Source: a virus. Taken from it: a stretch of DNA of 34,373 nucleotides. The notes beneath the pieces are model-generated. The model was not told the DNA's origin. It searched no databases and saw only the letters and a list, made by a program, of their open reading frames with translations. Position 1 is the first letter of the stretch. Every line of letters starts with the position of its first letter. The stretch spans positions 1 to 34,373 of the IMG/VR virus record IMGVR_UViG_3300009604_000036; one strand, given 5' to 3'. Both the position numbers and the translations under genes were made by a program. Positions 1 through 34,373 of the stretch are shown in pieces.

Positions 1-61
1 ACGGTATGCCAAGTGATAATTCAGACTGTAGGCATCTACCATTACATATCAATAGCGACAT
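1..61 (-). CDS. Possible partial hypothetical gene, runs off the window edge
   Basis: An ATG at 61-59 opens a leftward frame of about 20 codons (beginning MSLLICNGRC) that has no stop before the window edge. It starts 17 nt after the stop of the upstream membrane-protein gene, in the same orientation as every other gene in this half. No convincing ribosome site precedes it and the product is not recognised, so it may be spurious. Confidence 0.2.
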   Translation of the reverse strand, partial: MSLLICNGRCLQSELSLGIP

Positions 62-78
62 CGAATTCAGACTATGGC

Positions 79-321
79 CTATGCATGTGGGGGCATGATA
101 CCAAGGCGTCTAAGCAATCGATTGATTATCAAGCCCATCAATAGCCATGACACTACCAGCCCTAGAGCATACATCGCTATGAGCGGTAATGGTACAAATC
201 GTCCAATGGACAGCAATACTATGTCCTCTGCCTCTGAGACTTGTAGAGCTAGAAGCCCTAGCATCGCAAAGAATGGCATTGAAGGACGATAGGATATGAG
301 ACGCACCAGTGTTTGTTTCAT
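79..321 (-). CDS. Small two-helix membrane protein (hypothetical)
   Basis: An 80-residue protein with two hydrophobic stretches, roughly residues 14-28 and 41-66, separated by a short acidic piece (SEAED). The C-terminus is basic (NRLLRRLG). This is a two-pass inner-membrane protein by inspection. Small two-pass proteins in phages include holins, but no lysin is recognised nearby, so holin is only a possibility. The ribosome site is weak (TAAGTGGC). It is the last complete gene of the leftward block. The shadow frame on the opposite strand is polar and lacks family features. Confidence 0.55.
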   Translation of the reverse strand: MKQTLVRLISYRPSMPFFAMLGLLALQVSEAEDIVLLSIGRFVPLPLIAMYALGLVVSWLLMGLIINRLLRRLGIMPPHA

Positions 322-350
322 TTAGCCACTTAGTAACCTAAGAGTTATAT

Positions 351-375
351 AAGAATAAGACTCTGTCTTATTCTT
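351..375. terminator. AT-rich hairpin, terminator-like
   Basis: A perfect 10-bp inverted repeat: AAGAATAAGA, 5-nt loop CTCTG, then TCTTATTCTT. It lies between the leftward gene ending at 584 and the one starting at 321. The stem is AT-rich and has no clean U-tract on the minus strand, so it may be a weak terminator or a processing hairpin. The stretch 322-583 contains no gene I can support; it holds this hairpin and three copies of the ATGGGAACCCA repeat. Confidence 0.35.
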
Positions 376-583
376 ATTCTTAATTCGGTAGTTTTATGTC
401 TATGACCTAGAGACTCCTTTTTCCCAGTAAACCCCATAAATAGAAAAGCTTTTTTTAAAAATATCTATATATCAGACAGTGAGAATTTGTTGGGTTCCCA
501 TACAGCTTGTCTTTAAGAAAAAGGTATATTTTTTTGGGTTCCCATATGCCTGGAGTTTAAAATTTTATGGGTTCCCATGAGGT

Positions 584-799
584 TTAACACCATTTAGGAC
601 TAGCACCTACCTCTTTAGAGAGTTTGACCATAGCTTTTTTTAGGTCAGGAAGATATGAATCTATACCAGAGATTCCAGATGGACAGTGTTCATGCCATGA
701 TTCGATACAAAGGGTTGCCCAGTCTGCCATACGCAATAGTTCTACAATAGAATCTTCCTGAAGTATCCTTTCTTTAACCATAGTAATGGTCGTTGCCAT
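584..799 (-). CDS. Hypothetical protein, 71 aa
   Basis: A small soluble protein, mostly helical by composition, of no family I recognise. The start is well supported: TAAGGAG stands 7-8 nt before ATG at 799. One copy of the 11-bp repeat (824-834) lies only 14 nt upstream of the ribosome site, and another (568-578) lies 6 nt after the stop, so the gene is framed by the repeats and is a likely target of whatever binds them. Confidence 0.6.
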   Translation of the reverse strand: MATTITMVKERILQEDSIVELLRMADWATLCIESWHEHCPSGISGIDSYLPDLKKAMVKLSKEVGASPKWC

Positions 800-869
800 T
801 TAATTGCTCCTTATAAAAAATTTTGGGTTCCCATGTGCTAAGGGCTTGCGAAATTTTGCAGTCGTATCT

Positions 870-897
870 ACTATACTTTTATACTTTTTTCTTGAAA
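870..897 (-). promoter_or_regulatory. Candidate promoter flanked by 11-bp repeats
   Basis: On the minus strand TTTCAA (897-892) and TATAGT (875-870) are separated by 16 bp, upstream of the gene starting at 799. Repeat copies flank it on both sides (911-921 and 824-834), an arrangement suited to repression. The -35 is a poor match to consensus. Confidence 0.3.
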
Positions 898-926
898 GTT
901 GGAATTTATATGGGTTCCCATGGGGT

Positions 927-1316
927 TTAATCAGGATGAAACTTTCCGTTTGGAGAGTGAATCTTGCAAGTAGGCCCACCAGGACACAACAGTTGTTCAC
1001 CTTCGTCGTTCCAAGGAACACCTTCTGTCATACCTACTTCAGGATCCTTAATGGGGGTAATATGATGAAAAGTTTCTAGATGTAGGTCCCAAGCATCACG
1101 CATAGCTTCCTGAGTATCATAGAAACTCCAATCGTCCGTCACTTCTAATAATTTCTGACATGTGGGTCTCCCATCAAGCCACGAAAATAGTTGAACCAGG
1201 ACGAGCCGAGGGGGTAGATAGTCTAAGACATGCCCCTGGTAGGTGATATCCCCATTTTCTTTATAGGTGTGGAACCACCTATCCCTTACCATTGTTCCTT
1301 GTTCTAGATTTTGCAT
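927..1316 (-). CDS. Conserved phage hypothetical protein, 129 aa
   Basis: A 129-residue protein rich in aromatic residues (VRDRWFHTY near the N-terminus, then LVQLFSWLDG). It resembles small uncharacterised phage proteins with a WFHTY...LVQLFSWL pattern, though I cannot name a family. The C-terminus has a Cys pair (CPGGPTC). AAGGAAGG precedes the ATG at 1316; a second in-frame ATG at codon 9 is an alternative start. It shares the leftward operon with the HExxH gene 27 bp upstream. Confidence 0.6.
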   Translation of the reverse strand: MQNLEQGTMVRDRWFHTYKENGDITYQGHVLDYLPPRLVLVQLFSWLDGRPTCQKLLEVTDDWSFYDTQEAMRDAWDLHLETFHHITPIKDPEVGMTEGVPWNDEGEQLLCPGGPTCKIHSPNGKFHPD

Positions 1317-1343
1317 CCTATACCTTCCTTTATTTAATTACTT

Positions 1344-1691
1344 TTATTCCCGTTCAGTACAATCACATTCTATTTTTCCGCAATCGCAAGCTGAGACACT
1401 TGCCAGGGCAATGGCTACTCGACGTTGTAGATCATATGCTTGACGTTCCATAGGATGAGCAGCAGGGGGTTTTCGTATATAGAATGGTAGTAATACTAGA
1501 TAGACTACGTACCAAGGGATTACGCCCCATCTTAGAGCTTGTTTCCAGTGGAAGTATTCATGCTCTTTTAATGGTTGATTTTCGGATGCTTCTTTACTTC
1601 TGTAAAAAATAAAGGGCCATAATGTTATGGCAGTACTTGCTGGCGGAACTACCCAAGGACAAATTCGTTCTATGGGTTTAACTATATTCAT
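1344..1691 (-). CDS. Membrane-associated HExxH metallopeptidase-like protein
   Basis: A 115-residue protein. HEYFH at residues 44-48 matches the zinc-binding HExxH motif. It is followed by a hydrophobic segment (about 52-72) and then HPMERQAYD, where Glu82 could be the third zinc ligand of a gluzincin-type site. The C-terminus carries a Cys-rich tail (CDCGKIECDC) that could bind metal. Small HE-x-x-H...E proteins of this shape occur in many phages without assigned function. The gene follows the 36-bp repeat array directly: its start at 1691 is 45 bp from the first box. A ribosome site, AAGAGG, is present. Peptidase activity is inferred from the motif alone. Confidence 0.6.
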   Translation of the reverse strand: MNIVKPIERICPWVVPPASTAITLWPFIFYRSKEASENQPLKEHEYFHWKQALRWGVIPWYVVYLVLLPFYIRKPPAAHPMERQAYDLQRRVAIALASVSACDCGKIECDCTERE

Positions 1692-1736
1692 CGTTTAATG
1701 ACCTCTTAAAATCCTAAAAAAAATTTTCGAATTTTC

Positions 1737-2128
1737 AATTCATTCTGATCTGATGGTACTCTTAGGATCCGTAATTCATTTCTCTAGCTACGGCACACTC
1801 CAGCTCCCCAATTCATTCGCTCAACTTGGTACTTTCATCTTGTTTGATTCACTCTTCCATCTTGGTACGATCCACTTCAAAAGGTTCATTCTGGACTTAT
1901 GTTACTGTCCGGTTATTTAATTCGTTCCTTTTCTATGTCACTTTCGGTTGAACTAACTCATTCAAGTTACGTGGTACTTTCTAGCTATCTAATTCATTCC
2001 AATCGAGTGATACTCTCCATACCTATAATTCATTCAACCTCTCTGATACCTTCAGAATTGATACTTCATTCTATATTAATGGTACTCACTTCATTGATGG
2101 TTGATTCATTCTAAATGAATGGTATTAC
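1737..2128. repeat. 36-bp periodic array of bipartite boxes (11 units)
   Basis: Box A (consensus AATTCATTC) starts at 1737, 1773, 1810, 1846, 1883, 1919, 1955, 1991, 2027, 2063 and 2103, giving steps of 36, 37, 36, 37, 36, 36, 36, 36, 36 and 40. In every unit, 8 variable nt after box A comes box B (consensus TGGTACTYT, commonly followed by C): for example 1754, 1827, 1972, 2080 and 2120. The spaces between boxes are unrelated in sequence. One extra partial box A lies at 2088. The 37- and 40-bp steps break any reading frame, so this is not a coding repeat. It fills the otherwise gene-free stretch 1692-2168. The same family recurs at 9574-9654. Binding-site array (centromere, origin or operator) is inferred. 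Confidence 0.85.
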
Positions 2129-2168
2129 CACGGTAAAAAATTATGCCCAAACCTTTGATATCTGTTGA

Positions 2169-2348
2169 TTAGGTATAAAAATCTGACACATTTGGGCCTG
2201 TTTTTCGATCCCAGCAGCGCAAACAATATCCATTTCCTAGAAGTTTAACTTGCTTACATTTTTTACAGGGACCCTCGGATTCCTTTGGCATTGAATGTTC
2301 TGGTAATTGTCGTGTAGCATACGGATTTTCCCGTTTTTTATTAGGCAT
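2169..2348 (-). CDS. Small zinc-ribbon protein, 59 aa
   Basis: Reading left from ATG at 2348-2346 gives 59 codons and a TAA at 2171-2169. The protein has two Cys pairs, CKKC (residues 28-31) and CLRC (42-45), the usual spacing of a zinc ribbon, and a basic N-terminus. It starts 1 nt beyond the stop of the nuclease gene, so translation is probably coupled. Family and partner are unknown; DNA, RNA or protein binding are all possible. Confidence 0.65.
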   Translation of the reverse strand: MPNKKRENPYATRQLPEHSMPKESEGPCKKCKQVKLLGNGYCLRCWDRKTGPNVSDFYT

Positions 2349-2349
2349 T

Positions 2350-2730
2350 TTAGTTAGGGATTATCCAAGGTACTTTTTTACCGCCAAAATAGGGCCGTGC
2401 ATGTCCTTCTTCAATGAGCCTGGTATTACAGTTAATCTCATTGCCTTCCTTGTCAATCGTGATGACATCTGCAAGAATTCGACCGAATTTACCTTTACCC
2501 TCTTTAGAAGTTGCAAGCCTTATTTTCTTCCCTTTAAGCAATTCCTTGAGCCGAGCCTTACTGGCTAGACCTAACGCTTTCTCTGCTAAATTTCTTGTTC
2601 TTGATTCAGGGGTGTCAATCCCTAGCATTCGGACTCGTGCAGAGTGGTGGATGTCAAATCCTAGGTCTATAGTCACATCAATCGTATCTCCATCTACGAC
2701 TCTCTCTAGTTTACAAAAATATTCAAACAT
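2350..2730 (-). CDS. Thermonuclease-like protein (staphylococcal nuclease family)
   Basis: A 126-residue protein with the complete SNase signature: VDGDT at 12-16 (Asp15 equals the calcium ligand Asp21), RMLGIDTPE at 34-42 (Arg34, Asp39 and Glu42 equal Arg35, Asp40 and Glu43) and KFGR at 81-84 (Arg84 equals Arg87). All catalytic residues are present. The family cleaves DNA and RNA to 3'-phosphates using calcium. No signal peptide is visible, so the enzyme should act in the cytoplasm, perhaps on host nucleic acid. GGAGGAG precedes the ATG at 2730. It lies in an operon with dCMP deaminase and the methyltransferase. Confidence 0.9.
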   Translation of the reverse strand: MFEYFCKLERVVDGDTIDVTIDLGFDIHHSARVRMLGIDTPESRTRNLAEKALGLASKARLKELLKGKKIRLATSKEGKGKFGRILADVITIDKEGNEINCNTRLIEEGHARPYFGGKKVPWIIPN

Positions 2731-2761
2731 CTATTCTCCTCCAATTTTACTAAAAGAATTT

Positions 2762-3223
2762 CTATGCATTTAACGATGCCCATTCGTTAATTTCTTGTAT
2801 GTCCACCAGAATATGAGCAGTTTCCAGTATCTCTAGAACATTATCCTGTGGATACCAAACTGGGGCCACTATGCGATTAATATTGCTATTTGCGAGCACT
2901 TTGGCACAATTGAAACACGGTGTTACAGTTAAATATGCCGTTAGTATGTCAGTGGACTGCAATTGAATCATGGCATTCATTTCAGCGTGGACAGCCCAAC
3001 AATCATCTAATTGTGTTCCAGATTTTGCAGTTGCTCCCGCACAGGGGTTGTCTAGACAGTGCGTAAATCCTTTCGGCACACCATTATACCCTGTAGCAAC
3101 GACATAATTATTTGAATCTACTAAAATACATCCAACCTGTCGTCTCTTGCACGTGCTACGTAATGACACCAGTCGTGCCATATTTAAAAAATAATTATCT
3201 ATCGTAATACGATTATTTTCCAT
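2762..3223 (-). CDS. dCMP deaminase (ComEB/cytidine-deoxycytidylate deaminase family)
   Basis: A 153-residue zinc-dependent deaminase. HAEMNA at 79-84 supplies the His ligand and catalytic Glu81, and TPCFNCAK supplies Cys103 and Cys106. The region around 56-75 (CLDNPC...C) fits the extra insert typical of dCMP deaminases. The family converts dCMP to dUMP, feeding dTTP synthesis during phage replication. The start overlaps the stop of the 3213-3488 gene by 11 nt and AGGA lies upstream, consistent with coupled translation. Context with an Nmad1-like protein and a cytosine methyltransferase places it in a nucleotide-metabolism group. Confidence 0.9.
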   Translation of the reverse strand: MENNRITIDNYFLNMARLVSLRSTCKRRQVGCILVDSNNYVVATGYNGVPKGFTHCLDNPCAGATAKSGTQLDDCWAVHAEMNAMIQLQSTDILTAYLTVTPCFNCAKVLANSNINRIVAPVWYPQDNVLEILETAHILVDIQEINEWASLNA

Positions 3224-3488
3224 TATTACGATCCTGCATTGATTTTAAGATAGCTGAAGGGGTAACAGCCCCGCCGTAACGACCTATATTAATATTTTTA
3301 TGCTTTATATATTCTCCATCCTCAAAGATAATCATATCTTCATCAGCAAGGCGAATATATCCTCGTTTATTTTCTAGCATCCATTTTCCACTGAGTAGTT
3401 GTTTGCGGATTACTGTCTCTTTATGCCAACATGATTCCCCATTATTGTTAGTGCATGATATTTCGCAACCGCCACGTAGAAAAGCCAT
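3213..3488 (-). CDS. Hypothetical protein, 91 aa
   Basis: A small protein with three Cys near the N-terminus (GGCEISC, then SCWHKE) and a mainly beta-like, basic and acidic middle. It resembles no family I can name. A very strong ribosome site (AAGGAGG, 6 nt spacing) precedes ATG at 3488, and the 3' end overlaps the deaminase gene. The position between methyltransferase and deaminase suggests a role in nucleotide or DNA modification, but this is only context. Confidence 0.6.
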   Translation of the reverse strand: MAFLRGGCEISCTNNNGESCWHKETVIRKQLLSGKWMLENKRGYIRLADEDMIIFEDGEYIKHKNINIGRYGGAVTPSAILKSMQDRNNGK

Positions 3489-3497
3489 AGTGCCTCC

Positions 3498-4538
3498 TTA
3501 AAATTTTAGATATTTGAATAACGCATTACCGATAGTTTTACCCAGTTGTATGGGGACTGCATTACCTATTTGACGATACTTAGATGTGGTAGTACCTGAG
3601 AAAGACCAATCGTCTGGAAAACCTTGAATACGAGCATATTCTTGGACACTCAACGGCCTAACCTCTTCAGGATGGCAAAAACCAGTAGCCTTTTGAGTAG
3701 GGGTAGTAGTCAATGTAGGTGAATATTTATTATATGATAATCTTCGCCAGTACCCTACATTTCCACCTCTAGAAGGATCGGCGTTACCCATAATTTGATT
3801 CTTAAAATCCTCATCTACAAAAGAACGCCAATTACCGCCTGGTGGCACCAATTTAAAGACTTCCGATTGCTTGGTAGAATAGGGAGTGTATTCAGGCTCA
3901 CCATCTAACCCTGTTAAAGCATCAGATAGTGTCAATTCTGAGTTTGTAGGTTCCGCCAGCTGTTCAATGGGCAGGATAGTGGGCCAACAGCCAAATTGAT
4001 GGTCTCGGCTTCCTATCATAATGAAACGTATTCTATGTTGGGCTACGTTATAGTTGTACGCATTTAATAGCCCAGCAGTCAATTCATATCCCATCATTTG
4101 AAAGGTTGGATAAATTATTGATTTCAATACGCTACCAGGCTCGCCGTCAGGAACAGATGCGGATACTAAACCTCTGACATTTTCCATAATAAAAAATTTA
4201 GGATTTAATTCTTTAATGATATTGGCATAATTAAAAAATAACTTACCTCGTTCATCATTTAGTCCTAAACGTTTACCCGCAGTACTAAATGGTTGGCATG
4301 GTGGCCCGCCTGAAATTAAATCCAGGTCTCTACCATCCTGTAATTTATTCCATTTAAATTCTTCTATATCGAATGATGTGACATCAGGATAAATAGTGGA
4401 GTGGGGCATATTCTGTTGTAATGTTTTTTGACAGTCTTTATTGTTTTCTACGAAGGCGATGGTATTCCATCCTGCCATTTTAAGACCTATATCTAAGCCC
4501 CCAGCACCACTAAAAAGCGATAAATGGGTATTTATCAT
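3498..4538 (-). CDS. DNA (cytosine-5-)-methyltransferase
   Basis: A 346-residue C5 methyltransferase with motifs in canonical order: I (LFSGAGGLD, SAM binding), IV (GGPPCQPFS, catalytic Cys81), VI (MENVRG), VIII (QHRIRF), and IX/X (EYARIQGFPDDW, then RQIGNAVP). The target-recognition region lies between VIII and IX, about residues 180-280. It methylates cytosine in duplex DNA, probably to protect phage DNA or alter expression. No cognate restriction enzyme is seen. I chose ATG at 4538, which forms an ATGA overlap with the upstream stop; an ATG at 4547 (3 codons longer) is also open. Target sequence cannot be read from motifs. Confidence 0.95.
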   Translation of the reverse strand: MINTHLSLFSGAGGLDIGLKMAGWNTIAFVENNKDCQKTLQQNMPHSTIYPDVTSFDIEEFKWNKLQDGRDLDLISGGPPCQPFSTAGKRLGLNDERGKLFFNYANIIKELNPKFFIMENVRGLVSASVPDGEPGSVLKSIIYPTFQMMGYELTAGLLNAYNYNVAQHRIRFIMIGSRDHQFGCWPTILPIEQLAEPTNSELTLSDALTGLDGEPEYTPYSTKQSEVFKLVPPGGNWRSFVDEDFKNQIMGNADPSRGGNVGYWRRLSYNKYSPTLTTTPTQKATGFCHPEEVRPLSVQEYARIQGFPDDWSFSGTTTSKYRQIGNAVPIQLGKTIGNALFKYLKF

Positions 4539-4945
4539 GGTTTCCATTGATTTTGTTTAACTACACGTGCAATGGCTCCATATACGCTCAAATCTTGCCA
4601 TGTATCCATTATGGATTCATTAGCAGGAGTATCTCCACGTTTGTTTAAGTTAATTAAACGTTCTAATTTATCGTTAGTTCGTACCAGCACACCATATTCG
4701 CCAAACTTGGCTATATTGCCGGGGCCATAATCATGCTGCTTCTTGTCAAATAATTGGATATCTCCTAGCATGGTTGAGATAATGACTCTAGTTTGCTCTT
4801 CTCGGCATCCTAGTGTGTCGTAAATATGACATGCCAACTCTTCTAATTTAGCGATGTTATTGATTTCTTTGACCGTGCGTTGCCCTTCAGATTTAACGGC
4901 CTGCGTTCCTTTGCTAGTATTAAGGTTTTTTCCGATTGTAGCCAT
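4535..4945 (-). CDS. Nmad1/DUF1599-like nucleotide-modification-associated protein
   Basis: A 136-residue, largely helical protein whose second half matches my memory of the DUF1599 (nucleotide modification associated domain 1) pattern: KKQHDYG-xGNI-x-FGE-GVLVR-x-DKLERLINL, then DTWQDLSVYGAI. The domain is proposed to be related to MazG-like all-alpha pyrophosphatases and often sits beside DNA-modification genes. Here it overlaps the C5 methyltransferase by 4 nt. The ribosome site CGGAG lies before ATG at 4945. A house-cleaning or base-modification role is inferred from family and context. Confidence 0.75.
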   Translation of the reverse strand: MATIGKNLNTSKGTQAVKSEGQRTVKEINNIAKLEELACHIYDTLGCREEQTRVIISTMLGDIQLFDKKQHDYGPGNIAKFGEYGVLVRTNDKLERLINLNKRGDTPANESIMDTWQDLSVYGAIARVVKQNQWKP

Positions 4946-4947
4946 TT

Positions 4948-5463
4948 CTACTCCGATGCTAAATATTTTTTAAGGGTTTCCAAGTCTCGTAAGACGTGCA
5001 TGGTCTGATGCTGCTCAAGATATAAAGCTAAATCAGCAGAATACTTGGCTAGCACAGGCTCTTCGTTACCACGAATATCGTCTTCGGGAGCTTCAGGGTT
5101 GAAAAAGTGCATGGCCTCATGAATCAACACGTCTAATGAATAAGGAGGATGCAAAATCATAAGTCCAAGTTCTGGTACCGATGTCCCGAACTTTACATCT
5201 TCAACAATTCTATAGGGTGAGGGTGTATCGGTAGTGGCTTGTAGCCCTGCTGGCCAAAACTCTGACCCGTCTGTTCGTTGTACGCCTGGCACAACCATAA
5301 CCAGCCGTAGCCCAGCATCATATAAATCTCGTGCTAGACCTGGAGATTCGGCTATCCAGTTTCGAGTTAGTGCGTTCCAGTTATCTTCAGCTGGGGCGGG
5401 GGCGCAGTACAGACGAATAGATTTACCTTTTTCAATATTGATGTTGTTAAATACGCCTGACAT
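4948..5463 (-). CDS. HExxH metallopeptidase-like protein, 171 aa
   Basis: A soluble 171-residue protein with HEAMH at 115-119, preceded by a hydrophobic strand (VLI), and an acidic helix downstream (GNEEPVLAKYSA, Glu134/135) that could supply the third zinc ligand. This is the SprT/M48-like layout, but I cannot assign a family. There is no signal peptide. It is the first gene after the strong leftward promoter at 5495-5524, with ribosome site GAGGT. It heads the operon with Nmad1, methyltransferase, deaminase and nuclease. The substrate is unknown. Confidence 0.6.
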   Translation of the reverse strand: MSGVFNNINIEKGKSIRLYCAPAPAEDNWNALTRNWIAESPGLARDLYDAGLRLVMVVPGVQRTDGSEFWPAGLQATTDTPSPYRIVEDVKFGTSVPELGLMILHPPYSLDVLIHEAMHFFNPEAPEDDIRGNEEPVLAKYSADLALYLEQHQTMHVLRDLETLKKYLASE

Positions 5464-5494
5464 TTAAGAGACCTCACTTTTTAGTAGTAAGGCT

Positions 5495-5524
5495 ATTCTA
5501 CCATAAATTGAGGGCTGTTGTCAA
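5495..5524 (-). promoter_or_regulatory. Sigma70-type promoter for the leftward modification operon
   Basis: On the minus strand there is a perfect TTGACA (5524-5519), an 18-bp spacer, and TAGAAT (5500-5495). Transcription would start near 5488, about 25 nt before the ATG at 5463. It probably drives the HExxH, Nmad1, methyltransferase, deaminase and nuclease genes. Confidence 0.75.
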
Positions 5525-5535
5525 TAGTTAGAGTT

Positions 5536-5763
5536 CTAGGAAATTAATTTTTTAGCTTCAATAGCTAGTTGGCTTATAACGTACCCTTCATTAATAAGCA
5601 AATGCTCCACTTGATTGACAGTATGTGATACTTGTCTTATCAATAATTCTTCTATAGCTTTGCTTAGGGCCGATGGAAAATATAATGTTTCTACGTATTC
5701 AGTGGCTTGATTCACCACATGATCTCTGTATTGGCCCGCTAGCAAACTAAAGAGAGAATCCAT
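5536..5763 (-). CDS. Hypothetical helical protein, 75 aa
   Basis: A small protein with an amphipathic helical look throughout and no cysteines. No family is recognised. TAGGAG stands before ATG at 5763, and the upstream gene ends 12 nt away, so it belongs to the same leftward transcript. It ends just upstream of the promoter at 5495-5524. Confidence 0.55.
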   Translation of the reverse strand: MDSLFSLLAGQYRDHVVNQATEYVETLYFPSALSKAIEELLIRQVSHTVNQVEHLLINEGYVISQLAIEAKKLIS

Positions 5764-5775
5764 GATGTATAACTC

Positions 5776-6042
5776 CTATGGCATAAGCCCTATTTCTTTT
5801 TTATACTCTGTCAAATCCATCATATGGATATGAGACCCTGGGTGTGCCTCCATAGCCTGTTGGTAATCTTTATATACAGGCAAATAACCTACTATCCCAT
5901 ATGAATCAAAGACTCTTATGGTTAGTGGTCCCGATTGGTGGTTTTGTGGATCGTCAGTAGGATTTTGAATGGGTTTCAATACTAAGCATACTTGGTCTGG
6001 TAAATCTTTTACTGGCATATGATTATAATCGTATACTGGCAT
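5776..6042 (-). CDS. Hypothetical protein, 88 aa
   Basis: A small soluble protein with several His and Tyr residues and a predicted beta-rich middle (LTIRVFDSYGIVGYLPVY). There is no recognised domain. ATG at 6042 follows AGGACGG. The 90-nt leader upstream is A/T-rich and contains TTAGGA repeated three times on the minus strand. The gene is packed 12 nt from the next leftward gene. Confidence 0.55.
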   Translation of the reverse strand: MPVYDYNHMPVKDLPDQVCLVLKPIQNPTDDPQNHQSGPLTIRVFDSYGIVGYLPVYKDYQQAMEAHPGSHIHMMDLTEYKKEIGLMP

Positions 6043-6131
6043 TTTTCCGTCCTAAAGTCCTCCATAATGTCCTAACCATCCTAAAGAATGTCTTCAGTTT
6101 CGATTATAAGTATTCTTTATAATATACCATA

Positions 6132-6428
6132 TTAATTATTTTTGTTATATGACATTTCAGAACGTTGACGCCAATGATAGTCTGAGTCAACTGAGTTAGC
6201 GAATAATCGTTCTGATCCACAACGTAGGCAATATCCATTACTATGCGGCCCATTAGAAGAATCGATTTTCCAGTGATGAACGCAAGTGTCCGGGTTTTCT
6301 AGGACTGGTTCGATGCTTTCTGTCTGTTGCATAATTATTAGATGTTTTTGACTTTCTTCATGTCTTGCTCTATCTCTTACCCTAGAGAGCGTGACCCCAC
6401 ATTTACATAGAAACGCCTTACCTTCCAT
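6132..6428 (-). CDS. Zinc-finger protein, 98 aa
   Basis: Two possible metal sites. The N-terminal CKC with two His at about 23 and 29 resembles a C2H2 finger. The C-terminal part (CVHHW, then GYCLRCGSERLF) is a treble-clef-like ribbon with the pattern CxHxW...CxxCG that recurs in many phage proteins. Residues 31-47 look like a linker. The ribosome site TAAGGAG is 14 nt from ATG at 6428, a long spacing. Function is unknown; probably nucleic-acid or protein binding. Confidence 0.6.
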   Translation of the reverse strand: MEGKAFLCKCGVTLSRVRDRARHEESQKHLIIMQQTESIEPVLENPDTCVHHWKIDSSNGPHSNGYCLRCGSERLFANSVDSDYHWRQRSEMSYNKNN

Positions 6429-6472
6429 CTATATTAAGCTTACTCCTTATGATAATCTAATGAATCTTTTTA

Positions 6473-6673
6473 TTAGTTCTTGAGTTTAAAGGAATGTTTG
6501 GCCTCTAAGATTACACATTGTCTGCATAATCGAATACTTCCTTCTATATTACCGGTCTTTTTGAGTGCCCAACGTTTTTCTTCACACGCAGGACACATTA
6601 CCCACGTATATCGTGTACGTCCTACCTTACCGATCTCATAGCCCATCTTGACATCGCCAAGATTAAAATCCAT
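6473..6673 (-). CDS. Zinc-ribbon protein, 66 aa
   Basis: A 66-residue protein with CPAC (about residues 27-30) and CRQC (about 50-53), the spacing of a zinc ribbon, plus an aromatic WxMCPxCxxxRW pattern frequent in small phage ribbons. AGGAG precedes ATG at 6673. A TATAAT box lies about 35 bp upstream on the minus strand, but no good -35 pairs with it. Partner and role are unknown. Confidence 0.6.
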   Translation of the reverse strand: MDFNLGDVKMGYEIGKVGRTRYTWVMCPACEEKRWALKKTGNIEGSIRLCRQCVILEAKHSFKLKN

Positions 6674-6727
6674 ATAGATTACATCTCCTAATAGTTATAG
6701 TCTGCTTTAATTATACTACTTTTTATT

Positions 6728-7081
6728 TTATTTACGAAGCCAAGTCACAATTCGCCCGCACCGATCTTCAGGCTTTTCTAAGGTAAAACCTACTCCTTTA
6801 TTATTTTCAGTAGATAGACAAACGGCAAACCAAATATTTTCCATGCATCTTTTACGTAGAGGGTGGTAGCAATACACTTGTGCTGTACTGTTCATAAGTT
6901 CTAAACATTTTTGGCATACTTCATGATTTTCTAATACACCTGTAGCACAGCGCATAGACTTATGTATATACGGGCCAAGAGCTAATTGGCCTTCCTGTTC
7001 AATAAGATTAGCAGCTTGGTCAAATGTTAGAACATCTCCATTGCTAAACCCTATGGTTTTATTTTGAAACGCATCACTCAT
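6728..7081 (-). CDS. Cysteine-rich hypothetical protein, 117 aa
   Basis: A 117-residue protein with seven Cys, including CQKC (about 57-60) and a spaced C/H set that could form a metal site. The N-terminal half (SNGDVLTFDQAANLIEQEG) looks like a small helix-strand unit. The ATG at 7081 overlaps the stop of the phosphatase gene (TAATG), indicating translational coupling, so it may act in the same process. No family is recognised. Confidence 0.55.
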   Translation of the reverse strand: MSDAFQNKTIGFSNGDVLTFDQAANLIEQEGQLALGPYIHKSMRCATGVLENHEVCQKCLELMNSTAQVYCYHPLRKRCMENIWFAVCLSTENNKGVGFTLEKPEDRCGRIVTWLRK

Positions 7082-7557
7082 TAATCAATCCAGCTTCGAC
7101 GATCTACAGTAGATTCACGAGCTGATTGAACTATCTGATACGCTTCATCTAAAGTTTTTCCTTGGTATTTATGCAGGTACCACACCACAGTTAACGGGCT
7201 ACGTTCCATGCCCATGGCGCAATGTACTACGATTTTAGCGGTATCCGACTCGGTAATCATTTTATTGATTAAGGCAGCTAGGCCATCCAAGGTGTCACGT
7301 ACTGGACCTTTGTTGGGATTTACGTCGGCTTGAATTTGAGCACTAGATGTTATTTCCCCAGCAACATTTATAACGACGTATCCTTTGATTACTGCCTCAT
7401 CACATCCTTCATAGTCAGTAATACCGATTCTATCAGTGGCCCAATGGATATCATCAATATTGAATTCATCGGATACTGGTCGTCCAACTAGATGTTTAAG
7501 GCTCTTAAAACGAGATACAGACGGCTCAAACGTAAATCTATTGACGGGATTATTCAT
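7081..7557 (-). CDS. Dual-specificity (tyrosine) protein phosphatase-like
   Basis: A 158-residue protein with the CX5R signature VHCAMGMERS at 111-120 (nucleophile Cys113, Arg119), followed by the helix PLTVVWYL. Upstream strand YVVINVAGE matches the substrate-loop strand of DSPs, and Asp78 is a candidate general acid. The family removes phosphate from Ser/Thr/Tyr or from RNA and nucleotide 5' ends. I chose ATG at 7557; a GTG at 7566 extends it by 3 codons. The start overlaps the upstream gene by 8 nt. The target, phage or host, is unknown. Confidence 0.8.
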   Translation of the reverse strand: MNNPVNRFTFEPSVSRFKSLKHLVGRPVSDEFNIDDIHWATDRIGITDYEGCDEAVIKGYVVINVAGEITSSAQIQADVNPNKGPVRDTLDGLAALINKMITESDTAKIVVHCAMGMERSPLTVVWYLHKYQGKTLDEAYQIVQSARESTVDRRSWID

Positions 7558-7789
7558 TAGATACACGTGCTAAGGCATTTTCAACGTTATCTAATACATT
7601 CATGATTTTAGTCATTAATTCATCTCGTTGCTTCTTAGTTACTCGTTGGCTAGAGTTAGTTGTAGTAATGAAATGTTTTAAATCTGTAATCTCATTACAC
7701 ACATTAGTTATGATTACCTTCCTGTACGGATCTGATGTTTTAGAAGCATTATCATTGGTTTTGCGGAATAGATCTTGGAGAATAGACAT
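7550..7789 (-). CDS. Hypothetical protein, 79 aa, helical
   Basis: A 79-residue, charged, probably alpha-helical protein with a heptad-like C-terminal half (MTKIMNVLDNVENALARV). AAGGAAGG stands before ATG at 7789. It overlaps the phosphatase start. No family is recognised. It lies two genes downstream of the tubulin-like gene in the same transcript. Confidence 0.55.
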   Translation of the reverse strand: MSILQDLFRKTNDNASKTSDPYRKVIITNVCNEITDLKHFITTTNSSQRVTKKQRDELMTKIMNVLDNVENALARVSNE

Positions 7790-7803
7790 TCGTATACCTT
7801 CCT

Positions 7804-8073
7804 TTATTTTTGTGCTACTTGTTCAGATTTTTTTAACCATGCCTGAGCATTGACAAAATCAACCATTTCCCAAAATTGGTTATCTTTGTCTGGTTGTGGT
7901 AAGTCATATGTATATGTAAAACATTTATCATCATGCCCCGGTATGACACAAAAAGTAGGATTCCACTTTGTGTCATACCAGTCTTCTAAGCGTTGCGATG
8001 CTTTTTTATGAGAGCGTCCCATTCCCCATAAAATTAACGTCACCATTAATAAAGCCCATGCCAATATGCTCAT
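7804..8073 (-). CDS. Small N-terminally anchored membrane protein, 89 aa
   Basis: A hydrophobic segment at residues 3-18 (ILAWALLMVTLILWGM) followed by basic residues (RSHKK) fits a single signal anchor. The remaining 65 residues are polar with two Cys and would probably lie in the cytoplasm if the positive-inside rule holds. Its ATG at 8073 overlaps the stop of the tubulin-like gene by 1 nt, so the two are co-translated. A membrane partner for the filament protein is possible but inferred only from position. Confidence 0.6.
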   Translation of the reverse strand: MSILAWALLMVTLILWGMGRSHKKASQRLEDWYDTKWNPTFCVIPGHDDKCFTYTYDLPQPDKDNQFWEMVDFVNAQAWLKKSEQVAQK

Positions 8074-9518
8074 TACTTCACCGTATGCGAATAGTCAGAG
8101 TCAGTGGTAGATTTTAGTGATTCTTGCCATGCTGACGCAGATGTTTCAATAGTATTTTTAGTTTCTTGAGTTATTACAGGCGTCTTTGTTTGAAAGATAT
8201 TTTTAAAGCTGTCAATATCGGTTCTAGGGTCTGTGATGTTTGTTAACGGATATAGACGTGTGCAGTGCAGATATAATGGCCCCACCTTACGACCTACAAA
8301 AGCATTAGCATAGAGATTGACCGCACCCCATATAACTCGTCCTACGCCAATTGCCATCTTTGATAAGACATTATGCCTGATTGGCATATTTGGTATGTAC
8401 CTAATCGAAGTGTTACTAGGCATATTGGCTGAAGCCAAACCAAAGGTAGCATACGGATGGGTCTCAAAGAACCCTTCATTAATTAGAGCATTTTGAATTT
8501 GGGACTCTAGAACAGGAATTTCATCATAAGCTAAAGGCATGCTACAAAAAATCATGCTTCTAGTGTTATCGCTATGGTCGTTATATTTAGCTAAATCAAA
8601 TCGATTTTGCATAGTATCTTTGGCAGCTCTAATACCAAGTAAGCCTAATTCATCTGATTTACCACGTATTAGACGTGTTCGTCTAAATGGAGGTAGAAGG
8701 TTCCAGGATTTTTTAACTGGCAATCGGTAAGCGTTAATGCTACTCATACCTAACCATGAGCTTCGATTGACTCTAGTTAAGCTAGATACTACGTCAGTTA
8801 GCGTAGGACCACTTTGAGCACCTGACTGCGATACTGCTTCAATCGTAGCCAATGAACAAGCTAATTTATGGTCTGTAAGGAACTGGTCGCCCATGCGATC
8901 GTCAGTAACTAAGAATTTTTCATTGGGAAGAAGTTCCATAAACTCATCCCATATATCACGCATCTGGTCATGCAATGTAGGGTCTCGTGGTATATCCAAT
9001 ATAATTAGACTATGTGCTTGGGGAAAACGGTCACGAAGGCGGTTATGTAGATGTGCGCCTAGTAGAGAATGTGAGCCAAACCCCATAAAATGTATGATTA
9101 ATTGAGGAGGCGTCCCTAGTTGCTCAGATCTTTCGCCTACCTCATTAACGACATTATCCTGTTCTTGAAATAATGATCCAGCATAAGGTATATACCCATG
9201 TGGGTCCCTATGGAACCCTGTATCAGTAGGTATAAATTGCGGCAGGAATATCTCTGTGCCTAAGGACGATTTCATATTTCGTCCTTTAGCGGTGATGCGT
9301 CGGTTAGTGTCATTGTTGATGTCATACAATATGGCACTTTGCACTCTATCCAGACACCCAACATCGCCTAATCGTTCCATAGTGCCCCATGCTCGATTCA
9401 CTTGTGCGGTACCGCTACCGCACAGCATTAAGGGCATGGATACATTAGTTAACCAGTCTCCATCCAAACTTTCATGGACAGATAATCTATTTGACCTTAT
9501 CTTGAATTTATTAGCCAT
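8073..9518 (-). CDS. Divergent tubulin/FtsZ-superfamily-like protein
   Basis: A 481-residue protein whose motif order follows FtsZ/TubZ. Strand plus glycine loop LCGSGTAQVNR (about 32-42) is like T1. AILYDIN (62-68) is like the strand ending at T2. IIHFMGFGSHSLLGA (141-155) sits where GGGTGSG (T4) is expected but is degenerate. Then come DIPRDP (175-180), NEKFLVTDD (199-207) and a long helix, then LTDVVSSLTRV...SWLGMSS, resembling FtsZ DFADV..VM..G..MG. The C-terminal half has the alternating pattern of the activation domain. Nucleotide binding is doubtful given T4. TTAGGAG precedes ATG at 9518. The repeat boxes at 9574-9654 lie just upstream. I infer a filament or segregation protein; the fold assignment is by eye. 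Confidence 0.45.
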   Translation of the reverse strand: MANKFKIRSNRLSVHESLDGDWLTNVSMPLMLCGSGTAQVNRAWGTMERLGDVGCLDRVQSAILYDINNDTNRRITAKGRNMKSSLGTEIFLPQFIPTDTGFHRDPHGYIPYAGSLFQEQDNVVNEVGERSEQLGTPPQLIIHFMGFGSHSLLGAHLHNRLRDRFPQAHSLIILDIPRDPTLHDQMRDIWDEFMELLPNEKFLVTDDRMGDQFLTDHKLACSLATIEAVSQSGAQSGPTLTDVVSSLTRVNRSSWLGMSSINAYRLPVKKSWNLLPPFRRTRLIRGKSDELGLLGIRAAKDTMQNRFDLAKYNDHSDNTRSMIFCSMPLAYDEIPVLESQIQNALINEGFFETHPYATFGLASANMPSNTSIRYIPNMPIRHNVLSKMAIGVGRVIWGAVNLYANAFVGRKVGPLYLHCTRLYPLTNITDPRTDIDSFKNIFQTKTPVITQETKNTIETSASAWQESLKSTTDSDYSHTVK

Positions 9519-9552
9519 AATTGATTACTCCTAATAATTTTGACCTTTTCTT

Positions 9553-9581
9553 AGTATATTTTTCTTTCCTATTAATTCATT
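9553..9581 (-). promoter_or_regulatory. Candidate promoter overlapping the proximal repeat box
   Basis: On the minus strand TATACT (9558-9553) lies 17 bp downstream of the position occupied by box A (9582-9574). No TTGACA is present, so box A itself covers the -35 region. If real, a protein bound to the boxes would control transcription of the tubulin-like gene. Support is modest. Confidence 0.3.
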
Positions 9582-9654
9582 CACGGCTTTCGGTGCTCTC
9601 TGGTCCAGTGATTCATTCGTCCCTAATGGTGCTCTTAACTCCATTAATTCATTG
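9574..9654. repeat. Second copy of the 36-bp box array (A-B-A-B-A)
   Basis: Box A starts at 9574, 9610 and 9646 (exact 36-bp steps; AATTCATTC, GATTCATTC, AATTCATTG). Box B lies 17 bp after the first two A boxes (CGGTGCTCT at 9591, TGGTGCTCT at 9627). This is the same geometry as the array at 1737-2128, nearly 8 kb away. The last A box abuts the terminator hairpin, so the unit is either truncated there or ends on purpose. It occupies the leader of the tubulin-like gene. Confidence 0.85.
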
Positions 9655-9686
9655 TGCCTGTCCAGCAGAACTTTGCTGGACAGGCA
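9655..9686 (-). terminator. Strong hairpin after the Transposase_20-like gene
   Basis: A perfect 12-bp stem, TGCCTGTCCAGC and GCTGGACAGGCA, with an 8-nt loop (AGAACTTT). It lies 18 nt past the stop at 9705 of the leftward gene. There is no long U-tract on the minus strand, only ATGAATTAATG. Best read as a transcription terminator or 3' stabiliser separating that gene from the tubulin-like transcription unit. Confidence 0.65.
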
Positions 9687-9704
9687 TGGCAGCCAGTGGG
9701 TATC

Positions 9705-10886
9705 TTAGCAATCACACTTGAATTTGCCGTCCACTGCTGGGAAATGTGGAGGCTTGATGTGGTGAGTATGCCCCCCAATTTCAATGATATATGGCTTTGG
9801 TGGCGGAGTGCCGTAATGCAGCTCATATGCAACGTGATGCCAGTGGGCCAAGAAAATCTTACCAGCATACCTAGTAGCACGATTATGAATATGTCCAGGG
9901 GGTAGGAATCCTTTAGAGTTATACTTGTACGCTTCAGTGGACTTGTCTACTTTAGTCATATTTTCATATGCTATATCAGCATACAGGCCAGCTTCATTAC
10001 GCTGTATTTCTAGGAGCTTACGGTCAGCGTACATTTTGCCATAAATATCTGGCCCGTTAAACTTGGTAGTCTTTCCAGCTCGTTTTACAAATTGATCCCG
10101 TGCCTTCCATACTAATTGCTTTAACGAAGCATTATAAGGTCGCTTGGCTAGAACCTTAATCAGACCGCCTTTAGTTACAACAGAATCAGTGACTTCTTCT
10201 TCTTGTGCTTCTCGGTCTTCTTCGGTTAGTTCTTCTCCAGCAGCGGCCTTCTCTGCTAGTCTACGTTTGGCGTCAGCAGCAGCTGCTAAAACCTGTCGCT
10301 TGAGATTATCGGCACGTCGATTAGTAGCATTAGCTATCTGAGCAAGTTGCTCGTCAGTAACTTCAGTCTTAGCGGCACGTTGCTTGACGACAGCATTAAC
10401 AGCTGCCTCAGCCTTCACTCGGCCCAGCCACTCTGAAGTGGGATCCATCCCAGCAAAACGCCAGATATGTCCTGCTGTAGGAGCACGAGTAATATCAATT
10501 TCTGACATTAATCCAGCTGAGATTACTGGCCCAATTCCAGGTATGGATTCAGCCCAGTTACCGATACCATTGTTAGCGGAAAAAGCCGTTAATATCTTTT
10601 GGATATTATTCTCAGTAGCCGTTAGTCCTGCCAGAATAAATGAGAGCATGGATATGGACTCACCGGACTTCTCTAATGCCTTGTAACGATTGTTAACCTG
10701 AAGTCGGGCTTTCTGTATGCCGTAATAAGAGGAGACGATAAACCGAGTCTCTATCCGTGACATATTGACTGGGTCAAATCCAATCTTTTCTAGTGCGTCT
10801 TGACGAAAACGATTGATTACGTCTAGATGCCAAGGCTCATCGCCTTCTTCTTCGAAATCTAAGAGATCATTAATTTTTTTGACCAT
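9705..10886 (-). CDS. IS110-type Transposase_20 (HhH) domain protein lacking the DEDD domain
   Basis: A 393-residue protein. Residues about 110-150 match the C-terminal Transposase_20 domain of IS110/IS116 transposases: IPGIGPVISAGLMSEI, then RFAGMDP, a helix-hairpin-helix DNA-binding unit. About 155-245 is a highly charged, Ala/Glu/Arg-rich helical insert. The C-terminal part (YNASLKQLVWKARDQF, then a His-rich tail ending GKFKCDC) is unlike standard IS110. The N-terminal DEDD RuvC-like domain of true IS110 transposases is absent, and no element ends are visible, so I do not call this a transposon. It has its own promoter (10991-11019) and terminator (9655-9686). A DNA-binding or recombination role is inferred. 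Confidence 0.7.
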   Translation of the reverse strand: MVKKINDLLDFEEEGDEPWHLDVINRFRQDALEKIGFDPVNMSRIETRFIVSSYYGIQKARLQVNNRYKALEKSGESISMLSFILAGLTATENNIQKILTAFSANNGIGNWAESIPGIGPVISAGLMSEIDITRAPTAGHIWRFAGMDPTSEWLGRVKAEAAVNAVVKQRAAKTEVTDEQLAQIANATNRRADNLKRQVLAAAADAKRRLAEKAAAGEELTEEDREAQEEEVTDSVVTKGGLIKVLAKRPYNASLKQLVWKARDQFVKRAGKTTKFNGPDIYGKMYADRKLLEIQRNEAGLYADIAYENMTKVDKSTEAYKYNSKGFLPPGHIHNRATRYAGKIFLAHWHHVAYELHYGTPPPKPYIIEIGGHTHHIKPPHFPAVDGKFKCDC

Positions 10887-10990
10887 GTTACTGTCGTACC
10901 TTCCTAAAATATTAAATTTGATTATTTGGTTCGTTCAACAACGATCATCGCTCCTTATTGGACTACGTTCTAGACTTTGAACTTGATGAC

Positions 10991-11019
10991 AGCATAGCAC
11001 TTTGAAAGTTCGAAGTCAA
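10991..11019 (-). promoter_or_regulatory. Sigma70-type promoter for the Transposase_20-like gene
   Basis: Minus strand TTGACT (11019-11014), 17-bp spacer, TATGCT (10996-10991). The leader to ATG at 10886 is about 100 nt, long for this genome, and contains an internal AAGGAG at about 10955. The gene's own ribosome site is AGGAAGG near 10897. Confidence 0.7.
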
Positions 11020-11033
11020 TAGGTAATTTTTCA

Positions 11034-11687
11034 TTAGGTGTTTGGGTTTGATTCCTCGAAATTATTGTACACCGCACGATGACGACATAGCGGGCATAGC
11101 CATATAATATTTAATGGCCCATCATAGCTCATGTGTATGGCTTGGGCTTTAGTTGAATCGCAGTTAGCGCATGGCTGTTTAATTAAGGTACCATCCTTTA
11201 ATCCTTTATGTACTTTATAGTAAGCTTTGGTACGTTCAGGATATTTTTGTCCTATAGTCTTAGTTGCTAGTGAGTGTCTGAGTTTACCATCATCAGTCTT
11301 ATGATACTCTCGTTGCCACGTAGCTCTACAGTCTAAGCATCGTCTTTCAAATCCTGAAGAGTACTGAGTACTTTTTGCAAACTGTTCTAGAGGTTTGATT
11401 TTTAAACAAAGTCTGCATTCATAAGATTGGCCTGGGACACGATAGGAGCCAACTTTAGCGTGTGCTCTACAGAAGTTAGAATTACGACTTATTGGTATGC
11501 TACAAGAGTTACATATATTATTTTTTTTAGGGCCACGTTTATGTCTAGTCTCGCCCAAAGATTCCAATATATTACAGATTTGTTGCCTAGACACTCCACA
11601 TTTACGTCCTAATTCGCCGGTGTTAAGACGGCCTTGTGGATGGTCTGCCAAAAATTGAATTAGCTGACTTCTGGTGTTGGTGGTCAT
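11034..11687 (-). CDS. Winged-helix plus multi-zinc-finger protein (HNH-like C-terminus)
   Basis: A 217-residue protein. A helix-turn-helix lies at about 21-44 (LNTGELGRKCGVSRQQICNIL). Three Cys sets follow: Cys59/62/73, Cys91/94/117/120, and Cys173/176/198/201. The last set, with IHMSYDGPLNIIWLCPLCRH, resembles the zinc-stabilised beta-beta-alpha fold of phage HNH proteins in which a His and the PLxxxWLCxxCH stretch form the core; the catalytic first His is not obvious. It is probably a DNA-binding regulator or nicking enzyme. It has its own promoter at 11726-11754. As the only clear HTH protein nearby, it is the best candidate to bind one of the repeat families, though that is a guess. Confidence 0.65.
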   Translation of the reverse strand: MTTNTRSQLIQFLADHPQGRLNTGELGRKCGVSRQQICNILESLGETRHKRGPKKNNICNSCSIPISRNSNFCRAHAKVGSYRVPGQSYECRLCLKIKPLEQFAKSTQYSSGFERRCLDCRATWQREYHKTDDGKLRHSLATKTIGQKYPERTKAYYKVHKGLKDGTLIKQPCANCDSTKAQAIHMSYDGPLNIIWLCPLCRHRAVYNNFEESNPNT

Positions 11688-11725
11688 ATAATTCCCTTAC
11701 GATTAAATTTAATGTAGTAACTATT

Positions 11726-11754
11726 ATCATACCAAATTCAATTACCTATTGCAA
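11726..11754 (-). promoter_or_regulatory. Sigma70-type promoter for the leftward HTH gene
   Basis: Minus strand TTGCAA (11754-11749), 17-bp spacer, TATGAT (11731-11726). Transcription would begin about 30 nt before ATG at 11687, which has a AAGGGA ribosome site. It marks the left side of the divergent control region. Confidence 0.65.
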
Positions 11755-11912
11755 GAGGACAGAGGGTCTATTTAACAGTGGATATGGACTATCTTCTAAA
11801 CGTAGAGCTTCTATTATAATATTATCAAGTGCGTTATGGACTGGTATATATATATTATAGACATACTATTAAATAATAGAAGATATACATATATTAATAA
11901 GACTAATTAAGC

Positions 11913-11932
11913 TATAATATAAAAATATTATA
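11913..11932 (+). promoter_or_regulatory. TATAAT box within a perfect inverted repeat, divergent control region
   Basis: TATAATAT, 4 nt AAAA, ATATTATA: an 8-bp perfect dyad containing a consensus -10 (11913-11918). No good -35 is present at 17 bp (TATATT at 11890). The dyad sits between the -10 and the AGAGG ribosome site of the gene at 11946. The region 11688-11945 has no supported gene; it is extremely AT-rich around 11840-11910 and contains a second small palindrome (CTATTAAATAATAG). Plausible operator or melting region. Confidence 0.45.
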
Positions 11933-11945
11933 AGAGGTAATAAAT

Positions 11946-12182
11946 ATGGATGAGAAGGTTAAACCAGAAACTTTTTTTAAAATATCTGAAGATTTAGACG
12001 GTAGTATAGATTTTGAGTGTTGTCCCCAATGTGGTTCATTAGGAATAGTTCATTTTGAGGATTCTACTACTGGGTCTGGTGCATCTCATAGGTGTTTAAA
12101 ATGTGATTGGTCTTGGGACGGATGTACCTTCAGTAACGGTAAAACTGCACAAGAAAGATTAAATGATATTCGTATGGATTAA
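11946..12182 (+). CDS. Zinc-ribbon protein, 78 aa
   Basis: The first rightward gene. Cys pairs CPQCGS (about 26-31) and CLKCDW (about 50-55) make a zinc ribbon with an acidic N-terminus. AGAGGT precedes the ATG at 11946. It stands alone before the promoter of the AAA+ ATPase, so it may be an early regulator, but no family is recognised. Confidence 0.65.
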   Translation: MDEKVKPETFFKISEDLDGSIDFECCPQCGSLGIVHFEDSTTGSGASHRCLKCDWSWDGCTFSNGKTAQERLNDIRMD

Positions 12183-12185
12183 GTC

Positions 12186-12214
12186 TTGACTTAGGTTCTT
12201 CACTATGATATGAT
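12186..12214 (+). promoter_or_regulatory. Sigma70-type promoter for the AAA+ ATPase gene
   Basis: TTGACT (12186-12191), 17-bp spacer, TATGAT (12209-12214). Start of transcription is expected near 12221, about 36 nt before ATG at 12257, which has GAAGG upstream. Confidence 0.75.
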
Positions 12215-12256
12215 GTTTATGTAATCAAAATTTAAAGATTTAATGAAGGTTAAAGA

Positions 12257-13837
12257 ATGAAATTTCAAGAAGATCTGACTGCTTATATTCGTGCCGGGTA
12301 CCCCCTCCTCTATGTCTCAGCCCTTGAGCCAGAACGAGCTATAACTTCTATAGAAAAGGCTTGTGATTCCATTAATGGTGGATTGTCATGTCACATATGG
12401 AAGGTCACTACTGGTTGGGATGGGACTAATTCAGGCGATGATCCAGATGAGATTTTTGACTATATCGATAAGAAGCAACCACATAACGCTGTTTCTATTC
12501 TATGCAATTACCATGCATATTTAGGGGAAAATCCTAATCCTGTTCTAATACAGCGTTTCATGGATTCTTATTTCCGTTGGAAGACCCAAGACAATCATCG
12601 TACTGTCATTATCTTATCTCCGATGTATAAGTTAGCTCCAGAGCTGGAACGGTTTTTCCAAACTTTGACCTATACATTGCCAGATGTGGCTCAAATTGAG
12701 GCCATTGTTGATGGGATTGCTGATGGGTACAAAGATTTGTTTACGTGGTCTTCAGAGAAGCATCGTGGTCGAGTTATAGCTAATGCTGCCGGTATGACAG
12801 AAGATGAAGTTGAATCTGCTTTAGCATTATCCGTAGTAAAAACCAAGATGTCTACTGGCGAGCCTTCAATTGATGCTGACGTAGTGATGGAAGAAAAAGC
12901 TAAGATCTTAGCTAAGTCAGGCTTCTTGGAGTACTGGCCTTACCCTGAGGATTTATCTTCGGTAGGTGGGTTGGGAAACCTTAAATCTTGGCTTTCTGAG
13001 CGTGAAAAGGCTGTTTTCTCTCCTGCTGCTAAGGAGTTTGGATTACCTCATCCAAAGGGTTTATTTTTGTTGGGACTACCTGGCACAGGTAAATCTTTGT
13101 CAGCTAAGTGTCTCTCTAAGGAATGGGGCTTACCCTTGATTCGGTTCGATATGGGTAAGGTTTTTGGGTCACTTGTTGGTGAGTCTGAAGGGAAGATGCG
13201 TATGGTGTTGGATCAGATTGAATCGTTAGCACCAGCCGCTGTGTGGATTGATGAAATTGAAAAGGGTATGGCAGGTGCGGAGTCTTCAGGCACGTTAGAT
13301 TCAGGTGTAACGAAGCGAGTCTTTGGTCAGCTTTTAACTTGGATGGAAGAGCGTCCGAAAGATAAATTGATTTATATCATTGCTACTGCTAACGAGGCGT
13401 TATCGCTACCTGCTGCGTTGTTACGGCGATTTGATGCCCTATTTTGGGTAGATTTGCCCACTGAGACAGATCGTCGGGAGATTCTTCGCATACATCTAAA
13501 TAAGAAGAATCAGATGTCTGATGAGGTTGAAGATGCCATGCCACGTTTAGGAGAGGTAACCAAAGGATTTTCGGGTGCTGAGATAGAAAACGTAGTTAAT
13601 TCAGCAATGTTTAAGGCTTTCAATGAGGGAGTTAAGAAGGTTACTCCTACTCATTTGGAAGAGGCATCGTTGACTATAACTCCTATTGCTAAATTGCGCC
13701 GTGAGGATATTGAAATGTCTCGTATGTGGGCAAAAGAACGGTGTCAGTTTGCGCAAGATGAAGAACCAGTTAACCTAGAGAATTTGCACCAAGATCGAGT
13801 TCGAATGATTCAATCTCGTTCCATCAATTTAAATTAA
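12257..13837 (+). CDS. Ycf46-like AAA+ ATPase (CDC48/FtsH-type ATPase domain)
   Basis: A 526-residue ATPase. The N-terminal about 230 residues (LTAYIRAGYPLLYVSALEPERA...) match the layout of Ycf46-type ATPases. The AAA+ core has Walker A GLPGTGKS (273-280), a pore-like region near 300-308, Walker B VWIDEIE (329-335), sensor-1 Asn379 (IATANE), and arginine fingers Arg390/391. A C-terminal helical lid follows. The family couples ATP hydrolysis to protein remodelling. Its own promoter lies at 12186-12214. The gene neighbours DUF3150-like, DUF1257-like and DUF2997-like proteins, a grouping I associate with Ycf46 ATPases. The C-terminus (RSINLN) loosely resembles the RAILLD tails of two neighbours. 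Confidence 0.85.
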   Translation: MKFQEDLTAYIRAGYPLLYVSALEPERAITSIEKACDSINGGLSCHIWKVTTGWDGTNSGDDPDEIFDYIDKKQPHNAVSILCNYHAYLGENPNPVLIQRFMDSYFRWKTQDNHRTVIILSPMYKLAPELERFFQTLTYTLPDVAQIEAIVDGIADGYKDLFTWSSEKHRGRVIANAAGMTEDEVESALALSVVKTKMSTGEPSIDADVVMEEKAKILAKSGFLEYWPYPEDLSSVGGLGNLKSWLSEREKAVFSPAAKEFGLPHPKGLFLLGLPGTGKSLSAKCLSKEWGLPLIRFDMGKVFGSLVGESEGKMRMVLDQIESLAPAAVWIDEIEKGMAGAESSGTLDSGVTKRVFGQLLTWMEERPKDKLIYIIATANEALSLPAALLRRFDALFWVDLPTETDRREILRIHLNKKNQMSDEVEDAMPRLGEVTKGFSGAEIENVVNSAMFKAFNEGVKKVTPTHLEEASLTITPIAKLRREDIEMSRMWAKERCQFAQDEEPVNLENLHQDRVRMIQSRSINLN

Positions 13838-13841
13838 GGTC

Positions 13842-13871
13842 TTGACAAAGTACTTCAATATGTGGTAAAAT
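13842..13871 (+). promoter_or_regulatory. Sigma70-type promoter for the DUF3150-like gene
   Basis: TTGACA (13842-13847), 18-bp spacer, TAAAAT (13866-13871), with AAAGGTAGG before ATG at 13899. It probably drives the DUF3150-like, ART-like and SWIM genes to about 15489. Confidence 0.75.
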
Positions 13872-13898
13872 AGATTTATATTAAAGGTAGGTGTCATA

Positions 13899-14816
13899 AT
13901 GGTTTATACAGAGGAAGGTCGTAATACGGTGGTTAATAATCAATTGGGAACTTTATTTGGTTCAACGGTAAATGGCCGCTTAGCGGGTCCAGATTCGTCT
14001 ATAGATGCGCCAGTACAGGGACGTACTCAAGGCTTGTGGCGTAAGGGTGTTCTCGTTCAAATTCAGGGTGGTGTGTGGTCGATGGAAACTCGCTTGACTG
14101 CCGATGATTTGAACATTGGTATTAGCCAAATACCTGGTTTTGCGACTCTTGGGAAGAAACGTCTTTTAGATGCTAAGCATAAGAATCAGTTTCTTAATGT
14201 TATAGGTAAGGCTCGTTCAGCAGCAGAACGTTTGGGGTTTAATTTTGTCCTCACTGGCTCCTATTTTGTGCCTTTTGGCAACTTTGAACGGCTAAAGGAA
14301 GTAATCACTGAACAACAAGTTGGCTTCTATCGTTTAGCTGATCGGTTCATTGAAAACTACACTGAGCGTCGAGCTGAATATCTAGAGAAATACTCAGAAT
14401 ATTGGGAAAAATTAGATCCTTTTTATCCAGCTCCCGAAGTGGTTCGTAGTTACTTTAAATTCAATGCAATCTATTATGTTGCGTCCATGTCTGGAATAGT
14501 ATCAGAGGTAGGAAATGCTGATGATATGTACTTAAATTGGGCTGTAGATGCAATGAACTCTTTACGTTCTGAGTCACGTGAGGTGGCTGGTGCGGTGGAA
14601 AAAGCCGTGGACGATGGAACTTTGGATGGTCGTACTATGCGTCGAGTACAGACCCTAATTGACCGTCTTCAGAATATGGATATGCTGGAAGATACTACCT
14701 TACGTGGAGCTGCGTTGGCGTTGGCTGCTGACGCTTCTATGGATACGGCTACAGCACTTAAAAATGCTGCTACTGACGTTGAAATAGGCTCTGTACGTGC
14801 TATTTTGTTGGATTAG
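13899..14816 (+). CDS. DUF3150-like protein, 305 aa
   Basis: A 305-residue, mostly helical protein. The pattern GVWSMETRLTADDL, then LGKKRLLDAKH, then RLGFNFVLTGSYFVP resembles DUF3150, a phage and bacterial family often found with AAA+ ATPases. Residues about 120-205 are a coiled, aromatic-rich helical stretch. The last residues, GSVRAILLD, are shared with the SWIM protein at 15238-15489, although the two proteins are otherwise unrelated and the codons differ. The function of the family is not established; a partner or substrate of the ATPase is the simplest idea from context. Confidence 0.7.
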   Translation: MVYTEEGRNTVVNNQLGTLFGSTVNGRLAGPDSSIDAPVQGRTQGLWRKGVLVQIQGGVWSMETRLTADDLNIGISQIPGFATLGKKRLLDAKHKNQFLNVIGKARSAAERLGFNFVLTGSYFVPFGNFERLKEVITEQQVGFYRLADRFIENYTERRAEYLEKYSEYWEKLDPFYPAPEVVRSYFKFNAIYYVASMSGIVSEVGNADDMYLNWAVDAMNSLRSESREVAGAVEKAVDDGTLDGRTMRRVQTLIDRLQNMDMLEDTTLRGAALALAADASMDTATALKNAATDVEIGSVRAILLD

Positions 14817-14818
14817 AC

Positions 14819-15232
14819 ATGATTTTTTATCATTATACATGTATAGAACATATTGAGAAAATCTTCTCGGATGGTTTTCTCAAGGTTAGTGAAGCTAATA
14901 TTTCTCCGATTGAGGCACGTATTCAACCTGACGTAGTTTGGCTTTTTAAAAAGCCATGGGTAGGCCGAGTTCCTCAAATGTTGTCTGGAGTAACTCCTGG
15001 TACCGATAAAACTCGTATCTGTATCAAAGTAGATGTTCCAATGGAAGAAGTTCAGCGAGCTGATAAATTTTGGAAAAAATTGAATACTCCTGAATGGTGG
15101 ATTAAAGCTTTAGAGGAAGGTGGCGGTAAGACTAGTTCTAAAGACTGGTATGTAATAACTCGAAATATACCATCTACTGAATGGATAGACGTTAGAGATA
15201 GGTATTCGAATCAAAAAATTAAAGTAGGTTAA
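14819..15232 (+). CDS. ADP-ribosyltransferase-fold-like protein, 137 aa
   Basis: The N-terminus FYHYTCIEHIEKIFSDGFLK follows the H-Y-T...I...G-x-L pattern found at the start of DarT/DUF4433-like and KptA-like ADP-ribosyltransferases (His5 and Tyr6 here). VVWLFKKPW at about 39-47 fits the next strand, and a Glu-rich helix follows. A catalytic Glu in the last third is not obvious, so activity is uncertain. It starts 2 nt after the DUF3150-like stop and is followed 5 nt later by the SWIM gene, so the three are co-translated. Alternative: an inactive member of the same fold. Confidence 0.5.
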   Translation: MIFYHYTCIEHIEKIFSDGFLKVSEANISPIEARIQPDVVWLFKKPWVGRVPQMLSGVTPGTDKTRICIKVDVPMEEVQRADKFWKKLNTPEWWIKALEEGGGKTSSKDWYVITRNIPSTEWIDVRDRYSNQKIKVG

Positions 15233-15237
15233 ATAGA

Positions 15238-15489
15238 ATGAAAGTTTTAGCTCAGATAGAATCCGATGCTACCCCTCGGCAATACCAGATACGAGTAGGT
15301 GATGATTTTCGAACCTATTGTACTTGTCCAGCTTGGCGATTTTCTAAATCTAGTCCTAAGGCGTGTAAACATTTGGTTCGGTTTATGTGTGGTGATTTTG
15401 ATTTTATGGGAGATGCGCCTGTAAATCGTTATTTAGACTCTGAAGTTTCGAATGATGATTTTTCTTTACGTGCCATATTATTAGACTAA
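15238..15489 (+). CDS. SWIM zinc-finger protein, 83 aa
   Basis: A small protein with the SWIM signature CxCxxW...CxH: CTCPAW at about 28-33 and ACKHLVRF at about 41-48. SWIM fingers bind DNA or protein. The C-terminus, DFSLRAILLD, repeats the ending of the DUF3150-like protein two genes upstream (S-V/L-RAILLD). At DNA level five of the six RAILLD codons differ by synonymous change, so the match is not a recent copy. No strong ribosome site; translation is probably coupled to the upstream gene. Confidence 0.75.
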   Translation: MKVLAQIESDATPRQYQIRVGDDFRTYCTCPAWRFSKSSPKACKHLVRFMCGDFDFMGDAPVNRYLDSEVSNDDFSLRAILLD

Positions 15490-15493
15490 TATA

Positions 15494-15522
15494 TTGACTT
15501 AAACATTTATTTATGTTATACT
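15494..15522 (+). promoter_or_regulatory. Sigma70-type promoter for the DUF1257-like, DUF2997-like and dnaX genes
   Basis: TTGACT (15494-15499), 17-bp spacer, TATACT (15517-15522), starting 5 nt after the SWIM stop codon. GAGGAAGAGG lies before ATG at 15552. Confidence 0.75.
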
Positions 15523-15551
15523 GATAGCATCAAAGAGGAAGAGGTAAAAAT

Positions 15552-15824
15552 ATGCCTTGTTATGTTACATATCGTATTCAATGGTCTGAAACGGGAACTA
15601 TCTTAAAAGCTTCTGAGTTGTCTTTGTTCCAAGAGATTGCTGACGAGCTTCGTCTCTCTTATAAGCTGGAAAAGCTGCCAGATTTGTCTTATAAAGTTCT
15701 GACTAAAGGCACTTCTATTAAATCAGCCGTTGAAAAGTTAAAGGCTAAACAGATTCAAAAAGAAGCTCGAAAACGCTATAACATGGTCACAAAGACCATT
15801 AATAAAGTAAAGGTTGGCAATTAA
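15552..15824 (+). CDS. DUF1257/Ycf35-like small protein (tentative), 90 aa
   Basis: A 90-residue basic protein. The N-terminal MPCYVTYRIQW with following helix (LSLFQEIADEL) resembles the start of DUF1257 (Ycf35-like) proteins, and the C-terminal third is a lysine-rich helix. The tentative assignment rests on this pattern plus context: DUF1257, DUF2997 and Ycf46 ATPases tend to occur together. The strong ribosome site GAGGAAGAGG and promoter at 15494-15522 support the start. Confidence 0.45.
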   Translation: MPCYVTYRIQWSETGTILKASELSLFQEIADELRLSYKLEKLPDLSYKVLTKGTSIKSAVEKLKAKQIQKEARKRYNMVTKTINKVKVGN

Positions 15825-15825
15825 T

Positions 15826-16038
15826 ATGGAAAAGTTTTTGTTAACAGACGGTAAAAAAGAGGTTGAAGTTGTCATTGATGGGGAAGAAATCACCTTTGAG
15901 CTAATCAAAGGGTTTCCAGCTGGGGCCAAGTCTGAAGATTTTGCTGATGCTTTAATGAAAGATATCGCTATTAAGGATAAGGTTTCTCATAAACCTCATA
16001 TACATACTCCAGAGGGCCAAGTTATTTATACAGGTTAA
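15826..16038 (+). CDS. DUF2997-like small protein (tentative), 70 aa
   Basis: A 70-residue protein: beta hairpin with D-G turn (LLTDGKKEVEVVIDGEEITFE), then KGFPAGAKSEDFADALMKDI, and a terminal strand. The layout fits DUF2997 but the usual Cys is replaced. I chose ATG at 15826, 1 nt after the upstream stop with AAAGG before it; an in-frame TTG at 15814 would lie within the previous gene. It partners the preceding DUF1257-like gene in order and spacing. Confidence 0.45.
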   Translation: MEKFLLTDGKKEVEVVIDGEEITFELIKGFPAGAKSEDFADALMKDIAIKDKVSHKPHIHTPEGQVIYTG

Positions 16039-16089
16039 AAATACATATACTGAACGGTAATTCGCTTTCTTTGATTTAGGATTAAATTT

Positions 16090-17247
16090 ATGGTAATTAG
16101 CCAAGGAAACTTATATAACAAATATAGACCTACATGTTTTTCAGAGATTGTCGGTCAAGATGTAGCTACAACCGTACTTAAAAACGCTATTCGTAAAAAT
16201 AGAGTGGCTAGCTCCTATTTATTTAGAGGATATAAGGGCAGTGGAAAGACTTCCACTGCCCGAATTCTTTGTAGGGGAGCTAATTGTTCTTCTTTTGCAA
16301 ATATAGGTGATTTATGTGGTACTTGTGATGGATGCACCAAGGCTTTGCAAGATGCCCTAGAGATTGATGCTGCATCAAATCGTGGGGTAGCTGATGTAGA
16401 AGAATTGATACAAACTTTACAGTATAGACCTAAGTTTGTTGGGTTGAAGTTTATAATTATTGATGAAGCGCACCAACTTACGTCAGCTGCCTTGAATGCT
16501 TTATTAAAGATTGTAGAAGAACCGCCCAAACACATACATTTTATTTTTTGCACGACTAAAATACGGTCTGTCCCCACCACTGACACTGAAAAAGCTTTTG
16601 AGACGTTAGCATCTAGGTGTCAAGTATTTGATTTCACTAGAATCTCTTCAAAGAATGTCCTTGTTAAATTACGTTATATTTGCGAGATAGAAGGATGCGA
16701 TGTAAGTGATGATGTTTTAATGAGCATTGTGGGACGCTCTGATGGCTCTCTTCGTGACGCTGAGAATTTATTGGATAGCGTTCTACTGTTATACGATACT
16801 AATTCATCTGATAATGTGATAAAGCTACTTTATGGAGATATTGAGTTTCAATCGGTTGAATTCTTGCGTGAGTGTGCTCTTCACACTATTAAAGATGGGT
16901 TGACATCAGCAGCCATACTTTGGGATGCTGGTTACGCTCCTGGCGAAATAGCAGAAAATGTTTTAAAATTTATATTGGATATAATTAGCCTAAAAGCTGG
17001 ATTGACAGTTTATCGCCAGTCTGGTATTGTTACAGTACTCAAAGAAATTTCCGAAAATATGGAACAAAGTCGGTTGACTCAAATAGCCGTAGCTTTTAAC
17101 AATTTGAAGAATTCAAATAAAGATACGGCTTTGGCTTTGGAGCTGGCTGTATGTGATTCTTTCCCAAATTATTTTGTGGAAGATTTACCGATATCAATGG
17201 CCAATGATTCCTTTGAAATACTTAGTCCTAATGCGAAAGTATGGTAA
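16090..17247 (+). CDS. dnaX: DNA polymerase III gamma/tau-like clamp-loader subunit
   Basis: A 385-residue DnaX homologue. YRPTCFSEIVGQ (12-23) is the standard N-terminal motif. Walker A is YKGSGKTS (48-55). The four-Cys zinc module includes Cys66, 76, 79 and 82. Walker B/DEAH is FIIIDEAH (121-128), followed by ALNALLKIVEEPP. The length corresponds to gamma rather than tau: domains I-III are present, without the long tau C-terminus. It would load the sliding clamp during phage replication; no phage clamp or delta subunit is visible in the window, so it may work with host subunits. TAGGA lies before ATG. Confidence 0.92.
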   Translation: MVISQGNLYNKYRPTCFSEIVGQDVATTVLKNAIRKNRVASSYLFRGYKGSGKTSTARILCRGANCSSFANIGDLCGTCDGCTKALQDALEIDAASNRGVADVEELIQTLQYRPKFVGLKFIIIDEAHQLTSAALNALLKIVEEPPKHIHFIFCTTKIRSVPTTDTEKAFETLASRCQVFDFTRISSKNVLVKLRYICEIEGCDVSDDVLMSIVGRSDGSLRDAENLLDSVLLLYDTNSSDNVIKLLYGDIEFQSVEFLRECALHTIKDGLTSAAILWDAGYAPGEIAENVLKFILDIISLKAGLTVYRQSGIVTVLKEISENMEQSRLTQIAVAFNNLKNSNKDTALALELAVCDSFPNYFVEDLPISMANDSFEILSPNAKVW

Positions 17248-17837
17248 TTTCTAAAAACGATACTAACAGTAAATTTGAGTTTATTACTATTGATTCTCGT
17301 GCAGATTGGAGAAAGTGGTTTAATTCGTTAGATAATAAAACTTATATTATTCGTCATGATCCTGAGGTATGGCATCGTATTGGCCCGCCCCATTCTTGTA
17401 TTTTATATAGACGAATTAATGCAAAGATGAATAGTTGGGGCAATGCGTCAAAGTTAGTGAGGCATGATTCTAAGAAGCAACTATGGGCCACAATCAAATT
17501 GCCAAATCACTTTTGTTTGGGATGTGGTAAGCACATTCGTCTCAATAAAGTAAGGTGTTGGCCGTGTGTCGTAAGGGAGGCTTTAGCGAAGCGTCCATTT
17601 TTTGATGACTATATAATTGAAGATGCAGTTTTGACTTCGCAAGAATTTGAAAAATGTTATAGGCTGCTAAAATTTTTAAAGCCTGGTCACAAATTAAGGA
17701 TTACTCACCTTAATTGTCCTACTCTTGGACGATGTGACCATATAAAATGGTATTTACGTAACCACAACCAAAGATTAGCCCCATTTAAAACTAAGACAAT
17801 TAACGATACGATTCAGATAGTCAAGATTGATGCATGA
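17241..17837 (+). CDS. Zinc-ribbon hypothetical protein, 198 aa
   Basis: Overlaps the dnaX stop by 7 nt. The middle has CLGCG (about 92-96) and CWPC (about 107-110), a compact zinc ribbon, followed by helices. The C-terminal part (KLRITHLNCPTLGRCDHIKWYL) looks like a small basic domain. No family is recognised. Coupling to dnaX hints at a replication role but nothing more. Confidence 0.6.
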   Translation: MVISKNDTNSKFEFITIDSRADWRKWFNSLDNKTYIIRHDPEVWHRIGPPHSCILYRRINAKMNSWGNASKLVRHDSKKQLWATIKLPNHFCLGCGKHIRLNKVRCWPCVVREALAKRPFFDDYIIEDAVLTSQEFEKCYRLLKFLKPGHKLRITHLNCPTLGRCDHIKWYLRNHNQRLAPFKTKTINDTIQIVKIDA

Positions 17838-17983
17838 GATGTATAATTTGTGATGAGTGGTCTCCACATACCATAGAATGTGACTTTTGTGATAATCCTG
17901 TTTGTGAGGATTGTTTGATGGATGGGGATTTCGATGCAATATTCTGCTCTGAAGAGTGTCTAGAAGAGACATTATCCAAGTGA
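17834..17983 (+). CDS. Small cysteine-rich zinc protein, 49 aa
   Basis: ATG at 17834 overlaps the previous stop as ATGA; TGA ends it at 17983. The 49 residues contain eight Cys in four pairs or near pairs (MRCIIC, CDFC, CEDC, CSEEC), like a tiny double zinc-binding module of the HIT or MYND type. It is acidic overall. The regular cysteine spacing makes chance unlikely. Confidence 0.65.
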   Translation: MRCIICDEWSPHTIECDFCDNPVCEDCLMDGDFDAIFCSEECLEETLSK

Positions 17984-18022
17984 TGCGCCTTCAGAGTAAA
18001 GATGCTATATGTGAGTTAGTTT

Positions 18023-18241
18023 ATGCTCGCTAGGGGAGAATGGGAAGGTAAGTATGATAAGGCTGTATCCAGTCTTGTCAGGGAAACTTTGACTATTTCT
18101 GAAGGTTTTTTTCTAGAGGCACCTCAACGAGTAGCCTTGAGGCGTCTTTTTCGGAAGTCCATCTATGGAATTATGGACGGTTTAAAGGAAGATCTTCAAA
18201 GTGAATTTCCAATATTGGAGGATGATGATGCCAGACTTTAA
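18023..18241 (+). CDS. Hypothetical protein, 72 aa
   Basis: A 72-residue, helical, charged protein (LFRKSIYGIMDGLKEDL). The ribosome site is unclear: AGGGGAG lies inside the first codons rather than before them, so the start may be wrong. It overlaps the next gene by 14 nt. No family is recognised. First gene of the head-associated series. Confidence 0.45.
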   Translation: MLARGEWEGKYDKAVSSLVRETLTISEGFFLEAPQRVALRRLFRKSIYGIMDGLKEDLQSEFPILEDDDARL

Positions 18242-18509
18242 GGGACGAAAAGATTTTCCTGAAGTAGCTGACGATAAAATCAAGATTGGTGACTATAGAG
18301 GGTCAAATCGAATGGCGGTAGTGAATATCTATACGCCAAAAGAAGAGCCTGAATTGCTGGATAGAGTCATGGAAACTGTAAAGGGTCCAGCTGCTAATGA
18401 TTATGATTCTAGAATTTTATCGCAACAGCCAGTTATTGTCTTATCGGATGATGTATCAGAAGAGGAAACTCTTATAAAATCTATTAATGGTTGGTTAGGA
18501 AGTAAGTAA
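18228..18509 (+). CDS. Hypothetical protein, 93 aa
   Basis: Of several in-frame ATGs I chose 18228, 6 nt after GGAGG (18217-18221); ATGs at 18201, 18222 and 18225 are alternatives. The protein has a beta-like middle (RMAVVNIYTP) and an acidic C-terminus. It overlaps the next start (TAATG). No family is recognised. Confidence 0.55.
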   Translation: MPDFKGRKDFPEVADDKIKIGDYRGSNRMAVVNIYTPKEEPELLDRVMETVKGPAANDYDSRILSQQPVIVLSDDVSEEETLIKSINGWLGSK

Positions 18510-18766
18510 TGCCTTCTAAGTCAGAAAAACAACGCCGTTTTATGGGGGCTGAGTTGGGACGATTGAGGTCTGGCAAGAAAACAGAAACGGGTATGTCTGA
18601 AAGAAAGATTAGTGATTTTGCCTCTAAGTCTATGACTTCAGAAGTTTCTGTTTTGGAATTGATTGGTGATTATCTATATAAGAATGAAGGTCTGTGCCGT
18701 CGATGTGGTAAGCCGAGGAGTGTCGGCAAACACTCGGAGATAGGAAAAGCGGGTGCAGGTGCTTGA
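18509..18766 (+). CDS. Conserved phage protein with PSKSEKQRRFM start, 85 aa
   Basis: The N-terminus MPSKSEKQRRFMGAELGRL followed by GMSERKISDFA is a pattern that recurs in small basic phage proteins encoded near head genes. The C-terminus has CRRCGKPRSVGKH, half a zinc ribbon (Cys pair plus His). Function is not established. The start codon overlaps the previous stop. Confidence 0.65.
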   Translation: MPSKSEKQRRFMGAELGRLRSGKKTETGMSERKISDFASKSMTSEVSVLELIGDYLYKNEGLCRRCGKPRSVGKHSEIGKAGAGA

Positions 18767-18771
18767 GGATA

Positions 18772-18801
18772 GTTAACGTCATCCGTGTAGATGATATTAA
18801 C
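18772..18801 (+). promoter_or_regulatory. Hairpin abutting a ribosome-binding site
   Basis: GTTAACGTCATC pairs with GATGATATTAAC (12 bp, one mismatch and one G-U) around a 6-nt loop. It ends 1 nt before GGAGG (18802-18806), which serves the ATG at 18811. A hairpin this close could modulate translation or mark an RNA processing site. Confidence 0.5.
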
Positions 18802-18810
18802 GGAGGCTAA

Positions 18811-19245
18811 ATGGTCTTAGATAATCAAGATTGGCAACTTCCTCTAGTTGAATTTATTAAAGTCAATGAAGAGGAGTTACTACTTTTAGACTGGGTAGTC
18901 GGGTCGGCCTCTGGATTGATCCCAGGTGCCACTTTAGATGAATTGATGTCTAACTGGTCTTCTTTGAGATTTGATGTTTGGCAACGTATAAATGAATTAA
19001 AACAATTACCGTCTGTGAGTTCTGGGCCATCTGGGAGTGTATGTTCATTAAATATGGACGAGTTTATGGCTCGAATTTTATTGGCGGTTGTCCCTACTAC
19101 TTTCCGATGGGGAACTGGATCGGATTGTGGTTATTCGATAAAGATGAAACTGTGTAGATTTTTACTTGGAGAAAAAGATGATGACGACCAAGCCCAAGCC
19201 GATAGTAACGCCACGAACCAGACCCCAGACGGATCCGTCTCCTAA
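18811..19245 (+). CDS. Hypothetical protein, 144 aa
   Basis: A 144-residue protein, hydrophobic and helical in the first two thirds (LLLLDWVVGSASGLIP), with an acidic, Asn/Gln-rich tail. The last 68 nt overlap a second gene in another frame (19178-19315). GGAGG is 4 nt from the ATG. No family is recognised; position suggests a head accessory or assembly role. Confidence 0.55.
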   Translation: MVLDNQDWQLPLVEFIKVNEEELLLLDWVVGSASGLIPGATLDELMSNWSSLRFDVWQRINELKQLPSVSSGPSGSVCSLNMDEFMARILLAVVPTTFRWGTGSDCGYSIKMKLCRFLLGEKDDDDQAQADSNATNQTPDGSVS

Positions 19246-19315
19246 ACCTAATTTTGAGCCTTCTCGGTGGTGTCCCAGTCAGATTGAGCGTATTGCTCCA
19301 CACACCCCCGATTAA
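19178..19315 (+). CDS. Small proline-rich protein, 45 aa, overlapping frame
   Basis: Reads from ATG at 19178 (a second ATG at 19181) to TAA at 19313-19315. GGAG lies 7 nt upstream and the stop overlaps the next start (TAATG), so it fits the coupling pattern of the operon. The product is proline-rich and basic (TKPKPIVTPRTRP), ending in a hydrophilic tail with one Cys. About half of the gene overlaps the 3' end of the previous gene in another frame. Confidence 0.5.
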   Translation: MMTTKPKPIVTPRTRPQTDPSPKPNFEPSRWCPSQIERIAPHTPD

Positions 19316-19698
19316 TGAAGCATTCACCGCATAAACCTGGAGTTGAGGTCAGACGTAACTTTTCAGGATATACTGTGTATCAAGAATGTCTGTGGCAAGC
19401 TTTTGACGACTTTTATTTTGCAGACGTGGGTGGGTACGGTAATACTCGTATGCCTACTCCTGGTAAGACTATTGAGCCTACGCTGCCACACCAATTAGAT
19501 TTAAGTGGTTGGAAAGAGCGTGTACTTGGTCAATGGGAGAAAGAGTCGGCACGAGATAAAGCTACTAAAGGTTTAGATGCGCACGAGATTCCTGACCATT
19601 TATGGTACTATTTATATGAACGATTTTTAGCTGCGGAACAGTATTTTGAGAGTCATACAAAGGGTCCGAAAACTACTATTCACGTGGGCGGCTATTAA
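19315..19698 (+). CDS. Hypothetical protein, 127 aa
   Basis: A 127-residue soluble protein rich in Trp, Tyr and His, with YTVYQECLWQAFDDFYF and HLWYYLYERFLAAEQYF as helical aromatic segments. It starts by TAATG coupling with the 45-residue gene. No family is recognised. Part of the head-region operon. Confidence 0.55.
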   Translation: MKHSPHKPGVEVRRNFSGYTVYQECLWQAFDDFYFADVGGYGNTRMPTPGKTIEPTLPHQLDLSGWKERVLGQWEKESARDKATKGLDAHEIPDHLWYYLYERFLAAEQYFESHTKGPKTTIHVGGY

Positions 19699-19718
19699 TA
19701 AATACGGTAGGGGAACGC

Positions 19719-20027
19719 ATGGTTTTATCTAAATTAAGGAAAGAAGTAGGGAAGGTAAAAATGAATGCCACAGTTGAGTCTCAGAGATTAGCAAATGTTA
19801 ATTGGGTTTTAGAAAATCGTACTGAATTAACTGATAATTATCCAAATAGATGGTTAGCAGTGGAGAATGAGTCTGTTCAAATTGTGGACGTAGAGTTATT
19901 TATGGTTTTTAGGATTATGGATCAACGACGTTCATCCCCTGCGACTGTTTTCTATTTGTGTAATGACTATGAAGTTCCAGTTTTATTAACCATGCCACGG
20001 GAGGTTTGGCGAAATGACTCAGAGTAA
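19719..20027 (+). CDS. DUF5678-like small protein (tentative), 102 aa
   Basis: The middle (WVLENRTELTDNYPNRWLAVENESV) resembles the short W-x-x-x-x-L...Y-x-x-W-V-A-V pattern of DUF5678-type proteins. The last third is beta-like. AGGGGA lies 6 nt before the ATG; an internal ATG at 19761 with a weaker site is an alternative. It overlaps the next gene by 14 nt. Confidence 0.5.
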   Translation: MVLSKLRKEVGKVKMNATVESQRLANVNWVLENRTELTDNYPNRWLAVENESVQIVDVELFMVFRIMDQRRSSPATVFYLCNDYEVPVLLTMPREVWRNDSE

Positions 20028-21243
20028 TGTAGATACCGATTTTGTTGAGGGCTTACAACTGATTATTGACTCCTTAATGAAGGAGTCTGATTATGATGAT
20101 TCTACTGAAGTTGAAAAAGCTCTTCCCGCTTTAGCAGCTATTCCTGCTGCTGTTGGAGTTGGTTTGGGTACGGCAGCTAGAGCGGTACCAGCTGCTTTGG
20201 GGATGGCCGCTAGAGTGGTAGGATCTGGGGCGGGACAGGCAGTGGGCGAAGTTGGTAGAGCAGTCGGTGGCGTAGCTTCGGGAATAGGAGAGGCAGTAGG
20301 AGACTCAGGCAGAGGTGATACAGACGTAGCAACGTTGGCTCCTATTGAATCTGCTGATGATAACGATTTACCAGAAGCGGATCATTGGTGTCCTGATGTA
20401 ATGGATTGGCACACATCAGACCATAAGCCTGCTAAAGCTCCATCTGTTCATATAAATGTAGACCAAGATAATGGAGATGATCCATATCAGTCTGAGAATT
20501 CTGACATTGAAAAGGCTGGCGCATTGGGCAGTATTGCTCGTGCTGCAGCACCTGTAGTTGGTGCCGCAATTGGGGAGAAAATAGCCAATAGAATAAAAAA
20601 AGGCGAATACGATCAGAATACGAATCTTCCTCCCGAATTTGGTAAGCGTGAAGAGGGTGATAGCATAGCTGAGCCATTTTTACGTAAAAGAGAGAGTTTG
20701 GACGAAGATATAGAAAAGCAAGAGGGAATGGGGGCTGCGCCCCCTATGTCTTCGGCACCGCCTCCATCTATGGGATCTTCAATGACTATGTCTAAGGAAT
20801 ATGATCAATCTCTTGATATATTAAAAATTTGGGCTTCGGTTGATCGTACTTTGCCTAAAGATGATGATTTAACATTGATTGATGATTTAAGTATTTTAAA
20901 ATCCTTTCGCTTAGATGCTTCTATTAATATTGAATATTTAGTAGAAGGGACGTTGGTTCATAAAATGTTAGTTGATCGCGCTAGTAGGCCCACTAAAGAG
21001 TGGTGGGAAGCCGGTATAGCACTAGCGGAAGGCATTGAGAGCATAGAAGAGCCAGCAATTTGCACTGCATTTCTTTATTATGAGCCGGATACTTTTGACA
21101 TACGAGATTTTCAGAAAGATATTCCGGGAGTGGGTGGTGGGGAGACCCAAGATATACAGAATGTAGGTAGTGCATCTGCTATAGATGGGCTTGGTATGTC
21201 GGCTGATGGTCATACTCCTGAGGATAAAGATTGTGACACTTGA
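20014..21243 (+). CDS. Head-region structural or assembly protein, 409 aa, ends at an in-frame TGA
   Basis: GGGAGG precedes the ATG at 20014. Residues about 37-95 are Ala/Gly/Val-rich and hydrophobic, with a second such stretch at about 168-190. Then an acidic, proline- and Met-rich linker, and a folded C-terminal part (TKEWWEAGIALAEGI...CTAFLYYEPDTF) resembling short helical pairs repeated in other phage head proteins. The frame stops at TGA 21241-21243 but continues open in the same frame to 21489. It sits directly before the protease gene. Exact role not known. Confidence 0.6.
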   Translation: MTQSNVDTDFVEGLQLIIDSLMKESDYDDSTEVEKALPALAAIPAAVGVGLGTAARAVPAALGMAARVVGSGAGQAVGEVGRAVGGVASGIGEAVGDSGRGDTDVATLAPIESADDNDLPEADHWCPDVMDWHTSDHKPAKAPSVHINVDQDNGDDPYQSENSDIEKAGALGSIARAAAPVVGAAIGEKIANRIKKGEYDQNTNLPPEFGKREEGDSIAEPFLRKRESLDEDIEKQEGMGAAPPMSSAPPPSMGSSMTMSKEYDQSLDILKIWASVDRTLPKDDDLTLIDDLSILKSFRLDASINIEYLVEGTLVHKMLVDRASRPTKEWWEAGIALAEGIESIEEPAICTAFLYYEPDTFDIRDFQKDIPGVGGGETQDIQNVGSASAIDGLGMSADGHTPEDKDCDT

Positions 21244-21489
21244 AAGAAGAAAGGTGGGTCTTCGAAGTCTTCGAAGAGTGGTGCGGTTGAAAAAGGTGTT
21301 ATGAGTGGAGGTCTTGCTCCAGGAGAAATTGCTATCGTTGATGGGGATGAAAAGATTGCGGGTGCTGGTGCAACTGATTTAGGCCCAGCTGTGCCTTCTA
21401 ACCCTCAAGGCGTCAATGAAGTTTCATACGGACGGGCCTCACGACCACCGGGCGCATTACCAGGGAGTGAAAATGCTCCATATATCTGA
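21244..21489 (+). other. Same-frame continuation of the 20014-21243 gene after TGA
   Basis: The frame continues past TGA with a Lys/Gly/Ser-rich stretch (KKKGGSSKSSKSG) and about 68 further residues, ending at TGA 21487-21489, 17 nt into the protease gene. An ATG at 21301 with AAAAGG 5 nt ahead could start a separate 62-residue protein. The lysine/serine linker right after TGA has coding-like composition, so readthrough, a sequencing error or a recent nonsense mutation are all possible. Confidence 0.45.
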
Positions 21490-24076
21490 TGTAATATTAG
21501 AGATAGATACATTGATGAAAGATATAACTGACATTGATATTGTCGGTTTATATCAAGATAAGGATCATGCGATAGAGCTATCTCATAAAGATGGCATATT
21601 TTATGTTCGTTTAGATGGTGCTAATCTTTATGCCGGAAAAGATGGAAGTAAGGCTACTTCCATGTTTTATGATCAAATTGCTCAAATTCATGATGATGCA
21701 GATCGTGGAACTGACCCAGATTTTGCAGCTCTACGAGAGATTCTTCAAGCTCGAAACGACCATGTAAAAGATATGTTGGCGGCTATTGGCCATGAGCGTT
21801 TAGCTGCTTCTCTTGATGGAATCGAAATGGTTAAAGAATTTAATATGGAATCATTTCAAAATATCATTAAACAGAATATGACGACTTTAGACGTATTAGA
21901 TTTTGCCAATTACCGTCCTTCTGAGAGGGAAAACGAAGAGTGTCATACTTGTATCTTTTTTGCAGCTGGTGGATTTTGCACGAAGATGGACGTACCGGTC
22001 AAAGAAGAGATGGTGTGTGATTGGTTCCGACCATTGCCCATGGCTGAGAAAAATGAGGAGTGGTCCCATGTTTCTCACCAAAAATGGGAAGAGGCAGAAC
22101 ATGAAGAAGAACATGACCATGGCATGGAAGGTGTGCAAAAAGATGTTAGCAAGGACCTAATTTACACCAGTGCCGAAGATAATTTAGAATCCCCTGCTAA
22201 TTTCAGCACGAGCAGCCGTAAACCTAATGTGATAATGAGGGAATTTACTCCCATTGATGCGTCGGAAGGCTTTCAGATACTAGCTAAAAATGCTAGTGAT
22301 GAGGGAATAGTTGAAGTACAGCTTATCCAACGTGATGGACATTGGGATGTTATAACCAAACAACGTGATTATTCGGATTTAGGTGATCCATTTCAATCTG
22401 TTGGTGAATCTTATATTCCTAAAAAGGTAAAGCTTCGAGAGGATGAGGATAAGGAAGGAGTCGATAAACTTCATGAAGTCCAGGGTATCGAGAAGCAATC
22501 TAATGAGGGTGGATTGGGCATAGATGACCCTGAAGCTCTTAATGATGGAACTGCAGCGTCTTCTCAGCATTATCGTAGGATTAAGGAAGACGAAGAGAAT
22601 CGTAAGTCTTCATTAGCTATGAAAGCATATGCTAATGACCCTAAAGAAGTTCAGAAGCCTATCGATCCTGATGATGATGGGCGAGAAGCACTTTCTAGTG
22701 CGGAAACAGGTACAGGTACTCAAGCCTTTTCATCTGGTGCTGTTATAGATATGCCAGATGAAGCTTTAAATAGTAAAGCGTCTGGCGGTACTGGTAGTGA
22801 GGGCGTTGAAGGTGGAGGTGATGGAAGCATTACGATGATTGCACCGCCTGATGCGTCAGATCAAGATTTAGAATCTGATTATGATTCTAAATTAAATCCA
22901 AAGAATCGTGCTCCAGTTATGAAACAAGATGGTGGTGGCGGAGCTGGCGGTTTTGGTGGTGATGGAGGTGGTGGGGGAACTGCAATGACCGCTGGAGGTA
23001 GTTCAGGATCCGATCCAACGCATACTGATACTCATGGCGGTAGAACTGGTCGTGAGAAGAAGTATGATTCTTCTCTTAAACTTAAAGATTCTATGGATGC
23101 GGGTTCGTATGAGGGGGTATCACAGCTGCCGTATCCTCAAGATGATGATACTCGTCCAGCTAGAACGGTTGAGCGACATAAGCCTGGTGATTCTGAGGAT
23201 GAAGAAGGTCGAGCTAGTGATGACGAGCATTCGATTCCAATGCACCAGCAACCTATTGGTGAAGGATATGCAAGTAGTTATGTAATTGCGGAAGAAGAGC
23301 AATATAGTCCTACTACAATGAGTGAAAGACCTGAGCATGAGAAGGTACGTCGTCAATTTATTGACGAAGATAATCGTCTTAGAAGTGTAAATGACCCCGC
23401 AGCGGAACAATTCACTAATTTATCCATGTTATCTCAAGATTTACAGTCTCATTTTTTGCGTAGCACTGATACGCCTGAGATATTAAAAAATAATGATTTG
23501 TTTAAAGTTCTGACTAGTAATTCTATTAAAAAAATGGATACGGGACGTACTTTAGTAGTCGCTGGATGGGGTAACTACTATATGGTGGATCGTGAGGGCC
23601 ATCGTTTGGGATTAGAGGGCATGCGTCGTGCCTTGAACAAGTTTCTTGGCCAGAAAGAATTTGCTAATATGAACATATTTCATTCTGGCATTCAAGTTGG
23701 TCAAATTTTACGGCGATTTATTGATGATAATGGTAAGGAATGGCGCACTGAGGTTAGACCTGAAGGTTTATTTGTAGTTGCAGCTTTTAGGACTGATTTA
23801 GAAGTATCTAGAAAGGCTATGTCTGAAGTTTTACGTGGTGGTATGAGAGGGTTTTCTATCGCTGGTAATGCTAAATCAAAGGAAATGCGTTGTGAGCATG
23901 GAAAATGCTGGACTGAGGTAAATGATTTAGAAATCTATGAAGTAACGCTCTGCGTTGCGCCCATGAATCCAAAATCGTATATAACTGATGTTATTCAAAA
24001 ACCTGATCCAATGATTTGTCCTGAATGCTATGATGTTGATCAATTAGAATTTGATTCCAGTTTAAGAACTAAATAA
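21473..24076 (+). CDS. Prohead protease (S78-like) fused to a long N-terminal region
   Basis: An 867-residue protein; I chose ATG 21473 after AGGGAG instead of the longer open frame from 21416. The last ~230 residues match S78 HK97-type prohead proteases: FHSGIQVG (candidate His), RGGMRGFSIAG (candidate nucleophile Ser) and LEIYEVTLCVAPMNP (third motif). Near residue 157-182 a Cys4 set (CHTC, FCTK, VCDWF) could bind metal. Residues about 220-620 are acidic, Gly/Ser-rich and probably disordered. The protease cleaves scaffold and capsid protein during head maturation. Confidence 0.85.
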   Translation: MLHISDVILEIDTLMKDITDIDIVGLYQDKDHAIELSHKDGIFYVRLDGANLYAGKDGSKATSMFYDQIAQIHDDADRGTDPDFAALREILQARNDHVKDMLAAIGHERLAASLDGIEMVKEFNMESFQNIIKQNMTTLDVLDFANYRPSERENEECHTCIFFAAGGFCTKMDVPVKEEMVCDWFRPLPMAEKNEEWSHVSHQKWEEAEHEEEHDHGMEGVQKDVSKDLIYTSAEDNLESPANFSTSSRKPNVIMREFTPIDASEGFQILAKNASDEGIVEVQLIQRDGHWDVITKQRDYSDLGDPFQSVGESYIPKKVKLREDEDKEGVDKLHEVQGIEKQSNEGGLGIDDPEALNDGTAASSQHYRRIKEDEENRKSSLAMKAYANDPKEVQKPIDPDDDGREALSSAETGTGTQAFSSGAVIDMPDEALNSKASGGTGSEGVEGGGDGSITMIAPPDASDQDLESDYDSKLNPKNRAPVMKQDGGGGAGGFGGDGGGGGTAMTAGGSSGSDPTHTDTHGGRTGREKKYDSSLKLKDSMDAGSYEGVSQLPYPQDDDTRPARTVERHKPGDSEDEEGRASDDEHSIPMHQQPIGEGYASSYVIAEEEQYSPTTMSERPEHEKVRRQFIDEDNRLRSVNDPAAEQFTNLSMLSQDLQSHFLRSTDTPEILKNNDLFKVLTSNSIKKMDTGRTLVVAGWGNYYMVDREGHRLGLEGMRRALNKFLGQKEFANMNIFHSGIQVGQILRRFIDDNGKEWRTEVRPEGLFVVAAFRTDLEVSRKAMSEVLRGGMRGFSIAGNAKSKEMRCEHGKCWTEVNDLEIYEVTLCVAPMNPKSYITDVIQKPDPMICPECYDVDQLEFDSSLRTK

Positions 24077-24082
24077 ATTTAA

Positions 24083-24105
24083 TTATTACCAAAAATTGGT
24101 AATAA
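24083..24105. terminator. AT-rich hairpin between protease and scaffold genes
   Basis: TTATTACCAA, 3-nt AAA loop, TTGGTAATAA: a perfect 10-bp stem lying 7 nt after the protease stop. There is no clear U-tract, so it may be a partial terminator or an RNA-processing/stability element before the highly expressed capsid genes. Confidence 0.45.
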
Positions 24106-24168
24106 ATAGACATCTATATTATTTTCTTTTAATATTGTATTTACGAGTCCTATAAGGAGGGGCAAAGT

Positions 24169-25236
24169 ATGGCTTCCAATACTACAGAGCTTCTGCCTAT
24201 TCTGAAGGCTTTACGTGAGTATATCGTCAAAGAGTATGGGGTGAATTATCCGCCTCATGTTCGTGGCGAAGATGCTTCTGGTAAAGATCTTCCGAGCAAT
24301 TGGGTAGATAAACTAGGACCTCTGAGTGGTGGGGATACGGTTGGCCGTGATTCTCATGGCTCTCAGGGAACTAAGAGCACTCGTTCTGGTGCACAGGGCA
24401 CTGACCCATATATCCACAAGTCTGAGATTGAAGCGATGTTGAAAGACTTCGCCAAGCATTTTGTTGATGGACAAGATGTTCAGGCTGGCTCAGAACGTGC
24501 CGGGGGCATGCGAAGTGCTGGTGGATACTCATATCCTGGCGATGGCCAGCGCATTCCTGAAGGTCGTGGACTTGGAAAAGAAAACCACGAAGGGATGGAA
24601 GACGACGATGATATGATGGATGACATGGTTGACGATGTCGAAGATGATGAAGTGATTGACGATATTGACGACGATGAAATGGGTGACGAAGAGGACTTTT
24701 CGGAAGAAGAAGGTATGGAGAAAAATTACATGTCTCGATCTGCCGATGGAATTTCTGAGTTGCTAAAGGACATTAAAGGTCTTTTGTCCTCTCGCCATCA
24801 GGAAAAGCAGGAATATGCTGCTATTCAATCTGATATTAGCGACTTGAAGAAGTCTGTTAATACTCAAGTCCGTGATGGTATCAAAAAGGGATTGAAGCAA
24901 TTCAATCTTAATCCATCTCGTGGCGACACCATGTCTCGTTTGGAAGAAGGCCAAGGATATTCAGATGGGATACTCGGTGCTTCTGGTGCTCCTCAGCCTG
25001 TCGTAATGCCCGATCAGCGGATTGGGGTTGAAGGCGAGTCTTTCCAGAAGAGTGCCGATGAAGAGGGCCAAGAACAGTTCGTTAACGGAATTGAAGAAGT
25101 TACGAATCGCACGGATGTGAATGATCTTCGTGGCCATTTCAAACTAGTCAATGGTATGCGGAATCAGACTGGTGAACTGTCACCTCACACTTTGTACTAC
25201 TATCCCACCCAGCGTGGTAACAGGGGGGGTAAATAA
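24169..25236 (+). CDS. Capsid scaffold-like protein, 355 aa
   Basis: AAGGAGGGG precedes the ATG. The central section (about residues 143-185) is a run of Asp/Glu/Met, followed by a predicted coiled coil (ISELLKDIKGLL...AAIQSDISDLKKSVNTQV). N- and C-termini are polar and Gly-rich. Size, charge and position between protease and capsid protein fit a scaffolding protein; the sequence itself is not recognised. The stop abuts the capsid start. Confidence 0.65.
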   Translation: MASNTTELLPILKALREYIVKEYGVNYPPHVRGEDASGKDLPSNWVDKLGPLSGGDTVGRDSHGSQGTKSTRSGAQGTDPYIHKSEIEAMLKDFAKHFVDGQDVQAGSERAGGMRSAGGYSYPGDGQRIPEGRGLGKENHEGMEDDDDMMDDMVDDVEDDEVIDDIDDDEMGDEEDFSEEEGMEKNYMSRSADGISELLKDIKGLLSSRHQEKQEYAAIQSDISDLKKSVNTQVRDGIKKGLKQFNLNPSRGDTMSRLEEGQGYSDGILGASGAPQPVVMPDQRIGVEGESFQKSADEEGQEQFVNGIEEVTNRTDVNDLRGHFKLVNGMRNQTGELSPHTLYYYPTQRGNRGGK

Positions 25237-26549
25237 TGGCTACTAGCAATGATATTAGCATAGCTCAATATATCTCATCGGCAGAGCGGAACCTTCGTAG
25301 TTCCATGATGCCTCCAGGCTACTTCGCTAAGCAGACTTATCTGCAAGTAGCGGATGTATTTACTGCTACCTATGGTCGAAAGGTCTGGGACGCATTAAAT
25401 AACCAGACTCGTTTCTGGAATATTCTTCGTAAAGTACAGTGGGGGCCAACGACTGGTTGGCGTTTGCGGTCTGATAGGGGTGATAATCGCTCTCGGCCCG
25501 TAACGGAGACTGGTTCGATTCCCACTATTGATGTCTCTAACTACGTCAATGTGGATTCTGCTCCACGTATCGTAGCGACTGACTTCGGTGTCTCACTCAA
25601 ATCCCAGATCATGAGCGGTCTGGAAGGTGGTATGGGGGACAACCTTGCAGTAGAGCAAGAAGCGGCTGCGAGGGACCACATCAAAGAGCTGAACCAGGAA
25701 CTCCTGCTTCGCTCCAATACCATCTGTACTACCGCTGGTGCATCTGGAACTGCTGAGATTCTAAGTGCTGGCAACACCTTCCGAGTTGGTGACACCATAG
25801 GTGGAACCACTTTGGGAGATGGCGGTATCACTTATAATGGTCTCGACACTGATAGTGACGCTACCTTTAGTGGTGGCGGTAACTTGACGGATGGCGAGAT
25901 TATGTACGTCAAAGCCCGTGCTGGTTTCACTTCTCTTGACGACATTGTCGAACAAGATGCTCGTGTTGTAGCCGGTGTCACCGTTACCAACGGTCCTGAC
26001 GTATACAACCAAGCTACTCGTGCTGCTGGTGGACATTTAGCGGCTGCTACTGTTCTCGGCAATAGTGGAACTGGTCGGAACTTGACATTGTCTCTTCTAG
26101 ACCAGGCCATACGGGAAGTTAGGATTAATGGTGCTGATCCAGACGTTATTCTGATGGGTTATGACCAGTTTGACCGTCTTTCTTCTCTGTTGCAGGCCCA
26201 GCAACGGTACTTGGACTGGGGTGAGTTCGTGGTTAAGGTGGGCGATGAGTCCACTCTACCAGGTTCGCATGCTGGTTTCCAGGTAGCTACTTATAGGGGC
26301 ATCCCTGTTATAGTGGATCCTGATGCTCAGGGTTCCTATACTTCGGCTGATTCTAACCTTGGTAGCAACGTGTATGTCATGGATACTCGGTACATGGAAG
26401 TCGCTATTGCTGCTCCTACGCAGTATATCGACAACCGTGACTTCTTCCAGGCAAATGCGTTTGTCCTACGTGGACTCTTTTACACCATTGGTGAACTGAG
26501 AGCTTTGCGTTTGGATACCAATGCTAAGATTACTGACCTGAACGCCTAA
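25236..26549 (+). CDS. Major capsid protein (HK97 fold-like)
   Basis: A 437-residue protein immediately downstream of the scaffold-like gene and upstream of a strong hairpin. It has the composition of an HK97-type capsid protein: an N-terminal helix (SISAQYISSAERNL-like region), a beta-rich middle with an Ala/Gly/Thr-rich insertion (about 165-260), and a C-terminal part with NRDFFQANAFVLRGLF. Codon use is more C-rich than in flanking genes, consistent with high expression. It forms the icosahedral shell. The fold is inferred; no residue-level signature is decisive. Confidence 0.85.
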   Translation: MATSNDISIAQYISSAERNLRSSMMPPGYFAKQTYLQVADVFTATYGRKVWDALNNQTRFWNILRKVQWGPTTGWRLRSDRGDNRSRPVTETGSIPTIDVSNYVNVDSAPRIVATDFGVSLKSQIMSGLEGGMGDNLAVEQEAAARDHIKELNQELLLRSNTICTTAGASGTAEILSAGNTFRVGDTIGGTTLGDGGITYNGLDTDSDATFSGGGNLTDGEIMYVKARAGFTSLDDIVEQDARVVAGVTVTNGPDVYNQATRAAGGHLAAATVLGNSGTGRNLTLSLLDQAIREVRINGADPDVILMGYDQFDRLSSLLQAQQRYLDWGEFVVKVGDESTLPGSHAGFQVATYRGIPVIVDPDAQGSYTSADSNLGSNVYVMDTRYMEVAIAAPTQYIDNRDFFQANAFVLRGLFYTIGELRALRLDTNAKITDLNA

Positions 26550-26575
26550 ATCAGTCGTTTAGTCAGACTTTCTTT

Positions 26576-26609
26576 CACAGGGGAGTAGCTGTGAAGCTAC
26601 TCCCCTGTG
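26576..26609 (+). terminator. Strong hairpin terminator after the capsid gene
   Basis: A 14-bp perfect stem (CACAGGGGAGTAGC and GCTACTCCCCTGTG) with a 6-nt loop TGTGAA, 26 nt past the capsid stop. The following sequence is A/T-rich but lacks a strict U-run. Typical of high-level capsid transcript ends. Confidence 0.75.
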
Positions 26610-26710
26610 ATTCTATATACTGTAATATAACTAAAAATTTTTCTTGCTGGACGTAGGAGAGTTAAATCTCTGAGGGTGGGATAGGAGGAATCCAGTGAGA
26701 GGAGCGTAAA

Positions 26711-27097
26711 ATGGCTGTTACTTGGACCACGACGATAATTCATGAAACTGTTTTTGGTAACAAGAGAGTTGTTACTGCGGATATAGAAGCTACTGGCACG
26801 AGCACCGTCACAGCGGTGGGAGATGCTTATGCTCCATCTGCTCTGGGCCTTAGAGGCTTTGATGTTGTTCTGATGAGTGGATTCTCTCTTAGTAATACGG
26901 GAGGGGCTACTCAAACAGCGGCACAGTCTGTGACTGCTGCTGATACAGGATATTTCCCTGTATATAACTATACTCAAGAGACAATATCTACCCATCATTT
27001 GGGACCAGCTGATTTGGCTTCGGTGGGACCAAGCATTGTTGCTACTGGGGTGAATATAACAGGTGCCAAGATAAGGATCATGGCAGTCGGTTATTAG
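26711..27097 (+). CDS. Small structural protein, 128 aa (hypothetical)
   Basis: A 128-residue protein, beta-rich by pattern with Thr, Val, Ala and Gly and no cysteines (WTTTIIHETVFGNKRVVTADIEATG). GAGGAG precedes the ATG. Its position after the capsid gene suggests a decoration or head-completion protein. It has its own terminator downstream (27168-27200). No family is recognised. Confidence 0.6.
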   Translation: MAVTWTTTIIHETVFGNKRVVTADIEATGTSTVTAVGDAYAPSALGLRGFDVVLMSGFSLSNTGGATQTAAQSVTAADTGYFPVYNYTQETISTHHLGPADLASVGPSIVATGVNITGAKIRIMAVGY

Positions 27098-27119
27098 TTT
27101 ACAACTTAATAACTTTTGG

Positions 27120-27148
27120 GGTAGTACGAGACAGCTCGGCTATCTACC
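27120..27148 (+). other. Interrupted hairpin downstream of the 128-aa gene
   Basis: GGTAG...CTACC encloses CGAG-ACAG-CTCG, giving two stacked stems. It lies 20 nt before the canonical terminator hairpin. It could be an RNA stability or processing element. Confidence 0.35.
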
Positions 27149-27167
27149 TAGTTAATTGTACTTCATT

Positions 27168-27200
27168 AAAAGGGTAGTTGATGCTGACTACCCTTTTTTT
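27168..27200 (+). terminator. Rho-independent terminator
   Basis: AAAAGGGTAGT and ACTACCCTTTT, an 11-bp stem with 8-nt loop TGATGCTG, running into a seven-T tract (27194-27200). Classical intrinsic terminator after the small structural gene. Confidence 0.85.
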
Positions 27201-27224
27201 GGTAGAAACAGAAGGAGGATAGGT

Positions 27225-27401
27225 ATGTTTCAGTTCATGACGGCACTTAGACTAGGCAGGTCAATTCTTAAACGATTGAAGAATGCTGATAATCGTGATG
27301 AATTAGTAAATTCTCTTATATCTGCTTTGGGAGATGGTAAAATAAAACCTACTGAGTGGGCTTTGATTGGCAAACAATTGGGTGTGTTTGGTGAGGGTTA
27401 G
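27225..27401 (+). CDS. Small protein, 58 aa (hypothetical)
   Basis: I start at ATG 27225, 5 nt after AGGAGGAT; an upstream open frame from 27156 would pass through the terminator. The 58-residue protein is basic in the first half (LGRSILKRLKN) and has a DGKIKPTEWALIGKQLG motif, a pattern seen in small phage proteins of unknown function encoded in structural regions. Confidence 0.6.
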   Translation: MFQFMTALRLGRSILKRLKNADNRDELVNSLISALGDGKIKPTEWALIGKQLGVFGEG

Positions 27402-27629
27402 ATGAGCTTACTGGGCCGTTTAGCTTCTTACTTTACGTTTAAAGTTAAGAGAAAGAATGTAGGTAAGTATAATTTTGGGGCAATTCATTTTGATAATTAT
27501 GAATTACCTATAGTCGGGTTTAAGCATCCTCATATCGGACCGCCTAAGCTTTTTTATGTAGATGCCGCTACTCTAAATAAGCTCTCAGGAAGTGATGATG
27601 GCAGCACCAAAAATAAGAACACAAATTGA
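27402..27629 (+). CDS. Hypothetical protein, 75 aa
   Basis: Starts 1 nt after the previous stop, so translation is coupled. A basic 75-residue protein with an N-terminal hydrophobic segment (LLGRLASYFTF) that may be a short amphipathic helix. The 3' end overlaps the next gene by 32 nt. No family is recognised. Confidence 0.5.
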   Translation: MSLLGRLASYFTFKVKRKNVGKYNFGAIHFDNYELPIVGFKHPHIGPPKLFYVDAATLNKLSGSDDGSTKNKNTN

Positions 27630-27927
27630 GCTGGAACAGCCGTTAACGTCATTCCAAGGTTTCACTAAAACGACATCAGATGCCACTGCGACGACTATTT
27701 TAGATGTTGCTACTGTCATGGAAGAGGCTAATCGCCTTACTTTTGTTGTTGAATTGGGTGATTTATATGTGAATTTTGGAGCTGCTGCAACTAGCGATGG
27801 TAATTCAATGCTGATACCAGCTGGAACTGGTTATACAGAAGATAAAGTACGTGTAACTGGTATCATTTCAGTTATGAGGGCTGGTACCACTAATGGAAGA
27901 ATTCGTGGTGGAGTGTGGGGAAGATAA
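27598..27927 (+). CDS. Tandem-duplicate structural protein, copy 1 (109 aa)
   Basis: A 109-residue beta-rich protein ending in NGRIRGGVWGR. AGGA lies 7 nt before the chosen ATG at 27598; 27592 (GTG) and 27595 (ATG) are alternatives. It is a paralogue of the next gene: IRTQIELEQP, TTSDATATTILDV, MEEANRLTFVV, DLYVNFG, SMLIPAGTGY and the terminus align throughout. No family is known. Probably a minor virion protein, given the location. Confidence 0.6.
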   Translation: MAAPKIRTQIELEQPLTSFQGFTKTTSDATATTILDVATVMEEANRLTFVVELGDLYVNFGAAATSDGNSMLIPAGTGYTEDKVRVTGIISVMRAGTTNGRIRGGVWGR

Positions 27928-28272
27928 ATGTCTATACAATCTGGTAGTACCTATGGCCTAAGGACTATCATTGAGTTAAAACAGCCATATGATCAGTTTC
28001 GGCCTTTTTCTTTGACGACATCTGATGAGACAGCTACTACTGTTTTAAATGTGTCAGACCATATGGAAGAGGCTAATCTTATAACACTTGTTGTAGATAA
28101 AAATGATTTATATGTAAGTTTCGGTAGTGATGCTACCGATGATGGTACTTCTATGTTAATTCCAGCAGGTACTGGGTATTCGGATACAAATATAAGTTTT
28201 AAAGGTTCAATCTCAGTAATACGAGCAAACCCAGGTAATGGACGAATTGTTGGGGCTATTTGGGGAAGATAA
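27928..28272 (+). CDS. Tandem-duplicate structural protein, copy 2 (114 aa)
   Basis: A 114-residue paralogue of the gene immediately upstream; they share blocks such as TTSDETATT, MEEAN, SMLIPAGTGY and a C-terminal WGR ending, with about half the residues identical by eye. The start ATG abuts the previous stop. N-terminal tail differs. Together the pair may form a hetero-oligomer, or one is a decorating variant of the other. Confidence 0.6.
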   Translation: MSIQSGSTYGLRTIIELKQPYDQFRPFSLTTSDETATTVLNVSDHMEEANLITLVVDKNDLYVSFGSDATDDGTSMLIPAGTGYSDTNISFKGSISVIRANPGNGRIVGAIWGR

Positions 28273-28302
28273 TTTAGTACGCCTATATAGTGGAGTTTTG
28301 TG

Positions 28303-29262
28303 ATGCCTATAGACCGGGGATTTGAGTATAGATTTTCTGAGCATGAATGGAGAACTGTTCGTGAATCTGTTGGCACTTTATCTAAATTCATACCTATTAA
28401 TAAAACTTTAGCTTCTGCTAATACAGCTGAAGATTTGATTAATTTGTCTGATCGTGATGATCCAGCTATGAATTTGGTTACTAATCCTAGTATGGAGTTG
28501 GGTACGCCTCCTACAGGCTGGACTGGTAGTGGCTCAACGATTACTCGTCAATCTACTCAAGCACGAACAGGTACCTATTCGATACGGTCCGTGACGGCTA
28601 ATGCTGCTGCATATGAAGGTGCGTATTATCGAATGACTAATCTTCCACGTGGCTGGTATGCATGTTCTGCATATGTATATCGTAATGGTGGCACGGTTGT
28701 AGGTAGAGCGACTAGTGATGGCGGTACTACCTATTCTACGGGTCCACAAGTCACTATGGCTGCCAACTGGAACGGCAGGGTAACGGTCTTACATCAGGTT
28801 ACTACTGACAATGCGACTTTAGATTTCTATGTAGTTACAGATTCTACGCAAAATCTAACTTATTTCATTGATGATGCCCAAGTAGAGCCTTCATGGGCAT
28901 ATGTTATGGGCATGGCTGGCGGAACTAGTGATCCTAATCCTCCTATGGCTAATGTAACTACATTTGTAGATCCAGATCTACATAGATTTGCTCGTTGGAT
29001 GGGCACCGCAGATGCGTCAGTCTCGGTTCGAGAGCCTATGATTAGTGAGATCCATGATATTTATTTATATTCTTTAGCTAATGACGCTGTTATCGACTTC
29101 AATCGTACTGCACAACGCAGTGGTGCTGCTGTTGGCTATGTATTGAAGGCCGGTGTAGCTAATGCGGTTAATCTTCGTCATATAGTTAAAGGAAATATTA
29201 GCTTCATAAACCTTACGACTGATGAAACATGTAATCTGGTTGGTTATATAAGGGGAAACTAG
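28303..29262 (+). CDS. Structural protein with carbohydrate-binding-module-like jelly roll, 319 aa
   Basis: I prefer ATG 28303 (TGGAG 7 nt upstream) to the GTG at 28300. Residues about 57-195 follow the CBM 4/9 jelly-roll pattern: NLVTNPSMELG..PTGW at the start, then TGTYSIRSV, and a terminal YFIDDAQVEP. N- and C-terminal parts are unassigned. Such domains in phage virion proteins bind surface glycans. It lies at the head of the fibre series. Confidence 0.65.
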   Translation: MPIDRGFEYRFSEHEWRTVRESVGTLSKFIPINKTLASANTAEDLINLSDRDDPAMNLVTNPSMELGTPPTGWTGSGSTITRQSTQARTGTYSIRSVTANAAAYEGAYYRMTNLPRGWYACSAYVYRNGGTVVGRATSDGGTTYSTGPQVTMAANWNGRVTVLHQVTTDNATLDFYVVTDSTQNLTYFIDDAQVEPSWAYVMGMAGGTSDPNPPMANVTTFVDPDLHRFARWMGTADASVSVREPMISEIHDIYLYSLANDAVIDFNRTAQRSGAAVGYVLKAGVANAVNLRHIVKGNISFINLTTDETCNLVGYIRGN

Positions 29263-29319
29263 CTACGATTTAGGCATAGGAGCACAGAAGTTAATCCAGT
29301 TTAAGGATAAAATAGAATT

Positions 29320-30015
29320 ATGGGCCTATTTAACGTACACACGGTATCTAATGCCTATCGTTCAGATTATTTTCAGTATCTTTCCGAACAATGGGCAACG
29401 GATGACAATGAATTTACAGGCATGTGGAACCGGGATGTTACTGGTGCGGCTACAATAGCTAGAGTAAATACCGATATAGATATGCCTAAGGTGTCATTGA
29501 CTGTTCCAGCATCGCAAAGTGCTAGGCTACGATCTCTCTATACCTTTAGGGTTACTCCCAGTAAGTTCTCAAATACTGCCAATACGACCATGGTTCGTGG
29601 TGTATTTTTAGAATTTGAAGCTAAATTTACTAATGTTGCCAATATGGACAATGCTAGTTTCTTTATGGGATTTAATAATTCTACTACAGGTACGAGAGCT
29701 ACTGCCGATGTGGTGGGATTTGGACTAACTAGCGATGCTATTCAAACGATCACAGATAGTTCAGGTACGGAGACTGTTAATGCTCCTTCTAATATTACTT
29801 TAACTAATCGAAATTTATATAAGATTGCCATTACGGAGGGTCAGGTAGAGTTTTGGGTTAATGGAAATCAAGTGGCAACACATACTACCAACTTACCAGA
29901 TGTTTTACCCTTTTTAATGTTTTATAATGGGAGTGAGGCAACGGGAAGTTCTACATTGGATGTAGGTTTTTGTCATGTCTTCTACCGTGGATTTGATGAT
30001 CAGAGGGCGTTTTAA
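29320..30015 (+). CDS. Lectin-like (concanavalin/glucanase fold) virion protein, 231 aa
   Basis: A 231-residue protein of alternating strands. MVRGVFLEFEAKFTNV, NLYKIAITEGQVEFWVNGNQVATHTT and LPFLMFYNGSE are the usual concanavalin-like strands with substrate-facing WVNGNQ loop. AAGGAT lies upstream. The stop overlaps the next start. Probably a tail or head fibre component that binds carbohydrate; family assignment by pattern. Confidence 0.65.
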   Translation: MGLFNVHTVSNAYRSDYFQYLSEQWATDDNEFTGMWNRDVTGAATIARVNTDIDMPKVSLTVPASQSARLRSLYTFRVTPSKFSNTANTTMVRGVFLEFEAKFTNVANMDNASFFMGFNNSTTGTRATADVVGFGLTSDAIQTITDSSGTETVNAPSNITLTNRNLYKIAITEGQVEFWVNGNQVATHTTNLPDVLPFLMFYNGSEATGSSTLDVGFCHVFYRGFDDQRAF

Positions 30016-31247
30016 TGCCAGTTGAACTTAGACAGATATATCCTCAACGAGTTTTGGAATTTGGAGATAGTGAATCTTCGTTAGAAGTCATTGGCAATTC
30101 CTCAGGAACACCGTTAATCGTTCAAGATTCAACAGACAATGCCTCTAATCAAGTAGCTATTTTTCGTGGTGGTAACAGAGGCACTGCCGCTGACGGTGAT
30201 AATGCCTATATAAGCTATACCTTAGAAGATTCAGGCGGTAATCAAGCTGAATTTGCTCGTATGGCTTGGACGGCTAATGATGTAACGTCCAATACTAAAG
30301 ACTCTAAGGTAGTTTGGTCGGTTCAAACTGGTAATACTCTTACAGATGTATGGGAGATCAGTTCTTCTACGTCAGGTGCTGTGACTACCAGTTTTCAAAC
30401 TGGTGAAATTGTTCTACCTGATAATGTTTCTATACAGTTGGGAAATAGTGGCGCAGATACTGATTTATCTTCTGATGGAACTGACATAAAATGGATTGTG
30501 CCAGCTACTGCTGATGTAATATTGGGTCGAACTGGTGCACCTAGTCCTGATACCCTTTTACATTTATGGTCTGCAACAGCAGGAAGTGTTAACGCTATCT
30601 CTGGTACTTTGCTTGCGGTTGAAAGTGATGGAAACGCTTTTATAAATTTCCTATCACCTACTGCGAGTGGTTTGTATTTTGGAGATGCCAGTGCTAATAA
30701 TTCAGGATATCTAACATATACACATTCAGGCGATATATTGACTTTATCTTCTTCTACTACTATTACCTTAAATGCTACCAGTATTAATGGGACTGCTATT
30801 AAAGATGAAGATAATATGGCGTCTGATAGTGCTACCCATTTAGCCTCGCAACAAAGTATTAAAGCTTATGTGGATTCTAATACTTTCCCGTCAAGTCCTA
30901 CTGATAATAATAATGTCCAGTATGACAGTAATAGTAGTTTGTGGGTTGCTCGTACTTTTTTAGATTTTTCTAAGATTTCCATCCCAGCGGACCCTAGTGT
31001 TGAAGAATGTAGGCTATATCTAAAGGAAAAAGATACTGCTAACAATGTGTTAGCGGTTAAATTACAGAAAGCATCTAATATAGTTGAGGTGGAACTTACG
31101 TCTCCGGGTGCTATTTGTGATGAATGTGGTAGTGACGATGGTGCAAAAGACCCAATTTACGACTTTCAGAAGGGTGTTATGCGGGTAAGCTTATGGTGTG
31201 GCCATGTATATGAAATCGATTTACCTAGATATCGGAGGGTTATGTAA
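30015..31247 (+). CDS. Modular tail fibre protein with C-terminal Cys module, 410 aa
   Basis: A beta-rich fibre-like protein. A GTAIKDEDNMASDSATHLASQQSIKAYVDS segment (about 255-285) recurs in the downstream fibre (32736 onward). The last ~95 residues (ADPSVEECRLYLKEKD... VVEVEL..CDECGS...LWCGHVYEI) recur in the next fibre. In this module Cys-x2-Cys plus Cys-Gly-His could hold zinc. The start overlaps the previous gene. Confidence 0.75.
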   Translation: MPVELRQIYPQRVLEFGDSESSLEVIGNSSGTPLIVQDSTDNASNQVAIFRGGNRGTAADGDNAYISYTLEDSGGNQAEFARMAWTANDVTSNTKDSKVVWSVQTGNTLTDVWEISSSTSGAVTTSFQTGEIVLPDNVSIQLGNSGADTDLSSDGTDIKWIVPATADVILGRTGAPSPDTLLHLWSATAGSVNAISGTLLAVESDGNAFINFLSPTASGLYFGDASANNSGYLTYTHSGDILTLSSSTTITLNATSINGTAIKDEDNMASDSATHLASQQSIKAYVDSNTFPSSPTDNNNVQYDSNSSLWVARTFLDFSKISIPADPSVEECRLYLKEKDTANNVLAVKLQKASNIVEVELTSPGAICDECGSDDGAKDPIYDFQKGVMRVSLWCGHVYEIDLPRYRRVM

Positions 31248-32749
31248 TGGCTATCACCTATTTAGCTGGTAATAATATTGCTGGAACAGCTAGTGACCGA
31301 AGTGGTTTAACTACAACTTATTTATTGACGGGAACAACGTTTCTTGAGACTGATACAGATGACTTATATCAGTGGGATGGCGACAGTTGGAATGTAATTT
31401 CATCTAATACTGTTGCTGAGACATTAAGTGGTAAAACTTTTACTACTCCGCAAATAAATGATTCGGCTACTGACCATCAATACGTTTTCGCAGTAGGTAA
31501 CCTTGCTGCCGATAGGACAGTCACTCTTCCAGTTCTTACTGGAAATGATACGTTTGTTTTTGAAGCGCATACTCAAACCTTTACAAATAAGACTATGAGC
31601 GGGTCTGGTAATACTTTTTCTAATATTCCTACCTCGGCTCTTACTGGTACTGCCTTTGCAGTTACTGATGGTTCTACAGCGTCAAATATTGCTTCTGGCG
31701 GTACATTAACATTTGCTGCTACTGCCAATGAAACGACGGTAGCTCAATCTGGTGGAACAGTTACGATTGGCTTACCAAATGACGTTACTATAGGTGGCAT
31801 TTTAACTGTTACTGGAAATCTTACTGTTAATGGAACTACTACAACAGTCAATTCTACTACTATGACTGTAGATGATCCTATTATAACGTTAGGTGGGGAC
31901 GTAGCTCCCGGCTCAGACGATAACAAGGATAGAGGAGTTGAGTTTAGATACCATGACGGCTCAGCTAGAGTAGGATTTTTTGGATATGATGATTCAGTAG
32001 GGGTATTTACTGGTTTTACGGCAGCTACTAATACTTCAGAGGTATTCTCTGGTACGGTCATGAATGCTACATTTGGTAACATTGTTGGCACTCTAACTAC
32101 TGCGGCTCAGGGAAATATTACTTCTTTAGGTACTTTATCGTCGATTGTCGTCTCTGGCTCTGGGACAGTGGGTGGTTCTGACATAGTCACACTGGCCGCT
32201 ACTCAAACTTTAGCAGCTAAGACCCTTACTGCTCCTAAATTTGTCAATACTGGATTTATTGCAGATGCTAACGGCAATGAACAAATTATCTTTGCCACTA
32301 CGTCTAGTGCGGTCAATGAGATTACAATAACGAATGGAGCTACTGGTAATTCAGCCAGTATTACGGCAAGTGGCGAGACGAATACTGGCATTAAACTTAT
32401 TGGTAAAGGTACAAGTGGCATAACGCTCACTAATGCGACTGCAAATGGGGCGTTTTTAGAGTTTGATACTAAAGCTGCTCCAGCAGATCCATCAACTGAA
32501 TTTGCTAGGATGTATTTGAAAGAGGTGGATGCCAATAATAATGCCATAGCCGTTAAGATTCAGAAGGGTGGAAGTGTGGTTGAGGTTGAAATTACTTCCC
32601 CTAAAGCAGTTTGCGCTGAATGTGGTAGTCGAGATGGAGCGAAAGATCCATTATATGATTTTGAGCGTGGAGTAATGGTGTTGGATTTGTGGTGTGGCCA
32701 CTCTTTCGAAGTTCCAATGCAATGGAGTCAGATAAATGGCAATAGTTAG
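31247..32749 (+). CDS. Modular tail fibre protein with C-terminal Cys module, 500 aa
   Basis: The N-terminal ~70 residues (YLAGNNIAG...TNTDDLYQWDGDSWN) match the N-terminus of the next fibre; the last ~95 (PADPSTEFARMYLKEVD...CAECGS...LWCGHSFEV) match the previous fibre. The middle is Thr/Gly/Asn-rich beta repeats (GILTVTGNLTVNGTTTTV and similar). The stop overlaps the next start by 14 nt. It is a host-recognition fibre by architecture; the receptor is unknown. Confidence 0.75.
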   Translation: MAITYLAGNNIAGTASDRSGLTTTYLLTGTTFLETDTDDLYQWDGDSWNVISSNTVAETLSGKTFTTPQINDSATDHQYVFAVGNLAADRTVTLPVLTGNDTFVFEAHTQTFTNKTMSGSGNTFSNIPTSALTGTAFAVTDGSTASNIASGGTLTFAATANETTVAQSGGTVTIGLPNDVTIGGILTVTGNLTVNGTTTTVNSTTMTVDDPIITLGGDVAPGSDDNKDRGVEFRYHDGSARVGFFGYDDSVGVFTGFTAATNTSEVFSGTVMNATFGNIVGTLTTAAQGNITSLGTLSSIVVSGSGTVGGSDIVTLAATQTLAAKTLTAPKFVNTGFIADANGNEQIIFATTSSAVNEITITNGATGNSASITASGETNTGIKLIGKGTSGITLTNATANGAFLEFDTKAAPADPSTEFARMYLKEVDANNNAIAVKIQKGGSVVEVEITSPKAVCAECGSRDGAKDPLYDFERGVMVLDLWCGHSFEVPMQWSQINGNS

Positions 32750-34373
32750 ATATGCCGGAAATAGGATGACAGGAGTTAGTGGTGACACTAAGCCTACTTC
32801 CAACTTAATTGCCGGTACTACTTTTCAAGAGACTAATACCGATGATTTATATGTTTGGGATGGATCTTCGTGGAATATAGTTGCCGGTAATACTGTCGCA
32901 CAGACGTTTAGCAATAAAACTTTAACGAGTCCAGTACTCAATACTGGGTTATCTGGCACTGCTTTTCTTGATGAAGATGATTTTGCCTCTGATTCTGCTA
33001 CTAAGGCAGCTTCGCAGCAGAGTATTAAAGCGTATGTAGCCAGTCAGGTTTCAGGTTCTCAAAATGTATTCAGTACGGTTGCTGTTTCGGGGCAGGATAA
33101 CGTTGTAGCCGATGGTACCACGGATACGCTTACTCTAGTGGCTGGCAGTAACATGACCATCACCACTACAGCAGGGTCAGATTCAGTAACTTTTGCTGCT
33201 GCCGGTTCTAGCACTGTAACCGTTACTGATAATGAGAGCACTAATGAAAATAATCTTATTATTTTCGTAGCTGATGCGGCTACCAGCACTGGGGCACATG
33301 ACTTAGAAATGGATGGGGATCTTCATTATAACCCTAGTACTGGCACATTAACGTCAACCGTTTTTGTTGGAGCTTTAACAGGTAATGCTTCGGGCACAGC
33401 GGCTACTGTGACTGGAGCAGCCCAGACTGCGATTACCTCTTTGGGAACGCTAACTGCACTTCAAGTTGATAATTTAAACATCAACGCAAATACCATCAGT
33501 GCTACATCAGGAGCACTGAATATTACGCCCGCTGCTGGAAGTGCGATAGTACTGGACGGAACTATAAATGTAGATGCTGGGGTGGTTACTGGTGCTACGA
33601 GCATCACATCTACTGCATTTGTCGGTGGATTGACTGGCAATGTAACCGGCAATGCGTCAGGTACCGCCGCTACCGTCACAGGTGCAGCGCAAACGGCGAT
33701 TACATCATTAGGGACGTTGACTGCACTTCAAGTCGATAATCTTAATATAAATGGTAATACTGTTTCATCTACGGCTGGTACTGATTTACTTATTACTCCA
33801 TTAGCTGGGCAGCAAATAGTACTGGATGGGACAATAATTATCGATGCTGGGGTAGTTACCGGGGCAACAAGCATTACATCTACCGCATTTGTGGGCACAA
33901 TTGATGGTGTTGTGGGGGGAAACACGCCTGCTGCAATCACAGGCACTACAATTGATGCTAATACTGACTTTACGGTTGGAAGTACGGTAATCACTGATGA
34001 TGTGGTCACTTTTACTCCTAGTACCAACGATACAGTGGTATTGACTGCTGCAACTAATGGATCTTTCTCTCTTGTCACTACTGATGCAGCTGCTGCCGCT
34101 GCGAATATTCAAATAACTGCAGATGGGACAGTAGATATAGATTCAGCAGGAGTTTTAACCCTCGATTCTGGGGCCGCAATTAATATAGAGCCTGCCGCTG
34201 GCTCTGCAATTTTACTTGATGGCACAATTAGCATAGATGCTGGAGTTGTAACAGGCGCAACAAGTATTACCTCTACAGCCTTTGTTGGCGATATAACTGG
34301 CGATGTTACAGGTACTGCGGATGTTGCTACGGTTGCCACTACGGTAACCATTACTGACAACGAGAGTACAAAC
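32736..34373 (+). CDS. Modular tail fibre with repeated modules, partial (546 codons, open at the window end)
   Basis: Reads from ATG 32736 to the last base without a stop. The N-terminus matches the preceding fibre (DDLYVWDGSSWN), and an adjacent LDEDDFASDSATKAASQQSIKAY segment matches the 410-residue fibre. The rest is a beta-rich repeat, T-A-L-Q-V-D-N-L-N-I-N-x-N-T, ITPAAGSAIVLDGTI..DAGVVTGATSITSTAFVG, typical of marine and freshwater phage long fibres. Full size unknown. Confidence 0.75.
   Translation, partial: MAIVRYAGNRMTGVSGDTKPTSNLIAGTTFQETNTDDLYVWDGSSWNIVAGNTVAQTFSNKTLTSPVLNTGLSGTAFLDEDDFASDSATKAASQQSIKAYVASQVSGSQNVFSTVAVSGQDNVVADGTTDTLTLVAGSNMTITTTAGSDSVTFAAAGSSTVTVTDNESTNENNLIIFVADAATSTGAHDLEMDGDLHYNPSTGTLTSTVFVGALTGNASGTAATVTGAAQTAITSLGTLTALQVDNLNINANTISATSGALNITPAAGSAIVLDGTINVDAGVVTGATSITSTAFVGGLTGNVTGNASGTAATVTGAAQTAITSLGTLTALQVDNLNINGNTVSSTAGTDLLITPLAGQQIVLDGTIIIDAGVVTGATSITSTAFVGTIDGVVGGNTPAAITGTTIDANTDFTVGSTVITDDVVTFTPSTNDTVVLTAATNGSFSLVTTDAAAAAANIQITADGTVDIDSAGVLTLDSGAAINIEPAAGSAILLDGTISIDAGVVTGATSITSTAFVGDITGDVTGTADVATVATTVTITDNESTN
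33381..34300 (+). repeat. Diverged internal repeats in the last fibre gene
   Basis: The segment beginning GGTAATGCTTC at 33381 recurs from 33648 (GGCAATGCGTC), a step of 267 bp or 89 codons. A sub-unit coding for DGTI..DAGVVTGATSITSTAFVG occurs at about 33555, 33823 and 34218. Third-position differences are many, so the copies are old. They encode shaft modules of the fibre. Confidence 0.7.

What the first reader, a model, noticed from the sequence alone, without database searches (positions are those of the whole stretch)
8073..9518. Divergent tubulin/FtsZ-like protein with a degenerate GTP loop
The order of motifs (glycine loop, beta strand ending DIN, T4-position loop, DIPRDP, helix, D-V-V-S-S-L...W-L-G-M) follows FtsZ and TubZ, but the T4 loop reads GFGSHS instead of GGTGSG. 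It could be a filament protein with changed nucleotide handling. Phage tubulins (PhuZ, TubZ) are known, so a remote cousin in another phage lineage would be worth having.
Basis: inference. Interest (0 to 1): 0.7.

Follow-up and report, generated by a model that had tools for sequence, protein, structure and literature searches.

The report
Possible degenerate tubulin in archaeal virus
A gene in a marine tailed virus, probably of archaea, encodes an orphan protein whose predicted shape resembles tubulin and FtsZ, the cell's filament proteins, but with a damaged-looking nucleotide-binding loop; the resemblance is plausible but not proven.

Summary
No sequence method shows it to be a tubulin: Pfam, PHROGs, NCBIfam and PDB sequence searches find nothing, and FtsZ/PhuZ profile tests do not beat decoys, while the same tests do link PhuZ to FtsZ. 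Structure favours the idea: in two low-confidence single-sequence AlphaFold models the closest solved structures are mostly tubulins. For residues 22-290, 43 of the 50 best entries are tubulins (Z 9.8-11.1); the other seven are the Rossmann enzyme G6PD, whose best chain ranks first (Z 11.6), so the families tie. Glycine loops after the first and fourth strands favour tubulin. If it is one, its T4 loop (GFGSHSL for GGGTGTG) and T7 loop (GPTLTD for NVDFAD) are both degenerate. The virus lineage's capsid protein matches archaeal tailed viruses. The gene is accessory: two close relatives carry an Hsp20 gene in its place. Best reading: a highly diverged tubulin-fold protein without a normal GTPase cycle. 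Fold likely; membership in FtsZ, PhuZ or TubZ unproven.

The parts
8073..9518 (-). 481-aa ORF, candidate divergent tubulin/FtsZ-fold protein
9393..9422 (-). T1-like loop CGSGTAQVNR (residues 33-42) after predicted strand S1
   Evidence: sequence; predicted strand 29-34
9303..9323 (-). end of S2 and following loop, DINNDTN (residues 66-72)
   Evidence: sequence; strand predicted at 61-66
9207..9224 (-). T3-like stretch DTGFHR (residues 99-104), compare PhuZ G-x-G-x-x-R
   Evidence: MAFFT alignment with 11 PhuZ proteins; best T3 block position, but not significant
9057..9083 (-). T4-position loop GFGSHSLLG (residues 146-154); FtsZ has GGGTGTG, PhuZ GGGSGS
8979..8996 (-). DIPRDP after predicted strand S5 (residues 175-180)
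   Evidence: sequence; strand 169-176
8790..8810 (-). T7-position stretch GPTLTDV (residues 237-243): one aspartate (D242) kept, the FtsZ D209 and N207 positions lost
   Evidence: sequence compared with E. coli FtsZ NVDFADV, aligned by eye
8385..8561 (-). possible second domain (residues 320-378): MIFCSMPL / EIPVLESQIQNALINEG / YATFGLASA / SIRYI, resembling FtsZ S7-H9-S8-S9 by eye
   Evidence: sequence only; inference, not tested by structure
7804..8073 (-). 89-aa protein with N-terminal membrane segment, start overlapping the stop of the candidate gene; weak counterpart in two relatives
   Evidence: 21-23% identity
7550..7789 (-). 79-aa protein with counterpart in relatives
   Evidence: 24% identity
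7081..7566 (-). dual-specificity phosphatase, conserved in relatives that lack the candidate gene
9705..10886 (-). IS110-type transposase-like protein conserved at the same place in relatives; upstream border of the variable slot
25236..26549 (+). major capsid protein used to place the virus

Best explanation
The ORF is a very diverged protein with the tubulin/FtsZ fold, carried as an accessory gene by a tailed virus of marine archaea. Its T4 loop (GFGSHSL) and T7 loop (GPTLTD) are both degenerate, so it most likely does not run the usual cycle of GTP-driven assembly and hydrolysis. I think it most likely works by contact with other tubulin-family filaments, capping or co-assembling with the host's FtsZ or CetZ and so disturbing host division or shape during infection. 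Supported here: the gene, its motifs, its variable genomic slot and the archaeal-type capsid. Suggested by models: the fold. Inferred only: loss of the GTPase cycle, the partner and the effect.
For: Single-sequence AlphaFold models give a Rossmann-like order S1-H1-S2...H3-S4-H4-S5-H5-S6-H6. With the full-length model Foldseek ranks tubulins, gamma-tubulin, TubZ and CetZ among the best hits (probability up to 1.0), and all 50 VIA-align entries are tubulins, Z 7.0-8.1. With residues 22-290 alone, 43 of 50 entries are tubulins, Z 9.8-11.1, about 160-230 of 269 residues, most starting at tubulin residue 1 or 2; CetZ, two FtsZ entries and a tubulin are in the Foldseek top ten. Glycine loops after strands 1 and 4 suit tubulins, whose phosphates bind at T4, rather than classical dinucleotide Rossmann enzymes (established knowledge). 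N. maritimus FtsZ, with AGKAGSA at T4 and no T7 loop, does not polymerise (PMC3684127). The gene sits in a conserved operon, in a slot holding other genes in relatives.
Against: Model confidence is low (pLDDT 36 and 40). G6PD ties with tubulin (Z up to 11.6) and other Rossmann enzymes appear. No sequence-profile test is significant, and no homologue was found to build an alignment. The second domain is unsupported except by eye. Nothing links it to a host filament.
Confidence: 0.5

Rival explanations
1. It is a Rossmann-fold protein of another family (dehydrogenase, nucleotidyl- or glycosyltransferase type), and the tubulin likeness only reflects the common 321456 sheet order.
For: G6PD Z 9.9-11.6; NMN adenylyltransferase and G6PD rank first and second; NAD synthetases are mixed with tubulins. 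No significant sequence link to FtsZ or PhuZ.
Against: No Pfam, NCBIfam or PDB sequence match to any Rossmann family. A second glycine loop after strand 4 is not typical of such enzymes. Tubulins fill most VIA rows with about 160-230 aligned residues against 171-198 for G6PD.
Confidence: 0.3
2. It is a functional viral cytoskeletal protein like PhuZ that positions viral DNA or capsids, with an unusual but working nucleotide site.
For: The T4 loop GFGSHSLLG reads most like PhuZ GGGSGSVIGP, and MAFFT places TGFHR on the PhuZ T3 loop. In 201phi2-1 and phiKZ a dual-specificity phosphatase lies close behind PhuZ, as here. One T7 aspartate is kept.
Against: PhuZ profile scores are not above decoys. 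The phosphatase is present in relatives without the gene. PhuZ-invariant positions (T4 glycines, first T7 aspartate, T5 asparagine) are changed. Known PhuZ proteins tested are 311-344 aa; this one has 481.
Confidence: 0.15
3. It is a novel or unrelated fold; the low-confidence models are misleading.
For: pLDDT under 50 for most residues; VIA notes that Z 7-8 is typical of models without a clear match.
Against: Two separate predictions both recover an alternating alpha/beta order and tubulin matches; Z near 11 is above that background.
Confidence: 0.1

Closest known systems
FtsZ / CetZ / tubulin N-terminal GTPase domain
   Same: Predicted order of strands and helices, glycine loops after S1 and S4, spacing S4-S5-S6, an aspartate at the T7 position
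   Different: No significant sequence similarity; T4 positions 2, 5 and 7 and the T7 residues N207 and D209 (E. coli FtsZ numbering, aligned by eye) are changed; long insertion between S2 and H3
PhuZ of phiKZ-like jumbo phages
   Same: Viral; T4 reads G-x-G-S-x-S-x-x-G; T3-like G-x-x-R; dual-specificity phosphatase nearby
   Different: 481 aa against about 315; invariant T4 and T7 residues of PhuZ replaced; profile score not above decoys; archaeal rather than jumbo-phage lineage; no chimallin-type context tested
Nitrosopumilus maritimus FtsZ-like protein Nmar_1262 (PMC3684127)
   Same: Tubulin-family relative with lost GTP-binding signature (AGKAGSA) and no T7 loop
   Different: Cellular gene; its sequence could not be fetched and compared here
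Tubulin/FtsZ-like proteins of Borg elements (PMC12660748)
   Same: Tubulin-like protein inferred from structure prediction on a mobile element of archaea
   Different: Borgs belong to Methanoperedens and are not tailed viruses; sequences not compared here

Membership tests
Tubulin/FtsZ superfamily | Fold of the N-terminal GTPase domain (parallel sheet, H1-H7) | tested here: inconclusive
   Tubulins dominate VIA hits (Z 9.8-11.1) but G6PD ties and pLDDT is 40
Tubulin/FtsZ superfamily | T4 signature [GAS]GG[ST]G[STA]G | tested here: not met
   GFGSHSL at residues 146-152
Tubulin/FtsZ superfamily | T7 loop NxDxxD/E | tested here: not met
   GPTLTD at 237-242; only the last acidic residue is kept (aligned by eye)
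Tubulin/FtsZ superfamily | Significant profile similarity | tested here: inconclusive
   Pfam none; profile alignment z 1.4 against decoy maximum 3.6-5.2, while PhuZ against FtsZ gives z 3-7; small profiles, single query
Tubulin/FtsZ superfamily | C-terminal activation domain after H7 | not tested
PhuZ | Similarity to the PhuZ profile | tested here: inconclusive
   hhalign rank 28 of 211 among decoys; block z 0.2
PhuZ | PhuZ-invariant T4 glycines and T7 aspartates | tested here: not met
   F147 and H150 replace the T4 glycines, T239 the first T7 aspartate
TubZ | Partition operon with TubR and tubC | not tested
   No dedicated search for a TubR-like gene or tubC repeats was made around the gene
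Tailed virus of archaea (HVTV-1 / magrovirus capsid clade) | Capsid protein of that clade | tested here: met
   tblastn hits only haloarchaeal tailed viruses (E down to 4e-7); the clade with marine archaeal viruses is described in PMC8651126; host not shown directly

The most novel reading that the evidence does not exclude
A tailed virus of marine archaea encodes a pseudo-tubulin that has lost canonical GTP binding and hydrolysis and acts on host FtsZ/CetZ filaments, or assembles by another route: a kind of viral tubulin that I found described nowhere in the papers searched.
Probability: 0.25. Interest if true: 0.75.

Novelty: new variant of a known kind. Interest (0 to 1): 0.42.

Why it matters
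Viral tubulins studied so far (PhuZ, TubZ) are GTPases of bacteriophages. A tubulin-fold protein without the usual nucleotide signature in an archaeal virus would widen the known range of the family and give a handle on how archaeal viruses act on host division or internal organisation. Because the fold is not proven and no relatives were found, the practical value now is as a candidate for metagenome-wide homologue search and expression.

Tried and rejected
Homologue searches with exact 8-mers and two degenerate T4 patterns in viral contigs found nothing real; seven C-terminal matches are short hits; the three read are in long proteins that look like tape-measure proteins. Genome contigs, phages (the one weak hit lies in a DNA-polymerase-like ORF) and plasmids gave nothing. 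66 related viral records hold no copy by the tool's first look, and PF00091 rings in none of the viral records tried. The capsid alignment search in genome contigs gave only a spurious 32-residue match, so the host was not linked. A TopIB-like gene in the 141-kb relative hinted at Thaumarchaeota, but its only PDB match is annotated as a putative type I topoisomerase that I take, from memory, to be bacterial, so I dropped it. The 201phi2-1-like order tubulin - two small genes - phosphatase was rejected as evidence because the phosphatase is there without the tubulin-like gene. BFVD gave no meaningful match.

Full report
What is there. The ORF at 8073-9518 is real and lies on the minus strand: 481 aa, ATG start, with AGGAG upstream, and a TAA stop sharing one base with the ATG of the next gene. 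Its GC content (0.411) matches the contig (0.409).

Where it is. The window is a 34.4-kb linear virus record. Its capsid protein (25236-26549) matches only haloarchaeal tailed viruses among phage records and 79 loci in viral contigs; from memory these look marine, but no habitat was shown. Liu et al. 2021 describe such a mixed clade of marine archaeal viruses and Druskaviridae (PMC8651126). An archaeal host is therefore likely, not shown. Two relatives that cover the same region, a 141-kb record (L081) and a 31-kb record (L089), share the phosphatase, two small genes and the IS110-type gene. Between the small genes and the IS110-type gene they carry an Hsp20-like gene and, in L081, a 59-aa ORF, not the tubulin-like gene (Hsp20 shown by Pfam for L081 only, the L089 copy is its look-alike). 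So the gene is accessory, at a variable site.

Sequence tests. Pfam, PHROGs, NCBIfam and the PDB sequences give no match. Profiles from five FtsZ and eleven PhuZ proteins do not pick the ORF out: hmmsearch, hhalign rank 28 of 211 for PhuZ and 175 of 211 for FtsZ, ordered-block score z 0.2, profile alignment z 1.4 or lower while decoys reach 3.4-5.2. The same tests give z 3-9 for FtsZ against PhuZ, so they can see superfamily links. A post hoc motif pair (strand + G.G loop, then strand + G.[GA][ST].[STA] at the right spacing) is rare, 3 of 20,000 shuffles, but was defined with the query in view and misses more than half of true members.

Structure tests. Two AlphaFold models from the single sequence have low confidence: full length pLDDT 36, pTM 0.30; residues 22-290 pLDDT 40.5, pTM 0.45. 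Both show the alternating order S1-H1-S2...H3-S4-H4-S5-H5-S6-H6. Foldseek with the full model lists tubulins, gamma-tubulin, TubZ and CetZ among the best hits, mixed with NAD synthetases; VIA-align gives 50 of 50 entries as tubulins at Z 7.0-8.1. With the domain model, VIA gives 43 tubulin entries (Z 9.8-11.1, roughly 160-230 of 269 residues, most beginning at tubulin residue 1 or 2) and seven G6PD entries (Z 9.9-11.6), the best of which ranks first. Foldseek with that model ranks an NMN adenylyltransferase and G6PD first, with FtsZ third, CetZ sixth, FtsZ eighth and tubulin tenth. Rows that differ by less than 1 in Z are tied, so tubulin is favoured by number and coverage, not separated; tubulins are also very numerous in the PDB, which inflates their count. 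Classical Rossmann enzymes and tubulins share the sheet order; what speaks for tubulin is a second glycine loop after strand 4, where tubulins bind phosphate (established knowledge). Residues 320-378 resemble the FtsZ second domain by eye only.

Nucleotide site. Aligned on the loop, FtsZ GGGTGTG corresponds to GFGSHSL, so positions 2, 5 and 7 change; FtsZ NVDFAD corresponds to GPTLTD, keeping only the last acid. In PhuZ the same two T4 glycines and both T7 aspartates are invariant across eleven proteins. A precedent for such decay is N. maritimus FtsZ, with AGKAGSA at T4 and no T7 loop, which did not form filaments when expressed in yeast (PMC3684127).

Mechanism. A tubulin-fold protein with these loops probably does not cycle GTP normally. 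The option I rate most likely is contact with host FtsZ/CetZ filaments (capping, co-assembly), with an effect on host division; this is inference without direct evidence. A PhuZ-like positioning filament is the main functional rival, and another Rossmann family the main structural rival.

Novelty. Borg elements of archaea carry 'less confidently' annotated tubulin/FtsZ-like genes (PMC12660748), and phage tubulins are well known. In the papers searched I found no tubulin-like protein of an archaeal tailed virus, but subscription journals are not covered. I file it as a new variant of a known kind, conditional on the fold.

Noticed in passing
window 9705-10886; L081 16539-17639; L089 16189-17301; L088 1-816: An IS110-type (Transposase_20) protein is conserved at about 47-49% identity at the same place in related viruses, so it may be a domesticated, non-mobile gene.
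   Followed up: partly
window 7081-7566; L103 7488-8027; L120 3527-4009: A dual-specificity phosphatase lies two genes behind the candidate; a phosphatase also lies behind PhuZ in 201phi2-1 (two genes between) and phiKZ (adjacent).
   Followed up: partly
window 21416-24076: 886-aa protein with a weak prohead-protease match near its C terminus (residues 783-857), perhaps a fusion of two structural proteins.
   Followed up: no
window 27592-27927 and 27928-28272: Two neighbouring genes are paralogues: each matches both copies in a related virus.
   Followed up: no
window 32736-34373; L085 3588-10784: The last ORF runs off the window and matches a roughly 2400-aa ORF of a relative, likely a large tail-fibre protein; repeated matches of short ORFs there suggest internal repeats.
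   Followed up: no
L115 12000-17916; L116 11310-12845 (141-kb relative): The relative encodes ribonucleotide reductase, a TopIB-like topoisomerase and a CCA-adding/poly(A) polymerase-like protein.
   Followed up: partly
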